This document shows, piece by piece, positions 1-64,000 of a stretch of DNA of 64,000 bases. The position numbers were made by a program, and so were the translations under genes. The notes beneath the pieces were generated by a model that had not been told where the DNA came from, did not search any database, and worked only from the letters and a program-made list of their open reading frames with translations. Every line of letters starts with the position of its first letter. The first letter of the stretch is position 1. Source of the stretch: Armatimonadota bacterium (lineage in GTDB: Bacteria > Armatimonadota > Fimbriimonadia > Fimbriimonadales > Fimbriimonadaceae); NCBI GenBank assembly GCA_018268395.1, contig JAFDWQ010000003.1, positions 407,238 through 471,237 of the forward strand, given 5' to 3'.

Positions 1-1500
1 CGAATCCTCGTACATAGAGATGCCGTGCGGGGTCGACGCTCCTAGCGCTTCATAGGGCGAGAGCAGCGCATACCTCACCGTTTGGTTCACGTCCATGCCG
101 CGCGTCTTGGCGCAGTACAGCGCCCAATCCGTATAAGGGACAAAGCCTTTCTCTTCGACGACCCGCATGAGCTGGGCCAGCGGCGCCCGGTCCAGGGCGA
201 TTCGCCGGGAGAGGTCGGGCAAGGCCGGGCGGACCCAAAGGACGCCGTCCTTCTCCTCCATCGTCAGGATCGAACGGACCGACATCGCCTTCCACAGCGA
301 GCCCCAAGGGATCTTTCCGTCGACCGTCGCCGCCTGGACGCTGGAGAAGAACTCGTCGGGCACGACCGCGACCATTTCGTCGTCGAGCGCGTCGGCCAGC
401 CCCGTCAGCGCATCGGTGACGTGGAACGAGAGCGGGTCGTGGGTCGACGGGTCGGCGAAGAGCGGGCGGTCTTCGTCCAGGAACCCGTTCTTATCGAAAA
501 AGGGAACGACGAACTGGGGAGACGTCCCCAGCATCTGCGGAAGATAACGGACGAACCGCACCGAGTCGGGCCGGAGCTTGACGGCCGGCTTCTGGTCGGT
601 CAACCGCTTGGTGAACCCGACGTGCGGATAGCGCGAGAGCCATTCGCCGACGTCGGAGAACGCCCACGAGACCTGTCGGCCCTGGGGGTCGTTGACGATC
701 AGGTACGGGGCGACGCGCGTCAACCAGTCCCGCACCGAGAGCTTGAACTCGAGCGGCTGCCGGGCCGGATCGGAGAGGTCGAAGATGTCCTTGAAAAGCG
801 GGTCTTTGCGGTCGGACTCCTTCAGTCGGTTCGCGACGACGCCTAGGAACTCCTCCTGCTTGGCCAGATAGTCGGTGATCGCCTTGCGGTCGGATTCGGA
901 GAAGGCCCCCGGGCCGAGCGGGCCGGCGGAGGTCCACTCGATGGAGTCACGGGGCGCGAGCGCGGTCAAGCGGTCGGCGTCGACGTTGGCGAAGAGCCTC
1001 TTCAGCAGCCACTTGAGCGGCGAGGCGAGGCGCGGGCCGTCGAGCGACATGCCGCGTCCGTCCTCTGGCGGGCGGCGGATCTTGTCGACGGCTTTCACGA
1101 GGTCGTCGACCTTGGCGAGGTTCCACGGGTCTTGCCCGTTCTTCGTCCGCATCGCTTCGAGCTGCTCTTGGAGCGAGGCGGTCTGGCGGTCGCGGTCGAG
1201 CTTGACGAGCGCTTGGTCTTGGGCGGCGGTGCGGGCGAGCGTGAAACCGTCCCTGTCCCGGGTCCATTGGGCGTCGGTCGCCTGCGCGATCTTGAGGAGG
1301 ACGTCGGCCGCGGGCTGCTTCTTGAGGTGGACGACGACGGTGAGGTCGCGGACGGTCCCCGTGGCCCGGAGCGTCGTCCCCGTCTTGTCCCCGATCCGCT
1401 TGAGGAGGTTTTCGAGCCGCATGGCGGGCCAATCGGCGGTGACCGGGGTCGCAGGGAGCTTGTCCTGCAGGAGGGCCAGGGCGAGGGCGAGCGACGTCAT
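1..1500 (-). CDS. Secreted protein with secretin/STN-like N-terminal domain (3' end cut by window edge)
   Basis: Reading from ATG at 1500 the frame stays open for exactly 500 codons to the window edge, so the C-terminus is missing. The N-terminus is a short hydrophobic signal-like stretch (MTSLALALALLQ). Residues about 20-95 have a beta-alpha-beta pattern with leucine-spaced helices, like the small STN domain at the start of secretins and TonB receptors. A charged helical linker and a larger domain follow with no motif I recognise. The gene at 8542 encodes a protein of the same plan, so the two are probably paralogues exported to the envelope. Function is unknown. Base composition and strong GC3 bias match the neighbours, and overlapping open frames on both strands are shadows. 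Confidence 0.75.
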   Translation of the reverse strand, partial: MTSLALALALLQDKLPATPVTADWPAMRLENLLKRIGDKTGTTLRATGTVRDLTVVVHLKKQPAADVLLKIAQATDAQWTRDRDGFTLARTAAQDQALVKLDRDRQTASLQEQLEAMRTKNGQDPWNLAKVDDLVKAVDKIRRPPEDGRGMSLDGPRLASPLKWLLKRLFANVDADRLTALAPRDSIEWTSAGPLGPGAFSESDRKAITDYLAKQEEFLGVVANRLKESDRKDPLFKDIFDLSDPARQPLEFKLSVRDWLTRVAPYLIVNDPQGRQVSWAFSDVGEWLSRYPHVGFTKRLTDQKPAVKLRPDSVRFVRYLPQMLGTSPQFVVPFFDKNGFLDEDRPLFADPSTHDPLSFHVTDALTGLADALDDEMVAVVPDEFFSSVQAATVDGKIPWGSLWKAMSVRSILTMEEKDGVLWVRPALPDLSRRIALDRAPLAQLMRVVEEKGFVPYTDWALYCAKTRGMDVNQTVRYALLSPYEALGASTPHGISMYEDS

Positions 1501-2103
1501 GAACTTGCCTTTTCCGTGCCCATCGTATCACGGGTCGGGGCGGTTTGGTGGCGGTCCTTCGTCGCCGGCGCACGTTCGGGCACGGTTCCTGACAAGAAAG
1601 GGCCACTTTATGGCGCAAAAGGGCCGTTTCATGGCGCAAATGGGCCACTCCATGACAAGAAAGGGCCGTTTCATGGCGCAAATGGGCCACTCCATGACAA
1701 GAAAGGGCCACTCCATGGCGCAAAAGGGCCATTTCATGGCGCAAAAGGGCCGTTTCATGGCGCAAAAGGGCCACTCCATGACAAGAAAGGGCCATTTCAT
1801 GGCGCAAAAGGGCCACTTCATGACAAGAAAGGGCCCGTTCTTACCGTCATCGAGAAAGAGGACGTTTTGATATCGTCAGCTCTTAATCATAAAACTTGTA
1901 CCTCGCGCTTGATCCATGTCGTTTCCGGATTCTGGCGGCAAGAGATGAGGACAAGAAGGACGGTCCACCGTGAAGAGTTCGCCCTTTCCTCAGAAGCGGA
2001 AAGAAAAAGTTGAAACTTCTGTCACCGTGCCCTTAAGAGTCTAAAAAAACCCGCCGACCATACAGGTCATGGGTGAAACGAAGCCCTAAAGGAAAGAAGG
2101 ACA
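1501..2103. other. Intergenic region between divergent genes
   Basis: This 603-bp gap separates a minus-strand gene starting at 1500 from a plus-strand gene starting at 2104. It holds the 21-bp tandem array (1589-1840) and then a relatively AT-rich stretch. TTGAAA at 2010-2015 and TTAAGA at 2033-2038 are 17 bp apart and could be a weak promoter for the gene at 2104. I see no convincing gene; open frames through the array exist only because the repeat length is a multiple of three. Confidence 0.5.
1589..1840. repeat. Tandem array, 12 copies of a 21-bp unit of two alternating types
   Basis: Twelve contiguous 21-bp units fill 252 bp exactly. Two unit types share a common second half (gggcc then a variable dinucleotide and tYc) but differ at the start: type A begins atggcgcaaa, type B begins atgacaagaaa. 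The order is B A A B A B A A A B A B, with the first B degenerate at its left end. The variable dinucleotide (at, gt, ac, cg) changes from unit to unit. No frame has a good ribosome-binding site, so I regard the array as noncoding. Confidence 0.9.
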
Positions 2104-2763
2104 ATGGCCGATCCGACCAGCAAATACATCACTGAGATCGTCGCAGACGCCGAATTCAATTTGGCCATGATCAATTTCGGTGCGGTCTGCAGCAGTAACG
2201 CGGCCGCGCTAGGTTTGACGCCGGCCAACCTGCTAGAGATCAGTGCGGCGCAGACGTCTTATACGACCAATCTGACTTCGTGGGTCGCGGCCCGCTCCGC
2301 CGCCAATCTGGCCTTAGAGAACAAGGACATCCAGAAGAAGGCCACCAAGGTCATTGTGAGCAAATGGGCGAAGACCTTTAGGGCGAACCCGGCCGTTTCG
2401 GACGCCCTTCTCGACCAACTCATGCTGCCTCCGCACAAGACGCCGGGCACGAAGACCCCGCCGACCGTACCGATGGACCCTGTCGCCAACGGTAACGGGC
2501 AAGGCCTCGTGAAACTGACCTGGAAGCGCAACGGCAACATCGACGGCACGACCTTCGTGGTCGAGACCCGCTCGGGGGCCGACCAGCCGTGGACGTTCCT
2601 CGACAGCACGACGAAGGCGAGGATCGTTCACCAGGCCGAGGTCGGCGCTTACATCGGGTTCCGGATCTCGGCCAAGCGCAACGGCCTGACGAGCCCGTGG
2701 AGCGTCCCCGTCGTGCTCTGGGAAGACGGCGTGGCCGAACCCCAGCTCTCGGTCGCGGCCTGA
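2104..2763 (+). CDS. Hypothetical protein with C-terminal fibronectin type III-like domain
   Basis: The 219-aa protein starts at ATG 2104, preceded by an excellent Shine-Dalgarno stretch (aaaggaaagaagg). The N-terminal half (1-105) is helical and alanine-rich with no signal peptide. After a proline/threonine linker (about 110-130) comes a beta-rich domain of about 85 residues with a fibronectin type III pattern: a leucine-tryptophan strand, VVETRS, a Phe/Ile strand and a closing SPWS-P segment. Such domains usually bind proteins or carbohydrates. No catalytic motif is visible and the specific role is unknown. A long imperfect hairpin lies just downstream and may end the transcript. Confidence 0.75.
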   Translation: MADPTSKYITEIVADAEFNLAMINFGAVCSSNAAALGLTPANLLEISAAQTSYTTNLTSWVAARSAANLALENKDIQKKATKVIVSKWAKTFRANPAVSDALLDQLMLPPHKTPGTKTPPTVPMDPVANGNGQGLVKLTWKRNGNIDGTTFVVETRSGADQPWTFLDSTTKARIVHQAEVGAYIGFRISAKRNGLTSPWSVPVVLWEDGVAEPQLSVAA

Positions 2764-2788
2764 GCCCGGCAACCTTGGTGACGTCTTT

Positions 2789-2853
2789 GACCCGGTCTGC
2801 AACGTGACGGACGCGCTCGGAAGGCTCGTCATGTCGCGTTGCCAGACCGGGTC
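2789..2853. repeat. Long imperfect inverted repeat (possible terminator or REP-type hairpin)
   Basis: The arms gacccggtctgcaacg (2789-2804) and its complement (2837-2853) pair over 16 bp with one bulged C. Inside, tgacg (2805-2809) pairs with cgtca (2828-2832), extending the hairpin. It starts 26 bp after the stop of the upstream gene. No T-run follows, so it is not a classical intrinsic terminator, and its sequence differs from the REP family nearby. Confidence 0.6.
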
Positions 2854-2905
2854 ACCCGTCCTTGCGCCGTCGACAGGTATCCGGGTTGAACGTGTCCCTC
2901 TGGGA

Positions 2906-2940
2906 CCGGGGTGCACGAGACATCACCCCGGCCACGCGCC
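2906..2940 (+). repeat. REP element, forward orientation
   Basis: The core palindrome has arms ccggggtg and caccccgg around the 10-nt loop cacgagacat, followed by the tail ccacgcgcc (the last arm base and tail overlap as ggccacgcgcc). The same core and tail recur at 4634, 5244, 6045 and 6167. It matches the architecture of REP sequences served by RAYT transposases. Confidence 0.85.
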
Positions 2941-3010
2941 CGGCATGAACTTGACTTTCCACCACGGTATCTGTCTATGCCAGACTGACAGGCAAGCCGG
3001 GTGCCGCTGG

Positions 3011-3181
3011 ATGGACGACAGTTTGAGTTCAGAAAAAGAGCAAAAAGGCGCGGGCCGCGTCCGAAAGCCCGACCTCGGAAACCTTGACGGGTTCATTGAG
3101 AAGATCGTCCAAGTCCCCAAAAAGGAGATGGACGAGATTGAGGCGACCCGTCCTAAGCGCAGGTCCCGCAAGAAGCAATGA
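3011..3181 (+). CDS. Small charged protein, possible partner of the downstream HEPN-like protein
   Basis: A 56-aa reading frame from ATG 3011 ends in a very basic tail (RPKRRSRKKQ). Its stop overlaps the next start (ATGA at 3178), so the two are translationally coupled. The middle (FIEKIVQVPKKEMDEIEA) looks like a short amphipathic helix. The frame stays open further upstream through a REP copy, but that part lacks coding character, so I chose the internal ATG. Size, charge and coupling fit an antitoxin or accessory subunit, but that is inference only. No family was recognised. Confidence 0.5.
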   Translation: MDDSLSSEKEQKGAGRVRKPDLGNLDGFIEKIVQVPKKEMDEIEATRPKRRSRKKQ

Positions 3182-3996
3182 CCGCGCAGAACAGGCTAGC
3201 CCTTATCCGGCACAAAGTCACTTGGGCCAAGAAGCACGTCGTAGAGCTTGAACGAGTCATCAATGCGTTCCTTGAATCCGAGCCTTACGCGGGTAGCGTC
3301 AAGCGAAATCCGCAAACGCGACAGCCCGAGTATGTAATGACGAAGGTCGCCGCCGTCGATGAGCACGTTTCCCTGTTGGCCGGCGACGCTGTCAACAACG
3401 CCCGGAGCGCCCTTGACCACCTTGTCTGGCACCTGACCGACGTTCACACGTCCGGCGACCCGGTCAAGCTCGAACGGTGTGCGTTCCCGGTCGGCCAGTC
3501 CTTGAATTCTTACAAAGAGGCCCGACAGAAGTCCGTAGTAAACAAGGTCGCCCCACTGGCCCTTGATGTCATCGACGCGATCAAGCCGTACAAGGGAGGG
3601 AACGATGCCATATGGCGGCTCCATGAGTTGAACCGTATCGACAAGCACCGCAAACTTTGCGTCGTCGGGTCGGCCTTTCACTCCATGGACATCGGACCGT
3701 CCCTGCGATCCATGGCCCAAAAGAACATGAGGGGACTCGCCGGATTCGAGGACATTGAGATTCCTCTTTTCGAGATGGTCGTCCACCCCACCGACAGAAT
3801 GTGCCCGTTGAAAGTCGGCGACGTACTGTACTTCGACGCTCCCGAAGCCGAAATGCACGAGGATATGAAGTTCTCCTTTCAGGTAGCGTTCGGCGAACTT
3901 GGGGTCACGGACGGTGAACCAGTCGGCGAACTGTGCCGACAGTCGATTGACTTGATCGACAACCTGATCGGAAGCTTCGAGCCGTTCCTTACTTGA
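3178..3996 (+). CDS. Uncharacterised helical protein with HEPN-like RxxxxH motif
   Basis: The 272-aa protein overlaps the small gene before it by the ATGA tetranucleotide. The first half is helical. R76-S-A-L-D-H81 fits the R-x4-H signature of HEPN ribonucleases. A second conserved-looking block (HELNRIDKHRK, residues 149-159) is typical of a widespread family of unknown function. The C-terminal half is beta-rich. HEPN assignment depends on one short motif and the helical context, so it is a hypothesis. With the small upstream gene this could be a toxin-antitoxin or defence pair. It lies among REP copies, a transposase remnant and an EVE-like gene. Confidence 0.6.
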   Translation: MTAQNRLALIRHKVTWAKKHVVELERVINAFLESEPYAGSVKRNPQTRQPEYVMTKVAAVDEHVSLLAGDAVNNARSALDHLVWHLTDVHTSGDPVKLERCAFPVGQSLNSYKEARQKSVVNKVAPLALDVIDAIKPYKGGNDAIWRLHELNRIDKHRKLCVVGSAFHSMDIGPSLRSMAQKNMRGLAGFEDIEIPLFEMVVHPTDRMCPLKVGDVLYFDAPEAEMHEDMKFSFQVAFGELGVTDGEPVGELCRQSIDLIDNLIGSFEPFLT

Positions 3997-4053
3997 GCAT
4001 CCGTGGGCTAGCAAGTGAGATCATTCCATTGCGACAGATACCGTGGTGGAAAG

Positions 4054-4135
4054 TCAAGCCTTCAGGTAGGGCGTGCCTCTGTGGACGACGGCCGCTATCC
4101 TGCGCATGATCTTGTTCGTGACGGCCACGCGCCCG
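4054..4135 (-). pseudogene. 3' remnant of an IS110-like transposase
   Basis: Read on the minus strand, the last 25 or so codons before the stop at 4054 spell VAVTNKIMRRIAAVVHRGTPY. This resembles the conserved C-terminal helix of IS110-family transposases (NKxxRxxWAxLxxGxxY). Upstream the frame has no transposase sequence, so only the 3' tip survives. The rest was probably lost by deletion. The identification is by motif memory only. Confidence 0.4.
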
Positions 4136-4163
4136 TCCGGTTCGAGTGGGTAACTTTGTTCCC

Positions 4164-4625
4164 ATGGCTTATTGGCGGATGCAGCTTCACCCCGATGATG
4201 CGAACAGGTCGGTGCTCCACGCTGCGACTTGTCTGACCCGTGGCCTGATCGGGCTTGATTTCCGAACTGACGTAGGAGATCTACGCAGATCCCATCACGC
4301 AATTGACGAGAGCCAGAAAGACTACCGACTGTTTGAGAACGAAATGTCGGTAGGTGACCATGTTCTCATCCAAGCGCACCATCACCCGTTCGCGCTCGTC
4401 GAAATTGCCAGCGACTATGCGTACGTTCCCAACGCGCGTGAGGCCCATGGCGTTTGGTTCCGCCACTTGAGGTTGATCAGGAACACTGCGTTCTACGCAG
4501 ACTATGTGACGAACCCCAAGAAATGGCAACGGATCCCAATGACAGACACTATTGCTCCCCTTCGATCGGACGACGGCATCGCGTACCAGCTCATTGAACA
4601 GTGGCTACTCAAGGGCCGACCATGA
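4164..4625 (+). CDS. Hypothetical protein, possibly EVE/PUA-like
   Basis: I chose ATG 4164 (MAYWRMQLHPDD); a GTG 18 bp upstream is the alternative. The 153-aa protein has a beta-barrel-like pattern: an aromatic N-terminal strand, then GDHVLIQAHHHPFALVEIAS (about residues 63-82), then an HLRLI strand. This resembles EVE/PUA-type modified-nucleic-acid binding domains, which often accompany restriction or defence genes. The match is structural intuition only. Its stop overlaps the ATG at 4622 of the RAYT frame, an arrangement probably made by insertion of the REP element rather than a real operon. Confidence 0.5.
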   Translation: MAYWRMQLHPDDANRSVLHAATCLTRGLIGLDFRTDVGDLRRSHHAIDESQKDYRLFENEMSVGDHVLIQAHHHPFALVEIASDYAYVPNAREAHGVWFRHLRLIRNTAFYADYVTNPKKWQRIPMTDTIAPLRSDDGIAYQLIEQWLLKGRP

Positions 4626-5227
4626 TGGCGCTTGGCCGGGGTGATGTCTCGTGCACCCCGGTCCGAAGGACACGTCGTCACGGTAGCATCCCAGAATTGC
4701 GGCGTAGAGTCTTCAACACTCCTGGAGAGGCGCACGGGCTGACGTTCTCGACCTATCGCCGGACCAAGGTCTTCACCGAACCCCGCTTCTGCGGGCTGTT
4801 CCTCGACGTCCTGGACCGCGAGCGGAAAAATCTCAAGTTCGAGGTCTGGGCGTACGTCCCGATGCCCGACCACGCGCACGTCCTGATCTGGCCCACGGAG
4901 CGCGACTACGACGTCTCGGAGATCCTCCGCGCCGTCAAGCAGCCGGTCTCGGCCCGCATCCTCAGCCTCTTGCGGTTCGAAAGCGACCCGCGCCTGCCTA
5001 GGCTGTGGAACGAGGCGTCGCAGAAGCACCGGCTTTGGCAGGCGGGCGGCGGCTACGACCGCAACCTTGTCTCACGCGGTCTGCTGGCCAAGACGATCGA
5101 CACCATCCACGACAACCCCGTGGTCGCGGGGATCTCCAAGCTTCCCTGGGACTACGAATGGTCGAGCGCCGGGTTCTACCAAGGCCTTTCCGACGGACCG
5201 TTCAAGGTCGACCGGTACAAGGGCTGA
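4622..5227 (+). CDS. RAYT: REP-associated tyrosine transposase (Y1/HUH family)
   Basis: This is a single-domain HUH endonuclease of about 200 aa. The HUH strand is YVPMPDHAHVLIW, with the two histidines as metal ligands. The family C-terminal blocks are also present: IHDNPVVAGI and YEWSSAGFY. Such enzymes nick and join single-stranded REP hairpins. The start is uncertain. In-frame ATGs at 4622/4625 lie upstream of an inverted REP copy (4634-4661) that would then be translated; TTG 4697 lies after it and fits the usual domain boundary (first core strand LTFSTYRR) better. REP copies in opposite orientation flank the gene, the expected REPtron layout. The enzyme looks intact. Confidence 0.85.
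   Translation: MMALGRGDVSCTPVRRTRRHGSIPELRRRVFNTPGEAHGLTFSTYRRTKVFTEPRFCGLFLDVLDRERKNLKFEVWAYVPMPDHAHVLIWPTERDYDVSEILRAVKQPVSARILSLLRFESDPRLPRLWNEASQKHRLWQAGGGYDRNLVSRGLLAKTIDTIHDNPVVAGISKLPWDYEWSSAGFYQGLSDGPFKVDRYKG
4634..4661 (-). repeat. REP element, reverse orientation, at the 5' end of the RAYT gene
   Basis: Inverted copy of the REP core (ccggggtg arms reading on the minus strand), lying within the first codons of the longest RAYT reading frame. With the forward copy at 5244 it makes an inverted pair bracketing the transposase. Confidence 0.85.
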
Positions 5228-5243
5228 AGTTGTCCGTTCCGGA

Positions 5244-5278
5244 CCGGGGTGCACGAGACATCACCCCGGCCACGCGCC
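5244..5278 (+). repeat. REP element, forward orientation, 3' flank of RAYT
   Basis: Same core palindrome and ccacgcgcc tail as the copy at 2906, and in the same orientation as the gene. Confidence 0.85.
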
Positions 5279-5389
5279 ACGTGCCCGGTCTGCAACGGGG
5301 CGCACGCGTTCGGGAAGCTTGTCACGGCGAGGTGCCGACCGGGCCACCCCGCCAGGACAATAGCGTACGAATCGTCGCTCTTACCCTGG

Positions 5390-6031
5390 TCACCTCGGCT
5401 CTTCTCCGAGGAGAAGGTCAATCGCTGTTTTGGGCGGCAAGGGTTCTGCCTTTTCTGCTAGGAGCGCCATCGCCACCCCGTCAATACTTACCGCCCAAAG
5501 GTCGACAGGCTCTTTGATCGCTTCCTTCGTGTTCAGGCCTTGCCTAAGTAATCGGCGGAGCCTGTGCTCAACGACACCGGGGCTTTGGGAAAGAAAGGAG
5601 ACCAAGGAAATCCACACTAGCCCGGCAGCAAGACCCACGACGCCGATCCAAAAGAAGTTTTCGGAACTAACCCCGGGCACTCCGGGGCGATTCCCTAGCG
5701 CCACGCAGAGACCAACAATGCCAGCCACATAGCCTGGAAAAGAGTAAGAGTGGACATACCTTCGACGTAAGTTCCGAATGGCGGCATCCGAAATCCTGCC
5801 ACATTCAGGGCACTTGATAGCTTCGCTTCTCCGCTCGATGGCACAGGCGAGCAGGTGCTTCATCTGATAGAATGCGTGCCTTGCTGCGGTTTTGCTTGGC
5901 ACTATTGCCGAGGAGTCACGACCTGTGACTTGGTATGTGTCGCCATACCAGTACAGCGAGCCGCAATGGTCGCATGTGAACTCCCAGCCGATCCTGAGGG
6001 TTGCCCGACTCGAGTAGTGTGTGACAAGCAT
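5390..6031 (-). CDS. Zinc-ribbon membrane protein of unknown function
   Basis: The 213-aa protein has two CxxC knuckles (C20/C23 and C74/C77) that can form a zinc ribbon at the N-terminus. One clear transmembrane segment (FFWIGVVGLAAGLVWISLVSF, about 125-147) and a weaker one before it (about 95-112) follow, and then an amphipathic basic stretch and a cytosolic tail. Start ATG 6031 is the only good choice. The gene stands alone between REP clusters. Codon use is slightly less GC-biased than the core genes, so it may be acquired. Function cannot be inferred. Confidence 0.65.
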   Translation of the reverse strand: MLVTHYSSRATLRIGWEFTCDHCGSLYWYGDTYQVTGRDSSAIVPSKTAARHAFYQMKHLLACAIERRSEAIKCPECGRISDAAIRNLRRRYVHSYSFPGYVAGIVGLCVALGNRPGVPGVSSENFFWIGVVGLAAGLVWISLVSFLSQSPGVVEHRLRRLLRQGLNTKEAIKEPVDLWAVSIDGVAMALLAEKAEPLPPKTAIDLLLGEEPR

Positions 6032-6044
6032 CCGGGAGGATTAT

Positions 6045-6201
6045 GGGCGCGTGGCCGGGGTGCACGAGACATCACCCCGGCCACGCGCCGCGAGACATCA
6101 CCCCGGCCACGCGCCCGCGGTCGCCATGAGGGCAGGACAGTCTCAAAAGGACATGTTCCTGCGGAACCGGGGTGCACAAGACATCACCCCGGCCACGCAC
6201 C
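6045..6201 (+). repeat. REP cluster: inverted pair, truncated copy and a diverged copy
   Basis: At 6045-6089 a full palindrome reads gggcgcgtggccggggtg on the left and mirrors the tail on the right, so two REP ends share one core. Directly abutting it at 6090-6115 is a partial copy lacking the first arm. A further copy at 6167-6201 has two substitutions (loop cacaagacat, tail ccacgcacc). The cluster lies upstream of the M14 peptidase. Confidence 0.85.
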
Positions 6202-6260
6202 CTGAAAGAAAAGCACGCACGAAAGTAATCCCTGCGGCCGGACGGGTAAACCTGGCCTCC

Positions 6261-7799
6261 ATGACAACGATGCTCGCCTTGCTCGCCGTGCAGGCCGGTG
6301 CGTGGCCGCAGACCCGGGCGGAGAGGACCGGCTACCAGGAGACGAGCCACTATGAGGACGTCGTCGCGTTCCTCGACGGGCTCAAGGCGAAGGGCGCGCC
6401 GATCACCATCAAGCGGACCGGCAAGACCACGAAGGGCCGCGACCAGTTGCTCGTCATCGCGAGCCGGCCGCGCCTCGTCAGTCCAGAATCGGCGCGGGAG
6501 GCGGGCAAGCTGATCGTCCACATCCAGGCGAACATCCACGCGGGCGAGGTCGAAGGGAAGGAGGCGATCCTTCACCTGCTGCGCAAGTGGTGCCAGGAGA
6601 AGAACGGCGTGCTCGACAAGGCCGTGCTCCTGATCAACCCGATTTACAACATCGACGGGAACGAGGAGTTCGCGCCCCAATCGCGCAACCGGCCGGGGCA
6701 GAACGGGCCGGAACTGGTGGGGCAGCGCGCGAACGGGCAGGGACTCGACCTGAACCGGGACTACATCAAGGCGGAGAGCCCGGAGATGCAGGCGGCCCTG
6801 AAGTCGGTCTGGAACCCCTGGCGGCCGCACGTCTTCATGGACCTGCACACGACCGACGGCACCCGGCACGGCTATCCGCTGACCTGGTCGCCGCCGCTCA
6901 ACCCGAACACGGACAAGGACATCTACCTCTATGCGCGCGACAGCCTGATGCCGAAGGTGAAGGCGAAGCTGGAGTCGCAAGGGCTGCGGACGTTCGACTA
7001 TGGCAACGACGAGACGGTCGCGGGTCGGCGGGCGTGGTATTCGGTCGCCCCGGACGGACGGTATTCGACGAACGCGGCGGGCCTGCGCAACTGCATCGGC
7101 GTCCTCAGCGAGGCGCTCGTCTATCTGCCTTTCAAGGAGCGTGTGGAGGCGACGGAGAAGTTCGTGACGGCGGTCGTCGACCAAGCGTTGAAGGATTCGG
7201 CGAAGATCCAGGCGATGCAGCGGGCCGCGGACCGGAACTGGACGATCCGGACGCGGAAGGAACTGGGCGTTCGGTTCGACTTCGCTTCGCGGGGCACGGA
7301 GCCGGTGTGGCTGGAGAAGAAGAGCGCGTCGCCGAAGCGGGGCGTGCCGAAGGACTTGGAGCAGGTGAAGCTGCCCGTCCTCGACCGGTTCGTGGCGACA
7401 CGGTCGGTGCGGTTGCCGCTCGCGTACGTCGTTCCGGGTTCGGCGCGGAAAGTGATCGAGTTGTTGCGGCTCCAAGGCGTGCGGACGCGGACGGTGGCGA
7501 AATCGGAGTCGGTGAAGGGCGCGGTCGCTTTTGTGACGACGTTCCACCAGGACGCGCAACCGTTCCAAAAGCACAAGCTGATCCGGTTGGACGTCGAACG
7601 GCGACAGACGGACGTGTTGCTCGATCCGGGCGACGTCGTCGTGCCGTGCGACAACCGTGACGCGGCGCTCGTCCACTGCATCCTCGACCCGGAGAGCACG
7701 GACGGGGCGGTGACGTGGGGCTTCTTCGGCGAGAAGTTCCCGGTCGGGAGCGCGGTGCCGGTCCGGATGCTGTTTCAGTACGAAGGCGTCAGTCGCTGA
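6261..7799 (+). CDS. M14-family zinc carboxypeptidase, secreted
   Basis: From ATG 6261 the 512-aa protein begins with a signal-like stretch (MTTMLALLAVQAGAW). The M14 active site is complete: zinc ligands H93 and E96 in NIHAGEVEGKE, the DLNRDY block with its substrate-binding Asn-Arg, zinc ligand H196 in DLHTTDG, and the likely catalytic Glu at 284 in GVLSEALVY. The enzyme removes C-terminal residues from peptides or acts on cell-wall peptides. The roughly 230-residue C-terminal part lacks catalytic motifs. The frame is open upstream through the REP cluster, but that part is repeat DNA. The 3' end overlaps the convergent gene by 11 bp. Confidence 0.88.
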   Translation: MTTMLALLAVQAGAWPQTRAERTGYQETSHYEDVVAFLDGLKAKGAPITIKRTGKTTKGRDQLLVIASRPRLVSPESAREAGKLIVHIQANIHAGEVEGKEAILHLLRKWCQEKNGVLDKAVLLINPIYNIDGNEEFAPQSRNRPGQNGPELVGQRANGQGLDLNRDYIKAESPEMQAALKSVWNPWRPHVFMDLHTTDGTRHGYPLTWSPPLNPNTDKDIYLYARDSLMPKVKAKLESQGLRTFDYGNDETVAGRRAWYSVAPDGRYSTNAAGLRNCIGVLSEALVYLPFKERVEATEKFVTAVVDQALKDSAKIQAMQRAADRNWTIRTRKELGVRFDFASRGTEPVWLEKKSASPKRGVPKDLEQVKLPVLDRFVATRSVRLPLAYVVPGSARKVIELLRLQGVRTRTVAKSESVKGAVAFVTTFHQDAQPFQKHKLIRLDVERRQTDVLLDPGDVVVPCDNRDAALVHCILDPESTDGAVTWGFFGEKFPVGSAVPVRMLFQYEGVSR

Positions 7800-8481
7800 C
7801 GCCCCAGGCTTTCTTCACCATCGCGTAGCCGACGGGGTCGTGCTTCTCGAGTTCGGGGCGCGTGAAGGGGAAGAAGTCGTTGTAGCCGAAGAGGGCTTCG
7901 CTGAGTTCGGCGAAGTACTCCATGGGGTTCGTCGCGGCGTAGGCTTTCTTCTTCTGGCCGCGGTAGTAGACGACCTCGTCGTAGAGCTTGGCGTCCATCG
8001 CGGCTTTGAAGGCGTCGGCGACGACGGCCCCGTCGAACCCGAACGAGAGGTCGTGGTAGCCGTGGGCGTATTCGTGGAGGACCATGAGGGGTTGGTCGAT
8101 CGACCAGGCGACGAACGACTTGAGGTTCGCGAGTTCGACCCCTTTGGCCTTGTCGGGGTTGAGGCCGTGGTCTTTGAGCCAACCGGCGTCAGGGTGGTAG
8201 CACATGCAAGGGAACTGGGGATCGTCGCGCTCCACCCAGATCGGGATCTTGCGGAGCGTGACGAGGGCGGGAGCGGGGACGCGACGGACGATCTCCTCGA
8301 AGCGAAGTCTGAGGAGCGCCATGGCGGGGGCTAGCTCGTCTTTCGCGGCGAGAGCTTCCTTGCTGATGCGGACCGTGAAGCCCTCGACGCTTTCGACCTT
8401 ATAGGAAGACGTCGGAGCATAGGCGGGCCGTGCCTTTGCGTCCTGAGTGAGAAGAACGAGGGTCAGGGCGGCGAGCGGCAT
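7789..8481 (-). CDS. Secreted HExxH metallopeptidase-like protein
   Basis: Starting at ATG 8481 (a TTG lies two codons earlier) gives a 230-aa protein with an N-terminal signal-like segment. HEYAHGYHD is an HExxH zinc site, and about 50 residues later NPMEYFAELSEALFG supplies the probable third ligand Glu, as in gluzincins that carry an A-T-N-P-x-E-Y-F-A-E block. The enzyme is likely an exported or periplasmic protease with unknown substrate. It converges on the M14 gene; nothing suggests co-regulation. Confidence 0.78.
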   Translation of the reverse strand: MPLAALTLVLLTQDAKARPAYAPTSSYKVESVEGFTVRISKEALAAKDELAPAMALLRLRFEEIVRRVPAPALVTLRKIPIWVERDDPQFPCMCYHPDAGWLKDHGLNPDKAKGVELANLKSFVAWSIDQPLMVLHEYAHGYHDLSFGFDGAVVADAFKAAMDAKLYDEVVYYRGQKKKAYAATNPMEYFAELSEALFGYNDFFPFTRPELEKHDPVGYAMVKKAWGVSD

Positions 8482-8541
8482 GCCCAAAGTTTACAAAAAT
8501 CCGAACCCGGACCGCCGACCCGGTGTATCGTAAGGAAAGCC

Positions 8542-10737
8542 GTGAACGCCACCCTCGTACTCGCCTCGCTCCTGACGCTTTCCACTCGGCAAGACGCTCC
8601 CAAGCCGCTCACCTTCGAGACGGCGGGGACGACGGTGGCCAAGGCGTTGGAGTCGATTTCGAAGTCTGCCGGCGTGAACTGGAAGGCCGCGCCCCAGACC
8701 GCTCCGGACATCGTCGTCCTGCGGTTCGAGAACGCGGCTCTCGGCGAGGTCAAAGAGAAGCTGGCCCGGGCCGTCAGCGGAAAGTGGGAGACGCAGACGG
8801 ACGGCACGGAGCTCTTGGTCGCGGACGAGAACCAGCGCCGCGACGAACAGCGGGCGGACGAGAGCGCGTACATCGAAAGCTTGAAGAAGGGCCTCCAATC
8901 GATGGCCAAGGCCCTCGAACCTCCGAAGAAGCCGGAGAAGAGGGTCGTCGACGGGGAGGAGGTCGAAGAGGAGTCCTATGAAGCGAGCGCCGGGCACAAA
9001 CTGCTGGCCCGGCTCGTCTCGGCGATCCGGCTTTCGGACATCAGCTCGCTGAAACCTGGCGAGCGGACGGTCTTCTCGACGAACCCGACGGCGATGCAGC
9101 GAGCGATCCGGCCGCAGGGTCTCGACCAAGCGATCGCGGAGTACGTGAAGTTCCATAACGACGTTTACGGCAACACGGGCGGCGTCGAGACCGGACCGGT
9201 CGACGAGGGCGGAATGACCGACGCCGACCGAAAGCAGGCGATGGACCTGATGAAGCAGCTCGGCTACGAGGAGCCGAAACAGCCGGGCAAGATCCAGACG
9301 GCGGTCGCCAAAGTCCTGCTCGTGGTCGAGCGGTCCGATTCTTCGCGCGGCGACTCCGTGCAGGTCGGATACAGGTTGTTCGACCCGTCAGGAAAGTGCT
9401 TGGCGACCCAGCAGATGTCGCTCGGCGGCTGGGACTACATGGAAGCCGTTCCGGCGTCCTCGAGCGTCCAGGACACGAAGGAGCCCCCGGCCAAGCCGGT
9501 CGACCCCGACCTGAACGTGCCGTTCAAACCCTCGGACGAGGTCGTCGAACTGATCAAGTCGATGAACCCGATGGGCGGCGGGGAGCCCAAGGACGTGAGC
9601 GACGCGTTGAGGGCCAAACTGGCGCGCCCCGACGAGTACGAGCCGCTGTCGTACATCGCCGGTCAACAGATCTTGGCGATCGCGACCGCGAAAAAGGCCA
9701 ACCTCGCCGCCTGCGTCCCTGACGAGATCGCCGAGACGGGAATGACGCCGATGGGCGAAGGCACCTTGGCCGCGATCAAGGAAGGACTCGAGCGTGAGAC
9801 CAAGTGGGAAGCGGCGACGGGATGGATCGTCGTCCGACCGGACGCGCCCGCGAAAAGCCGCGCCCACCGGTTAGACCGGGTCGCGCTGGCCCAGTTCCTG
9901 GCCAAATGCGCGGGCCGCGACGTCCCGACTCTGGACATGATCGCGGACTATGCGGCGAAAAACGAGCCGTTGGTCGAATCGCCGGCGGCGATGCCGGGCG
10001 TGTTCTTCGTCTGTCCCGGAGCGTTCCGGATCGTCATGACGTACCAGGCGTCGTGGGACATGCTCCGGCTCTATGGGCTGCTGTCCCCCGGCACGCGACA
10101 AAGCCTGAAGCAGGGCCAGCCCGTTTCGATCGGAGCCATGGGCGGGCCTGTATCGGCCCAAGTACGGAAAATGGTCTATGGGACAGGCGCCGACTTTACG
10201 ACGTCCCCGACCGATCCGAACCGGCCGCGCGGTCTGTTCGTCGGCATGGGCATGGGGATGCGCGGCGACGGCCAGATCGAAGACTTCCGTCACGAGCCGA
10301 CCGAGTTCATGCCGAACGGCCTCCCTGGTAACGCGACTTTGACGGTCCGTTCGGCGCAGTCGTCGTACGTCGCACCGACGGACACGAAGGGATTCTTCGC
10401 GAAGTTCTTGAACGGCCTTGGACCGGAGGACTTGGGCATGCTGTGGTCGTTCTCGGACATGCCGAACGGAGCCGAGTTCGCCTCGATGTTCCCGAAGGCG
10501 ACGAAGTTCAAAGTCGGTTCGCGGGAAGAGTTGACGTTTTCGATCAATCTCGTGCAGGGCGTGCGGCAGATCCATTACCTTCAGGAGGACACGATGCCCA
10601 AGGACGCTGCGGAAGTGACGAAGGACCAGTTGCCGAAGGACTTCCTGGAGAGGGCGCAGATGATGGCAGACCTGATGAAGAAGGGGTTCGGCCAGTTCAT
10701 GCGGGGCGTACCCGGCGGGGCCGTTCCTCCGCGCTGA
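8542..10737 (+). CDS. Large secreted protein with STN-like N-terminal domain (paralogue of the gene at 1-1500)
   Basis: GTG 8542 is chosen because aaggaaag lies at the right distance. The 731-aa protein has a short signal peptide, then an STN-like unit (about 22-92: TFETAGTTVAKALESISK and a GKWETQTDGTELLVAD strand pair). A charged helical linker and a long C-terminal region without known motifs follow. Domain order and the alanine/leucine helix spacing resemble the partial gene at the start of the window. The STN fold normally docks partner proteins in secretin or TonB systems, but no secretin or TonB gene is nearby. Role unknown. Confidence 0.75.
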   Translation: MNATLVLASLLTLSTRQDAPKPLTFETAGTTVAKALESISKSAGVNWKAAPQTAPDIVVLRFENAALGEVKEKLARAVSGKWETQTDGTELLVADENQRRDEQRADESAYIESLKKGLQSMAKALEPPKKPEKRVVDGEEVEEESYEASAGHKLLARLVSAIRLSDISSLKPGERTVFSTNPTAMQRAIRPQGLDQAIAEYVKFHNDVYGNTGGVETGPVDEGGMTDADRKQAMDLMKQLGYEEPKQPGKIQTAVAKVLLVVERSDSSRGDSVQVGYRLFDPSGKCLATQQMSLGGWDYMEAVPASSSVQDTKEPPAKPVDPDLNVPFKPSDEVVELIKSMNPMGGGEPKDVSDALRAKLARPDEYEPLSYIAGQQILAIATAKKANLAACVPDEIAETGMTPMGEGTLAAIKEGLERETKWEAATGWIVVRPDAPAKSRAHRLDRVALAQFLAKCAGRDVPTLDMIADYAAKNEPLVESPAAMPGVFFVCPGAFRIVMTYQASWDMLRLYGLLSPGTRQSLKQGQPVSIGAMGGPVSAQVRKMVYGTGADFTTSPTDPNRPRGLFVGMGMGMRGDGQIEDFRHEPTEFMPNGLPGNATLTVRSAQSSYVAPTDTKGFFAKFLNGLGPEDLGMLWSFSDMPNGAEFASMFPKATKFKVGSREELTFSINLVQGVRQIHYLQEDTMPKDAAEVTKDQLPKDFLERAQMMADLMKKGFGQFMRGVPGGAVPPR

Positions 10738-10774
10738 CCTCGCGGTCGACGTCCGTCAGGGGTAAAAGCCTGAT

Positions 10775-11254
10775 GTGACACGAAAGATCTTCGCCGACTT
10801 GGCCCGCCATACGGCTCCGGCGTTGCGGAACGTGGTCGCGCTGGTCGCAGAAGGCCGAAGGGACGCGCCCGTCAGTCCGGAAGGCTTCGGCGCGCGCGAA
10901 CTGGTCTGCCACATGGCCGACAACGAACAGATCGTCCTTGATTGGATCCGGCTCTCGATCGCAGAGCCGGGGGCGGTGATCGACGTCCCCGACGCCATGG
11001 AGTTGGCCCGGAAGAACGGTTACTTGTCGAAAGACGTCGAAGACGAACTCCGTCGCTTCGAACGGCTGCGGGAGGACGTGTGCGCGTTCATCGAAAACCT
11101 GGACGACGAGGCGCTCGACCGGCACATCAGCTGTCCGTTCCGCGGGGCCGTCACGGTCCACGACCAGTGCGTCTTCCTTCTGGGCCACGACGTGTACCAC
11201 CTCGACCTGTTGTCCCGGGCCGCCCTCGAAGGTCAGGCTCCGGTCCAGGCGTAG
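10775..11254 (+). CDS. DinB/YfiT-like metal-binding four-helix protein
   Basis: The 159-aa protein from GTG 10775 (caggggtaaaag upstream) has the DinB layout: four long helices and a His triad. H46 is in VCHMADNE; H138 and H142 are in LLGHDVYHLDLL. Many relatives are thiol-dependent transferases or stress-induced proteins; the substrate cannot be read from sequence. The gene follows the STN paralogue by 37 bp and its 3' end overlaps the convergent cyclase gene by 22 bp. Confidence 0.82.
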   Translation: MTRKIFADLARHTAPALRNVVALVAEGRRDAPVSPEGFGARELVCHMADNEQIVLDWIRLSIAEPGAVIDVPDAMELARKNGYLSKDVEDELRRFERLREDVCAFIENLDDEALDRHISCPFRGAVTVHDQCVFLLGHDVYHLDLLSRAALEGQAPVQA

Positions 11255-12921
11255 ACCTGGTGACCGTCGGTGGTCGCCGCCGAGAGTGTGAACTCCGCCG
11301 CCGGGAGTTCCCCGATGACGGTCTCAGAGACGGCAAAGCCTCCGACGGGGGCGAGTGATTCGAGGTGCGCCGCGACGTCGATGACGCGCGTGAACTGGAC
11401 GTCTCCGAGGTCGCCTTGGACGTCGCCTTGGTGGATGCCGATGCGGAGGGCGAACGGTTCGTCCAAACGGTTGACTTCGGAGTTGAAAGTGGGAAGGCCC
11501 GCAAGCAGGGACTTCGCCGCGTTCATGGCCGCGACGGGTTCGGGAAATCCCAAGATCGCCCCGTCGCCGGCGGTGGAATGGACGACCCCTCCGTGCGGAG
11601 CGCAGGTGCTTTCGATCCAGTCTTGGTAGGCGCGGAAGCTCCATTCGGCGACGAGCGGGTCCTTGCCTTGTTTCATGCGCGTACTGCCGGCCACGTCGAC
11701 GGCGAGGACGGTGACGCGGGACGACCGCGGCGTCAGCCGCCATTCGAGTTCGAGCAGTTCGGCCATGAGGGCGTCGGGATCGTTGGCGCGCCGAAGCCGT
11801 GCACGGACGCGGTGCTCGGCGACGGACCGGAACGCGAAACCCGCGAACGAAAGTAGGACGATCATGACGTAGCCAAGGATGTACCTTTGGACGGGTAAGG
11901 CAAGGAAGTCGGAGGACGTGATATAGGCGAACGGGAGGAACATGACCAGGCCGTTCGCGACGATATGGATCGCTGCGAGCCCGATCGTCGCCAACGGCTT
12001 TCTGCACAGGGCCCCGAACGCGAACTGTCCGACGTTTCCGACCATGACCAGGACGAACGAGACGATCAGCGGAAGGGCGTACGCCTGGACGTCCTGTTGC
12101 GGGGCCCGCCCCACGATGATGAGCTTTCGGCCGGGATCCATGGACAGGAGTGCGACGGACGAACCGCACGACACGGCGAACGAGACGACGAACGCCAAGA
12201 CGAACCGGTAACGCTCGGCCCAAAGGACGAACGGCGTCTCGAAAAACGAGCCTTTGACCGCCGGTTCCTGCGGGTCTTCAAGGGCTTTGCGGACCGCGAA
12301 CAGCCGTTCGAGCAACTGCTGGCGGGTCATTTTTTCGACGGCTTTGCGTTCCTTCTGGACCTTGAAGTAGGCGCAAGCCAGCACGGCGGGCGCGGCGAAA
12401 ACGACGTACATGACGCACATCACGAAAGCTGCAAGGAGCAGTCCGAGCTTTCCCTTGTCTCCCGGCATCAAGGCCAGGATCGAAATGGACGCCGCATAGA
12501 GCCCGACGCCTTGGAACACGGACTTCATGCTGCCGTGGCGCATGACGCCGACGATCTGGACGACGGGGCCGAGGAACATCGCCGCGATGAAGAGGATCCC
12601 GTTGAAAAGCGGTGTCAAGCCGACGCGGGCCAGGACTTCGGCGGAGAGCGATTCGCCCGCTAACATCGCTGCAAGGCCGAGTCCGTTGCAGGTGAGCAGC
12701 CAGACGAGCGGCTTCGAAGTCGCCTTCATCCACAGGGCGACGACGGAACCGCCGAAACCGGCCGTCTTCGGCGTCGTGGATGCGCCGACGTCCCGGTGGA
12801 CCTGACCCATCGCCGTAAGGACAAGGTTGCGACCGACCTTGAACCGCTCGGCTAAGCCGTCGGCGTCGTGCGTCCCCGGGTTTTCCTTGAGGAATCGGAC
12901 TAACGCCTGGACTCCGGTCAT
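11233..12921 (-). CDS. Membrane-bound class III adenylate/guanylate cyclase
   Basis: The 562-aa protein has three parts. Residues 1-45 resemble a small helical DNA-binding-like unit. About 60-370 hold seven or more hydrophobic helices interrupted by a charged cytosolic loop. About 390-562 form a class III cyclase domain. Metal-binding Asp is in VTVLAVDVAGST, the second in TAGDGAILGF, and RIGIHQGDV is the usual RxGxHxG block. It should make cAMP (or cGMP) in response to a membrane signal. The start is set by a TAGAAT box 9 nt upstream; there is no clear Shine-Dalgarno sequence. It diverges from pepA across 57 bp. Confidence 0.85.
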   Translation of the reverse strand: MTGVQALVRFLKENPGTHDADGLAERFKVGRNLVLTAMGQVHRDVGASTTPKTAGFGGSVVALWMKATSKPLVWLLTCNGLGLAAMLAGESLSAEVLARVGLTPLFNGILFIAAMFLGPVVQIVGVMRHGSMKSVFQGVGLYAASISILALMPGDKGKLGLLLAAFVMCVMYVVFAAPAVLACAYFKVQKERKAVEKMTRQQLLERLFAVRKALEDPQEPAVKGSFFETPFVLWAERYRFVLAFVVSFAVSCGSSVALLSMDPGRKLIIVGRAPQQDVQAYALPLIVSFVLVMVGNVGQFAFGALCRKPLATIGLAAIHIVANGLVMFLPFAYITSSDFLALPVQRYILGYVMIVLLSFAGFAFRSVAEHRVRARLRRANDPDALMAELLELEWRLTPRSSRVTVLAVDVAGSTRMKQGKDPLVAEWSFRAYQDWIESTCAPHGGVVHSTAGDGAILGFPEPVAAMNAAKSLLAGLPTFNSEVNRLDEPFALRIGIHQGDVQGDLGDVQFTRVIDVAAHLESLAPVGGFAVSETVIGELPAAEFTLSAATTDGHQVYAWTGA

Positions 12922-12930
12922 TCCTGGCAG

Positions 12931-12936
12931 ATTCTA
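12931..12936 (-). promoter_or_regulatory. Putative -10 box (TAGAAT), near-leaderless start of the cyclase gene
   Basis: On the minus strand TAGAAT ends 9 nt before the ATG at 12921. A transcript would begin only a few bases before the start codon. No -35 hexamer is obvious. Confidence 0.45.
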
Positions 12937-12966
12937 CTGGCACAGCGGCCCTCGGGTTTCTCCAGG

Positions 12967-12972
12967 CAAAAT
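12967..12972 (+). promoter_or_regulatory. Putative -10 box (CAAAAT) six bases before pepA
   Basis: CAAAAT is followed by six bases and then the ATG at 12979. This is the same geometry as at 28849, 35455 and 44011, suggesting leaderless translation. Confidence 0.4.
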
Positions 12973-12978
12973 GGATCG

Positions 12979-14421
12979 ATGTTCCGCTCCGTTTCCGTGC
13001 GACGTGAAGCCGTCTCCGACCTGGTCGTCCGCTTTGTCCGGAAGGGATCGGAAGCTCCCGCGACCTGGCCTTCGGAGTCTGTCGAAGCCGTCGCCAGAGC
13101 CGAGTTTCAGGGTGACGCAGGACAGACCGTCGAGTCGTTCCCTCACGGTTCTCCGCGCGAACTCGTTCTGGGCCTGGGAGATGCGCCGGACGACCGTCCT
13201 GACGCGCTCCTTAAGGCGTTTTCGTCCGCAGCAAGGCGCATTGCGGCGATGAAAGTCCGAGCGGTGTCGATCGATTCGACGGAAATCCGCGGTGCCGGTC
13301 TTCACCAGGCTATCGGCGAAGCCTTCGGTCTGCTGTCTTGGACGATGGACGAGTTCTTAGGTTCTGGGAGCGAAAGGCGCGATGCCGTCGACCTTGCCGT
13401 CTGGGCCGACGACGGTGACTTCGACCGGGAGCTCGAGCGGGGTTTGGCTTTGGCCGCGTCGACCAATTGGGCACGGACATTGACCGCGACACCGCCGAAC
13501 GTGGCCACTCCCGAGTGGATGTCCGCCCAGGCGGTCCGGCTTGCGGACCAAGGCCTCGACGTCCGCGTCTTGGACGGCGAAGAACTCCGTACCGAGCGGC
13601 TAGCCGGACTGATCAACGTGGGAAAGGCGTCGGCCAACAAGCCTTGCTTCATCCGGATCGCCTATCAGCCTGAAGGGACGATGGGCGGCGAGCCTGTGGT
13701 GTTGCTCGGCAAGACGGTGACGTACGACACGGGCGGTCTGGCGATCAAGTCGCGGGAAGGCATGAAGGGCATGAAAGGCGACAAGGCGGGCGGGTGCGCC
13801 GTCCTTGGGGCGATGCACGCCGTCGCGACGGTCTTGAGACCGTCGTTTCCGGTCGTCGGGATCCTGGTCGCGGCGGAGAACTCGATCGGGCCGGACGCTT
13901 TCCGAAACGACGACGTCCTGACGTTTCGGAACGGGGTCACGGTCGAGGTCACCAATACGGACGCGGAGGGAAGGCTCGTCCTCGCGGACGGCCTTTGTTG
14001 GGCGGCGGATTGCGAGACCCCCCGGTGCGTCATCGACCTTGCGACCCTGACCGGGGGTGTGGTCGTGGCGCTGGGCGGCGTGTTCGCGGGCCTCTTTTCG
14101 AACGACGACGCCCTCGCTGGGGCCCTTTCCGAAGCCGGAGCGGCGACGGGGGAGCGTTTGTGGCGGTTGCCTCTCGACAAGGAATACGAGTCGTACCTGA
14201 AGTCTCCTGTAGCCGACGTCGTGAACTCGGCTGCCAGCCGCGGCGCCCACCCTGTCATGGGCGCGACGTTTTTGTCGAAGTTCGTACCCGACGGAACGTC
14301 GTGGGCGCACATCGACATCGCGGGCGTCGCCCAGACCGACGCGGACAAGGGCCCGTTCACGGCCGGACCGACCGGGTTCGGCGTCCGGCTTTTGGCCCGA
14401 TATCTGGAACAGACGGCTTGA
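12979..14421 (+). CDS. pepA: Leucyl aminopeptidase, M17 family
   Basis: The 480-aa protein has an N-terminal alpha/beta domain and a C-terminal catalytic domain with the full M17 site. K245 and D250 are in GKTVTYDTGG, D268 in MKGDKAGG, and N326-T-D-A-E-G-R332 carries the metal-binding Asp/Glu and catalytic Arg. It is a hexameric two-metal exopeptidase of the cytoplasm that trims N-terminal residues in peptide turnover. The start is ATG 12979 and length is normal for the family. It diverges from the cyclase gene. Confidence 0.93.
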   Translation: MFRSVSVRREAVSDLVVRFVRKGSEAPATWPSESVEAVARAEFQGDAGQTVESFPHGSPRELVLGLGDAPDDRPDALLKAFSSAARRIAAMKVRAVSIDSTEIRGAGLHQAIGEAFGLLSWTMDEFLGSGSERRDAVDLAVWADDGDFDRELERGLALAASTNWARTLTATPPNVATPEWMSAQAVRLADQGLDVRVLDGEELRTERLAGLINVGKASANKPCFIRIAYQPEGTMGGEPVVLLGKTVTYDTGGLAIKSREGMKGMKGDKAGGCAVLGAMHAVATVLRPSFPVVGILVAAENSIGPDAFRNDDVLTFRNGVTVEVTNTDAEGRLVLADGLCWAADCETPRCVIDLATLTGGVVVALGGVFAGLFSNDDALAGALSEAGAATGERLWRLPLDKEYESYLKSPVADVVNSAASRGAHPVMGATFLSKFVPDGTSWAHIDIAGVAQTDADKGPFTAGPTGFGVRLLARYLEQTA

Positions 14422-14507
14422 CCGTTCGTGCGGACTTCCCGGAAAGGGGACGACGTCCGGAACAGATCGGGCCCTGTGGGAAGTAGTAGGCGGCGTTGGA
14501 GTCACCT

Positions 14508-15128
14508 ATGACCCGCACGATGAAGTCTCTCACCACCCTCGTCCTGTTGCTGTCGGCGTTGACGGCGCGGGCGCAGTTCGAATTCCCTTTGACGCAACCG
14601 AAGTTCGTCCTCATGACCAACCCTTTGGTCAAGGAGCACCTCAAGGTCTCGTCCGAGCAGACCTCTAAGATCGACAAAGTGCTCGAGGACATCGTCCAGC
14701 GCGACGGCGACAAAGTCATGGTCGTCTTGCGCGGAGACATGGACATGACCGATCTGGACAAAGACGTCCTCGCGGTCCTTGACGAAAAGCAGAGAGTCCG
14801 CTTCGCGCAGCTATGGCGACAACAGAACGGCCTCGTCGCCCTGTCCGAGGAGAAGACCGCCGCCGAATTCTCGGTCACGGACGAGCAGAAGAAGAAACTG
14901 TCGAAAATCTTCGAGGAGTACCGGACGGAACTGACCGATTTCTTCATGAACCAACATTCGAACGGTAACGAAGAGGTCTCGGTCGACCGGAAGAAGATGG
15001 AGGAGATGAAGAAGGGCGTCGAGGCCAAGATCAGGGTCGAACTGACGGAGGAGCAGCAGAAGAAGTGGAAGGAGTCGCTGGGCGAGGCCTTCGAGTTCGA
15101 GAAGAAGAAGGACGGCGGCGTCCAGTAA
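14508..15128 (+). CDS. Secreted Spy/LTXXQ-like helical protein
   Basis: ATG 14508 follows ggag at eight bases; an in-frame TTG 12 bp earlier is less likely. The 206-aa protein has a signal peptide (about 1-22, ending ARAQ) and a long alpha-helical charged body with repeated ELTEEQQKK- and VTDEQKKKL-type segments, like periplasmic Spy/CpxP chaperones with LTxxQ motifs. It probably acts as a periplasmic holdase or metal-stress protein. A strong intrinsic terminator follows. Family assignment is by composition and motif only. Confidence 0.7.
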   Translation: MTRTMKSLTTLVLLLSALTARAQFEFPLTQPKFVLMTNPLVKEHLKVSSEQTSKIDKVLEDIVQRDGDKVMVVLRGDMDMTDLDKDVLAVLDEKQRVRFAQLWRQQNGLVALSEEKTAAEFSVTDEQKKKLSKIFEEYRTELTDFFMNQHSNGNEEVSVDRKKMEEMKKGVEAKIRVELTEEQQKKWKESLGEAFEFEKKKDGGVQ

Positions 15129-15148
15129 ACGGATCCTCTCCTGTCTCC

Positions 15149-15190
15149 AGGGCCGGACGCCTGACCTTACGGTCAGTGCCCTCCGGCCCT
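15149..15190. terminator. Bidirectional intrinsic terminator between convergent genes
   Basis: agggccgga (15149-15157) pairs with tccggccct (15182-15190), and within it ctgacc pairs with ggtcag (15161-15176), giving a nested long hairpin. It lies between the ends of the genes at 15128 and 15210. Confidence 0.75.
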
Positions 15191-15209
15191 TTGACCGTAC
15201 GACTCCGTT

Positions 15210-15830
15210 TTATCGGGACTTGATGGTCTTGACGACTTTGTCCCAGACGGGGCGCTTCGATTTCAGTTCTCCGCCCTTGGCCATGAACGTCACGATGTAG
15301 ACGTGGTCGCCTTTGAGGAACAAGACTCCGTAGAGGTCGAGTTCGGCGTTTTCGGCTTCTCCAACTTTTGCGACGATCGTTCCCCAGTAGGTCAGAGCCT
15401 TTCCTGACGGGCCGTCGACCACTTTGTGGTCGAGCTTGCCTTTGGTCTGCATGTTCTTCGCGACTTCGCGGTACACGTCCTCGTACATTTTGGTCGTGAG
15501 TCCGCCGTGCGGTTGCTTCATGACGTTGACCACGTCGATCCAACCTTCTGGTGTGACGTTGCCCGTATCGTAGGCGAGCAGGATCTGTTTGTCGTTCGTG
15601 TTCGCCGACATTTTTGCCGCGATCTTGGGATTGTCCTGCTTGAACTTCTCGACCGACCTGCGATAGTCGGGGTCGTCCGAGTCACCCAGGACCCATGCAG
15701 GCGGGAAGCTGGCGGAGAACGAGCCGTCCTTGCTCGTCAGTGTCGTCCAGTCTTTGTCCTGTGTGAAGGCGGTCGTGGCCAGGGCGAACAGTCCCAAAGC
15801 GACGGTCATGGTCCGGGTGCGTACGTTCAT
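15210..15830 (-). CDS. Secreted DUF1795/PsbP-like lipoprotein-type domain protein
   Basis: The 206-aa protein has a signal peptide (MNVRTRTMTVALGLFALATT..., cleaved near ATTAFTQ). One domain follows with the pattern of DcrB/DUF1795 proteins: SKDGSFSASFPPAW near the start, alternating strands, and a long amphipathic helix before GDHVYIVTFMAKG. These proteins are exported and of poorly known role. The next gene downstream of its promoter side (15842-17653) carries related domains, so both may belong to one envelope family, though they are 11 bp apart and likely co-transcribed. Confidence 0.65.
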   Translation of the reverse strand: MNVRTRTMTVALGLFALATTAFTQDKDWTTLTSKDGSFSASFPPAWVLGDSDDPDYRRSVEKFKQDNPKIAAKMSANTNDKQILLAYDTGNVTPEGWIDVVNVMKQPHGGLTTKMYEDVYREVAKNMQTKGKLDHKVVDGPSGKALTYWGTIVAKVGEAENAELDLYGVLFLKGDHVYIVTFMAKGGELKSKRPVWDKVVKTIKSR

Positions 15831-15841
15831 TTGTGCGGTTC

Positions 15842-17653
15842 CTATCGAAGTGAGTTGATCAATGCGGCGCGGCTGACGCGCGCAAGGGCGTCGCCGGGTG
15901 TCGGGAGGATCATGACGGCGTGTGCGACGCTGCCCCTTCTGACGACGATCAGGTCGATCTTCACCTTGCCGGCTTGGGGGTGTTCGAATTCCAGAGTGGC
16001 GTACACCCCGGTCCTGGCTCCAAAGCCGTAGGGCCGTTGCTCGGCGATTTTCCCCTCGACCTTGAGCAAAGACTTCACGCGCTGGAACACTTGGTTGACG
16101 AGGATCCCGGCCATGGGTGGTGCTCCTTCGAACGTCATCTCATGGATTTCGGCAAGGATGCCTTCACCATCGAGAATCGTGGAGAGCGTCTTCGCGCCAA
16201 AGTTGTCCGAGGATTCCGGGGTCTCATGATCCTTGCCGAACATGTAGCTGAACCCGCTCGAACCGAACGAACGTCGCTTCCAACCCGACGGAGCCGGGAT
16301 CTCGACGCGGGCCGTTCCGATCACACGGTCGATGTAGGGAGCCTGTGCTTCGTTCGCAACGACTTCGAGCAGGACGAGCCTGTCGGGAAGGCCCAGCGCA
16401 ATGGCACTACGGACCTCGAAGTCGCCGCGGCCCTTGCGTTTGTACTGAACGCGAAGCACTCGGGCCTCGACGCCGTCGACGAACTTACGGGTCACGTCCG
16501 ACGAATAGTCTTTGACATCGTCTTTCGGCTTGAAACGTGCTTCGGCGAAGTCCATCAATTGATCGAGGTCTTGGTCGTTTCCGCCCGTATCGACGACGCG
16601 CACGTCGCAACCGAAGGCGCCGAAATCGACAGCGTAAGTGCGGGTCGAACCTGAGGCCGTCGGGCCGGAAAAGGGTCGGGGCGCATCGAACCAAACGCCT
16701 TCGTTACCGAGGCTTCGGGGAGCGAACGACGCTAGGTCGACGCTCGAAACTTTGAGGGTGTCCAAGACACGTGCGGCCCACGCTTCGTGTTCGGCGTTGC
16801 CTTGCCGTCCGGTCATGTTGACCCGAAGCAACCGGCCTTCGTCCATCGTGAAGAGTTCGGTGAGGACGTAAGACTTCGAGCCGCGGTGAAAGGTCATCGT
16901 CACGACGAACGCCCTGAACCCGTCCCTTTCGACCTTCTCCGTCTTCGAGGTGAAGTCCGTCGTGCCCGTCCGGGCCTTTTCAAGGGCAGGAGCCTGTTTG
17001 ACCGTACCGTCAAAGTCGATCGTATGGCCCTCATCAGCTTCGGAGACCGAAGCCGTCACGACAAAGTCGCTAAAGTGAAGTTCGAAACCGCCTGGCCGAC
17101 CGCCGTTTTCGGCCGCGAGTTCGTAAGGGAGTTCGGCGTTCAGTCGCGTCTTGCCGAGACATCGACGGACCCAACGCGGCGTCCCCCATTGTTCGAGGAC
17201 GACCGAACCTAGGACGCTTGAGGCCATCGTCGCTCCCGCCGCAGTCTTCGGCGAAGCGAGGACCGACCAGACGCGACCTTCTGCCGCAATGGTCAGGCCC
17301 CAGGCCTTTCCGATCTGAAACGTAGAAGAGGGCTGTCCCGACACCTGACCCGCCTTCCCTCCCGAAACCGAGCCTCCAAGTTTTCCGGCGAGAGTCTCAG
17401 CGGCTTTTTCGGGAGACGGGTCGCCGTATTGTTCGGAAACTTCGACACGCAGGTCGGCCGACTCGCTCGACCATGACGTCGGCAGTACGCCAAGTCCTTC
17501 GTGCCAAGAGACCCCGCCTCCGGTCGGCTCACCGGGCAGGTCTATGATCAGCGAAGGGTTTCCGAGCTGCCAGCGGCCCGTCTCGGCCGAAGCACTGCCG
17601 CTGATGATCGAGGCTGCTGTGAGCAGGGTCGAGAAGAGGACAAGTCTGCGCAC
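15842..17653 (-). CDS. Secreted protein with several DUF1795-like repeats
   Basis: The 603-aa protein has a signal peptide (cleavage near SASAETG). It reads as three roughly 180-residue units, each with a proline-Gly start, central beta strands and an end such as GSVAHAVMILPTP or DRLVLLEVVANEA. This resembles the single domain of the downstream 206-aa protein. No catalytic residues stand out. The 11-bp spacing suggests one transcript with it. A role in the envelope is inferred; function is unknown. Confidence 0.65.
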   Translation of the reverse strand: MRRLVLFSTLLTAASIISGSASAETGRWQLGNPSLIIDLPGEPTGGGVSWHEGLGVLPTSWSSESADLRVEVSEQYGDPSPEKAAETLAGKLGGSVSGGKAGQVSGQPSSTFQIGKAWGLTIAAEGRVWSVLASPKTAAGATMASSVLGSVVLEQWGTPRWVRRCLGKTRLNAELPYELAAENGGRPGGFELHFSDFVVTASVSEADEGHTIDFDGTVKQAPALEKARTGTTDFTSKTEKVERDGFRAFVVTMTFHRGSKSYVLTELFTMDEGRLLRVNMTGRQGNAEHEAWAARVLDTLKVSSVDLASFAPRSLGNEGVWFDAPRPFSGPTASGSTRTYAVDFGAFGCDVRVVDTGGNDQDLDQLMDFAEARFKPKDDVKDYSSDVTRKFVDGVEARVLRVQYKRKGRGDFEVRSAIALGLPDRLVLLEVVANEAQAPYIDRVIGTARVEIPAPSGWKRRSFGSSGFSYMFGKDHETPESSDNFGAKTLSTILDGEGILAEIHEMTFEGAPPMAGILVNQVFQRVKSLLKVEGKIAEQRPYGFGARTGVYATLEFEHPQAGKVKIDLIVVRRGSVAHAVMILPTPGDALARVSRAALINSLR

Positions 17654-17759
17654 GCTTCTCTTAAGACTGTCGGTCGTTCGGGTCGTTTCCTACAATGTGC
17701 GGCGCAGCGGCGGGTTCTTGCCTCCCCGCCGCTACAGAGGGAGCCGGTCCGACCCGGGG

Positions 17760-18209
17760 TCATCTTTCGCAGAGCGGTCGGCCCGAGAGCCCGCGTTCGA
17801 ACGCCCCTTCGGGAACGAGGCCAAGACCTTCGTACAGAGCCAAGAAATCCCACGTGTTGTACGCCTCTAACATCTTGCCGTCGACGATCCTGCACATCGC
17901 TCCACCGTGCATGGAGACGTCACGGCCCGTCCGACGGCATTTGCCTTTGAACGTGCCGATGTAGGAGAACCAGTCGTCCTGTTCGATGATGTGGTCCACA
18001 GTGACGTCGACGTCGCTGAGCAGCTCGAGCATGGCTTTGTGGAACGTGAGGAAGCCCTCTGGGCCGACCAAGGCCCTGCCTCCCAGACCATAGGCCGGCC
18101 CGTCTTCGACGAACATTTCCGCGATGGCGTCGGTGTCCTGGTCTTTCCACACGCGGTCGAACCACGTCGTGACGAATTCCAGATAGCGCGATGTCGCAAG
18201 GGTTGCCAT
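17760..18209 (-). CDS. SnoaL-like (NTF2-fold) protein
   Basis: Beginning at ATG 18209 the 149-aa protein has the cone-shaped NTF2-like pattern of SnoaL polyketide-cyclase relatives: helix DRVWKDQDTDAIAEMF, the FVEDGPAYG strand, GPEGFLTFHKAML helix, and the strands VDHIIEQDDWFSYIGTFKG and WDFLALYEGLG. Such proteins include isomerases and many of unknown activity. The ATG is preceded by TACAAT with a 7-nt gap and no Shine-Dalgarno sequence. Confidence 0.8.
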   Translation of the reverse strand: MATLATSRYLEFVTTWFDRVWKDQDTDAIAEMFVEDGPAYGLGGRALVGPEGFLTFHKAMLELLSDVDVTVDHIIEQDDWFSYIGTFKGKCRRTGRDVSMHGGAMCRIVDGKMLEAYNTWDFLALYEGLGLVPEGAFERGLSGRPLCER

Positions 18210-18216
18210 GGACGAT

Positions 18217-18222
18217 ATTGTA
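18217..18222 (-). promoter_or_regulatory. Putative -10 box (TACAAT), leaderless start of the SnoaL-like gene
   Basis: On the minus strand TACAAT ends 7 nt before the ATG at 18209, and no ribosome-binding site is present between them. Confidence 0.45.
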
Positions 18223-18366
18223 AGTCGTCTTTGGCCCATTTGGGTCCGGAGTCCTTCGATTCGCCGAGTCGCGCCGACCTATAGAGCCTCAGGTGCCCTC
18301 CGACCGCCACGCTTCAAGGCTTCTCCAAAAGGTTGACAAACCCTCTTTTGTCCGGCCTATCGGTTC

Positions 18367-19680
18367 GTGCAACGCTTCTTAGCGAAAATCCGGCGCGTTT
18401 GGAAGCCGCACCCGGGTCAAAGGGAGTTCCTTCTCCACCCGGCGAAGTTCAAGGTCTTGGCCTGTGGACGGCGCTGGGGCAAGACCGACGCGTGCGCGGT
18501 CCAGATCGTCCACGCGTTGCACCGTCCTTACCCCACGAAGCACCTCGTCCTGGCCCCGACCGGAGACCAAGCCGCCCTGCTCTTCGACCGTGCGGTCGAA
18601 CTCCTGCGGGCGATCGGGGAGTCCGAGGCAGGCGATGGGGGCGGCCGGAGCGCTCAAAGGCTCGACCGGTCTACCGATGACGGAGCGGTCCAGATCAAGC
18701 GCTCCCCGTACCCCCGGTTGCGTTTCGGCACCCATACCGTCATGGCCCGCTCGGGCCACCTCCCACGAGCCCTGAGGGGGCACGAGGCCACCCACATCAT
18801 CGTCGACGAAGCTGCCTACCTTCCCGAATCGGTGATCACGGAGGTCGCGATGCCGATGCTGGCCACGTCCGACGGGTACCTGACGCTGGTCAGCACCCCT
18901 CACGGCAAGAACCACTTCTGGCGGTTCTACGACATGGGGCAACGCGGGGAGCACGGTGTTTGGAGCCGCACCGCGCCTTCGTCGGAATCGCCGTTCGTAT
19001 CCCGGTCGTTCCTGGAGATCCAGCGCGAACTGATCAGCAGCCGTGCCTTCGACATCGAGTACGGCGCTCAGTTCATGGAATCGGCGGGCCAGGTCTTTAA
19101 GGCCGAAGCGGTCGAATCGTGCCTGGTCCCCAAAGTTCCGCGACGCGGGCCGCCGTACGTGATCGGCGTCGATTGGGCCCGGTATACGGACTTTACGGCG
19201 GTGGCGGTCCTCGCGGGCGACCGCGAAGAGGCTTCGCTCTTGCACCTCGAACGGCTGAACTGCACCTCTTGGAGCGAGATCGTCCGCCGGGTCGGTGCGG
19301 TCCTCGAAGCGTTCACGCCTGCCCGGGTGCTATGCGACGCCACAGGTTCAGGCGACCCTGTCCTTGAGATGCTGCAACGGTCGATGCCGCGGTCGTTCAT
19401 CGACGGCGTGACCTTCACGCCGTCCGTCAAAGCGGGGTTGATCGAAGGGCTGGCCTGGCTCATCGAACGAGGCGGCCTCAAGATGGCCCCCGACCCTCAA
19501 CTGCTGCGCGAACTCGAGCACTTCGAAGCTCGGCCGACGCAGAACGGGGGCACCCGGCTCGAAGCGCGAGGGGGCTATCACGACGACATGGTCGTCGCTT
19601 TGGCCCTAGCCGCCAGCCAACTCGACACCGTCTATCGTGCCGCGATCCGCGTCGGCGGCCCTCGACCGTTCGCCCCTTGA
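18367..19680 (+). CDS. Phage terminase large subunit (TerL-like ATPase-nuclease)
   Basis: The 437-aa protein starts at GTG 18367. The ATPase has Walker A CGRRWGKT (33-40), Walker B HIIVDEAA and the coupling motif LVSTPHGK. The RNase H-like nuclease shows acidic motifs in GVDWARYTDFTAVAVL, CDATGSGDP and HDDMVVALALA. This is the packaging motor that cuts and pumps DNA into a prohead. Length and motif order are intact. A portal gene follows directly, but no prohead, capsid or tail genes follow. Codon use is like the host, suggesting long residence or domestication. Confidence 0.9.
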   Translation: MQRFLAKIRRVWKPHPGQREFLLHPAKFKVLACGRRWGKTDACAVQIVHALHRPYPTKHLVLAPTGDQAALLFDRAVELLRAIGESEAGDGGGRSAQRLDRSTDDGAVQIKRSPYPRLRFGTHTVMARSGHLPRALRGHEATHIIVDEAAYLPESVITEVAMPMLATSDGYLTLVSTPHGKNHFWRFYDMGQRGEHGVWSRTAPSSESPFVSRSFLEIQRELISSRAFDIEYGAQFMESAGQVFKAEAVESCLVPKVPRRGPPYVIGVDWARYTDFTAVAVLAGDREEASLLHLERLNCTSWSEIVRRVGAVLEAFTPARVLCDATGSGDPVLEMLQRSMPRSFIDGVTFTPSVKAGLIEGLAWLIERGGLKMAPDPQLLRELEHFEARPTQNGGTRLEARGGYHDDMVVALALAASQLDTVYRAAIRVGGPRPFAP

Positions 19681-19705
19681 CCGAACCGCAATCCTGTCTA
19701 AACCT

Positions 19706-20785
19706 ATGTTCCGAATCTTCAACCGCCACCGTTCCCAGACTGAAGAGACCGCGCCCCAGCTCACGCGTTTCGAGCGCAACGCCTTCTCCATCCCCGGATC
19801 CCGCTTCGGGCTCCTCGGGTACGAGACCTACGACGAGATGCAGAAGGACTCGATGGTCCAGACGGTGCTCACGCTCAAACGGCTGGCCGTCGTCTCGGGA
19901 GGGTTCACGTTGGAGCCGTCCGGAGACCATGAAAGAGCGCGACGCGTCTGTCGGTTCGTCGAAGAGGCGTTCGCCCGGATGGAGGGTTCGCCGCTCGACG
20001 TCCTCCGCAATGCGATGGACGCGTTCGCCAAAGGATGGTCGGTGCAAGAGACGGTGTACCGGTTAGACGGGGGCCGGATCTGGATCGAGACCGTGCGGCC
20101 CAAGGACCCGTCTCTGTTCGGGCTCAAGGTCGACAGGTTCGGCCGGATCGAAGGACTCACGTTGAGACTGCCTGGCGAAGGGGAGACGTCGCTCGACCCG
20201 TCCCGGTTCCTGGTCTACATGAACCGGCGGAACTATGCCCAGCCGAAGGGGCGGAGCGACTTGGACGCGGCCTACCGGCACTGGCAAGCCAAGCAAGGGC
20301 TGCTTGCGGCGTGGAAGCTGCACCTAGAGAAGTTCGCCATGCCCACCGTCTTGGGAAGGTTCGAACGGGGGCTGCCCTCGGACGAGCAAGCGAGCCTTCT
20401 CCGGGCGTTGCAGGACGTGCAGAACAACACGGCCGTGACGTTCCCCAGCGAGATCGAAGTGTCCCTGCTCGGTGGCGGCAAGGAGCCATCGACCGGATTC
20501 CAGGAGGCGATCGAGTTCCATAACCGGGAGATCGCGCGGGCGGTCCTGGGCCAGACGCTGACGACGGACGAGGGCCGACGGGTCGGCTCTCTGGCGCTCG
20601 GCAAAGTGCACCTCCAGATCCTGCTTCTTCAAGTGAACGCGATCCGGCGGGAACTTGCGGAGACGGTCATGACGGAGCAACTCGTCCGACCGTTGGTCGA
20701 AGCCAACTTCGGTCCGGGCGACGTGCCGAGGTTCGTCCTTCAAGACTCGGGAGTCGACGCGTTCTCCTCTGGCGAACTCCGTTGA
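19706..20785 (+). CDS. Phage portal protein (DUF935-like)
   Basis: ATG 19706 gives 359 aa and avoids overlapping the terminase. The sequence has the DUF935/Mu gp29-like portal pattern: a DEMQKDSMVQTVLTLKR helix near the N-terminus, the beta-rich wing (VRPKDPSLFGLKVDRFGRIEGL), the stem-like HLEKFAMPTVLGRF block, and GKEPSTGFQEAIEFHNREIARAVLG near the end. The portal is the dodecameric ring that holds the packaging motor. It is shorter than many full portal proteins. No other phage genes are adjacent. Confidence 0.8.
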   Translation: MFRIFNRHRSQTEETAPQLTRFERNAFSIPGSRFGLLGYETYDEMQKDSMVQTVLTLKRLAVVSGGFTLEPSGDHERARRVCRFVEEAFARMEGSPLDVLRNAMDAFAKGWSVQETVYRLDGGRIWIETVRPKDPSLFGLKVDRFGRIEGLTLRLPGEGETSLDPSRFLVYMNRRNYAQPKGRSDLDAAYRHWQAKQGLLAAWKLHLEKFAMPTVLGRFERGLPSDEQASLLRALQDVQNNTAVTFPSEIEVSLLGGGKEPSTGFQEAIEFHNREIARAVLGQTLTTDEGRRVGSLALGKVHLQILLLQVNAIRRELAETVMTEQLVRPLVEANFGPGDVPRFVLQDSGVDAFSSGELR

Positions 20786-21111
20786 CGGGGCGCGCACTGC
20801 GTCCTTTGGCCGGCAATTTCGTGGAAAGGAACAAGTAGGGGCTCCCGGCCGTCAGTTTTCTCGTCTCCGGAACCGATGTTCTAAGAGTAGGACGAAAGCT
20901 GGGGACTCGGGCCCGGCCAGGGCACTGGTCGGACGCGAAAAGCGTCTACCCAATTGTGGAGATTCGGGATGCCCAGCACGTCTGCTGGGCCCTCGGGTAC
21001 CACCAGGACAGCCGAGGCGACCGCGCGGGCGGCGTCCCGAGACCGGACAGATCCGGACAAGGGCCGTTCGAAGCAGCGGAAGTGCAGAGCAAAAGGAACG
21101 ACTAAGAGAAC
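20786..21111. other. Intergenic region upstream of clpC
   Basis: The 326 bp contain no reading frame with coding character. A perfect hairpin (gcccagca at 20972-20979, tgctgggc at 20984-20991, 4-nt loop) lies mid-way, without a T-run. The ClpC ribosome-binding stretch (aagaga) is close to the ATG. No CtsR-type operator was recognised. Confidence 0.5.
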
Positions 21112-23616
21112 ATGTGGCAGCGCTTTACTGAGCGTGCGAGAAAAGTGGTCTTCTTCGCGCAAGAAGAGGCCCAGAAGTTCGGCGAAGGATACGTCAGTAC
21201 CGAGCACCTTCTGTTGGGCTTGGTGCGGGAGTCGGATTCCGTCGCCGCACGAGTGCTCGAAAGGCTAGGCGTGAGCCTGGCCCGCATCCGCGCCGAGATC
21301 GAAAAGCAGTTGCCTCGCGGGGAAGCCCGCCAGAGTCAGGACATGACTCTGACGCCCCGCGCCAAGCGTGTCATCGATCTGGCCTACGACGAGGCCCGAA
21401 ACCTCAACAACAACTACATCGGGACGGAGCACCTGTTGCTCGGCCTGATCCGCGAAGGCGACGGCCTTGCCGGCCGTGTCCTTGGCAAGCTGGGCGTCGA
21501 ACTGGAGAAGGCCCGCCGCGAGGTGATGGCGCTCCAGGACAACGAGACCCAGACCCGCTCGGCTTCCCGCGCCGGGACGAACGGGTCGCAGGTCAAGACC
21601 CAGACCCTAGACGAATTCGGTCGCGACCTGACGGACCTCGCCCGCGAGGGCAAGCTCGACCCGGTCGTCGGCCGCCAACAAGAGATCGAGCGGGTGATGC
21701 AAATCTTGACCCGCCGGACGAAGAACAACCCGTGCCTCATCGGCGAACCCGGTGTCGGAAAGACGGCCATCGCAGAAGGATTGGCCCTCCGCATCGTGAG
21801 CGGCGACATCCCCGACCTGCTGAAGAACAAGCGGTTGGTCGCCCTCGACCTCGCTGGGCTCGTAGCCGGTACCAAGTACCGTGGAGAGTTCGAAGAGCGC
21901 ATGAAAAAAGTCATGGAGGAGGTCCGGAGAGCCGAGGGCCAAGTGATCCTCTTCATCGACGAGCTTCACACTCTTGTCGGCGCCGGCGCCGCTGAAGGCG
22001 CGATCGATGCCAGTAACATCATGAAACCGGCCTTGGCCCGTGGCGAGCTGCAGTGCATCGGCGCCACGACCCAGGACGAGTTCCGCAAGTACATCGAGCG
22101 GGACGCCGCCCTCGAACGCCGGTTCCAGGCCGTCAAGGTCCGTGAACCGAACGAGGAGGAGGCGGTCGACATTCTGATGGGCTTGCGGGAGCGCTATGAA
22201 GCGCACCACGATGTGGAGATCACCGATGAGGCGATCTCGGCCGCGGTGCAGCTCAGTCAGCGCTACATCACCGACCGCACGTTGCCGGACAAGGCGATCG
22301 ACCTGATCGACGAGGCCGCGTCCCGTGTGCGGTTGCAGCAAAGCCTGCCGCCCGCCGACGTCAGAGCGGACAAGGTCAAGCTCAACAAGCTGAAGGCCGA
22401 ACTCGACCACGCGAAACGGCACGAGCCGGACGCGGAGTCGACCGTCAAGCTCGAGTCCGAAGTCGACGAACTGGAAGACAGCATCGCAGGAAGGGAAGAG
22501 GCGTGGAGCGCTGAAGAAAAGCCAAAGGCTGTCGTCGGCGAAGACCAGATCGCTTCGATCGTCCAGAGCTGGACGGGCATCCCCGTCACCAGGCTGGTCG
22601 AGGCCGAGAGCCAGAAGCTCCTGCGCATGGAGGCCGACCTCCACAACCGGATCATCGGCCAGAACGACGCCGTCGGCGCTGTGGCCCGTGCCATCCGCCG
22701 AGCCCGTAGCGGTCTAAAGGATCCGAAGCGGCCGATCGCCAGCTTCATGTTCCTCGGCCCCACCGGTGTCGGTAAGACCGAACTGGCGAAGGCTCTGGCC
22801 GAATACCTGTACGAAAAGGAATCGAACATCGTCAGGATCGACATGTCGGAGTACATGGAGCGGTTCGCGATCAGTCGGTTGGTCGGCGCGCCCCCGGGTT
22901 ACGTCGGCTATGACGAAGGCGGTCAGCTCACCGAACAGGTGCGCCGCAACCCGTACTGCGTCGTCCTCCTCGACGAGATCGAGAAGGCCCACCCTGAAGT
23001 CTTCAACCTGCTCCTCCAGGTGATGGAGGACGGGCAACTGACGGACAGTCAGGGCCGGACCGTCGACTTCCGGAACACGATCATCGTCATGACGTCGAAC
23101 GTCGGCGTCCGGCCGATCGAGCTCGAAAAGGGCCTCGGTTTCCGCGACACGAAGATGGACTTGAACGATCCGCGGACGTACGAGACGATGAAGGCGAAGA
23201 TGCTGGACGAGATGAAAAAGCTCTTCCGGCCGGAGTTCCTGAACCGTGTCGACGAAGTCATCGTGTTCCAGCACCTGAAGAAGGAGGAGATCCTCGAAAT
23301 CGCGGACCTCTATCTGACTCGGGTCAACCGCCAAGCCGCCGAACTCGGTCTGACGATCGAACTGAGCGACAAGGTCAAGGACTTGCTCGTGGAGAAGGGT
23401 TACGACCCGAACCTCGGCGCGCGTCCTCTTCGCCGTGCCGTCCAACGGTACATCGAAGACCCGCTCAGCGAAGAGCTGCTGCTCAACGTCTTCCAACATG
23501 GGGACACGATCGTCGCCGACGTCGCCGAAGGCAAAGAAGGCGACGAGGAGAAGATCGTCTTCAGCAAACGGTCCGGCGGTGGTAGCGAAAAAGAGAAGAT
23601 GCTGGTTAAAAACTAG
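21112..23616 (+). CDS. clpC: ClpC, AAA+ unfoldase subunit of the Clp protease
   Basis: The 834-aa protein has two N-terminal Clp repeats (about 1-70 and 78-145, each with a [11 protein letters not shown] block), and AAA module 1 with Walker A GEPGVGKT at 211-218 and Walker [11 protein letters not shown] middle helical coiled-coil domain follows, with a UVR-like [11 protein letters not shown] stretch, then AAA module 2 with GPTGVGKT at 549-556 and [12 protein letters not shown]. It feeds unfolded proteins to ClpP in quality control and regulated proteolysis. No mcsA, mcsB or ctsR is adjacent, unlike in Firmicutes. An intrinsic terminator follows. Confidence 0.96.
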
Positions 23617-23638
23617 CGCTTGTCCAGACCGGACAAAA

Positions 23639-23671
23639 GACGGCCCCGGCGATTCTGCCGGGGCCGTCTTT
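23639..23671 (+). terminator. Intrinsic terminator of clpC
   Basis: gacggccccggc (23639-23650) pairs perfectly with gccggggccgtc (23657-23668) over 12 bp with a six-base loop, followed by a short T-rich tail. It lies 22 bp after the clpC stop and may also serve the convergent gene. Confidence 0.85.
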
Positions 23672-23684
23672 GTCTGAACAGGGC

Positions 23685-25331
23685 TTAACGAGCGGACATC
23701 AGGACCTGGTTCCAAGCGACCGTGGACGTGGCGACGCTTTGCGTCACTTGGACGCCGAGCCTGATTTCGACCCGGCCGTCCGAAGCCCTGACATAGGTCG
23801 CGGCCGGGAGTCCGGTCACCCGAAACCGTCGTTGTGTACTGTCCATGTTCTCTGCTCGCACTTGGACATACGCGCCGTCCGTCCAGCGTCGGGCGTACAT
23901 GCGGAGGAGTCCCTTGCTGCCGTTAGAGAGCCTGCCGACGGCATCGAAGTCGAAGAAGGACGAAGAACTGCGGTTCGTCTGACCGACGACGGTCATCGTC
24001 GACGTCGCAGGCAGTCCTGCTTTCGTCGAGAGCACCAGGTCTTTATCGTCGATCCCGATGAGGTTCCTTAAGGCACCGCTCTTGATCTTGCCGTCCTGGA
24101 CGGTCAGGTCTTTGATCCAGGTCGAATCGGTCCGTGTCAGGCTGGACACCTTGCCGTTGAGGTCGACGAGGAAGAGTTCGCCATAGGAGTCGACATCGAT
24201 CGAGACGATTCCTCCGATGACGTCAGAGCCCACTTCGGCCGTGTGCTCGCGAAGGTCCAGTGCCCGCCATCGACCGACGTTCGCGTCGAAATAGAACCTC
24301 AGCGACCAGAGTCTGCGCGTAATGTAGTCTGCGAAGAAGTAGCGGCCGAACGCGTCCGGGCCCAATTGGAGTCCGCGGTACACGCGGCCACCGATCACCG
24401 TTTCGCCCTTCCCGTGGTCGTAGACGTATGCCGGCTTCGTATCAGGACTATACGCGAGAGCTCGGTCTGAGAACTGTGCGAACCCTTCGAAGCGGCCCCA
24501 CCCGTAGTTCGCCCCGCCACTGCTGCCGGCACCACGGACATAGGGTTCGTAGTCCAGTTCCTCCCAAGCGCCTTGCCCGACGTCCCCGATCACGAGTGCA
24601 CCGTTACCGGCAAGGTTCGGATCGTCAAAGTTGAACTTGAAGGGGTTCCGCAGTCCGAACGACCAAATCTCCTTTCGCGCTACGACGGGGTCGTTATCGA
24701 CGAACGGGTTGTCGGCAGGAACGTGGTAGCTCCGTTCGGGATCGGTCGGAAAGTCGTCGGTGCGAGGATCGATCCGGACCATCTTTCCCAGGAGGGTCGA
24801 CGGGTTTTGACCGTTACCTTCCGGATCGCCCGAGCCACCGCCGTCACCTATGCCGATGTACAGCATGCCGTCCGGCCCGAAGGCGATCTTGCCGCCGTTA
24901 TGATTGTCGTTCGTCCGTGCGGTCGCGATCACGGTGCGTCGGGTGGCAGGGTCTGCGACGTACGGATCGCCTTGCGTCACCGTGTACCGATCGACCTGCA
25001 TACGTGGCCCCGGTCGGGTGCAGTTGACGTAGAAGTAGCCGTTCGCGAAGCCGGCCGGTACGGCCATCCCCAAAAGCCCTTGCTCTCCGCCGGAAACGAT
25101 CGAGCCGGAAACATCGATCAGCGGCATCGTTCGGACGACACCGTCGATGCGGACTTTGATGACACCGCCTTGTTCGACGATGTACTGGACGTTGCGACGG
25201 ATCGGGTCTTGAACGATCTCGATGGGAGACGACAGTCCTGTCACGACGGTCGTAGCTTTTAGCGATTGGCCGGACGCACCGGCCGCGCTGACGGCCAAGG
25301 CGATGCTGACGACGAACTGCTTAGCGGGCAT
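23685..25331 (-). CDS. PQQ-dependent sugar dehydrogenase-like protein (GSDH family)
   Basis: The 548-aa protein has a signal peptide (cleavage near GASGQS) and a six-bladed propeller typical of glucose/sorbosone dehydrogenases. Visible blocks include GGEQGLLGMAV, FYVNCTRPGP, DNHNGGKIAFGPDGMLYIGIGDGGG, GKMVRIDP, DNPF, IWSFGLRNPFKF, GDVGQGAWEELD and GRYFFADYITRRLWSL. The family oxidises aldoses to lactones in the periplasm using PQQ and calcium. The C-terminal roughly 130 residues are an extra beta domain. The next gene is a close paralogue 11 bp away, so they are probably one operon. Confidence 0.85.
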   Translation of the reverse strand: MPAKQFVVSIALAVSAAGASGQSLKATTVVTGLSSPIEIVQDPIRRNVQYIVEQGGVIKVRIDGVVRTMPLIDVSGSIVSGGEQGLLGMAVPAGFANGYFYVNCTRPGPRMQVDRYTVTQGDPYVADPATRRTVIATARTNDNHNGGKIAFGPDGMLYIGIGDGGGSGDPEGNGQNPSTLLGKMVRIDPRTDDFPTDPERSYHVPADNPFVDNDPVVARKEIWSFGLRNPFKFNFDDPNLAGNGALVIGDVGQGAWEELDYEPYVRGAGSSGGANYGWGRFEGFAQFSDRALAYSPDTKPAYVYDHGKGETVIGGRVYRGLQLGPDAFGRYFFADYITRRLWSLRFYFDANVGRWRALDLREHTAEVGSDVIGGIVSIDVDSYGELFLVDLNGKVSSLTRTDSTWIKDLTVQDGKIKSGALRNLIGIDDKDLVLSTKAGLPATSTMTVVGQTNRSSSSFFDFDAVGRLSNGSKGLLRMYARRWTDGAYVQVRAENMDSTQRRFRVTGLPAATYVRASDGRVEIRLGVQVTQSVATSTVAWNQVLMSAR

Positions 25332-25341
25332 CTTCTTTGTC

Positions 25342-26979
25342 CTAATGGGGCGTACAGGTCGCCCGTTCGATCAACGTCGCCAAAGCGGCGGCCAAGACGG
25401 GGCCGGTGTACGAGGTTTCGATCCGGATTTCGATCCTTTGGTCAGAGGCCCGGACGTGATCGGCCGAGGCGAACGTCGAGGTATGGAGGCTCATCGTCCC
25501 GTTGAGAGAGAACGAGTCTACTGTGTCGTAATCGCCGCTCGTCCAGTTCTTGACCTTCACGACGGTCGGGACGTTGAGGTTCTGGCTCATCCTCGCCTCG
25601 ATGTCCAGGACGAAGGAAGCCGCACCGGTCTTATTGGTCTTAAACCCGACGACCGTCGTCGTCTTTTTGGTCGGCGATTGGACGGGCGAGAACGGCACGA
25701 TCCGTAAGGTCTTGCCGTCAGCGGCGACGAGCGATCGGACTTGTCCGTCCGTGATGAGGCCGTCGGCGCGCGAGACGTCCGTCAGCCAGGCCGAGTCGGC
25801 CCGGTACAGCTTCAAGACCCGGTTCGATCCGACGTCGCAAAGGTACAGCTCGCCTGTCTCGTCTACGTCGATCGACGACGGATTGCCGATCGAAGCCCCG
25901 AGTTCGGACGTGTGTTCTTTCACGTCGCCCAAGGTCGCCTCTCCGGCTCCGTCCAGAACGAGCCCGGCAGACCACAATCGCCCGGTGCCGTAATCGGCGA
26001 AGAAGTACCTGCCGAAGAACTCCGGGCCGAGTTCCAGACCTCGGTAGACGTATCCGCCCGTGATCGCGATTCCAAGTCCGTGGCCGTATGCGTGGACGGG
26101 CGTCGTATGCGGCTGGTAGGCCAAGTTGCGGCTGCCGTCGTAGATCGCAAAGCCTTCGAACCGGCTCCACCCGTAGTTCCGACCCCCCTTTCCGGCGGGT
26201 TCGTAGTTGAACTCCTCCCAGGCGCCCTGTCCGACGTCCGGTAGCAGCATCGCGCCGGTGCCCAGCCACTTGGGATCGTCGAACGAAAACTTCCAAGGGT
26301 TGCGAAGACCGAACGCCCAGATCTCCCCTCGGGCCGTGATCGGATCGCTGTCCAGGAAGGGGTTGTCAGGAGGAACGTGGTAGTTCGCCTCCGGGTCGCC
26401 AGGAAAGTCGTCGGACCGAGGATCGATCCGGAGCATCTTGCCCAGCAACTCGTTGGGGTTCTGGGCGCGGTTGGCGGGGTCTCCGCCACTGCCGCCGTCT
26501 CCGGTCGGAAGGTACAGCATACGATCGGGGCCGAACATGACCGTACCGGAGTTGTGGTTCGAGAACGGCCGTTGCGTCCGCAGGATCTTGGCCTCGGACG
26601 TCGGATCGCCCTTAAGCGGATCGATCGGGTCGCGGCTGAATCGGGACAGTTGCATGTAGACGCCCGGACGCGTGTAGTTGACGTAGAAGTAACCGTTCGT
26701 CGCATAGTCGGGGTCGAAGCAGAGGCCTAGAAGTCCCCGCTCGCTGCCGTTCAACACGCTGAGGGTCAAGAAGGGGGTCGTCAAGACGTTCCCGTCTACG
26801 GCCACAAGGATCGCTCCGGTTTGTTGGACGATGAACTGGACGTGCGGGTCGGTTGGATGCTGGACGACCGCGACGGGTTGGACAAGAGAACCGACCGACC
26901 AGGTCGAGACGCGGAGCTGGGCGCCTGCCAATGAGGGCAAGGCGGAGGCGACGAAGGCGAGAGCAAGAGTCCGGGACAT
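25342..26979 (-). CDS. PQQ-dependent sugar dehydrogenase-like protein, tandem paralogue
   Basis: I start at ATG 26979, which has ggaagga upstream and begins a clean signal peptide (MSRTLALAFVASALPSLAGA); the open frame 34 codons longer is less likely. The 545-aa protein shares every propeller block with its neighbour (GSERGLLGLCFDP, FYVNYTRPG, NHNSGTVMFGPDRMLYLPTGDGG, GDPEANYHVPPDNPF, IWAFGLRNPWKF, GQGAWEEFNYEP) and an extra C-terminal beta domain of similar size. The two genes look like an ancient tandem duplication with diverged C-termini, perhaps with different substrates. Confidence 0.85.
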   Translation of the reverse strand: MSRTLALAFVASALPSLAGAQLRVSTWSVGSLVQPVAVVQHPTDPHVQFIVQQTGAILVAVDGNVLTTPFLTLSVLNGSERGLLGLCFDPDYATNGYFYVNYTRPGVYMQLSRFSRDPIDPLKGDPTSEAKILRTQRPFSNHNSGTVMFGPDRMLYLPTGDGGSGGDPANRAQNPNELLGKMLRIDPRSDDFPGDPEANYHVPPDNPFLDSDPITARGEIWAFGLRNPWKFSFDDPKWLGTGAMLLPDVGQGAWEEFNYEPAGKGGRNYGWSRFEGFAIYDGSRNLAYQPHTTPVHAYGHGLGIAITGGYVYRGLELGPEFFGRYFFADYGTGRLWSAGLVLDGAGEATLGDVKEHTSELGASIGNPSSIDVDETGELYLCDVGSNRVLKLYRADSAWLTDVSRADGLITDGQVRSLVAADGKTLRIVPFSPVQSPTKKTTTVVGFKTNKTGAASFVLDIEARMSQNLNVPTVVKVKNWTSGDYDTVDSFSLNGTMSLHTSTFASADHVRASDQRIEIRIETSYTGPVLAAALATLIERATCTPH

Positions 26980-27092
26980 ACGTTCCTTCCAGGCAACTAA
27001 GAGTGGGCTCAAGGGAGCCTGTCCCATTCTACGACGCCGGACACTGCCGGTCGCGACAGGCACACGCAGGCTGACGGACAATCCCGGCAGGA

Positions 27093-28724
27093 TTACGGTT
27101 CTTGAAGGAAGGGATACCGGTAGTCGGTGGGCGGAACGAAGGTTTCCTTAACGGTCCTCGCGCTCAGCCACCGCATCAGGTTCAAGCTGGACCCGGCCTT
27201 GTCGTTCGTCCCGCTCGACCGGGCTCCCCCGAACGGTTGCTGGCCCACGACCGCTCCTGTCGGCTTGTCGTTGATGTAGAAGTTGCCCGCGGCATCGCGT
27301 AGTCTGTCGAGCGCCGTTTCGACCGCCGATCGGTCCTGGGCGATTACGGCTCCGGTCAGCGCATAGGGCGAGGTGGAATCGACCAGGTCCAAGGCATCGT
27401 CGAACTTCTCGGCATCGTACACGTGAACGGTCAAGACCGGGCCGAAGATCTCTTCGCACATCGTCGTGCTCTTCGGGTTTCGGGACTTGAGGACGGTCGG
27501 CTGTACGAAGAAGCCCTCGGTCTTGTCGCCTCCGCCCCCCACGAGCACGTCGACATCGGGGTCAGCCTTGGCCCCGTCGACGTACCGCATGATGTTGTCG
27601 AAGCTCTTTTCGTCGATGACCGCATTGATGAAGTTGGAGAAATCCTCGACGGTCCCCATCTTGAAAGACTTCACGCCTTCGACGAGTCTCTCCAGCACCT
27701 CGTCCGCGATATTGGACGGGAGGTAGGCCCGGGAAGCGGCCGAGCACTTTTGCCCTTGGTATTCAAAGGCCCCGCGCAAAAGGGCCGTGGCGACGACGGC
27801 GGGGTCGGCCGACCTGTGTGCGATCACGAAGTCCTTTCCTCCTGTTTCGCCGACGATCCGGGGGTACGTGCGATAGTTGGCGACGTTCGCGCCGATGGTC
27901 TTCCACATGTGGTTGAAGACACCGGTCGAACCCGTGAAATGCACTCCGGCGAACTCTCGGTGTCCGAAACACACGTCACCGACGGTCGGGCCGTCCGGAT
28001 ACACGAGGTTGACGACCCCGTCGGGAAGGCCGGCCTCATGCAAGATCCTCATGAACGCTTGTGCGGCATAGATCTGGGTGTTCGCGGGCTTCCAGACGAC
28101 GACGTTGCCGCAAAGTGCGGCACTGGTCGGAAGGTTCCCGCCGATCGCGGTGAAATTGAACGGCGTGATCGCGAGGACGAACCCTTCGAGCGGCCTGTAC
28201 TCCGTGCGGTTGTGGACGCCCGGCGAACTGATCGGCTGATTGCGGTAGATCTCGCTCAGAAACCGGACGTTGAACCGGAGGAAGTCGATGATCTCGCACG
28301 CGCTGTCGATCTCGGCCTGATAGACGTTCTTGCTCTGACCCAGCATCGTCGTGCCGTTCATGAACTGACGGTGCTTGGTCGCGATCAAGTCCGCCGCTTT
28401 CAGAAAGATGGAAGCCCGGTTCTCCCAACTCGTCCTCGACCAGTCGTGGCGGGCCTTAAGCGCCGCGTCGATCGCTTGGGAGACGTGCTCGGCCCGACCG
28501 GCGTGGAACCGGCCGAGGACGTGGGCGCGTTCGTGGGGAGGGCGAAGGTCTTTCGTGTCTCCGGACCGGACCTCATGCCCGCCGATGTACATCGGTACAT
28601 CGACCGCTTGGCTCTTGAGGTCTGCGAGCTTGGCCTTGATTTCAGCCCGCTCCTTCGTGCCGGGGCCGTACGTCAAGACGGGCTCGTTTTGGGGGATTGC
28701 GACGTTGAAATCTCCGCGGTCCAT
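27093..28724 (-). CDS. pruA: L-glutamate gamma-semialdehyde (P5C) dehydrogenase
   Basis: The 543-aa aldehyde dehydrogenase has the group 1 P5CDH length and sequence: catalytic C327 in YQGQKCSAASR, general base E293 in VGETGGKDF, PFNFTAIGG, NVVVWKPA and the C-terminal YINDKPTGAVVGQQPFGG block that is specific to P5C dehydrogenases. It makes glutamate from glutamate semialdehyde with NAD+, the second step of proline catabolism. No proline dehydrogenase gene lies alongside. A putative -10 box TACACT ends 10 nt before the start. Confidence 0.93.
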   Translation of the reverse strand: MDRGDFNVAIPQNEPVLTYGPGTKERAEIKAKLADLKSQAVDVPMYIGGHEVRSGDTKDLRPPHERAHVLGRFHAGRAEHVSQAIDAALKARHDWSRTSWENRASIFLKAADLIATKHRQFMNGTTMLGQSKNVYQAEIDSACEIIDFLRFNVRFLSEIYRNQPISSPGVHNRTEYRPLEGFVLAITPFNFTAIGGNLPTSAALCGNVVVWKPANTQIYAAQAFMRILHEAGLPDGVVNLVYPDGPTVGDVCFGHREFAGVHFTGSTGVFNHMWKTIGANVANYRTYPRIVGETGGKDFVIAHRSADPAVVATALLRGAFEYQGQKCSAASRAYLPSNIADEVLERLVEGVKSFKMGTVEDFSNFINAVIDEKSFDNIMRYVDGAKADPDVDVLVGGGGDKTEGFFVQPTVLKSRNPKSTTMCEEIFGPVLTVHVYDAEKFDDALDLVDSTSPYALTGAVIAQDRSAVETALDRLRDAAGNFYINDKPTGAVVGQQPFGGARSSGTNDKAGSSLNLMRWLSARTVKETFVPPTDYRYPFLQEP

Positions 28725-28848
28725 GATGGACGGGAGTGTACCGGCGAGGGTGCTCCGGCCCCGGGAGCCTGTTACACGAGGGGCTCGACCAGACCGCCTG
28801 GCCCCGAACCCTGACGAAAGTGTGGGTGTGACGTCCCCTTTTGCCCGC

Positions 28849-28854
28849 TACGAT
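28849..28854 (+). promoter_or_regulatory. Putative -10 box (TACGAT) six bases before ATG
   Basis: TACGAT is followed by gcgccc and ATG 28861, with no Shine-Dalgarno sequence. The transcript would start at or next to the start codon. Confidence 0.45.
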
Positions 28855-28860
28855 GCGCCC

Positions 28861-30120
28861 ATGCGCACGAACACACTGATCGTCGTCTCTCTGGGGGTCT
28901 TGACTTTGGCGGGCGTGGCGGTCGCACAAGATCAAGGAGTCCAGGCGATCGTCGGCGACGTCTTCCTGCAGAGTACGACTCCAGGCACGTCTCAAGTCGG
29001 CCATGCGACGATCACGGGGACGCTCCGAGCCGGGCAGGTCTTCGTCCAACAAGGTTCGCAGACGACGATCCCGGTCGTCGGCAACAACATTGCGGCGAGC
29101 GGGTCGACCTTTGGCGGATCGTTCAGCTCGGCTAGCCCCAACGGTACGGCGTTAAGAGCGACGGCGACAGCGATGACGGGTCCAGCCACGGGGATCGTCG
29201 GCGAGTCAAGGAGCGACAACGGTACGGGGATCCACGCTAAGGCGACGAACGGTATCGGACTCTTGTCCTCCGTGACCCAAGGGGTGGCCGTTTCCGCGAC
29301 GTCGCAAGGTGGGAACGCCGTCGTCGGGATTTCGACCTCAGCGATCGGCGTTCTCGGGCTCAACGGCTCGACGACCATCGCTTCGGTCATCGGTGCCAAC
29401 AGTGCGACGACCGGAGACGCTCCCGGCGGTTCTTTTACGACCGGCTCCACGGGCGGTTTCGCCCTGCAGGGACTGGCCACGAAGACGACAGGCTTCAGCA
29501 AAGGCGTGGTGGGCGAGAGCCGGAGCACGATCAACGGAGAAGGCGTTCTCGGAATCGTGCCGAATTCGGGAGCGGGGTTCGGAGTCCACGGGAAGTGCCT
29601 CAGTCCCAACGGGTTCGGCGTGTTCTGTGAAGGGAACCAGGCCGCGACCGGTACGAAGTCGTTCATCATCGACCACCCGCTCGACCCCGAGAACCGTTAC
29701 TTGAAGCACTATTGCGCCGAAGGCCCCGAACCTCGGAACGTCTACACGGGCCATGTCCGGACGGACGGGCAAGGCTACGCTTGGGTCAAGCTCCCGGACT
29801 ACTACGAAAGCGTCAATACCGATCCGGAATACCAGTTGACGGTGGTCGATTCGAGCGAAGACTTCGTGCTCGTCAAGGTCGTGCAGCGGGTCGTGGCCGG
29901 CAGGTTCAGGATTCGGACGAGCAAGCCGGGGGTCGATGTCTCTTGGCGGATCGAGGCGGTCCGGAACGACAAGTGGGTCAGGCAGACGGGTCATTCCGCC
30001 GAGCCGTTGAAGCCGGACGTGTACCGGGGGACATATCTGAACCCTGAACTCTATGGCCAACCGGCATCGCGGGCACAGTCGCGCGCGGGACTACGGGCCA
30101 ACGGTGGGGGGCGTCCTTAG
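28861..30120 (+). CDS. Secreted repeat protein with tail-fibre-like C-terminal domain
   Basis: The 419-aa protein from ATG 28861 has a signal peptide (ending VAVAQD). Residues about 40-260 are a Gly/Thr/Ser/Ala-rich beta-helix-like region with repeating GxxGES-R, TTGDAPGGSFTTGS and GVLG units. The C-terminal 150 residues resemble a trimeric tail-spike or collagen-tail domain: GTKSFIIDHPLDPENRYLKH, GHVRTDGQGYAWVKLPDYYE, FRIRTSKPGVDVSWRIEA. Such proteins occur as surface-exposed adhesins or fibres in planctomycete-type bacteria. Function is inferred only. It stands alone between divergent genes. Confidence 0.7.
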   Translation: MRTNTLIVVSLGVLTLAGVAVAQDQGVQAIVGDVFLQSTTPGTSQVGHATITGTLRAGQVFVQQGSQTTIPVVGNNIAASGSTFGGSFSSASPNGTALRATATAMTGPATGIVGESRSDNGTGIHAKATNGIGLLSSVTQGVAVSATSQGGNAVVGISTSAIGVLGLNGSTTIASVIGANSATTGDAPGGSFTTGSTGGFALQGLATKTTGFSKGVVGESRSTINGEGVLGIVPNSGAGFGVHGKCLSPNGFGVFCEGNQAATGTKSFIIDHPLDPENRYLKHYCAEGPEPRNVYTGHVRTDGQGYAWVKLPDYYESVNTDPEYQLTVVDSSEDFVLVKVVQRVVAGRFRIRTSKPGVDVSWRIEAVRNDKWVRQTGHSAEPLKPDVYRGTYLNPELYGQPASRAQSRAGLRANGGGRP

Positions 30121-30135
30121 TCGGGCGTCTCGAAC

Positions 30136-32562
30136 TTAACCGACTTCCCACTCGAGGACGCCGGACGAAAATCCCTGTTTCAAATGGGCGACGATCCGGA
30201 TCTCGCGGCCGCCGACCGGACGGAACTTGACCTCCGACCAGCCGTCTTTCACGACCGGGTAGGCGCCTTCCGCCGCGACGTCCGTCCAAGTCCCGTCCGT
30301 TTTGACCTGCACTTTCCACGACGCAGGCACCCGGCAGCCGCCCCGGTCCCCGTCGTCGAACCAATAGACGCGGCACGTCTGGAACGTGCGGTCGGCCGGG
30401 AACGTGTACTGGAGCCACTCTTCCGTCCCTTTGTGGTCCCACCACGTGAAGCGGGGCATGTCCTCGTCGTCGGAGGAGCCGGGAAGCAAACCGTCGCTCG
30501 GCGCGGCCTCGCTGTCCCACCAGTTGCGGTGGGAGTAGGTCGTCGGGATCGGCTTTCGGGCCTCCCGCGGCTTGACCCATTTGTGGCCCTTCGGGCCGGA
30601 CGTGACGGTCGGGAAGACGGTGACCCGGAGTCGGGCCGCACCCATCGGCACCAAAGTCACTTGCTCGTCGCGCTCCTTCGAAAGGGCGGGCGACTCTTGA
30701 AGCGTCGACGTCAATCCGTACATGTCGAAGCTCCACTCGGGAATCCGTCGGGCCGTGGTCGTCAGCGCGACGGGGACGTTCTGGAGGTCGAACGCCTGCA
30801 CGCCCGGCTTCAGAGCCTTCTTGACGACCTTGAAGCTTGGTTTCGTAGACGTCAGACCGTAGTTCCAAGGCGACTTCGGAAGGATCTCGTAGGCGTCCCA
30901 TCCGTTCGTGCGGGGAACCTTGCTGTACTCCTCTTCGATCCGGAGCGAGTACGCCAACGGCCCGCGGCTGACACTAAGCGTGCCAGGCCGCGCCGGCCAA
31001 GTCTGAGTTTCGACGGACATGGGCAGCGTGAGTTCGACGCTGTCACCCGTCCGCCACGTGCGGTCGATGCGGACGAACTGTCCGCCCTTCGGCGCGAGCG
31101 CGAGCTTCTTTCCGTTGACGCTGACCTTCGCCCCGTCGCACCACGCTGGGATCCGCAATGACAGCGGGAACGCCACCGGCTTCGGTGCGTCGACTTTGAA
31201 CCGGACCGTCTCGTCGAACGGATAGTCGGTCGTTTCGACGATCGTGACCGTCGTGCCGTCGCCCACCCTGGCTTTGACCGTACTCGGTGCGAGGATCGAT
31301 GCAAGCAGTCCGTCGCCTGCAGTCGCCGTCCATAAGTGCTCGGTGAAGTACGGCCATCCCATGCCGACGTTGTGCTGGCAACACCGGTGGTCGTTGGGGT
31401 CCATGAGGAACATCGGGCCACCGTTTTCGACCCCCGGACTCTTGGAGCCACTGTCCGAAACCGCCATGTTCGGCGATTGGAGATAGCGAAGGGCCTTGAG
31501 GTCCGGCGTCATCGTGACGGGCATCCAATTGAAGGCGACGTCCTCGGCCTTGTCGCACCACGACGGGTCTCCGCTGTACAGGAACAGCAGCTCGTGAGAG
31601 AACATCATTTCGACGACGGCACAGCTTTCCGCCGCCTGCCGAGGATCGGTCTTTCCGTCACGGGCGTTCTCGTCGGCGCCGTACATCCCGCCAGGTGCTT
31701 GGCCGAACTCGTCGCGGAACGCCTTGAGGTCGCGTTCCGTCGCCTTCCAGTCCGTGGGCGACTTCGAGAACACGGACCATGTCGCGGGCTCTCGGAAGCC
31801 TTGGGCGAAGTTGACGCCGTGGCGGTTGGCGACGCCGCCGACCCAGTCGGAACTCGCCTTGTGGAACCGCGCGGCAAGACCCAGGATCTTGGTCTCTCCG
31901 GTGCGGTCGTAGAGCCAGACCAGGCTCGCGAGTTGGTCGCCGACGCGGTGGTAGTGCCAGTAATGCCGCGGATCGATCAGTTCCTTCTCACTGAGCGAGG
32001 CCAGATAGTCCGTGTATTTCAGAAGGAACGGTACGACCCGCTTGTCGCCGGTCGCTTCGCAGTACGTCTGCAACACCGACTGCATGAGCATGTTCGGCCA
32101 GAGGTCGGGCGTCCCAAGCTTGGTCTTCCTGTTCGTTTCCGGGCCGAACCATCCGTCCGGTTTTTGGCTCTTCAGCGTCGCTTCGATCCACGGCTGGATC
32201 TCGGCGATGAGCTTCTTGTCGTCGCTCACGTAGGCGAGCGATACCTGGCCCTTGAGCCAATACGGAAGTTCCTCCCATCCCGCCCGTTCGCCCGAGCCTG
32301 TCCCCATCCATGCGTTGTTCTTCGGATCGAGGAACCTGCTGATCTCAGGTAACCGTCCCGAAAACCCTTCTCGCTGAAGGTCGAGCTGGACCTTGAGCCA
32401 ACCTCCCGCGCGGACGGCGCCTGTCGGCAGCTTCATGACGGGCGACTCGGAGAGGGGCGCACGGCGGCCATCGTAGTGGCGGCTCGAAGGCGTCGAAGGT
32501 AACCGGTCGAGGACGGAGTTGCTGTCGGACATGGCGAATGCGGCGACGAACGCAAGGGTCAC
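30136..32562 (-). CDS. Glycoside hydrolase family 127 (DUF1680) enzyme, beta-L-arabinofuranosidase-like
   Basis: GTG 32562 gives 808 aa beginning MTLAFVAAFA, a short signal-like start; the longer frame back to 32700 is arginine-rich and noncoding in style. The (alpha/alpha)6 barrel matches GH127: a long helical first half, E312 and C314 in AAESCAVVEMM, and C394-C395 in HRCCQHN, the cysteine/glutamate set used as zinc-bound nucleophile site in this family. Beta-sandwich domains make up the C-terminal half. It likely releases L-arabinofuranose from plant or polymer glycans. Substrate is inferred from family only. Confidence 0.85.
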   Translation of the reverse strand: MTLAFVAAFAMSDSNSVLDRLPSTPSSRHYDGRRAPLSESPVMKLPTGAVRAGGWLKVQLDLQREGFSGRLPEISRFLDPKNNAWMGTGSGERAGWEELPYWLKGQVSLAYVSDDKKLIAEIQPWIEATLKSQKPDGWFGPETNRKTKLGTPDLWPNMLMQSVLQTYCEATGDKRVVPFLLKYTDYLASLSEKELIDPRHYWHYHRVGDQLASLVWLYDRTGETKILGLAARFHKASSDWVGGVANRHGVNFAQGFREPATWSVFSKSPTDWKATERDLKAFRDEFGQAPGGMYGADENARDGKTDPRQAAESCAVVEMMFSHELLFLYSGDPSWCDKAEDVAFNWMPVTMTPDLKALRYLQSPNMAVSDSGSKSPGVENGGPMFLMDPNDHRCCQHNVGMGWPYFTEHLWTATAGDGLLASILAPSTVKARVGDGTTVTIVETTDYPFDETVRFKVDAPKPVAFPLSLRIPAWCDGAKVSVNGKKLALAPKGGQFVRIDRTWRTGDSVELTLPMSVETQTWPARPGTLSVSRGPLAYSLRIEEEYSKVPRTNGWDAYEILPKSPWNYGLTSTKPSFKVVKKALKPGVQAFDLQNVPVALTTTARRIPEWSFDMYGLTSTLQESPALSKERDEQVTLVPMGAARLRVTVFPTVTSGPKGHKWVKPREARKPIPTTYSHRNWWDSEAAPSDGLLPGSSDDEDMPRFTWWDHKGTEEWLQYTFPADRTFQTCRVYWFDDGDRGGCRVPASWKVQVKTDGTWTDVAAEGAYPVVKDGWSEVKFRPVGGREIRIVAHLKQGFSSGVLEWEVG

Positions 32563-32606
32563 GCTTTCATTATGGGGACAGCCCGGTCGCGACCGAGGTC
32601 CGAGTG

Positions 32607-32945
32607 TCAGCGCTTCGACGCGATCAGTCGGTAAGCGTCCGACACGAGGGTTTCGACCGTGTCCCAATCCGGGTCCGCGCCAAAGTCGATACCGATCCAA
32701 CCCCTATGGCCGACGTACGGCGGACGGAAGTAACGCTCGGGTTCTGATTCGGTCAGAGCTTGCTGGACGCCAGGCGGCGCGGCGCACCAGAGGGCGACCC
32801 GATCGTCGTGGTGGTGGTCGGCCCACATTGCGATCTGCCGCTTATCGCGATAGAACCAGGCGGGTTCGCCATGGCTCGGACGTTCGACGACGTCGGCCAT
32901 AGCGGCGAACGCATGACGGACGCGGCTCAGTGGATCCCTGGTCAT
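32607..32945 (-). CDS. MmcQ/YjbR family protein
   Basis: The 112-aa protein has the YjbR CyaY-like fold pattern: PSHGEPAWFYRDKRQIAMWADHHHDDRVALWC, a middle FRPPYVGHRGWIGIDF block and a C-terminal helix (VETLVSDAYRLIA). Family members are small DNA-binding-like proteins of unclear role. It is oriented like the upstream glycosidase but 45 bp away. Confidence 0.85.
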   Translation of the reverse strand: MTRDPLSRVRHAFAAMADVVERPSHGEPAWFYRDKRQIAMWADHHHDDRVALWCAAPPGVQQALTESEPERYFRPPYVGHRGWIGIDFGADPDWDTVETLVSDAYRLIASKR

Positions 32946-32989
32946 CGCTTACCATTCTGTCTTGCATCGTCCACGGGTAGCCTCCAGTC

Positions 32990-35440
32990 TTGCGATCTCA
33001 CCTCCTCGACTTCGTCGCTCTCGCTCTCGTCGGATCGTTCTCCGTCCCGGCCCAAGCGGGTCTGGCACCGGAAAACGTGGCCGTCGTCGTCAACGGCGAC
33101 AGTTGGGCGTCGCTTTCAGTCGCCAACGAATACGCGAAACTCCGAGGCGTCCCTTGGAGCAACTTCGTCGTCCTGAACGGCCTTTCGAACGCGGAGGTGA
33201 CCGACGTCCAGAAGTTTCGGGACGAAGTCTTGGCACCGACGTTCGCCACGCTGAAATCGAGAGGGCTTTGGGGTCAGATCGATTGCGTGGCCTACAGCGT
33301 CGACCTGCCCTATGCCGCCGTCGTGAGCGCGGACATGTCGGGCCGGACGATTCCCCAAGTCATCACCCCGGTCGCATCGGCGAACGGTCTGACCTATCTT
33401 CACGAGTGGGTGGTCAAAAAGGATCCGGACTATTTGCGGCTGGACATCAACCGATACGCCCGACGGCTGCTCCCGCTTCCGACCGGGACTCCGCTGAGCT
33501 CTGAAGAGCAGGCCGAATACGGCCGAGCGATGGGGTTGTACGACAAGAAGGAGTACATGCCTGCGGCCGTCGCCCTCAGTAAGTTGCTCCGGATCCCCCG
33601 CACGGATCCGAACATCGGTTACAACCTGTCGTGCTGCTTTTCGTTGGCGGGCCGTCTTGACGAAGCCGTCGGGGCCCTGCAAAAAGCCGTCGCGGCCGGT
33701 TACCGGAACGCAGGCCAAGCGACTTCTGACCCGGACCTGAAGCCCTTGGCCGGACGTTCGGACTTCCAAGCCCTCGTCGCGCAGATGCGCTCGGCCAAGG
33801 TCGAAATGCAGCCGGGAACGGGCTTCCGATCGAGGTCCGGCTGGTCTGAGGCCGGAGTCTCGGGCGAATCCGGCCCGCACTACATGCTGTCGACGTTCCT
33901 AGGGGTGACGTGCGGTCGTGGGAACTCGGTCATGGAGGTCTTGGAATGCCTCCGCCGCTCCCTGAAAGCGGACGGGACGGCGCCGAAAGGCACGGTCTAC
34001 TATTTGAAGAACGGCGACGTCCGGTCGACCACGAGAGAGTGGGGCTTCGCCCCGGCTGTCGCCGCATTGAAGTCCGTCGGCGTCGCGGGCGCGGTCGAGG
34101 ACGGCGTCCTTCCTAGGGGCCACGCCGACGTTGCAGGAGCGATGATCGGCATCGCCGACTTCGACTGGGCGTCGAGCCAGAGCAAAATGGTCCCGGGAGC
34201 GATCGCTGAGCACTTGACAAGCCTGGGCGGCATCATTTCGGAACGCGGAGGCCAGACGCCGTGTACCGACTTCATCCGAGCAGGCGCCTCCGGTTCGTCG
34301 GGCACGGTCACCGAACCTTACGCGCTCCAAGAGAAGTTTCCGACCCCGTTCCTCCACCTGGAATACGCGAAGGGGTTCACGTTGGCGGAGTCGTTCTACC
34401 TTTCGCTGACCGGTCCGTACCAGCTTCTCGTGGTCGGCGACCCTATGTGCAAGCCATGGTGCCCGAACGTCGAGATGCCGCTCACAGGTCTGACGAACGG
34501 ACAGTCGATCGACGCAAAGCTCGATTTCAAGGCCGGGCCACCGAGCGATCCGGGGTTTTCCGTCGCTGCCTATGAGCTCTACGTGGACGGTCGGTTGAAA
34601 TCGACCGTGTCGGACGGTGCGTCCTTCCCGCTCGATCCTTCTTCACTGTCCGGCGGAGTCCATGACGTGACGGTGGTCGCGGTCGGCAAAGCCCCGTCCG
34701 AGCCCCGGATCCGGGTTTCGAAGACGGTCCACGTTCCGGGTGACGGTCAGTCGGCGGTCCTGACCGTCGACGCGGCGAAAGTCGCCTTCGGAAGCCCCGT
34801 CCACGCGGTCGCGGCCTGTCCCGGGGCGAAGTCCGTCGAGATCCGGCACCTTGGCCGGACCATGGCCAAGTCCCAAGGGGAACGGTGTGCCGCGGATCTT
34901 GCGACGACCCAGACCGGCTTCGGAACGGTGGTCCTCGTCCCGGTCGCAATCGTGGCGGGGCCTGACGGCGAAGACCGTGAAGTCCAAGGCTTGCCCGTCA
35001 CCGTCCAAGTGGACCCTGCGCCGGAGATCGCGGCCCAAGGGTCGTCAAGCGGAATGCCGTCGACGCGCGGGCTCAAACTTGCCATCGCGGGCGGGGGGGC
35101 GCACGTCGTGGCCGACACGATCGACGGAAACTGGTTGGCGAACCTGGCCACGGGACCGGACCAGCAGTTCGTATTGGACGGGCTGTTCCAGGCACCCCGG
35201 GCCGATCTGTACCAGGTTCAGATCCGGACCAATACCAAGGCGACCGTGCAGATCAGCGGGCTCAAAGTGTTGACGGCCGGAACCGACAAGCAACAGTTCG
35301 CGCCGGCTTGGCTCGGTGCCGGAATCCATCGTCTGCGCGTATCGGGTACCGCACCGAAAGGGGCCGTCCTGGACCTGCGGATCGGTGCGCAAGGATGTCC
35401 CCGCGTTTCCGGCGGGCTGTTCGCGGTTTCGGGATCGTGA
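32990..35440 (+). CDS. TIGR03790-like secreted protein with TPR insertion
   Basis: The 816-aa protein probably begins at TTG 32990 (signal peptide ending PAQA), but no strong ribosome-binding site is present. The N-terminal part (NVAVVVNGDSWASLSVANEYAKLRGVP) is the hallmark of the TIGR03790 family. About 170-260 contains one or two TPR units (PNIGYNLSCCFSLAGRLDEAVGALQKAV). YLLVVGDP-type text (PYQLLVVGDPMCKPW) closes the core, and the last roughly 320 residues are beta-sandwich domains. Biochemical role is unknown. It precedes the DUF1080 gene. Confidence 0.75.
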   Translation: MRSHLLDFVALALVGSFSVPAQAGLAPENVAVVVNGDSWASLSVANEYAKLRGVPWSNFVVLNGLSNAEVTDVQKFRDEVLAPTFATLKSRGLWGQIDCVAYSVDLPYAAVVSADMSGRTIPQVITPVASANGLTYLHEWVVKKDPDYLRLDINRYARRLLPLPTGTPLSSEEQAEYGRAMGLYDKKEYMPAAVALSKLLRIPRTDPNIGYNLSCCFSLAGRLDEAVGALQKAVAAGYRNAGQATSDPDLKPLAGRSDFQALVAQMRSAKVEMQPGTGFRSRSGWSEAGVSGESGPHYMLSTFLGVTCGRGNSVMEVLECLRRSLKADGTAPKGTVYYLKNGDVRSTTREWGFAPAVAALKSVGVAGAVEDGVLPRGHADVAGAMIGIADFDWASSQSKMVPGAIAEHLTSLGGIISERGGQTPCTDFIRAGASGSSGTVTEPYALQEKFPTPFLHLEYAKGFTLAESFYLSLTGPYQLLVVGDPMCKPWCPNVEMPLTGLTNGQSIDAKLDFKAGPPSDPGFSVAAYELYVDGRLKSTVSDGASFPLDPSSLSGGVHDVTVVAVGKAPSEPRIRVSKTVHVPGDGQSAVLTVDAAKVAFGSPVHAVAACPGAKSVEIRHLGRTMAKSQGERCAADLATTQTGFGTVVLVPVAIVAGPDGEDREVQGLPVTVQVDPAPEIAAQGSSSGMPSTRGLKLAIAGGGAHVVADTIDGNWLANLATGPDQQFVLDGLFQAPRADLYQVQIRTNTKATVQISGLKVLTAGTDKQQFAPAWLGAGIHRLRVSGTAPKGAVLDLRIGAQGCPRVSGGLFAVSGS

Positions 35441-35454
35441 CGGCTCTGTCGCAG

Positions 35455-35460
35455 TAGACT
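35455..35460 (+). promoter_or_regulatory. Putative -10 box (TAGACT) six bases before ATG
   Basis: TAGACT, six bases (aggacg), then ATG 35467. Same spacing as the boxes at 28849 and 44011. Confidence 0.45.
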
Positions 35461-35466
35461 AGGACG

Positions 35467-36117
35467 ATGGTCGGACTCGCAGTGCTCTTGGCGGCGGCGC
35501 CCCACGATACCGAAGCGTTGTTCAACGGCCGCGATCTCAGCGGCTGGCACATGGACGTGCCGGAAAGGGACAAAAACCCTGATGCGCGAAAACCGTTCGT
35601 CGTCCGCGACGGTGTTCTGGTCAGCCTTGGCACGCCGGGCGGGCACCTCATCACGGACAAGTCCTTCCACGACTATCGTCTGCGGCTCGAGTACCGGTTC
35701 GTCGACAAGCCCGGCAACTGCGGAGTCCTCGTCCATGCTTCGAAGCCCAGGCGGCTGTACGGCATGTTCCCGCAATCCATCGAAGTGCAGCTCCAAAGCG
35801 GGGATGCCGGCGACTTCTGGTGTATCGGTGAAGACATCACGGTCCCCGACATGGAAAAGAGGCGCGGGCCGAAAGCGGACTGGGGCGTCGACGGCGACAA
35901 GGCGAGACGGATCGTCAATTTGACCGACGGGTCAGAAAAACCGCTGAAGTATTGGAACACGATGACGATCGAGTGCCGTAAATCGACGGTCAAGGTCTGG
36001 GTGAACGGCGACCTCGTCAACGACGGCGACCGCGCGACCGCTTCGTCCGGCCATATCGCCCTCCAAGCCGAAGGGACCGAAGTCGAGTTCCGAAAGCTCG
36101 AACTGACGAAACTTTAA
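35467..36117 (+). CDS. DUF1080 (3-keto-disaccharide hydrolase-like) protein
   Basis: The 216-aa protein has a short signal peptide and the DUF1080 concanavalin-like jelly roll: EALFNGRDLSGWHM near the start, VVRDGVLVS, SFHDYRLRLEYRF, GNCGVLVHA, SIEVQLQSGDAGDFWC and the end block TEVEFRKLEL. Members cleave 3-keto-glucosides or bind sugars in the periplasm. A paralogous role here with the glycosidase and sugar dehydrogenases is plausible but not shown. Confidence 0.85.
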   Translation: MVGLAVLLAAAPHDTEALFNGRDLSGWHMDVPERDKNPDARKPFVVRDGVLVSLGTPGGHLITDKSFHDYRLRLEYRFVDKPGNCGVLVHASKPRRLYGMFPQSIEVQLQSGDAGDFWCIGEDITVPDMEKRRGPKADWGVDGDKARRIVNLTDGSEKPLKYWNTMTIECRKSTVKVWVNGDLVNDGDRATASSGHIALQAEGTEVEFRKLELTKL

Positions 36118-36173
36118 AGAGTCTGCCCTTTCGGGCGAAGCTCGTCGGGAAGGCCGGAGCCCGCGCCCTATGG

Positions 36174-36179
36174 TAGAAC
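36174..36179 (+). promoter_or_regulatory. Putative -10 box (TAGAAC) for the hydrolase-caspase operon
   Basis: TAGAAC ends 7 nt before ATG 36187. It is the only recognisable promoter element upstream of the three-gene operon. Confidence 0.4.
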
Positions 36180-36186
36180 GAACGTT

Positions 36187-37380
36187 ATGAAGGTCGTCTT
36201 CGTCCACGGCGTCGCTACTCGTAGGGAAGGGCACGAGCACGAATTCGACAGTTCCGTCGCTAAGCGGACGGCCCTGTTCCGGCAATTGTCCTTTCCATCG
36301 ACCCAAGAGAGCGACTACTTCAACCCCTATTGGGGGCGGTTCGGCGGAAACGACGCTTATCAAGGATCGTATGTTCCGAGGGCCACAGGAACAGAGACGT
36401 TCGGTGCCGGAGCGGCTGCGGGCAAGGCCCTGTTCGCGTTCGACCCCGCGTCCGGAAGCGGTGGGACCGGGACGCAGCTCTTGCGGACGGCGATGCGCGA
36501 CCAGGTCCAGGCAGCCGACGACATCGCGATCGCCGCGGACCGGACGATCTATGACCCGCGCGAGTTTTCGGAACTCGCTGCGGCGTTGCACGACTATGCC
36601 GTCGCAGAGAAGTGGGAATGGCTGTTCCTGGTCCGGAACGACACCGAGTTCCAAAACCGGCTCGTGTCGGAACTGGACGTGTTCCTGAAGTCCCGTGCCG
36701 GGACCTCCGAGGAAGCCTTCGGGTGGCGCGACCTCCTGGACGGCGTGCGGTCCGGTATCAATGGTGTCTGGGGATCGGTCATAAACGCCGCTTCGGACAA
36801 GGCGATGCTCGAGTTCAAAGGCCGGTTGACGACGTCTGCGGTCGGCTTCCTGGGTGACACCTGCCGTTACCTCGCGGAACGGCCCGATACTCCGACGTCC
36901 CAGAACGCGATCACCTCGGAAGTCGTGGCCTCGCTCCGGTCCGCTTGGGACGATCGTCGAGCCGGTGAAAAGCTCGTCGTCGTCGCTCACAGTTTCGGGG
37001 GCCCCGTGATGTTCGACGTCTTGTCGACCTACGTCCAAGCCGGTGCCCTCCCTGAGGGCTTTAAAGTCGACGCGTTCGTCACGGTCGGATCGCAGGTCGC
37101 GTTCTTCCAGACGATGGACCTGTACGTCAAAGACATCGCGGCCTACGCTCCGGTCGCGCCTCCTCAGAAACTCCCCGTACCATCGACCGTCGACTATTGG
37201 CTGAACGTCTTCGATCTCGCCGATCCCTTGGGCTTTAAGGCTTCCCCGGTATTCGCAGGCGCCGACGACTATCAGTTCGATACGGGAGCGTCCCTTGTCA
37301 CGGCGCATTCGTCCTACTTCTCGCGACCGTCGTTCTATTCGCGGCTCGGTCAACGTTTGAAGGACAGAGGGATCGTGTGA
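36187..37380 (+). CDS. Alpha/beta hydrolase (lipase/esterase-like), first gene of caspase operon
   Basis: The 397-aa protein begins with the strand VVFVHGVATR (oxyanion-hole HG). The nucleophile elbow VVVAHSFGGPV places S269, and candidate Asp/His positions lie in the C-terminal 100 residues. There is no signal peptide, so it is probably cytoplasmic. A roughly 150-residue helical insertion between strands may form a lid or sensing domain. Its stop overlaps the next gene's GTG (GTGA at 37377), so translation is coupled. A phospholipase-type effector is possible; that is inferred from the coupling with a caspase-like gene. Confidence 0.75.
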   Translation: MKVVFVHGVATRREGHEHEFDSSVAKRTALFRQLSFPSTQESDYFNPYWGRFGGNDAYQGSYVPRATGTETFGAGAAAGKALFAFDPASGSGGTGTQLLRTAMRDQVQAADDIAIAADRTIYDPREFSELAAALHDYAVAEKWEWLFLVRNDTEFQNRLVSELDVFLKSRAGTSEEAFGWRDLLDGVRSGINGVWGSVINAASDKAMLEFKGRLTTSAVGFLGDTCRYLAERPDTPTSQNAITSEVVASLRSAWDDRRAGEKLVVVAHSFGGPVMFDVLSTYVQAGALPEGFKVDAFVTVGSQVAFFQTMDLYVKDIAAYAPVAPPQKLPVPSTVDYWLNVFDLADPLGFKASPVFAGADDYQFDTGASLVTAHSSYFSRPSFYSRLGQRLKDRGIV

Positions 37381-38522
37381 GCCTCGTCTACGAAGACGCC
37401 GGACTGGCCGACAAACCCGCCACGCACATCTTCCTCGTCGGGGTCGGCGACTACCGTTATATGCGTCGCCCTGGCGAAGCAGTGGTCGATGCGCCCCAAG
37501 GGAGTTTCTATCCCGAAGCTGCGGATCTCGAACGACTGTCGTCTCCTCCGGCGTCGGCGTCGGCCATGGCCGCTTGGTTCCTGGACAATCAGGCCCGACT
37601 CTCTCGGCCGTTAGGATCCTTGCGCCTGTTGCTGAGCCCCGGCCCGTTCGCGCCCGGTGTCGGCCCCGAAGTCGAAGTGGGAGCGGCGACGTTCGAGAAC
37701 GCGACGGAAGACGCCAACGCGTGGCGGTCTGCCCTGGACCGTCATCCTGATAACTTCGGAGTCTTCTACTTCTGCGGCCACGGGTTCTTCGACGCCGATT
37801 CTGGAGAAAGCCTCCTTCTCTTTGAAGACTTCGGGAAGCAGAACCGGGACTTCTACGAGCACTGTTGCAACTCGGACAAGTTCTACCGCGCGATGAGGTC
37901 GTGCGCGGCGAAGACACAGGTGTACTGGTTCGACGCGTGCCGCAATACCCTTGACTCCTGGATGAAGTTCCCCCGAGACCGCGCGTCCAAGCTCGTCAAT
38001 GCGCGGATGTCGGCGGCTTCCGAAAGCTCGATGCCGATCGCACGCAGCACGAGCCCGAACGCCCAGTCGTTCGGTGACAAGGGCGGACTGAGCCGCTTCG
38101 CAACGACCCTGCTCGACTGCCTCAAGATGTACGGGGCCGAGGAAGTGGGAAACCAATGGATGGTGACGACGGACTCGATCGGCGTTTCGGTCCGGGACGT
38201 ATCGAACCCTCGCAAGATGGGCCTCGGCGGCGGCTACGTCGAGCTGGACGGCAACAACGCGGCAAAGGTGCCGTTCTTGCGCGTTCCCGACCCAAGGGTC
38301 TGCGCGAAGGTTTACGGTGAACCTTCTGGCGTCCTCGAAACGACAAGAGTGGTCTGTACGGATTCCTCGGGCGCGACGGAGACCCATGGACCTGCTCCCG
38401 AGCCGGTCCGGTTTACGTTGAAGATGGGGCGGTGCACGATGTGGCTTGACGGTGCCTTAGCACTCGGGACGCGGCGGGAGTTTTACGCTAAACCCCCCGT
38501 CCTGGTCGCGGAGTTGGAGTGA
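37377..38522 (+). CDS. Caspase-like (peptidase C14) protein
   Basis: The 381-aa protein has the caspase-hemoglobinase catalytic dyad: H135 in FYFCGHGFF and C188 in YWFDACRNTL. These are separated by 53 residues as in p20 domains of metacaspases and bacterial caspases. A beta strand (HIFLVGVGDY) opens the domain. The C-terminal roughly 120 residues are beta-rich and may be a regulatory domain. There is no signal or membrane segment. Overlap with the hydrolase gene and a 1-bp gap to the next gene define one operon. Such proteases commonly cleave and activate partner effectors. Confidence 0.85.
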   Translation: MSLVYEDAGLADKPATHIFLVGVGDYRYMRRPGEAVVDAPQGSFYPEAADLERLSSPPASASAMAAWFLDNQARLSRPLGSLRLLLSPGPFAPGVGPEVEVGAATFENATEDANAWRSALDRHPDNFGVFYFCGHGFFDADSGESLLLFEDFGKQNRDFYEHCCNSDKFYRAMRSCAAKTQVYWFDACRNTLDSWMKFPRDRASKLVNARMSAASESSMPIARSTSPNAQSFGDKGGLSRFATTLLDCLKMYGAEEVGNQWMVTTDSIGVSVRDVSNPRKMGLGGGYVELDGNNAAKVPFLRVPDPRVCAKVYGEPSGVLETTRVVCTDSSGATETHGPAPEPVRFTLKMGRCTMWLDGALALGTRREFYAKPPVLVAELE

Positions 38523-38523
38523 C

Positions 38524-39855
38524 ATGCCGAAGTTGAACCTCCATGCGGACTTGGGGCCGGAAGTCGACGCTACGATCGCCGTCCGGATCGTGAACCTGGA
38601 CAGGAAGGCACGGCGTAAGCCGAAGATGGTGCCTCTGAACACTCGAAGCTTGACCGGACACGACGTCGAGAGCGGGCGTTACCTGGTCGAAACGGTCCTC
38701 CCGAACGGCGAGAAGGTGAGCCGGACGGTCGACCTCGAGGCGGAGGCTCAGACCGTCGACCTCTCGCCCGAACTCCGGTCTCCAGGTGCCGCGCTGAACA
38801 CCGCTGTCGCCACACGGCCGATCGTCGGCCTAGCCCTTCGGTCCGATACGAAGGATCCTGGCAGACTGTTCGTCAGGTGCTTGGACCGGGATTCTGACGG
38901 CACTTGGACCCCGTCTTCCTTGGAGACGATCGGTCCGCCGATGCGTGTGGAGTGGCTCAGTCCCGAGGCGACCGACGGCCTGGTCGCGCGAGTGGAACTG
39001 CCGCCTCGCCGCTTCGTGAGGGCGCTGGCCGTCGGAGGTCCCAAAGTTCCTGTCCGGAGCATCCTGGTGCCGCCATACGTGCCGATGCGGGCCGTGCTCT
39101 TCCCTCGGCCCGCCGGTGCACCTGGTCCCCGGAACAAGCCAGACCCTCTGTGCGTTTCGATGGTCACGCTGAACGCGTCGTTCGAAGGCCTCATGGCGTA
39201 TCAGTCCGCGGGACAATACGAAGCGGCCCGGACGATCAGCCAAGACGTCGCGGAACGGCTGCTGGGCGAAAAGGAAGCCGACCCCGTGGCAGCGACGGGG
39301 GGCGCCTACGCGATGCTGAAGACGGGACGGATCACCAACGTCCTCGAATGGCTCGGCAATCTTGCCGACGGCTTTCCGGCCCTACCGGACGCGTATCTGC
39401 TGTTGGCCGCGGTCTCCCAGAACCCGTCCGTGCCCGTATCGAGGATCCGCCAGCTTCGGTTCGCGAAAGACCTCGTTCTTCCCAGCGGACTGTCGGACGA
39501 AGAGCTCAGACAGACTTGTTCGATCCACCTCCTCGGAGCGGCGTACGACTCCGGGATCCCGCTCTTTACCGAAGGACTGCGGTTGCACCTCGACCTTCTG
39601 GATGCCTTGGACGAGCCTCTGGGCGACAAGCGGTTCGACACGGCGTGGCACGCCGTCCGAAACGTTCCGACCCTCCGCCGGAAGTCCAAGCCTTGGAAGT
39701 GGGCCAAGACCATGTGGCGGTGGCTCTCGCTCGGCAAGGTCGCGGACTGGAACAGCCGGTTCTTGACGCTGTACGTCGAAGATCCGGGGAGGACGACGAC
39801 ACGAAGGGTCTTCTGGCAAGACCCGCCCGACGGTGCCCTCGAGCGACCCGACTGA
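38524..39855 (+). CDS. Uncharacterised third protein of the hydrolase-caspase operon
   Basis: The 443-aa protein begins 1 bp after the caspase stop. Residues 1-80 look like a beta-sandwich ([22 protein letters not shown]), 90-190 another strand-rich segment, and 200-400 are helical, with a pattern suggesting TPR-like repeats ([40 protein letters not shown]). There are no catalytic motifs and no signal peptide. A role as sensor, scaffold or protease substrate for the two enzymes upstream is plausible. I recognise no family. Confidence 0.7.
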
Positions 39856-39895
39856 CGGCTTGCCGCCGCTCCTTCCGGTAACCTGGACCGACCCG

Positions 39896-41005
39896 ATGAA
39901 GATCACGCGGATCGCGGCGTACCGGATTGACCTGCCGCTGAAGGAAGGCTCCTATAAGTGGTCGGGCGGCAAGTCCGTCGACGTGTTCGACAGCACGATC
40001 GTCCGGGTCGAGACCGATTCTGGCCTTGCGGGCCACGGCGAGGTGTGCCCCCTAGGGCCGTTCTATCTGCCTGCCTATGCGGCGGGAGTCCGCTCCGGGT
40101 TGCAAGAGCTAGCCCCCCACGTGATCGGTCTGGACCCCCGACAGACGGGGGTGCTCAACGACGTGATGGACCGCGCGATGAAGGGTCACCCTTACGTGAA
40201 GTCGGGGATCGACATCGCCTGCTGGGACATTCTTGGACAAGCGACGGGCCAACCGGTCGCCACCCTTCTGGGTGGCCGTTACGGGGACGACTTCGTTCTG
40301 TACCGTGCCATCTCGCAGGTCGCGCCACAAGAGATGGCCGCCAACGTCCATGGCTACAGGTCGGAGGGCTATCGTCGGTTCCAGCTCAAAGTCGGAGGCG
40401 ATCCCGACACGGACATTGCCCGGATCAAGGCGGTCAGGGACGTCCTTTCGCCGACCGACAAGCTCGTCGCCGACGCGAACACCGGTTGGACGGTGCACGA
40501 AGCGATCAGGGTCGTCAACGCCGTCCGCGACGTCGACGTCTACATCGAGCAGCCTTGTCCGAGCTATGAGGAGTGCCGCTCGGTCCGGGAGCGCACGACG
40601 CTGCCGTTCGTCCTGGACGAGGTCGTCGACAGCCTTGACGCGCTCGTCCGGGTCGCGTCGCACCGGTCTGCGGACGTCGTCAATTTGAAGATCAGTAAGT
40701 TCGGCGGTTTGACCAAAGCGAGACAAGCCCGCGACTTCTGTGCGTCGATGGGGATCGCGATGACGATCGAAGACAGTTGGGGCGGCGACGTGACGACCGC
40801 CGCCATCGCCCATTTGGCGCACAGCACTCCGACCCCCCTCCTCTTCACGTCGACGGACTTTAACAGCTACGTCACGGTCCAAAACGCGAAAGGGGCGCCG
40901 CAACGGAAAGACGGCCGCATGGCCGCGTCGACCGCGCCAGGCCTGGGCGTGGAGCCGGATTTTGACCTTTTGGGCGGCCCGCTGGTCGATGTGACCGAGG
41001 TCTAG
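39896..41005 (+). CDS. Enolase-superfamily dehydratase, cis-3-hydroxy-L-proline dehydratase-like
   Basis: ATG 39896 yields 369 aa, the usual length for this subgroup. The MR/MLE-type barrel shows K165 in FQLKVGGDP, metal ligands D193 (VADANTG), E218 (IEQPC) and D241 (LDEVVDS), and K265/K268 in NLKISKFGG. The pair of lysines facing the active site and the overall sequence fit cis-3-hydroxy-L-proline dehydratase, which makes pyrroline-carboxylate; other MR/MLE activities are possible. Together with pruA this hints at hydroxyproline or proline use. The upstream open frame to 39833 overlaps the previous gene and was not used. Confidence 0.8.
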
Positions 41006-41166
41006 GGTGTCCGTCGTCTCGAGGGCCCTGTCAGAGATACGGCCAAGAAGCCTGTACGAAAGCGCTTGAGTAGCCGGCTTGCCAGATGCCGGCGCCACGA
41101 GACCCGTGGCCCTGTCCGGAACCTAGTCCGGCGCTCGCCCGACAAGGGGCCTTGGCTGAAAGAACG

Positions 41167-41240
41167 TGGCTGCCCGACAGGGATTCGAACCCCAACTATC
41201 GGTACCAGAAACCGGTGTCCTACCGTTAGACGATCGGGCA
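41167..41240 (-). tRNA. tRNA-Gln (anticodon CUG)
   Basis: The minus-strand sequence folds as a cloverleaf: acceptor TGCCCGA paired with TCGGGCA, D arm GTCT-GGAC, anticodon loop TTCTGGT (CTG), T arm with GGTTCGAATCCC. The discriminator is G and CCA is encoded (41167-41169). It lies 125 bp before, and divergent from, glnS, the gene for its own charging enzyme. Confidence 0.93.
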
Positions 41241-41365
41241 GTCCAAGTTCGATTATGGCTCGTCGCAGGCTGGTTTTCAAGGCCGTTGGGCAGACCGGCA
41301 CCCCAGGTATCCTGTCGATGAAGGCCCCGTTTCGGAGCCCTCTTCTTCCCCGACCCTGAGCGACC

Positions 41366-43078
41366 ATGGGTATGACCGACCACGAAGCCTGTCCCGAAGC
41401 CGTTGTCCCGACCGATTTCATCCGTGAAGCGGTCAAGCAAGACTTGGCCGAGGGGCGCTTCCAGTCCGTCGTGACCCGGTTCCCGCCGGAACCCAACGCC
41501 TATCTCCACATCGGCCACGCCAAGGCCATTTGGATCGATTACGGGGTCGCGGCGGACTTCGGGGGCCTCTTCATCCTTCGGTTCGACGACACGAACCCGC
41601 TTAAGGAAGAGCAGGAGTTCGTTGACGCGATCATCGAAGACGTGAAATGGTTGGGGACCGACTTCGGCGACCGGCTCTACTTCGCGTCCGACTATTTCGG
41701 CCGGATGTTCGACTATGCGGTCGAACTGATCCGGAAGGGTAAGGCTTACGTGTGCGACCTCTCGAACGAAGAGATGCGGGAGTCGCGGGGAACGCTCAAC
41801 AAGCCGGGAACGGACAGCCCGTTCCGGGACAGGAGCGTCGAGGAGAACCTGGACCTCTTTGACCGGATGAGGGCCGGCGAGTTTCCTGACGGTGCGAAGA
41901 CGTTGCGGGCGAAGATCGACATGGCTTCGCCCAACATCGTCATGCGGGATCCGGTCATGTACCGTATCCGCCACGCCCACCATCACAGGCAGGGCGACGA
42001 GTGGTGCGTTTACCCGAGCTATGACTGGGCACACGGACTGGAAGACTCGATCGAGGGCGTCACGCACTCCCTCTGCACCCTCGAGTACGAGATCCATCGA
42101 CCGTTGTACGACTGGTTCCTGGAAGAGCTGGGCGTCTACCGACCGCGCCAGATCGAGTTCGCAAGGCTGAACCTCACGTACACCGTGATGAGCAAGCGCA
42201 AGTTCGTCGAACTCGTGAAGGGCGGGCATGTCCAGGGCTACGACGATCCGCGGTTGCCCACGTTGGCCGGCCTCCGCCGACGCGGGTATACGGCGGAAGC
42301 CGTGCGTGAGTTCTGCCGTCGGGTCGGCGTCTCGAAGGCGGACTCGACCAACGAGGCCTATCAGCTTGAAGACTGCCTGAGGGAGGTCTTGAACAAGTCG
42401 GCCGGTCGTTTGATGGGCGTCTTGAACCCCTTAAAGGTCGTTCTCACGAACTACCCGGAAGAGCAGGTCGAGGACTTAGAAGCGGTCAACAACCCCGAAG
42501 ACCTGGACGCCGGTACGCGGTTCGTGCCGTTCGCCCGTGAGATCTACATCGACCGCGACGACTTCCGAGAGGTGCCGCCGCCGAAGTACTACCGACTGAG
42601 TCCTGGCGTCGAAGTCCGTCTCCGCTACGGTTACCTCATCCGGTGTGAAAGCGTGGTCAAGGACGAGAACGGCGAGGTCGTCGAACTTCGGTGCACCTAC
42701 GATCCTGCGACCAGGGGAGGCAACACCCCTGACGGCCGCAAGGTCAAAGCTACGATCCACTGGGTCGCGGCACCGACGGCCGTCAAAGCGGAGGTCCGGC
42801 TCTATGACCACCTGTTCCTCAAGCCTGATCCGAACGACGTGGCAGAGGGAGACGACTACCTCGCGAACCTCAATCCGGACTCGCTGACCGTAACGACCGC
42901 GTGGATCGAACCGAACGTCCGCAGTGCGGTGGCGGGCCAGAGCTTCCAATTCGAGCGCGTCGGTTACTTTTGCGTCGATCAGGATTCGAAACCGGACAAG
43001 CTCGTTTTCAACCGGGCGGTCACCTTGCGGGATTCCTGGGCCAAGATCGAACAGGCCCAATCTGCCGGGAAGCCTTGA
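41366..43078 (+). CDS. glnS: Glutaminyl-tRNA synthetase
   Basis: The 570-aa class I enzyme has HIGH at 48-51 ([11 protein letters not shown]) and the KMSKS-like motif VMSKRKF at 274-280. The catalytic domain has [16 protein letters not shown] and [16 protein letters not shown] blocks typical of GlnRS, and the C-terminal anticodon-binding beta barrels are present (length about 550-570 aa). Direct GlnRS replaces the Glu-tRNA amidotransferase route where it is present. Start is ATG 41366 or 41372. No Shine-Dalgarno sequence is clear. Confidence 0.95.
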
Positions 43079-43208
43079 CGGGCCCGAATCAATCGAGTTC
43101 GACCGTCGTGTATCCCTGAATGCTCTTGACGGCCGTCGATCGGCCCTTTATGAAAAAGTCAAAGCGAACGGTTCCGGTACCAAGGAAGCGCGCTCCCGTC
43201 GGGATCCG

Positions 43209-43958
43209 TTAACGGCAGTTGAAGCCCATGGTCACGATCGCTGTGACGGCTTTGTCCAGGCTCGACGTATCGTTGATCCCGTCGCTGCTGATCTCGTTCG
43301 AGTAGATGGGAGTGATCTGGAGGGGAGACATCCGTGCCGACTTGACGCCTGTGATCGTCGCCCCGCTGCTTTTGGCGATCTCCTCCGCCCGTCGCCTCGC
43401 GTCCTTGGCCGCGTCGGCCAGGATCTCGACTTTGACGTCCCCGATCTTCGTGTAGATGAATTGGGGCGACAGCGACTCTAAAGGAACGCCTTGAGAGATC
43501 AGTTCCGTCGACTCTCTCGCCGTCTTGTCCACGAGGTCCACTTGCGGAGACCGCACTTCCACCGTTTGGCTCAGCTCGTAGCCGACGATCTCGCGCATGG
43601 TGTCCTCGCCCTCGTAGCCTGTGTTCGCAGCCTTAGGAGCGTACAGCTTCCGGGTCGAGACCGCGCTGACCACCATTTCCTCGCGTTTGACGCCTTTCCC
43701 TTCTAGGTACGCCAACGTCTTGTCGATACTCGGTTTAAGCGCCTGATAGGCCGCTGCTTGGTTCGGGCCCCGCTGTGTGACGACCGCGCGCCAAATGATG
43801 AAGTCGCTCTTGATCGCCTTTCGGGCGCTGCCCGTCACCGTCAGGACGTTTCCCGAACGCGTCTGCACAAAGGCCCCCGAGAGCATCCAGGCACTGACGA
43901 CCACCGCCAGCGACAACGCGACCGCAGCCAAGAATCCGAGCGGAGTGCTCCTTCTCAT
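43209..43958 (-). CDS. SIMPL (DUF541) domain protein
   Basis: The 249-aa protein has one N-terminal membrane anchor or signal (LGFLAAVALSLAVVVSAWML) and a SIMPL domain: VTGSARKAIKSDFIIWRAVV, a helical section (AAAYQALKPSIDKTLAYLEGKGV) and the C-terminal block DAAKDARRRAEEIAKSSGATITGV. Members are exported and form oligomeric channels or stress-related assemblies; the exact role is unknown. It is divergent from the VanW gene. Confidence 0.85.
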   Translation of the reverse strand: MRRSTPLGFLAAVALSLAVVVSAWMLSGAFVQTRSGNVLTVTGSARKAIKSDFIIWRAVVTQRGPNQAAAYQALKPSIDKTLAYLEGKGVKREEMVVSAVSTRKLYAPKAANTGYEGEDTMREIVGYELSQTVEVRSPQVDLVDKTARESTELISQGVPLESLSPQFIYTKIGDVKVEILADAAKDARRRAEEIAKSSGATITGVKSARMSPLQITPIYSNEISSDGINDTSSLDKAVTAIVTMGFNCR

Positions 43959-44010
43959 CGTGTCCCCGATATTCTGACGTTCAGGAGACCAGATTCGGAG
44001 TGCTCGGACC

Positions 44011-44016
44011 TAGAAT
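44011..44016 (+). promoter_or_regulatory. Putative -10 box (TAGAAT) six bases before GTG
   Basis: TAGAAT, six bases (cgtcac), then GTG 44023. This is the clearest example of the -10/start-codon spacing seen repeatedly in this region. Confidence 0.5.
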
Positions 44017-44022
44017 CGTCAC

Positions 44023-44829
44023 GTGGGTGCAAGGCAATGGGCGAGGCGGGTCGTTCCTGAAGCGGTCCGGATCGAAGTCGTCCGCATGAAACGGTGGCCG
44101 TCGTGGATCACCGAATCCGGGACGGTCGCCAAGGACAAGGGCAAGGTCGAGTCGTTCCCGTTCGAGCTTTCACGGCACGCGTCCCCCCTGAAGCGAGGGG
44201 GTAGCGACACGGACCCAGAGCTACAGAAAGGCAAGGAGAACAACGTCCGACTGGCGGCCGGCGCCATCGACCGGACCGTCGTCCGTCCCGGCTCGGTCTT
44301 CTCGTACCACCATTTGGTGGGCCGACCCTCTCGGAGCCGTGGGTTCTTACCCGGACTCGAACTGCACGGCGGCCAGATGGCGGCCGGTATCGGAGGAGGC
44401 TGTTGCATGGTGTCGAACATGCTCTACCTGCTCGCCCTGCGGGCCGGTTGTGAGATCGTGGAGCGGCACCGGCACGCCCTGGACCTGTTCCCGGACCATG
44501 GCCGGACGGTCCCCTACGGTTGCGGGGCCACGGTCTTTTATAACATGGCGGACTTTCGCTTCCGGAACGACACCGATCAAGACGTCATGGTCCACATGGA
44601 GATCGTCGACGGCCGGCTCGAGGGGAGCGTCCTCGGGCCGAAAGACCCCGGGTTCCGGGTCGAGGTCTACGAGACCGACCATCGGTTCCGACGGGACGGC
44701 GAGGCCTGGTACCGCGAGAACAAGGTCTGGCGCCGGTTCGACCACCCCGACGGGGGCCTGATCCGGGAGGAACTGGTCGCTCAGAACGTCGGCCGGTGCC
44801 TGTACGACCCGGAGCAGGTCGGCGACTAA
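44023..44829 (+). CDS. VanW family protein
   Basis: The 268-aa protein has the VanW domain pattern: NNVRLAAGAIDRTVVRPGSVFSYHHLVG, GGQMAAGIGGGCCMVSNMLYLLALRAG, HRHALDLFP and NMADFRFRNDTDQDVMV. These proteins are linked with cell-wall or glycopeptide-resistance clusters, but the activity is not known. There is no signal peptide. The 3' end overlaps the convergent response-regulator gene by 4 bp. Confidence 0.88.
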   Translation: MGARQWARRVVPEAVRIEVVRMKRWPSWITESGTVAKDKGKVESFPFELSRHASPLKRGGSDTDPELQKGKENNVRLAAGAIDRTVVRPGSVFSYHHLVGRPSRSRGFLPGLELHGGQMAAGIGGGCCMVSNMLYLLALRAGCEIVERHRHALDLFPDHGRTVPYGCGATVFYNMADFRFRNDTDQDVMVHMEIVDGRLEGSVLGPKDPGFRVEVYETDHRFRRDGEAWYRENKVWRRFDHPDGGLIREELVAQNVGRCLYDPEQVGD

Positions 44830-45935
44830 GCGGCGACCGCCCGGGATACGGCGGGATCGCGAAAACGATCGAGCGCCCTTTCGGCATCGTCGATCCTCCT
44901 CAACATGGCGTCTACGACCTTCGGGTCGAAATGCGACCCTGCACCGTTCTGAACGATCTCTGCAGCACGCTCGACCGGAAATTCGTCTTTGTACGACCGC
45001 TTGGAGCGGAGCGCGTCATAGACGTCGGCGACGGAGACGATCCTGCCCTCGATCGGGATCGCCTCGCCCTTCAGTCCCGACGGATATCCCGTCCCGTCCC
45101 AACGCTCGTGGTGGGTCATCGCGATGAGCGCCGCGCAATGGAGGAGCTCGTTCTGGTTGTCGGCCTTTTCGTCGATACCCAGGAACGAGAAGATCCCGCC
45201 TCGGTCGCCCGCAAGGATCTGGAACCCGGCCGCACAGTGCTCCTTCATGGCCTCGCGCTCCTCGGGATCGATCGGGCCCTTCTTGAACAGGATCCGGTCA
45301 GGCAGCGAGATCTTGCCTACGTCGTGGAGCGGGCTGGCCAAAAGGATGCGTTCCTGCGCCTCCTGGTCGAACCCGAGCTCCTCGGCGAGCAGCCGGGACA
45401 GCAGGCCGACCCTGAGAATGTGGGCTCCGGTGTCTTCGTCCCGCCACTCTGCCGCCAGGGCCAAGCGGAGCAACACGTTCTTGCGGGACAGTTCCAAGTC
45501 CCGGGTGGTCTCCTTGACCCTTGCGTCGAGGAGGTCGTTCTGTGCCGCCACAAGGTCTTGATACCGTTTGAGCTCGATGGCGTTCTCCAGCCGGACCCTC
45601 AGCTCCCAGAAATCGATGGGCTTGTCGAGGAAGTCTGTGGCGCCCCTCTCCAATGCCTCCTTCTTGGCTTGAAGGTCACCGTTGCCGGTGAGGACCAGGC
45701 AGGGCAGGTGCGATGTGGCCGGATCCAACCGGACCGACCTCAAGAGGTCCAGTCCGTCCTTGCCCGGCATGTTCAAGTCCGTCACCACGGCGTCCAGCCC
45801 GCCTGCGATCACGATCAAGGCGTCGTCCACGTTCGTCGCGTAAGAGACGTCCCACTCCGGGCAGTGCATCCGGACGAGCCGGCGGAGGCCTTCGAGCACC
45901 CGCTCTTCGTCGTCGATGAATAGGATCCTGTTCAT
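44826..45935 (-). CDS. Response regulator with HD-GYP domain
   Basis: ATG 45935 gives 369 aa. The receiver domain (about 1-125) has the DDE acidic triad at 8-10 and phospho-acceptor D53 in VVTDLNMPG. After a helical linker the HD-GYP domain includes HDVGKISLP, HH and the canonical HHERWDGTGYPSGL block, indicating c-di-GMP hydrolysis. The start overlaps the stop of the histidine kinase gene (ATGA), with ggag at the right distance, so phosphorylation by that kinase is likely. It ends the three-gene operon. Confidence 0.92.
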   Translation of the reverse strand: MNRILFIDDEERVLEGLRRLVRMHCPEWDVSYATNVDDALIVIAGGLDAVVTDLNMPGKDGLDLLRSVRLDPATSHLPCLVLTGNGDLQAKKEALERGATDFLDKPIDFWELRVRLENAIELKRYQDLVAAQNDLLDARVKETTRDLELSRKNVLLRLALAAEWRDEDTGAHILRVGLLSRLLAEELGFDQEAQERILLASPLHDVGKISLPDRILFKKGPIDPEEREAMKEHCAAGFQILAGDRGGIFSFLGIDEKADNQNELLHCAALIAMTHHERWDGTGYPSGLKGEAIPIEGRIVSVADVYDALRSKRSYKDEFPVERAAEIVQNGAGSHFDPKVVDAMLRRIDDAERALDRFRDPAVSRAVAA

Positions 45936-47791
45936 GCTGCTTGCTCCTTGTCCTGTCGTACGATCGGGAGCGAGACGCGGAAACACGTCCCTGCCCCTTC
46001 TTCGGTCTCGAACGAAAGCTCGCCCCCGTGCTTGACGACGATGCTATGGGCCACGCTCAACCCTTGACCGGTACCGATCCCGACGCCTTTGGTCGTAGAG
46101 AACGGGTCGAAAATTTTAGGGCGCACAGCGGCCGGGATGCCGGTACCGTTGTCCGCGACTTCGATGACGACGGCGTGGCCGTCGGACCGCGTCCGGACCG
46201 TAATGTGACCGTCGGGCCGCCCGTCGAACTTCTCCTTGATCGCGTGCGCGGCGTTGACGATCAGGTTCAGGACGGCCTGGCCGAGTTCACCGGGATGGCC
46301 CTGTACGATCGGGACGTCCGGCTGAAGGTCGTCCGACATCTGGGACACGTACTTCCATTCGTTACGGGTCACTGCGATCGCGTTTTGGACGACTTTGTTG
46401 ACGTCCGTAGCGGTCAAGTCGGGCGTCCCGGGATGGGCGAACTCCTTCATCGCCTTGACGATCTGACCGACCCTTGCCACGCCCTCTTGGGCTTGTGACA
46501 GGGCGGCCGGGATTTCGTCCAGAGAATACGAGACGTCGCCCTTGCGTGCCGCCCCCACGATCCGCTCTTGGACGGACCGGAACTCGTCCTCGGACCCGAC
46601 GACCTCCAAGTCCCGGCAAATCCTGACGTAGTCGGCGATCCGGTCGAAAGACTCGGCGACGTAAGTGAGGTTGTCGCCGATGTACTGGTTCGGGGTGTTG
46701 ATCTCATGGGCGACTCCGACGGCGAGCTGCCCGAGGCTCTCCATTTTCGTCGCTTGAAGGACCCGTGCTTGAAGGCGCGTCCGTTCGCTGAGGTCCCTGA
46801 GAACCGCCGCATACTGGGCTTCGCCCCTTCCGCCGATCTTGGCGACGGCCAGTTCCACCGGGAACACGTCACCCGTGGACTTTCGCGCGACAAGCTCCAA
46901 GTGGCGACCACTGGCCCAAGCGAGGGATCCGGTCCGTCCCGCACGGCCCTCAAGTTCACTCAGGCTCGATTCGGCCCAGATCTGTTCGAACGTGAGTCCA
47001 TCGAGGTCGGCTTCGGACAGGCCGAACATGCCGATGGCCGCTCCGTTCGCTTCGATCACCTGCCCGGCAGGCCCAAAGACAAAGATGCCGTCTAAGGCGG
47101 ATTCGAAGACGGCCGACTTGCCGAGCACCGTCTCGACCAGCTCTTCGGTCCGTCGACTGACCGCCTGCTCGACGAGTTCGTTCGTCTCTTCGAGAGCGGC
47201 CTGACGTTCCGCCATCGTCCAAGCTTCGGCGCTCGTCGTCCGACACGCGAGGAAGAGGAAGACGTCCTCGAACAGCACCCAACCCGTATGTTCCAAGAAC
47301 CGGAATTCGGCGTCCGTGGGGACGCCGTAGACGCTCATGGGGAAGTAGAGCCCCCTGAGCACGTGGTCGCCTGCCGTGACGATGGTCGCCGGGATCAAGA
47401 TCTTCCAGTCCCGATAGAAGGCCAGAAACGCCAACGATCCGAAGATGTGGAAGTGCGTTTCGATGCGGCCGCCGCTCAAGTGGACGAGGAGCGAAGACAT
47501 CAGCATCTGGCAGACCGCGATCGTGTACTGGGTCGCCTTGGAGCCGCTTCGGACAAGGATCATGACGACGGCCGGGGCCGTGATCACGCCCCCGAGGACG
47601 AGCGCCGACCAGACGTGGGGGTGGACGACCCTTTGGGTCCCGCTCCAGGTCGTCGGGGTCAAGGTGAGTGCGGCTACGACCGCCGCAACGTATTGCAGCC
47701 CCATGAGCCAGAGGAAAAGTCCGTCGACGGCCCTATAGTTCTTTTGGAGGAAGGCCTCGTGGAGCCGGATCGTGCGTCGGAGCGCGGTCAA
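45932..47791 (-). CDS. Membrane sensor histidine kinase with PAS domain
   Basis: The 619-aa protein has about six hydrophobic helices (about 20-210), a coiled-coil linker, one PAS domain (about 235-350) and a HisKA/HATPase module: H-box [13 protein letters not shown]-box [13 protein letters not shown]1 DNGTGIP, F-box DPFSTTKG and G2 GTGQGLS. The N-terminal region may sense membrane-soluble or light-like signals; no specific ligand is visible. It overlaps the RedB-like gene before it by 4 bp and is coupled to the HD-GYP regulator after it. Confidence 0.9.
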
Positions 47792-48336
47792 GGCCCCTCA
47801 CCCCCGATCCGGCACCCATAGACGGCCGCGTGGATCAGATTCGTCGTGTTACGCACGGACGCGTAGAGCGCGACCGCGTGGCGGGGCAGGTCAGCGCCAC
47901 GACCCTGGGTCAGTCCCCCTTCGAAAGCCAAGGTCCCGTCCGGTGCGAAGATGTAGGTCTGGCCGGACGTCCGTGCCCCGAGCGCCTCCGGCGAACCCTG
48001 GAGCAGGCCGGTCGCGATCGGAGCACTATGGACCCGCCGGGCCGCGCGGTAGGCACGGTCTTGGGGCCCGGCCTTTCCGATGAACCGGATTTCGACGGAC
48101 GTATCGTTCGGGAACGCGGCCGAGGCCATTCCGATGGCTTCGATGGTCGAAGTCGTGCACGGACACTCTACGGTCCCGACGACGACGATCCTCCAAAGGC
48201 CCGTCGCCCTTTGGGGCGGCACCGGTGCCCAGACGACAGGGCCGGGAGTCGAGTCAAACCGATGCATCGTTGCGAAGCCTTCAGCGACGATCCCGGCCCA
48301 CAAGGCCGCAAGGAGGACGAACAGGGTTTTCTTCAC
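47788..48336 (-). CDS. RedB-like thioredoxin-fold protein
   Basis: Starting at GTG 48336 the 182-aa protein has one N-terminal membrane anchor (TLFVLLAALWAGIVAEGF), then VVVGTVECPCT, a CxC-type redox-like site at a strand end, and a GQTYIFAPDGTLAFEGGLT strand pair as in thioredoxin-fold proteins. I recall the ECPCT signature from proteins annotated RedB. Its stop overlaps the histidine kinase start, so it is probably an extracytoplasmic redox sensor partner of that kinase. This is inference from position. Confidence 0.65.
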   Translation of the reverse strand: MKKTLFVLLAALWAGIVAEGFATMHRFDSTPGPVVWAPVPPQRATGLWRIVVVGTVECPCTTSTIEAIGMASAAFPNDTSVEIRFIGKAGPQDRAYRAARRVHSAPIATGLLQGSPEALGARTSGQTYIFAPDGTLAFEGGLTQGRGADLPRHAVALYASVRNTTNLIHAAVYGCRIGGEGP

Positions 48337-48438
48337 GGTTCCGAACCTTATCAATAATCGGTATAAGTGAAGAACGTTACAGGACGTGAGATCCAAAGTC
48401 CGTACGAATACCGGGAGTCAAAAAGGACGACAAAGAAA

Positions 48439-48460
48439 GGGCCGCCCAGACGGGCGGCCC
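48439..48460 (-). terminator. Intrinsic terminator of the small STAS-like gene
   Basis: gggccgccc (48439-48447) pairs with gggcggccc (48452-48460) over 9 bp with loop agac. On the minus strand it is followed by a run of T (tttctttg), so it terminates leftward transcripts from 48487. Confidence 0.8.
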
Positions 48461-48486
48461 CAAAAGAAACAACGGACCTCGCGCCG

Positions 48487-48834
48487 TCAGGCGGCGAGGC
48501 CGAAGGCAACGTACTCTTCAGTGCCTTCCAAGACTTGCTGTAGACGTACGTTCGTGTACGCCTGGACCTCGTCTTGGTCCCGGGTGACGACGGTGACTTT
48601 CCGGGCTCCGGAGAACTGGGCCATCTCCCTGGCGGTGTCCAGGGTCTGACGGATACCGTCGTCCATCCGGCTCACCTTGGCATAGTCGATCAAAAGGTCG
48701 AAGTCGCAGACGTCGTCGCAGACGACCAACGCCCGGAAGTCCTCCAGGAAGACTTCGGCTTCGGCCGCGGTGACCGCGCCTCCGAAGCTCGCCTCGACCT
48801 GCCGCACGCTAGGGTTCCAATTCAAGATGTACAT
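48487..48834 (-). CDS. Small STAS/SpoIIAA-like protein
   Basis: From ATG 48834 the 115-aa protein has the alpha/beta pattern of STAS-like domains: MYILNWNPSVRQVEASFGG, a long helix (AEAEVFLEDFRALV), strand FDLLIDYAKVS, then DGIRQTLDTAREMAQFSG and KVTVVTRD. The usual phosphorylatable Ser position holds Asp in this case. Proteins like this switch partners in regulation or are catalytic SpoIIAA-like. Partner unknown. The gene is monocistronic and ends at an intrinsic terminator. Confidence 0.65.
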   Translation of the reverse strand: MYILNWNPSVRQVEASFGGAVTAAEAEVFLEDFRALVVCDDVCDFDLLIDYAKVSRMDDGIRQTLDTAREMAQFSGARKVTVVTRDQDEVQAYTNVRLQQVLEGTEEYVAFGLAA

Positions 48835-49036
48835 GGTTTTCACCGATCTGCAAGCGCCCTCGCTGCCTGCACATCGGTCTTGTTCACCATTCCGGGCCCC
48901 TGCTTGTCCGGCATCCTTGACAGTGCGGATCAAGTCCGGTGCTGTTCCTAGCCGTGGAAATGCGGTGCTCGGCGACTGGGAATTCCGGCCCGACCCTTGA
49001 GTCTGAGGGCCGTTTCGGCCATAATTCCCCTGTCCG

Positions 49037-49108
49037 GCCGATGTAGCTCAGTGGTAGAGCAGCTGTTTCGTAAACAGCAGGTCACCAGTTCGAATCTGGT
49101 CATCGGCT
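49037..49108 (+). tRNA. tRNA-Thr (anticodon CGU); likely attachment site of the downstream island
   Basis: Cloverleaf with acceptor GCCGATG/CATCGGC, D arm GCTC-GAGC, anticodon stem CTGTT/AACAG around loop TTCGTAA (CGT) and T arm CCAGTTCGAATCTGG. The 3' end is 122 bp upstream of a tyrosine integrase start, the usual layout when a tRNA 3' end is the integration site. I did not find a repeated copy of the tRNA 3' end inside the window. Confidence 0.95.
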
Positions 49109-49230
49109 CCAATGATTGAACCTAATCCATACGGGATACGAACGGTTTTTCGTGACGCCGAAGAACCACTTCCGAAAAAACCTCCGAATTCCTGTAGCGT
49201 TCGCTTGCGCCGTGATGCCAGAGTCATCAC

Positions 49231-50382
49231 ATGAAGAAGGCGAAGAACAAGGACGCGAACATCACTCAGCGCGGCAATTCCTACCGCGTCGAGATCAAGT
49301 GGCGACTGAAAGACGGTACACCTTTTTGCCGCGACCTGCAGCGGGCGACCATCGAGGACGCCCGTGCCGAGCGCGATGCCATTTACGAAGAGTACAACCG
49401 ATTGCTCTTGAACCCTGGCGTCCGCGACGGTCGGCCCGACAAGCCCATGACCGTGGACGCGCTGTTCACCTTTATTTGCGAACGCGACTGGTCGAACGAA
49501 CAGGACAAACACGTCCGGCACTTCCGGCGGCTCTATGGGAAGCACGTCAAGGCAGTTCTTGGGCGGATGCCCGTGAATGCCGTCAATCCCGGCGACGTCA
49601 ACCAGCTCCTTGCTGATCTTGCCGCATCGAAGGTCAAGTACAAGGGGGTTGAGCGTCCGCCATCGGAAGCGTTCCTCAAGTACGTGTTCTCAACCGTATC
49701 CCGCCTGTTCAGCCTGGGCCGTCAGCATGGCATGACGACCGCCAATCCGTGTTCCGTCAAGGTGAAGTGGTCAAAGCTGACGGAAGAACGAAGGCTGCTT
49801 GATTTGACTGAGAAAGCCGCTGAGAGCGACAAGGAAGACTTGGACGCCAAGGTTCTGACTGACAAGGAGCGGAAAAGGCTCCTGACGGGCGTTGAGGGCA
49901 CTCCTGCGCACATCGTCCTGACCCTGATGGACAACCTTGGTTGCAGGACAGGCGAGGCGCTTGGGCTCGTCGGCAAAGATTTCAACTTTGAAACCAAGCG
50001 CGTCCGGATCTGGCGCACCTACGAAAACGGCAAGTACAAGCTCACAAAGAACAAGCAGACCCGTTCGATCCCTTTGAGTAAGGCTCTGATTGACTACCTA
50101 CAGTCACTGCAACGTGGCCCGGAGGAAGCGATCGCGCTCAATGGATCGGGCCGGCCGCTTGACCAGAAGCCATTGTCAGAGCTGGTCGTTCCTGCGGTCA
50201 AAGCTGCAAAGCTGCCAAGCCAGGTCAGTCCCTATTGGCTCAGGCATTCCTACATTAGCCGGAAGCTGGCCGAAGGCAAGAATCCCGTCGATGTAGCCAA
50301 GGTGACGGGTCACACGGTGGACACGCTTCTCAAGAACTACGCCTGGGCAATCCCCGAAGCGCTGAACAACTTTGTTGACTGA
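49231..50382 (+). CDS. Tyrosine-type site-specific integrase
   Basis: The 383-aa integrase has an N-terminal arm-binding domain (about 1-70), a core-binding domain (KHVRHFRRLYGKHVKAVLGRM, about 75-190) and the catalytic domain: R239 in GCRTGEALGL, beta-strand K276, YWLRHSY with R338/H339 (the canonical first His of HxxR is Tyr335), H361 in VTGHTVD, and nucleophile Y370 in KNYAW. It should recombine the element into the adjacent tRNA-Thr. Composition is AT-richer than the core genes. An excisionase-like gene lies just downstream on the other strand. Confidence 0.92.
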   Translation: MKKAKNKDANITQRGNSYRVEIKWRLKDGTPFCRDLQRATIEDARAERDAIYEEYNRLLLNPGVRDGRPDKPMTVDALFTFICERDWSNEQDKHVRHFRRLYGKHVKAVLGRMPVNAVNPGDVNQLLADLAASKVKYKGVERPPSEAFLKYVFSTVSRLFSLGRQHGMTTANPCSVKVKWSKLTEERRLLDLTEKAAESDKEDLDAKVLTDKERKRLLTGVEGTPAHIVLTLMDNLGCRTGEALGLVGKDFNFETKRVRIWRTYENGKYKLTKNKQTRSIPLSKALIDYLQSLQRGPEEAIALNGSGRPLDQKPLSELVVPAVKAAKLPSQVSPYWLRHSYISRKLAEGKNPVDVAKVTGHTVDTLLKNYAWAIPEALNNFVD

Positions 50383-50445
50383 CATACGCTTGGGACGTGG
50401 TATTGGGTAACCTAGGTCTCGCTCGCTCGTGAGCAAGGAAAAACG

Positions 50446-50577
50446 ATGCCAACAACTGGTGAAAAGCCTGGCGCAGGAACATACATATGCACAAACTGCG
50501 GCACTTCAGTGATCCTTGACGATGACGACGACAGGTTGCCTCCGTGCCCGAAATGCCAGGGTACCGACTACAACTAA
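50446..50577 (+). CDS. Small zinc-ribbon protein
   Basis: A 43-aa protein with ribosome-binding stretch gcaaggaaa before ATG 50446. It has CTNCG and, 16 residues later, CPKCQ, a two-knuckle zinc ribbon, separated by a run of five aspartates (LDDDDDRLPP). Similar 40-50-aa zinc ribbons with this acidic loop are widespread and often travel on mobile DNA. Stop codons of this gene and of the convergent excisionase-like gene overlap (50574-50577). Confidence 0.75.
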   Translation: MPTTGEKPGAGTYICTNCGTSVILDDDDDRLPPCPKCQGTDYN

Positions 50578-50825
50578 GATTGGGGCGAGAGGGTGGACTT
50601 TTCAAGATAAGCGTCATACCGCTCGATCTCGCGTCGGTTGATGCGCCGAAGTTTTCCATTCCGGGTGAAGTAGATGCGGCCCCTGGCCGCTTCATACTCA
50701 ATGTGACGGACGGACACAGAGAACAGCCACGCGAATTCCTGAACGGTCAAATGCTCCTTCTGACGGATCGCAACCGCCTGATCGCCCGTCAGTTCTTTGG
50801 AACGCTGATGACTTGAGGGACTCAT
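50574..50825 (-). CDS. Excisionase-like helix-turn-helix protein
   Basis: ATG 50825 gives an 83-aa protein with a winged helix-like unit: LTVQEFAWLFSVSVRHIEYEAARGRIYFTRNGKLRRINRREIERY. The basic wing and the WLFSVSVRHIE helix fit MerR/Xis-type DNA binders that help tyrosine integrases excise an element. Position next to the integrase supports this. The upstream extension of the frame lacks coding style. Confidence 0.65.
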   Translation of the reverse strand: MSPSSHQRSKELTGDQAVAIRQKEHLTVQEFAWLFSVSVRHIEYEAARGRIYFTRNGKLRRINRREIERYDAYLEKSTLSPQS

Positions 50826-51325
50826 GCAACCCCCGTTGCAAGCGTGGCGAAGCCACAATGGATAAGTTTACAGCAGTATCTAGCACAAACGTTCTGATAG
50901 AGATGCCAGAAAACCTTCCTGCTTCACGGCATTAAGAATATCAACAACTGCTACCATCTCCACGAGCGCAGCCCCCATTACTGGCCGAGTGGAAATCAGT
51001 CTACCAATGAACCTCAGCGGAGCACTCCGACGCTTGGCTGATCAACTCCCTTCTAGGCCTTTGGCAGTCTTTTTGAACGACTGCCAATATTCTTGCGGCT
51101 ATTCCTAGATTTGTCCCGTCTCCAGTCTTTGGAGGGTTTTTCTACAAGCGAACGAAAGAGTGCCGCGGACACCTGCAGAGCCATTTTGCCTAGGCCCGCG
51201 GGGCCCAAAGCCGTGTGACCGCCAGGCTCTTGCACAGGTATACTTGTGTGCACTATCTTACCGGGCCCATCACCGTTTCGTGGACTCGTCTTCGGACGGG
51301 ATGGACGGAACTTGAAGGATTTAGG
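50826..51325. other. Intergenic region before the CBASS operon, possible small minus-strand ORF
   Basis: No convincing gene. A minus-strand frame from GTG 51253 or ATG 51184 to a stop at 51053 has plausible coding text (MALQVSAALFRSLVEKP...), but I give it only about 0.2. It ends in the arm of the 9-bp inverted repeat at 51061-51087. The CBASS ribosome-binding site (gaaggattt) is at the right edge. Confidence 0.4.
51061..51087. repeat. Perfect 9-bp inverted repeat
   Basis: ttggcagtc (51061-51069) and gactgccaa (51079-51087) with a 9-bp spacer. Symmetry and spacing suit a dimeric repressor site or a small hairpin; it lies about 240 bp before the CBASS operon. Confidence 0.45.
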
Positions 51326-52225
51326 ATGAAACAAGAAAGAAACTTGCCGGGCATTGAGGCTCCGGGCATTTACGACATCAGGCGGCTGCCTCACGCCGAC
51401 TTCAAGAAGCACTGGCAGTCTATTATTGTCGCGCCCGAGTTAAAGGAGTCTCTGCTATGCCAAGCTGCTCTCAATTTTACAATGCGTGGCCGAGTTGGTC
51501 GAAATGTGGTGCCTTTGCACGGGATCATACTTCTGACGGGAAAGCCAGGTACGGGGAAGACAACGCTAGCAAAGGGTTTGGCCTCCGAAACTGCCGACCT
51601 GATCAAAGGCAACGGTCTTACATTCGTGGAGGTTGAGCCTCACTCGCTTGCGAGCTCGGCTTTGGGCAAAACACAGCGCGCAGTGTCTGACCTGTTCGCG
51701 ACGAGCATCGCTGAGATCGCCATGCAGGGGCCTACCGTTGTTTTGCTTGACGAGGTGGAGACTATCTTGGTTGACCGGGCAAAACTCAGCCTAGATGCCA
51801 ACCCGATCGATGTTCATCGCGCTACCGATGCTGCGCTAGTGGCCCTCGATCATCTGGCGGAGAAGCATCCAAATCTGCTCATCATCGCAACGAGCAACTT
51901 TCCCCAGGCCATAGATGGTGCTTTCGTCTCGCGCTGCGACGTGGTTTTCGAAGTCCCTCTGCCTGATTCCCAGGCTTCTCACTCAATTTTGGCAAACACA
52001 CTAGATCAGTTGTCAAACACCTATCCTGAGCTAAGGGGCTTCACTAGGCGACCACAATTTGCTGCACTGGCCGCCAAGTGCGTCGGCCTAGATGGAAGGC
52101 AGATCCGCAAACTTGTTGCTGCCGCCTGTACGTTCGACAAGAAGACCGCGCTAAATCCCGGTCTACTCACTGAGAAAGATATCGAGAGGGCTGCGTTGCG
52201 AGCGCTCAAGGACGTGCGACGATGA
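51326..52225 (+). CDS. cap6: TRIP13/Pch2-like AAA+ ATPase of type III CBASS (Cap6)
   Basis: ATG 51326 follows gaaggattt; the frame upstream is noncoding. The 299-aa protein has an N-terminal helical domain, Walker A GKPGTGKT (72-79), a VEPHSLASSALGKTQ pore-like region, Walker B VVLLDEVE (138-145), sensor IIATSNFPQAIDGAFVSRCD and a C-terminal lid. TRIP13-like ATPases remodel HORMA proteins and so switch the CD-NTase off or reset it. The stop overlaps the next gene (ATGA), the first of three couplings in the operon. Confidence 0.9.
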   Translation: MKQERNLPGIEAPGIYDIRRLPHADFKKHWQSIIVAPELKESLLCQAALNFTMRGRVGRNVVPLHGIILLTGKPGTGKTTLAKGLASETADLIKGNGLTFVEVEPHSLASSALGKTQRAVSDLFATSIAEIAMQGPTVVLLDEVETILVDRAKLSLDANPIDVHRATDAALVALDHLAEKHPNLLIIATSNFPQAIDGAFVSRCDVVFEVPLPDSQASHSILANTLDQLSNTYPELRGFTRRPQFAALAAKCVGLDGRQIRKLVAAACTFDKKTALNPGLLTEKDIERAALRALKDVRR

Positions 52226-52695
52226 GCAGTGCCGTCGCACGCACCTACAAATCCGTGCCAGAACGGACTGCACCTGACACTTGGCGGGCCATTGTGTCGC
52301 TCATCGCACCTGAGCCGGGCGACGCGCGGGATGAACTCATGCGTATCGAGGGGATTGCCTGTTCTCTGATCACAGACAAGGCATTCAGGGCCCCTTCGCC
52401 TGCCACTGTGACGGGCCCCAACCCACGGGTGCGGATTTACTGTATCTATGACGACGATGCAATCGAGGGTGACAAAGCTTCCGAACAGGCCCTAAGTTTC
52501 ACCGCGACCGAGGGCGATTGGGCTATGTCCCTTCCGTGTTTCAACTCAGATTTGTCATGGGTTCAAGCGGCGCTGAAGAATAAGTCAACGCGTATCACCG
52601 CCCGCGACCGCGACCAGGGCCTTAACTTAGGCGAAAGCAACGACAACACCCGCGCAGCTGTTATGTTTGATGAGGAGGCATTTCTGCGATCATGA
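52222..52695 (+). CDS. CBASS accessory protein, candidate second HORMA-type protein (Cap8-like)
   Basis: The 157-aa protein sits between the TRIP13-like and the HORMA gene, with ATGA overlaps on both sides. Type III CBASS operons often carry two HORMA-related genes, and this is the expected slot. Strands are visible (RVRIYCIYDDDAI, ALSFTATEGDWAMSLPCF) and a helix near residues 25-45, but I cannot assign the HORMA fold from sequence. It may be an inhibitor or a second activator. Confidence 0.65.
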   Translation: MSSAVARTYKSVPERTAPDTWRAIVSLIAPEPGDARDELMRIEGIACSLITDKAFRAPSPATVTGPNPRVRIYCIYDDDAIEGDKASEQALSFTATEGDWAMSLPCFNSDLSWVQAALKNKSTRITARDRDQGLNLGESNDNTRAAVMFDEEAFLRS

Positions 52696-53201
52696 GCGCA
52701 ACCACTGTTTCTGTAAGCACCTATACACACTCTGTAACATTTGTCACCGATAACATTCTGAAAACGCTAAAGGACATCATCGTCTTGAGTGGTCTGAGCC
52801 CAGAAAAAATGACTACTGACTGGCATGTTCTGCATTCAGGTATTAGCACATGGATACATTCGGGGCACCTTGAGCGCGTGACACTTGAGGTCTACAATAC
52901 GTCCTCGGACGCCCTGATCGGACGTTGGGATATTGACATTTCCTACGAGTGGTCGGGCGGAAATGGCCGCTTTTGGGTCGATACAGATCAAATTAGGAAC
53001 GCCATCAAGAAGTCGGGCATCTGGCCATCTAGTGCCGCTTATGCCATTAAAGTCAAAAACAGTTCAGGCGAGCCTTACGTTGCGGGCTGGGGTGACTGCA
53101 ATTTCCGTTCGACCCAAGGTTTTGTGCGTCAAAGCCTCGGCACTAATGTCGAACACAGTGGCCTCGGTGGTTCGGCGAGCTATTATAGGAAGGTTTCCTA
53201 G
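52692..53201 (+). CDS. cap7: Bacterial HORMA protein (Cap7)
   Basis: The 169-aa protein shows the bacterial HORMA pattern: [26 protein letters not shown] (helix A region), [24 protein letters not shown] (strand with Trp) and [24 protein letters not shown], with a C-terminal segment that can act as a safety belt. It would bind a peptide signal and activate the CD-NTase encoded next. It overlaps the accessory gene by 4 bp and is 2 bp before the cyclase gene. Confidence 0.88.
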
Positions 53202-53203
53202 GC

Positions 53204-54100
53204 ATGCTTACGACCGACGAAGCCTTCAGGAAATTCAAGTCTCGGCTCGAACTCAACTCGCGAGAACAGGATAACGCAAGCAAGCGACATACTGAAGTGC
53301 GCGATCACATGCGTTGCAAGTTCTCAATAGACAACGACTTTCTAACAGGGTCTTATGCGCGACACACCAAGACAAAACCACTTAAGGACATTGATGTGTT
53401 TGTGGTTCTTGGCGAAAAGGAGAAACATTACCGCGAGGAGCATCCGTCGAACGTGATGTTGGCCTTCGAGACGGCCCTTGTGGAAAAGTACGGTAGTAGT
53501 TCAGTGTCCAAGCAGCGTCGCGCGGTGACGGTTGACTTTGGAGTGAAGCCTGATGCCGATGACAAGACCGATTATCGGGTTCTAAGTCTTGATGTTGTCG
53601 CCGCCTTCAAGGACGGTGACAACTACGAGATACCAGATGCTACCGAAGGCAAGTGGGTCAAGACCAATCCGAAAGTGCATGCCGAAAGAGCAGTTTCTGC
53701 GCACCAAGCTTACAGTAGTGAGTGGAAGGGCCTTGTTCGGATGGTCAAGTACTGGAACAACAAGAAACACGCGGATAAGCCAGTCAAGCCATCCTTCTTG
53801 CTTGAAGTTATGGCACTGGAATGCCTTCATGCGCCTTGGTCGGGAAATTATGCGTATGAGATGCAAAGCTTTTTTGCCACGCTATCAAACCGCATAGATG
53901 AAACGTGGAACGACCCAGCAAATTTGGGCCCACCAGTAAGCGACATGATGGATTCAGTACGCAGGGCCACAGCAAAGGCAGCGCTCAAGTCGGCGGCGCG
54001 TGAATGTACGCTTGCAATCGATCTTGCCCGCCAAGGCAAGAACTACGAAGCGCTCAAAGCGTGGCGTGAGCTATTTGGGCCAATGTTCCCGCTCTCGTGA
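53204..54100 (+). CDS. CD-NTase, cGAS/DncV-like nucleotidyltransferase of CBASS
   Basis: The 298-aa enzyme has the nucleotidyltransferase motif [21 protein letters not shown] with G49-S50 and metal-binding D62 and D64, and a third acid D130 in SLDVVAAF. The C-terminal helical domain contains [27 protein letters not shown]. It makes a cyclic oligonucleotide when the HORMA protein is engaged. I do not assign a clade (CdnC or CdnD are usual in type III systems). It is 7 bp from the effector gene. Confidence 0.9.
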
Positions 54101-54107
54101 GATGTGA

Positions 54108-55589
54108 ATGGCGAATCAGACGGGCGCAAGATTGAAGGGCGATGATTACCAGCACATCACCACATGGCTCCACGTGCTGGAACTAAAATACCCGCGTTAT
54201 CGCGTCAGACTGGTCACTGTTGAAGATGAGACAAGCGGTTCGGCGGACGACATTACTGTTCGCTACTCTCCTGAGTCTGGGCAGCCTGATCGTTTCTATC
54301 AGGTGAAGTTTCACACGACGCACGCTGGTGCATACTCGACTGAAGCACTTTTGAAAAGAAAAAGAAAGGGGACTAGCCTACTGACCAAGCTTTTCGCCAC
54401 GTGGAAGAAGCTGAAGGATGCGGAGCCTGAGCGCGAGGTCGAGTTACATTTGGTCAGCAATTGGTCTTGGAGTGCGGAGGATGCAGTAGCCACGCAGATT
54501 GACGGCGAAACAAACAAATTTCGTCAATCGTTCCTCACAGTTTCCAACCAGGAAGACGCTGGAAAGGCCCGAAACAAGTGGCAAGCCCATCTTGAGGCTG
54601 ATGCAACCACCTTCGCGCGGTTCATCCAAGACATACGCCTCTGCCTAGGTGCCGCGTGCTTTACTGAACGAGCGCGTCACGCTAGCGAGCGAATGGCCAA
54701 TCTAGGACTCAAGCACGACGAAGCAGCCTTGCTCGTCGCAGTCGGCATCGTTCGTGGGTGGATTAAGAGTGGCCTGCAGCAAGTGACACACGCCGTTCTG
54801 GATGAAGCGATCACAGCCAATGACTTGCGTGCCGAGACTGACGAAAACTGCAGGATAGTTCATCTGACTACGATCAAGAAGCAATCCACGGACTTGCGGC
54901 CCGATTACGTCATCGACTGGCGCGTCGAGTTTGAGGGCCAAGATCAACTCAAAGGTCACGCACCAAAGGTCAGCAACGCATGGAACGAGAAGTTCTTGCC
55001 CGAACTGCACCGCATTGAAGGTGAAATTGCTGAGGAGTCGGGTGTGAGACTGATCCGTGCCCGCGGGCTTGCAAGACTTTCTGCCTGGTTTGCATTTGGG
55101 TATGTGTTTTCAGAAGTTAGCCGCTATGTGATTGAGGTCGATCAATACGGCAACCTTTGGCGGACGGACTCAGCGCCGTCCAATCGGTTCGAGATTGTAA
55201 CTTCCAACATGGATGGCGAGGTCTGCCAAGGTAATAGTGACACCGTTGCAGTGGGTATTAGCATAACAGGCGATCTTTCAAGTGACGTGCGTGATGCCCT
55301 TTCTGACTCTGGCTTGGCGTCACACTTGCTTCTACTTTCTCCCAAGGAGGGGCCTGGGAGGGACGCCTTTGTTGACGCGGGAGACGTGGTCACGTTTGCG
55401 CGTCAAACAAAGACGCTGATCTCATCTTATGTCCGACAACGGAAGGCTAAGAGGGTGTGTATTTTCTATTATGGGCCCCTTAGTGGTGCCTGCTTTTTAG
55501 GGAGCGTCATGAATGCAGTCGGAGCGGAAATTCAAATCATGGAAGCGCAGTACGACAGAACATACCTACCCTCCTTCCTTCTTGCCTAG
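54108..55589 (+). CDS. cap4: DUF4297-SAVED effector nuclease (Cap4-like)
   Basis: The 493-aa effector has two parts. The N-terminal DUF4297-type endonuclease (about 1-200) carries a PD-(D/E)XK-like site: GDDYQH, DDIT at 47-50 and QVK at 65-67. The C-terminal half (about 280-493) is a SAVED domain that reads the cyclic nucleotide: SITGDLSSDVRDALS, LLLLSPKEGPGRDAFVDAG and a Rossmann-like RVCIFYYGPLSGACFLG. Ligand binding should trigger DNA degradation and cell death or arrest. Last gene of the CBASS operon. Confidence 0.88.
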   Translation: MANQTGARLKGDDYQHITTWLHVLELKYPRYRVRLVTVEDETSGSADDITVRYSPESGQPDRFYQVKFHTTHAGAYSTEALLKRKRKGTSLLTKLFATWKKLKDAEPEREVELHLVSNWSWSAEDAVATQIDGETNKFRQSFLTVSNQEDAGKARNKWQAHLEADATTFARFIQDIRLCLGAACFTERARHASERMANLGLKHDEAALLVAVGIVRGWIKSGLQQVTHAVLDEAITANDLRAETDENCRIVHLTTIKKQSTDLRPDYVIDWRVEFEGQDQLKGHAPKVSNAWNEKFLPELHRIEGEIAEESGVRLIRARGLARLSAWFAFGYVFSEVSRYVIEVDQYGNLWRTDSAPSNRFEIVTSNMDGEVCQGNSDTVAVGISITGDLSSDVRDALSDSGLASHLLLLSPKEGPGRDAFVDAGDVVTFARQTKTLISSYVRQRKAKRVCIFYYGPLSGACFLGSVMNAVGAEIQIMEAQYDRTYLPSFLLA

Positions 55590-55670
55590 CAACGCGCCAA
55601 CTGAAGTCGCGCACCACTCAGAACTGTGTCTATGTGCTCGCCGCCGCCTTGACGAGCCGTCGGGACGGTT

Positions 55671-55790
55671 TCCTCCCGGCCTTGGAACACATGTTCGGCG
55701 GACGCCTGGCAGGATGCGCCAGCGATAGCGCACGATCATCGCCGCTGCGCAACTGCCCCGCTTCGCTCTCTACGGCTGCCGAACGGCGTT
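55671..55790 (+). repeat. Left copy of imperfect direct repeat (candidate attachment site)
   Basis: About 120 bp that match 63883-63999 with a few small gaps. An exact 19-bp core gcggacgcctggcaggatg (55698-55716) recurs at 63906-63924, and a second shared block aactgcccc-cttc-ctct lies about 35 bp later. It lies about 360 bp before the second integrase gene. Confidence 0.65.
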
Positions 55791-55917
55791 TCCAGCCCGC
55801 TGCCCTCGGACCTTCCACGCGGAATGGCGACATTTTTGCTGTGCTTCCTTGGCGCCGGAACAACTTGCACATCCAGTTGCACACAGGTGAGTGATTTTCA
55901 AAATCATCCAGCTATGT

Positions 55918-56044
55918 CAATGACTTAGTCTTACACGATGACGACTTAAAATTGATCTGACTTAATCCTTTAGTTTATATTTCGAAGCAATTCCAATGAT
56001 TTAGTCTTGACACATTGTACGATCAGCCTTACACACGACTTACA
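55918..56044 (+). promoter_or_regulatory. Repeated motifs upstream of second integrase (possible arm sites)
   Basis: caatgacttagtcttacac (55918-55936) recurs as caatgatttagtcttgacac from 55994, and cttacac appears again near 56028 and 56038. Such spaced short direct repeats next to an integrase gene are typical of arm-binding or autoregulatory sites. Confidence 0.4.
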
Positions 56045-56076
56045 CAAAGTGACACATCGTCCAGGGAGGGTGGAGC

Positions 56077-57327
56077 ATGACAGAGCATCACAAGATCATG
56101 GGAGGCAAGTTGCATGTCTACCGTCGTGCGATGAGCACGAACTGGCAGTGTTCAGCATACCTAAAAGGCAGAAACTGGCGAGTGAGCACTAAAACGGACA
56201 GCTTGGCATTGGCTAAAGAGTTCGCAGAAGACTGGTATTTAACATTGCGCGGCAAGGAGCGTGCTGGCACGTTGAAGTCAGGTAAGACATTCAATGAAGC
56301 TGCAGATCAGTTTCTCAGGGAAGTCGAAGCTCTGATCGCTCACGACCGTGGTCAGCACTATGTGCGCGGTCATCAAGACCGTTTGCGGGCACATTTGCGT
56401 CCGTTCTTCGGGACGCGCATCGTCTCTGACATCACTCCAGGTTTTGTACAGGAGTACCGAATCCACCGGTCAACTTCAAAGAGAAACCCAGCCACGGGGG
56501 AGTTGATCAAACCGGCACGTAACACGATTCATCAGGAGATCGTCACGCTTCGCCAGGTTCTAAAGACAGCAAACCGGCAAGGTTGGATCGCATACGTGCC
56601 CGATCTGAAGGATCCATTCAAAGCGCCCAGCAAGATCAGCCACCGAGGATGGTTTTCTCACGACGAGTACCGCAGGCTATACGAAGCAACGAGAGCAAGA
56701 GCCGCCAATCCGCTCAAGCCCCGTTGGAAATGGGCCTGTGAGCAACTGCACGATTACGTTCTGCTTGTCTGCAATTCGGGTTTGAGACCTGACGAAGCCG
56801 CACGTCTAGAGTTCCGGGACGTCACCATCGTCAGGGACGAGGCAACACGAGAGAAGATTCTCGAGATCGAGGTGCGAGGCAAGCGGGGCCTAGGTTACTG
56901 CAAGAGCATGCCAGGTGCCGTTCGTCCCTTCGAGCGGCTCCGCGAAAGGCCGCGTGCAGTATCCGGCGTCGGTCAATCCGGAGAAGGACGAAATTCGAGA
57001 ACTTCGGCCGAGCGTCGACTTCCGCTCCCGACGGATCTTCTGTTTCCGAAAGCTCACACAGAGCTGCTCAATAGCATTCTCGATGAGCTCGACCTCAAGA
57101 AAGACCGCGACGGAAACTGGCGGACGGCATACTCGCTCCGCCACTCGTATATATGCTTTCGCCTGCTTGAAGGTGCAAATATCTACGAGATCGCAAAAAA
57201 CTGCCGCACCAGTATTGAGATCATTCAGAAGCACTACGCGGCCCATCTTAAGAATATGATCGACGCATCGGCAATCAATCTTAGAAAGAAATCTCCCCGT
57301 CCATCCCGCCACAATAAAGCAGCATAA
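56077..57327 (+). CDS. Second tyrosine integrase
   Basis: The 416-aa protein starts at ATG 56077 with ggagggtggag upstream. It has an arm-like N-terminus (CSAYLKGRNWRVSTKTD), core-binding helices (about 75-200) and the catalytic domain with GLRPDEAARLEFRDV (first Arg), TAYSLRHSYI (Arg/His), and KHYAAHLKNM (nucleophile Tyr). A basic tail follows. It is only distantly related to the first integrase, so two elements probably integrated separately. AT-richer than the core. Confidence 0.88.
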   Translation: MTEHHKIMGGKLHVYRRAMSTNWQCSAYLKGRNWRVSTKTDSLALAKEFAEDWYLTLRGKERAGTLKSGKTFNEAADQFLREVEALIAHDRGQHYVRGHQDRLRAHLRPFFGTRIVSDITPGFVQEYRIHRSTSKRNPATGELIKPARNTIHQEIVTLRQVLKTANRQGWIAYVPDLKDPFKAPSKISHRGWFSHDEYRRLYEATRARAANPLKPRWKWACEQLHDYVLLVCNSGLRPDEAARLEFRDVTIVRDEATREKILEIEVRGKRGLGYCKSMPGAVRPFERLRERPRAVSGVGQSGEGRNSRTSAERRLPLPTDLLFPKAHTELLNSILDELDLKKDRDGNWRTAYSLRHSYICFRLLEGANIYEIAKNCRTSIEIIQKHYAAHLKNMIDASAINLRKKSPRPSRHNKAA

Positions 57328-57352
57328 GTACTCTTTCCGACTTTGAAGACAA

Positions 57353-57553
57353 TCACTGCCAGTTAGTGAGGGAAGATGACTCAGCGTCCCGGCTTTCCAT
57401 CCACAACGCAACTTTTAGGGGCTGGGGAGCCGCCGCAACTTTCCGTAGACGAGCAATTATAACTGTCGGCAACGCACGCGAATTATAAGATGCTGTCCAG
57501 AGCTTGCCACCCTTGTCAAAAGACACATCACAAGTACTAGGGCTAAAGATCAT
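57353..57553 (-). CDS. Small hypothetical protein
   Basis: A 66-aa frame overlaps the end of the gene before it by 11 bp on the same strand. Text such as GKLWTASYNSRALPTVIIARLRK has hydrophobic/basic alternation typical of a folded small protein. No family recognised. It may be translated by coupling, but the evidence is weak. Confidence 0.35.
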   Translation of the reverse strand: MIFSPSTCDVSFDKGGKLWTASYNSRALPTVIIARLRKVAAAPQPLKVALWMESRDAESSSLTNWQ

Positions 57554-57899
57554 AATTACCTTTGCTTCTGCGTCTCATCTTCTCAACCTTGCCTACAGTG
57601 CAGTATCCTTGTGTGTTCTGCGTTGGCTGTTGCCGCCGAGCTAGAGCCCCACTACTAGGGGCGTGCGAAGGTGGATCAGAAGAGTTTGAGGTGAGCGCGG
57701 ACATATCAAGCAGATCAGGACGCCTGTGAGTTATGATCAAGGCGACCATGTCATCCAGAATACTTTGCCACTCCGGCGTCACTTGTGCTCGCCATCCGGT
57801 GATTCTGCGTTCGCGCAACAATCTTCCAACTTCTGCGTCAGAAAGCTTGCGCTGTTCGTCGTCAACCTCGACTCGTCCTTGAATGTTCACGTTATCCAT
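57543..57899 (-). CDS. Hypothetical protein downstream of the caspase gene
   Basis: The 118-aa protein has a helical N-terminal half (KLSDAEVGRLLRERRITGWRAQV), then a helix with TPEWQSILDDMVALIITHRRPDLLDM, and a Ser/Pro/Gln-rich tail with a basic end. It lies 76 bp after the caspase gene on the same strand. No motif; a regulator or accessory of the caspase system is possible by position only. Confidence 0.5.
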   Translation of the reverse strand: MDNVNIQGRVEVDDEQRKLSDAEVGRLLRERRITGWRAQVTPEWQSILDDMVALIITHRRPDLLDMSALTSNSSDPPSHAPSSGALARRQQPTQNTQGYCTVGKVEKMRRRSKGNYDL

Positions 57900-57975
57900 A
57901 TTCGTACCGCTCCTAAAACAACTGTCATAAATCGTTACGTACTGCAGACTCGCCGCAACACAGACGAGCCATCAT

Positions 57976-59508
57976 CTACACAATCTCCTCCAACTCTCTA
58001 CGCGGATATTTGCTTATCCGTTCGCCGATCATCCAGCTCACCTTTCGAATTGACTCTAAGGCCTCATCCCTTTGCCGTCCGCGCCGTCCAAAAACAGGCG
58101 ACTTTTTGCAGTGCACCGTTAGGATACCATAAATACTCCTCTTGTGAAGTATAGGAAAACAATGAAAACTGTCATACTCCTGTCTAATGAGATAGGCTTC
58201 AATTGCTTCGGCCACTTGGCGGGACTGACCTTCGCCGAATTTTCGGCGTTGCTTTCTGATATTGTTGACTGGTTGCTCCTGAAGCGTTTTCCAGCATGCA
58301 GGAGCGCCGAACACTACGGACTGCGCATCCTTGTCTACTAGCAAGGTAAAGCCTTTTGGAGTATGAGGGTACCTATCGGCCCATTGCACAAGGCAAAGGG
58401 CTTCAGAGTACTTTCGGTGGAGTGCTGGCGGATTCAGCAAGTGAGGTTCAGGATAGTAGATCTCTCTTATTCCTGCTTTGACGTCATCCATGGGCCATCT
58501 GGCGGTCACTTTACGGGGAATCATAATATTGCAATTTATTCCCGTGGTCTCTGGGTTCTCCTCGCTTCGTGCCCAGAGTGCCGACAACTGAACAATCGTG
58601 CACATGATTCTCAGTTGGACTGCAATGGGCATTTCGTCGCTTATGGACTCAAACGCCCTGACAATGCGCTCGCCTAGCGCGAGATCGGTGTTCTGAAGGA
58701 GTGATTGCAGGCTCCTTCTGCTGGGAGTGCGATACTGGGGAAATAAAATCGGTGGAGCAATACTTCCTTGCAAGCGTAACAGTGGTCGTACAAATGCCGA
58801 TTTTACGGACCTGTTTAGCTCGGAGACCGTATCTTGAATTGCCTCAATGGTAGCCATGAGGGAGACACTTTCAAAGCTCCATGCGTCGCACAATTGGTTA
58901 AGAAGCAACGTAGTAAATGCCGTGCCACCGTTGAGTACGCGTGACGGTTCTAAGTATCCTGATGATGCAGCAACGGTAAGTGATGTCGCATTATTATCGT
59001 CGGCAAAATCCTTAGTATCGGGAAACGCGACTGCTTGGGTCATGACCTGTCCGGCATAGCAGGCGTCGAAAATGAAGTGCTTATGCACACGTGGAAGATG
59101 TCGAACTAGCACTGAGAGAAGATCTGTTGCTTTAAGAGCAGTAGCTGTCAACTTGCCCTCTGCATGTTTGGAGGTTTTCAAGAGAAGATAGTATTCCCTA
59201 TCATAAACTTGGCCATGGCCGATGAAGTACACTACAATGCTTTCTAACGGTTCCGGCAGCGAATTCCGCCAGTCAATGACAGCTTCCAGCGTCGCTTCCA
59301 TGCCTTGACTGGAATCGAAGAGATCTAAGAGCTTAACAGCGGTGCCCTGCCGGATCCATGATTCGTGTGAGAAGTAGGCCGCCAATCGGTCATGGCTGGT
59401 TCTGATCGCGAGGCAGGTGCGAAGCTTCGCGACCTTGTCCGCGCCCTGTGATTCCCCAAGGTATCCAACGTATTCGGATGATCCCAGAAGCAGGATGCCT
59501 ACGTTCAT
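57976..59508 (-). CDS. Caspase-like protease with C-terminal GAF-like domain
   Basis: The 510-aa protein has a C14-type protease domain with H98 in YFIGHGQVYD and C150 in FIFDACYAGQ, followed by a helical mid region. The C-terminal roughly 190 residues resemble a GAF sensor domain (CNIMIPRKV, GFTLLVDKDAQSVVFGAPACW, CFPILHKRSIYGILTVHCKKSPV). No signal peptide or membrane segment. It begins 3 bp after the stop of the EACC1-like gene. Caspase domains linked with sensory modules are typical of bacterial programmed-death and antiphage systems. Confidence 0.82.
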   Translation of the reverse strand: MNVGILLLGSSEYVGYLGESQGADKVAKLRTCLAIRTSHDRLAAYFSHESWIRQGTAVKLLDLFDSSQGMEATLEAVIDWRNSLPEPLESIVVYFIGHGQVYDREYYLLLKTSKHAEGKLTATALKATDLLSVLVRHLPRVHKHFIFDACYAGQVMTQAVAFPDTKDFADDNNATSLTVAASSGYLEPSRVLNGGTAFTTLLLNQLCDAWSFESVSLMATIEAIQDTVSELNRSVKSAFVRPLLRLQGSIAPPILFPQYRTPSRRSLQSLLQNTDLALGERIVRAFESISDEMPIAVQLRIMCTIVQLSALWARSEENPETTGINCNIMIPRKVTARWPMDDVKAGIREIYYPEPHLLNPPALHRKYSEALCLVQWADRYPHTPKGFTLLVDKDAQSVVFGAPACWKTLQEQPVNNIRKQRRKFGEGQSRQVAEAIEAYLIRQEYDSFHCFPILHKRSIYGILTVHCKKSPVFGRRGRQRDEALESIRKVSWMIGERISKYPRRELEEIV

Positions 59509-59511
59509 CTA

Positions 59512-59877
59512 TTAGAAGTCTAGGATTTCTCGAAGGATTTTCAGAATGCTGACTTCTGTAGGCTTTGAAATACCCTCAATAACAATTGGGCCTGCACCGT
59601 GCATTGGATGTCCTTCAGGCAGCGAAATGGAAATCTTACCTGTCGGACGCGTTCTCAGATAGTCGAAGAATCCCTTTGCGACTTCGACCAAGACGGGTGC
59701 TGCCAGGATCATAGTAATGAAGTTAGCCACATTTTGCTCTCCGGCTGCGGCCGTCGGCGCGGCGAGAGCGAGTTTTCGGAGATGATCATGCAGCGCGAGC
59801 ACCTCTGCGCTTTGAGGCGAGCTTTCGTCCTCGATTGCCGCTGCGGAGATTGAAATCTGAAGTCCGGCCTCAGGCAT
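59512..59877 (-). CDS. EACC1-like effector-associated protein
   Basis: The 121-aa protein matches the look of EACC1 (effector-associated constant component 1): an N-terminal strand/helix region, a hydrophobic helix NFITMILAAPVLVEVAKGFFDYLRTRPTGKISI in place of the ALVAWLRSR segment, and a final beta strand. EACC1 proteins accompany caspases and other effectors in conflict systems. It is upstream of and tightly coupled to the caspase gene. Homology is by pattern recall and needs a profile search. Confidence 0.6.
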   Translation of the reverse strand: MPEAGLQISISAAAIEDESSPQSAEVLALHDHLRKLALAAPTAAAGEQNVANFITMILAAPVLVEVAKGFFDYLRTRPTGKISISLPEGHPMHGAGPIVIEGISKPTEVSILKILREILDF

Positions 59878-59976
59878 GCTGCATTATGACCAATGTCATC
59901 GAGCTAGTTCAACGGTGTAGCAAATGCTGTTTGGCGGGGTTGGCAAGTGGGTGCATTGTCTCTATAACAGGGGCGT

Positions 59977-60268
59977 GCGGACGTGGCGAAATGGTAGACG
60001 CAACGGACTTGTTCAAGTGAGTGCCCGCTGGGAAACCAGCGGAGCAGAACTGCTCAAATTCGGGGAACCCCAGCATCGGGCGATCCCGAGCCAAGCCTGC
60101 TCGCAGGAAGGTGTAGAGACTAGACGGGCAGCACCTACCGCCAATGAATGGCCAAGGTGAAGGGATAGTCCAGACCACGAACGCCTACAAGCGGCGGCGC
60201 AAGCCGAAGTGGTACGAAAATCCGTTGGGAGCAATCCCGTGCCGGTTCGAGTCCGGCCGCCCGCACCA
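59977..60268 (+). tRNA. tRNA-Leu (UAA) interrupted by a group I intron
   Basis: 5' exon 59977-60010 (acceptor GCGGACG, D arm GCG-CGC type, anticodon 5' half ...ACGGACTT), intron 60011-60216, 3' exon 60217-60268 (AAAATCCGT..., long variable arm, T arm GGTTCGAGTCC, acceptor CGCCCGC, encoded ACCA). Joining gives the loop CTTAAAA with anticodon UAA. One mismatch (A5-C68) in the acceptor stem may slightly weaken it. It lies inside the island, 100 bp from the EACC1-like gene. Confidence 0.88.
60011..60216 (+). ncRNA. Group I (IC3-type) self-splicing intron in tRNA-Leu
   Basis: The 206-nt intron interrupts the anticodon after its first base, the site used in cyanobacterial tRNA-Leu(UAA) introns. 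P1 forms between exon ACTT and intron GAGT, giving the required U-G pair at the 5' splice site. Q-like cgatcccgagccaagcc, R-like gtgtagagactagacgg and S-like aagggatagtcc elements occur in order, and the intron ends in G (60216). It has no ORF, so it depends on self-splicing. An IC3 class is inferred from these elements. Confidence 0.9.
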
Positions 60269-60331
60269 ACCGAATCCTCTGGTCATTCCGACGAGCAGGA
60301 CAAGAGACCGCGATTTGAAGTGCCGCCCGGG

Positions 60332-60793
60332 TCAGACCCATCGTTGTATGCTGGCCAAGTTAGTCTTATCGAAGCCGTCAATGCCATCGTACTTACGTGG
60401 TGTGTCCGTCAGTATCACGGTGCTACAGTTCGGAAGCTGCATGGTGAGGGCTAGGTAGATGGCGCCTACTTCACCGCAATCACCCAGCACTGCACGAGCC
60501 ACCCCGACGACCGGAACCGCACTCGACGCTTTCCTTAGATCCAGGCTCTTGCAAATGGTGATGGGCCACTCATCCCGCGACTTATTCAGCCTGTTCCACA
60601 GAAGCCAAATTCGCGCTTGACTACTCAATCTGGCAAAGAAGTTTCCTTCAAGGTCTGAATTCGCTCTACTCTGGTCGAGAAAGACCAGTACGGTTTGCGT
60701 GTCCTTGGCTCGGGACACCGTCTCCCCCAATCGCTGACCTGAATTCGCCAGCACTAGGAGGGCCGAGGGATCGACAATCGCTATTCGCCTCAT
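60332..60793 (-). CDS. PIN-like domain protein
   Basis: From ATG 60793 (TTG 60808 is alternative) the 153-aa protein shows PIN blocks: IVDPSALLVLANSG with first acidic D8, GEVGAIYLALTM with the middle Glu, and VILTDTPRKYDGI with the third Asp. PIN proteins are mostly RNases; many are VapC-type toxins. No antitoxin is adjacent. It ends 63 bp after the split tRNA-Leu on the opposite strand. Confidence 0.65.
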   Translation of the reverse strand: MRRIAIVDPSALLVLANSGQRLGETVSRAKDTQTVLVFLDQSRANSDLEGNFFARLSSQARIWLLWNRLNKSRDEWPITICKSLDLRKASSAVPVVGVARAVLGDCGEVGAIYLALTMQLPNCSTVILTDTPRKYDGIDGFDKTNLASIQRWV

Positions 60794-60942
60794 TGCAATG
60801 TTTCCCAACTGAACGTTGAGGTGGCGATCTCGATCACCTGCGTTCTCCGTGGGCAGCCCTTTAGTAGAACGGCGTGTTATACCTGGTTTAATCGTTCGGC
60901 TCGAACTGTACGGCCGACACTCGAAGGCGCTTTACAAATAAA

Positions 60943-60977
60943 ACGAGGGGCGACCACTTTGAATGGTCGCCCCTCGT
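60943..60977 (-). terminator. Intrinsic terminator (for the 60993-61271 gene)
   Basis: acgaggggcgacca (60943-60956) pairs with tggtcgcccctcgt (60964-60977) over 14 bp with a 7-base loop. Read on the minus strand it is followed by ttttatttg, so it stops leftward transcription from 60993. Confidence 0.85.
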
Positions 60978-60992
60978 TCGGTCAGGTTCGGG

Positions 60993-61271
60993 CTATGCTG
61001 GAGGCGGCTCTGTGCCGCCATTACCACTGGTGGGAGAACTCGGCTTGCTTCTTTTCGCATTGCCTGGACTGTGCCTGCCAATGAGAAGGGCAGCCCTTTT
61101 CTTCTGTGATTTCGGCCCGGAAGCAAGACTCGGATCATTGTCAAGCCGAGCCTGCACTTCAGCCCTGAACTTCTGGAGTTCAGGATCCAGACCATTGTCT
61201 CGAGTTTCGTGCATCAATACCTCCTGAGCTGGTTTGTCCTCTGCCGGGATGTTCTCAGATGTGCCATTCAT
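60993..61271 (-). CDS. Small disordered hypothetical protein
   Basis: A 92-aa frame from ATG 61271, followed 16 bp later by a strong terminator in the right orientation, which supports it as a real gene. The sequence is polar, with a central helix (DPELQKFRAEVQARL) and a Ser/Pro/Gly-rich basic tail. No family recognised. Confidence 0.55.
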   Translation of the reverse strand: MNGTSENIPAEDKPAQEVLMHETRDNGLDPELQKFRAEVQARLDNDPSLASGPKSQKKRAALLIGRHSPGNAKRSKPSSPTSGNGGTEPPPA

Positions 61272-61307
61272 CCAAGATTAATCTCGGCAAATCTACGGTG
61301 AAGATCC

Positions 61308-61484
61308 ATGATGTGGTTTTCAGTCACACATTTCTTGACGGCCTCACTGAAGGTGAAGTTCCACGAAAGCCAGGGATCATACTACAGTTATGTTGCGATT
61401 AACACTGCAATAGGACTTTGGTCTCAGTTTGCCTCACCTGAGGGCCAGTATAACCCGCCTCTGGTCGAATTCAAAGGGCCTTGA
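61308..61484 (+). CDS. Possible small gene
   Basis: A 58-aa frame from ATG 61308 (weak ggtgaaga before it) has non-random amino-acid text: KVKFHESQGSYYSYVAINTA, LWSQFASPEG and VEFKGP. It could be a remnant or a small protein. No homologue known to me. It is diverged in direction from the gene at 60993. Confidence 0.3.
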   Translation: MMWFSVTHFLTASLKVKFHESQGSYYSYVAINTAIGLWSQFASPEGQYNPPLVEFKGP

Positions 61485-61743
61485 CGCGGCCTTCTAATGC
61501 ATTGAACCTAAAAGGTCCTAGGACCAAGGATCTATCGAAGGGGAACTTGAATCGCATTCAGGTCGTCTCGCGCGAGCTGAAATATCGTGCCCGTTTAATG
61601 GGCCTTTCGTACTCACGCGGGTAGTTCTTGTCCAACCAGAAATTGACCTAGACACAGTTGCTGGCGCCTGTGGATGGCCTCGTCTAGCCGCAACCGAACG
61701 CGTTGTAACTTGACACCGCTGTCGCCACAGTGATAGTGGCCGG

Positions 61744-61944
61744 ATGCGAGACGACGTGACTCCCGAGCAAGGCAACGAATTCGAAATCATGAGGATGGTT
61801 GCTGAGCTCATTGACTCCCTCCCGCAGAACAAGCGGCAGCAGCTCATCAGCATGCTATTGACCCGATACGAATGCTGGCCAGAGCAGGGCCGTGGATTGC
61901 CGAGGCGGCGACCGTTCCGGCCCACCCCCAAGCAGCGCTCGTAA
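61744..61944 (+). CDS. Possible small helical protein
   Basis: A 66-aa frame from ATG 61744 with GATAGT six bases upstream. Its middle MRMVAELIDSLPQNKRQQLISMLLTRY has the look of a real helix-rich domain; the tail is arginine/proline-rich. It lies 31 bp before the AbiE promoter. Low confidence that it is expressed. Confidence 0.35.
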   Translation: MRDDVTPEQGNEFEIMRMVAELIDSLPQNKRQQLISMLLTRYECWPEQGRGLPRRRPFRPTPKQRS

Positions 61945-61974
61945 GCTGAGCAGAGTGGCGAACTTGCACCACAG

Positions 61975-62012
61975 TTGACGATACCTCTAACACATGCTAT
62001 CATCGTTAGAGG
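61975..62012 (+). promoter_or_regulatory. Sigma70-type promoter with overlapping operator for abiEi-abiEii
   Basis: TTGACG (61975-61980), 17 bp, TATCAT (61998-62003) is a textbook promoter. An 8-bp perfect inverted repeat, cctctaac (61984-61991) and gttagagg (62005-62012), brackets the -10 box. AbiEi-type antitoxins bind such repeats to repress their own operon, so this is very likely the operator. The ATG follows at 62026 with aggaaac upstream. Confidence 0.75.
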
Positions 62013-62025
62013 AAACAAGAATTCA

Positions 62026-62628
62026 ATGCCGACCAAACGTCAGCAGATCCTCGAACTTGCCAAGCAGAGAGGCGCCATTCGGCCACGCGACCTCCGACAG
62101 ATCGGTGTGAGTCCAAGCTACCTCGGCCACCTCATGTCCAGAGGTGAGCTCATCAGATCGAGCAGGGGCCTCTACACACTGGCGACATTCGAACTCACCC
62201 AAGATCACACTCTCGTCGAAGCCGTCCGGACTCAGCCCAAGGGCGTCGTCTGTCTACTTTCGGCCCTCGCTTTCCATCACGTCGGCACACAGCTGCCACA
62301 TCAGGTTTGGCTAGCCGTCCCCTTTGGATCGTGGATCGCCAAGCCGAGCGGAATTCCTATCAGAACCGTCGTCATGCGCCACGACGGCTACTTTCCAGGA
62401 ATCGAGAGACACCAAATCGAAGGGGTCGAGGTGCCAGTCTATTCGGTCGCAAAGACCATTGCAGACTGTTTCAAGTTCAGGCAAACAATTGGAATTGGTG
62501 TGGCCATCGAAGCCCTCCGCGAAGCCCTGCGCGATCGCCGTTGTACTCGGGACGAACTGCACAGGCACGCCAAGGCACTCCGGGTGGAACGCGTCATGCG
62601 TCCATATCTTGAGGCACTTTCAGCATGA
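62026..62628 (+). CDS. abiEi: AbiEi antitoxin (type IV toxin-antitoxin)
   Basis: The 200-aa protein starts at ATG 62026. N-terminal winged helix (ILELAKQRGAIRPRDLRQIGVSPSYLGHLMSRGELIRSSRGLY) is the family's DNA-binding part; the C-terminal domain has the ALAFHHVG and VPVYSVAKTIADCFKFRQTIG blocks typical of AbiEi. It represses the operon and neutralises AbiEii. Stop and the next start overlap (ATGA), as in known AbiE pairs. Confidence 0.9.
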   Translation: MPTKRQQILELAKQRGAIRPRDLRQIGVSPSYLGHLMSRGELIRSSRGLYTLATFELTQDHTLVEAVRTQPKGVVCLLSALAFHHVGTQLPHQVWLAVPFGSWIAKPSGIPIRTVVMRHDGYFPGIERHQIEGVEVPVYSVAKTIADCFKFRQTIGIGVAIEALREALRDRRCTRDELHRHAKALRVERVMRPYLEALSA

Positions 62629-63497
62629 GCAAGCCCGTCACCAACGTCGGAGAGTCCCTTCGTGCACGCCTGTTGAACACAGCGCGTGCACGCAATGAGA
62701 CATTCGATCTGGTCTTAACCAGGTTCGCCCTGGAACGATTCCTCTATCGCCTCTCCAACTCTGAGCACAGGTCAAGTTTGATCCTGAAGGGCGCCATGCT
62801 CTTTGAGCTCTGGAGTGGCACCCCGCACCGTGCCACCAGAGACCTCGACCTTTTGGCGAAAAGTATCGACAGCGATCAGATAGCGCGGATCCTTCGAGAG
62901 ATCTGCCCGCCCGAAGTCGATCCCCCTGACGGCCTGCACTTTGATCTAGCCAATCTTAAAATCGCCGAGATAAGGGAGGCGGACCGGTACGGAGGCATCC
63001 GGGCTAAATTTGTGGCACGACTGACCACTGCGATCATTCCCATTCAAATTGACTTCGGCATTGGTGACATCGTGACCCCGGAACCTGAGGAAACCGACTA
63101 TCCAACCTTGCTCGACATGCCTGCACCTCGGCTCCTCGCATATCCTCGCGCCACTGTCATCGCCGAGAAGCTTGAAGCCGTAGTCGATCTTGGGTTCGCC
63201 AATAGCCGATTGAAGGATTTTTTCGACCTTTGGTTCTTTGCGACGACTTTTAACGATGATCTGGAGAGCTTAGCGATTGCCGTCCGTCGCACCTTCGAAC
63301 GCCGTGGCCAAACGGTGCCAGACTCGGTGCCCAACGGACTCAGCGACGAGTTCGCTGAGTATGCAGGAAAGCACCAGCAATGGGCAGCTTTTGTGGGCGG
63401 TTTAGGCACGGAAGCCCCGAGTCTGGCTGACGTGATCGCAGAAATTCGACCGTGGGCATCGAAAATCTTCGCACTTGCACGAAACACTTCAGCATAA
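62625..63497 (+). CDS. abiEii: AbiEii toxin (nucleotidyltransferase)
   Basis: The 290-aa protein carries the AbiEii/DUF1814 pattern: LILKGAMLFELWSGTPHRATRDLDLL (nucleotidyltransferase-like acidic DLD pair), VARLTTAIIPIQIDFGIGD and ATVIAEKLEAVVDLGFANSRLKDFFDLWF (Lys-rich block with KDFFDLW). AbiEii blocks growth by modifying an RNA target until countered by AbiEi. The gene is intact and coupled to the antitoxin by ATGA. Confidence 0.9.
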   Translation: MSKPVTNVGESLRARLLNTARARNETFDLVLTRFALERFLYRLSNSEHRSSLILKGAMLFELWSGTPHRATRDLDLLAKSIDSDQIARILREICPPEVDPPDGLHFDLANLKIAEIREADRYGGIRAKFVARLTTAIIPIQIDFGIGDIVTPEPEETDYPTLLDMPAPRLLAYPRATVIAEKLEAVVDLGFANSRLKDFFDLWFFATTFNDDLESLAIAVRRTFERRGQTVPDSVPNGLSDEFAEYAGKHQQWAAFVGGLGTEAPSLADVIAEIRPWASKIFALARNTSA

Positions 63498-64000
63498 GCC
63501 AGTCTGAGTAACCATGTCAAAACAATCCGAACCGACTGGCAAATTCCTGCAGTTAACACATCAATATTCGGTCTACAGAAAGCTGAGTAGTCTAAAATAA
63601 GTGGGTAGCACTGCCCCGACTCCTCCCTGCTCCGCAACCGAGGCCCGCGTCAAGCAGAGGCGCCAAATTCAATTATGCCCGCAAAGCGGCCACGTATAGT
63701 AACTTGTGACCGCCATCCAAGCCCTGGTCTCGAAAGGAGCAAATGACTGGGGCTCTTCTCGCATTGTGACCGGAAGGGGTGGCCGGCGAACATGTCCCGG
63801 TCTGACCCGATGAAACGGTAAGTTCCCATGATAGAGAGATTGGTGTTCGTACCCTTTGTGACCAAGGAGTGGACGGCCACCTCCCGGACAATCGGCACAC
63901 GCCTTGCGGACGCCTGGCAGGATGTTCTCCGTCGCATGAACCATCGCCTCCGAACAACTGCCCCACTTCACTCTGACGGCTGCAAGCCGACGCCAATAAT
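63498..64000. other. Gene-poor end of window with right copy of the imperfect repeat
   Basis: 503 bp without a credible gene; small open frames here look like noise. The right-hand repeat copy (63883-63999) matches 55671-55790, with the exact 19-bp core at 63906-63924. The sequence stops at the window edge, so the true boundary of the island may lie beyond it. Confidence 0.5.

Follow-up and report, generated by a model that had tools for sequence, protein, structure and literature searches.

We propose that a split tRNA-Leu(UAA) gene, from a genomic island of an Armatimonadota bacterium, provides the rescue tRNA in a cassette for tRNA-dependent integration. The cassette comprises attP, a tyrosine integrase (int2), and the intron-bearing tRNA. 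We put the probability of this reading at about 0.78. The gene lies in what we will call the window, that is, the whole 64,000-nt stretch of DNA that was analysed (Table 1). In the proposed mechanism, the integrase would recombine attP with the host's tRNA-Leu(UAA) gene at its anticodon stem-loop, and the 9-bp GACTTAAAA would be the only sequence that the two sites share. The native tRNA-Leu(UAA) would be cut at its anticodon loop and would not be rebuilt; instead, the element's own tRNA-Leu(UAA) would take over after self-splicing of its intron. This intron lies between U34 and A35, which is inside the attachment core. The core of the replacement gene would therefore not be contiguous, and the integrase should be unable to insert into this gene or to recombine it with attL or attR. 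The spare tRNA could keep the host alive, and it is probably itself hidden from the enzyme.

Table 1. Features of the window that are discussed in the text, in order of position
Feature	Position	Strand	Basis
tRNA-Thr(CGU), island boundary, presumed int1 target	49037..49111	+	tRNA call; GC drop
int1, second tyrosine integrase of the island, adjoins tRNA-Thr	49231..50382	+	Pfam Phage_integrase, E 1.6e-13
CBASS operon (island cargo): TRIP13-like ATPase, two HORMA proteins, CD-NTase, SAVED effector	51215..55589	+	
attP left arm-type repeat pair, TTGCACA x2	55865..55883	+	In integrated relatives, attR flanks have the same motif pair on this side of the core
attP core GACTTAAAA	55943..55951	+	Equals the anticodon-loop region of tRNA-Leu(UAA)
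attP right arm-type repeat pair, TTACACA x2, just upstream of int2	56029..56046	+	
int2, tyrosine recombinase, 416 aa	56077..57327	+	Weak Pfam Phage_int_SAM_5; conserved catalytic residues
Caspase-like protein, 510 aa, between int2 and the tRNA	57976..59508	-	NCBIfam caspase_w_EACC1, E 2.9e-14, below cut-off
Small ORF, 121 aa, adjoins the caspase-like gene, no family	59512..59877	-	
tRNA-Leu(UAA) 5' exon, ends at U34 of the anticodon	59977..60010	+	ARAGORN with introns; alignment of relatives
Group I intron, 206 nt, between U34 and A35	60011..60216	+	Rfam RF00028; structure and covariation in 20 relatives
tRNA-Leu(UAA) 3' exon, long variable arm, encoded CCA	60217..60268	+	ARAGORN with introns; alignment
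AbiEi/AbiEii toxin-antitoxin pair, island cargo	61975..63497	+	

The split gene and its island

An earlier note on this DNA had described 59977-60268 as tRNA-Leu(UAA) with a group I intron after the first anticodon base (U34). Sequence analysis confirmed this description, with splicing and expression predicted. With introns allowed, ARAGORN called a single tRNA-Leu(taa) over exactly this interval, with exon boundaries at 60010 and 60217. The spliced product (86 nt) was also called tRNA-Leu(taa): the exons fold with a UAA anticodon and have one mismatch (A5-C68). The note had suggested a covariance scan, and the intron matched the full Rfam model Intron_gpI (RF00028) from end to end, with 45.1 bits and E = 2.3e-10, which is slightly under the curated gathering score of 50. 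It is the sole Intron_gpI match of this kind in the whole genome; its closest family relative (L066) scores 49.2 bits. When 20 related genes were aligned, the P1 pair at the 5' splice site was U.G in all of them (columns 35 and 49), and 24 of the 81 predicted pairs showed compensatory changes. The 3' terminus of the intron is ..GGTACG, with a terminal G. The MFE folding on its own is unremarkable (z of -1.8), so the case for the intron stands on covariation and homology and not on energy. A candidate 18-bp repeat, between 57657 and the start of the tRNA, was no better than chance.

The gene is easily missed. Without introns, ARAGORN reported only tRNA-Gln and tRNA-Thr in the window. The split gene thus escapes both default ARAGORN and Rfam at the gathering threshold, and it was found at lower thresholds. 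For related genes, ARAGORN sometimes gave Ser, Phe, Tyr, Stop, or other labels because it shifted the intron boundary by a few bases; we retained these genes as Leu(UAA) by their sequence.

The note had also placed the gene in a mobile island, and base composition agrees: GC content is ~0.63 to the left and falls to ~0.54 from 49.1 kb on, directly after tRNA-Thr(CGU) and beside an integrase (int1). This drop and this border imply that the split gene lies in an island, which runs on beyond the end of the window. A copy of the tRNA-Thr 3' end was considered as a mark of the right end, but it was merely a 12-mer at ~73 kb (in window coordinates) and was unconvincing. Imperfect direct repeats at 55663-55769 and 63871-63974 (72-82%, 8.2 kb apart) bracket the segment from int2 through the tRNA to AbiE. 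The caspase-like protein at 57976-59508, which is of the EACC1-associated type at a score below the cut-off, is possibly a defence module. A check that the note had proposed, for a second intact tRNA-Leu(UAA), gave a positive result: the host genome has a full set of tRNAs, including an intact intronless tRNA-Leu(UAA) at C3:176079-176161. The split gene is therefore not the host's own.

Why would the island carry a second copy? The note had suggested that it supplies decoding for the island, that is, that it improves translation of island genes with UUA codons. UUA accounts for 4.1 per 1000 codons in the island genes and 1.6 per 1000 in sampled host genes, but it is still rare in the island, where CUU, CUC, and CUG are used far more, and the host already has tRNA-Leu(UAA). 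This suggestion would also leave the attP and the linkage to an integrase unexplained, and we consider it highly improbable.

The note's other suggestion was rescue from an anticodon-cleaving defence. Phage tRNAs are thought to act against anticodon nucleases in other systems (discussion of PMC10865867), and an island tRNA might likewise shield its bearer from such nucleases or from other tRNA-cleaving defences. The island is rich in defence genes: those that we recognised are CBASS with a SAVED/PD-(D/E)XK-type effector, the caspase-like protein, and AbiE. However, the recognised island genes had no matches to an anticodon-nuclease family, and the gene that consistently neighbours the split one in different genomes encodes an integrase with this same tRNA as its target rather than a nuclease. 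A nuclease as the origin of the damage is very unlikely. The idea of a rescue tRNA fared better: the comparative evidence says that the damage would be done by the element's own integrase.

The integrase int2 has an attP just upstream of it. Four catalytic residues of int2 (R237, R355, H356, and Y387) are conserved in all 29 homologues and mark it as a tyrosine recombinase, and Tyr352 occupies the usual position of the first His in box II; a comparison of int2 to PDB sequences gave nothing useful. The 9-bp core GACTTAAAA occurs once in the window. Only two arm-like repeat pairs are present in the 64 kb (at 55865 and 56029), and both of them flank the core, next to int2. Since the core and both arms are present and there is no tRNA half at the site, we classify it as attP and not as attL or attR. 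The window's element does not lie in a tRNA-Leu(UAA) gene: the native gene is intact and attP has both of its arms. The cassette has not been used at tRNA-Leu, and it presumably came with the island next to tRNA-Thr. This speaks against rescue in the window's own genome, as the element is not at tRNA-Leu, the host has kept its gene, and no rescue is occurring there. With the native gene intact and attP unused, the tRNA in the window is a spare, which would matter only after integration at tRNA-Leu. Its function would be potential, not current.

The window gene might even be a decaying relic with no function in its own genome, which would be compatible with rescue as the role of the family. The acceptor pair 5:68 is A-C in the window gene and is G-C, A-U, or G-U in the other 19 of the 20 genes. 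Also, 2.6 kb of other DNA (the caspase-like gene and the small ORF) separates int2 from the tRNA, versus mostly ~27-350 bp in relatives. Given the mismatch and this separation, the tRNA may be decaying, and the intact native gene is consistent with that. On the other hand, the int2 ORF is full length with conserved catalytic residues, the attP core and both arms are intact, and the intron core and the exons are otherwise conserved. On balance, a functionless relic seems unlikely.

Related cassettes and the wider distribution of the intron

In many genomes, homologues of int2 (~47-63% identical) are found directly upstream of the tRNA; at 16 loci, this tRNA is an intron-bearing tRNA-Leu on the same strand. 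When 15 ORFs from the window were compared to these loci, int2 (56077-57327) alone recurred. Of 113 genomes from the window's order, 2 have a copy of int2, each time paired with the split tRNA. The other integrase-linked case in the window's family, G075, resembles the window's unused attP form. The island around this sister cassette (L334; G075:C1:255000-274900) also encodes multiubiquitin/E2-like genes, MobA/MobL, and Shedu-like and TraG-like proteins.

Relatives of int2 in Alphaproteobacteria and Acidobacteria have integrated into the native tRNA-Leu(UAA) at its anticodon loop, and the two halves of the gene lie at the ends of the elements. Upstream of the integrase, the 5' half of the native gene ends at the anticodon loop (..GACTTAAAA) and is followed by element DNA. 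The matching 3' half, in which element DNA is followed by GACTTAAAA and the rest of the native gene up to CCA, was found in Devosia, B. lablabi, and Pelagibacterium. In Devosia, both halves are on one contig, ~38 kb apart (native 5' end at 599602 and 3' half at 561489-561542), and when joined they form a tRNA-Leu(UAA) with complete pairing. In B. lablabi and Pelagibacterium, the 3' half is on a different contig from the 5' half; these joins were likewise recognised. One metagenome-assembled genome has both an empty and a filled site: the upstream flanks are identical at 149 of 154 positions and diverge right after GACTTAAAA, with an intact tRNA in one and the element in the other. The integrated elements also have paired short repeats at both ends, as expected of arm-type integrase sites (TTACACA-like, or the variant TTAGCAC at both ends in B. 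lablabi). Upstream of the integrase at another locus, L355, there are tandem tRNA-Leu 5' halves, CAA-type and then UAA-type, as if the locus had been hit twice.

For intact intronless tRNA-Leu(UAA), we used two patterns, one of which recovered the host's gene as a positive control. Neither pattern found such a gene in the genomes of B. lablabi and Pelagibacterium, so the split gene appears to be the sole complete tRNA-Leu(UAA) there, and it would presumably be essential. Across the cassette family, rescue from a self-inflicted loss of tRNA appears well supported, both by this anatomy and by the proven precedent in phages (see below).

The intron-bearing gene is widespread. The junction pattern matched at least 118 stretches of bacterial genomes, mostly from Alphaproteobacteria but also from Acidobacteriota, Planctomycetota, Bacteroidota, and others, and at least 120 stretches of viral contigs. 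Among the matches listed, many of the viral contigs (L197-L316) have a group I intron in tRNA-Leu(UAA), often without an encoded CCA. A comparison of the whole split gene to plasmids gave 1278 records in total, including Bradyrhizobium at 83% and mostly enterobacterial records at ~75%. In two enterobacterial records, the split tRNA-Leu(UAA) is unannotated and lies beside an AAA ATPase gene and aac(3)-II (L076 6001-6299, which is pCTX-M3, and L078 4001-4298). In a phylogenetic tree, the enterobacterial plasmid copy is near Enterovirga (Methylobacteriaceae), hinting at the origin of the resistance segment. The tree places the window's gene with genes from Nitrobacteraceae and Rhizobiales, within Alphaproteobacteria, and the gene of G075 with Caulobacteraceae; most branches are weakly supported. 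These different groups suggest that the two cassettes were acquired separately.

The intron is not exclusive to the cassette. Most of the stand-alone intron-bearing tRNA-Leu genes in Alphaproteobacteria lie among ordinary genes with no integrase, and we found no common integrase upstream of 83 other intron-bearing tRNA-Leu genes. Of the other group I tRNA introns that we examined in the window's phylum (in tRNA-Arg, tRNA-fMet, and others), none adjoin integrases, which makes the link a specific feature of the Leu(UAA) cassette.

These observations fit another account, in which the cassette is a tRNA-dependent integration module and the intron is a neutral passenger that came from Alphaproteobacteria whose tRNA-Leu(UAA) was already split. 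There, the intron-bearing gene is common without a nearby integrase, and in 31 of 35 genomes from the pattern scan we detected no intronless copy of tRNA-Leu(UAA), so the split gene looks like their ordinary one. The nesting of the window's gene among those of Nitrobacteraceae and Rhizobiales fits as well. Against this, two stand-alone genes (L077 and L183) adjoin integrase remnants, so some of the stand-alone genes may be relics of cassettes.

Intron or altered core in the replacement genes

Because our earlier searches had required the intron, we used a protein search with int2 to assemble a panel that was not selected for introns (297 genomes of one family). Eleven elements in this panel have the Leu(UAA) core, and a severed native half is present for 10 of them. 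The remaining element (L362) has inserted outside tRNA genes; in its genome, a sister element already occupies the native gene. All 11 carry a complete tRNA-Leu(UAA) replacement directly downstream of the integrase, and in nine of them the replacement contains the intron. As for the two intronless replacements, pair 30:40 is swapped in L351 (CACTTAAAATG), and the core is unchanged in L356. In two relatives that target tRNA-Leu(CAA), the replacements are also intronless; a loop base is changed in L343, and pair 30:40 is swapped in L349. Among other relatives of int2, the tRNA-Met(CAU) target is rebuilt classically (L345-L347), and tRNA 3' halves are present in attP (L373, L375, and L376). Judging by this anatomy, one integrase family has three ways out: to rebuild the target, to bring a replacement with an altered core, or to bring a replacement with an intron in the core.

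A parallel comes from the Gordonia phage Daredevil, which was described as integrating at tRNA-Lys(TTT) with no rebuilding and with no tRNA encoded (PMC10865867). In its genome (NC_048021.1), we found an unannotated tRNA-Lys(UUU) that is split at 34/35 by a 238-nt group I intron (L342 3840-4151, corresponding to 41820-42131 of the record). It lies upstream of the integrase, on the opposite strand, which is the same place as the rescue tRNA in the related phages that we examined. Its anticodon arm equals the attP core over 15 nt, but it is split. The intron reaches just 15.4 bits in Rfam, so the case for it stands on its similarity to the window's intron and exon junction (79.5% identity over 119 nt) and on the tRNA halves. 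The phage forms clear plaques, and these would agree with an intron that splices poorly in the laboratory host. Daredevil appears to be an independent parallel: an unrelated element, with another isotype and a different integrase family, has the same combination. In its intron-free relatives BrutonGaster, Wintermute, Mollymur, and Bantam, pair 30:40 or pair 31:39 is swapped or changed. In Cain and SpeedDemon, the differences are confined to positions outside the central core.

Overall, the intronless replacements are mostly altered at 30:40, 31:39, or a loop base (L351, L349, L343, BrutonGaster, Wintermute, Mollymur, and Bantam), and the intron-bearing replacements keep their core bases. In these small samples, which are not corrected for kinship, masking would be the most economical account of why introns or core changes occur at the attachment core. 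Specifically, a self-splicing intron might act as a mask, so that the tRNA works as RNA while its DNA is invisible to the element's own integrase and to competing ones. We view the odds of this as evenly balanced. Masking is not required, as the core is unchanged in the intronless replacement of L356 and is mostly retained in those of Cain and SpeedDemon. Also, core bases 31-34 of the intron-bearing genes may be conserved simply for P1 pairing.

L356, which has no intron and kept its core, is also compatible with an intron that is only a neutral passenger. However, a passenger would not explain why altered cores tend to go with the intronless replacements and not with the intron-bearing ones, or why the same combination occurs in Daredevil, whose element is unrelated and whose isotype and integrase family differ. 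We regard the neutral passenger as a possibility to be taken seriously, but a doubtful one.

Relation to known systems and significance

The closest known system is tRNA-dependent lysogeny (Guerrero-Bustamante and Hatfull 2024, PMC10865867), whose mechanism, without an intron, was proven experimentally in mycobacteriophages such as Fionnbharth. The cassette shares with it a tyrosine integrase, a short attP/attB core in the anticodon region of a host tRNA, a target tRNA that is not reconstructed, and a tRNA of the same isotype on the element. The differences are in the integrase, the hosts, and the intron. First, int2 belongs to another integrase family and had no match among 50,697 phage records at E 1e-8. 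Second, while the described systems are from actinophages, the hosts of the cassette are Alphaproteobacteria, Acidobacteria, and the window's phylum, and its carriers include islands and plasmids. Third, the replacement gene in the cassette is usually split at the core by a group I intron; this combination is absent from PMC10865867, in which the word intron appears once. An intron that interrupts the attachment core of the replacement gene would be an addition to the scheme of tRNA-dependent lysogeny.

The window's intron resembles the known group I introns of tRNA-Leu(UAA) in its tRNA, its position (U34/A35), its P1 U.G pair, and its terminal G. Unlike the known cases, the window's gene is an extra copy and lies within an integration cassette. 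According to a 2014 review (PMC3984707), all phage introns seen until then were in protein genes, and there was scant evidence for horizontal movement of bacterial introns. Islander-type islands, which rebuild their tRNA target (PMC4383910), also combine a tyrosine integrase with a tRNA gene as attB, but the Leu(UAA) cassettes replace their target with a complete gene and do not rebuild it. Finally, Randau and Soll proposed that disrupted tRNA genes protect against integration (as cited in PMC4390854). As cited there, the idea shares with ours that an intron in a tRNA gene removes the integrase's target; it concerns disrupted tRNA genes of the host, chiefly archaeal, whereas in the cassette it would be the mobile element itself that uses a ribozyme intron. 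In the open-access literature (most subscription journals were outside our scope), we found no paper that makes this connection between group I introns, tRNA genes, and the attachment sites of integrases.

The cassette joins two separate lines of work, on the group I introns of bacterial tRNAs and on integrases that break a tRNA gene while bringing a substitute. It also indicates that standard tRNA annotation overlooks such replacement genes: besides the tRNA of Daredevil, well over a thousand plasmids contain the split tRNA-Leu(UAA), which is unannotated in the records listed. The older idea of introns as a shield of tRNA genes against integration becomes directly testable. If masking is true, it would give the group I introns in bacterial anticodon loops a selected function, and it could help to explain their position.
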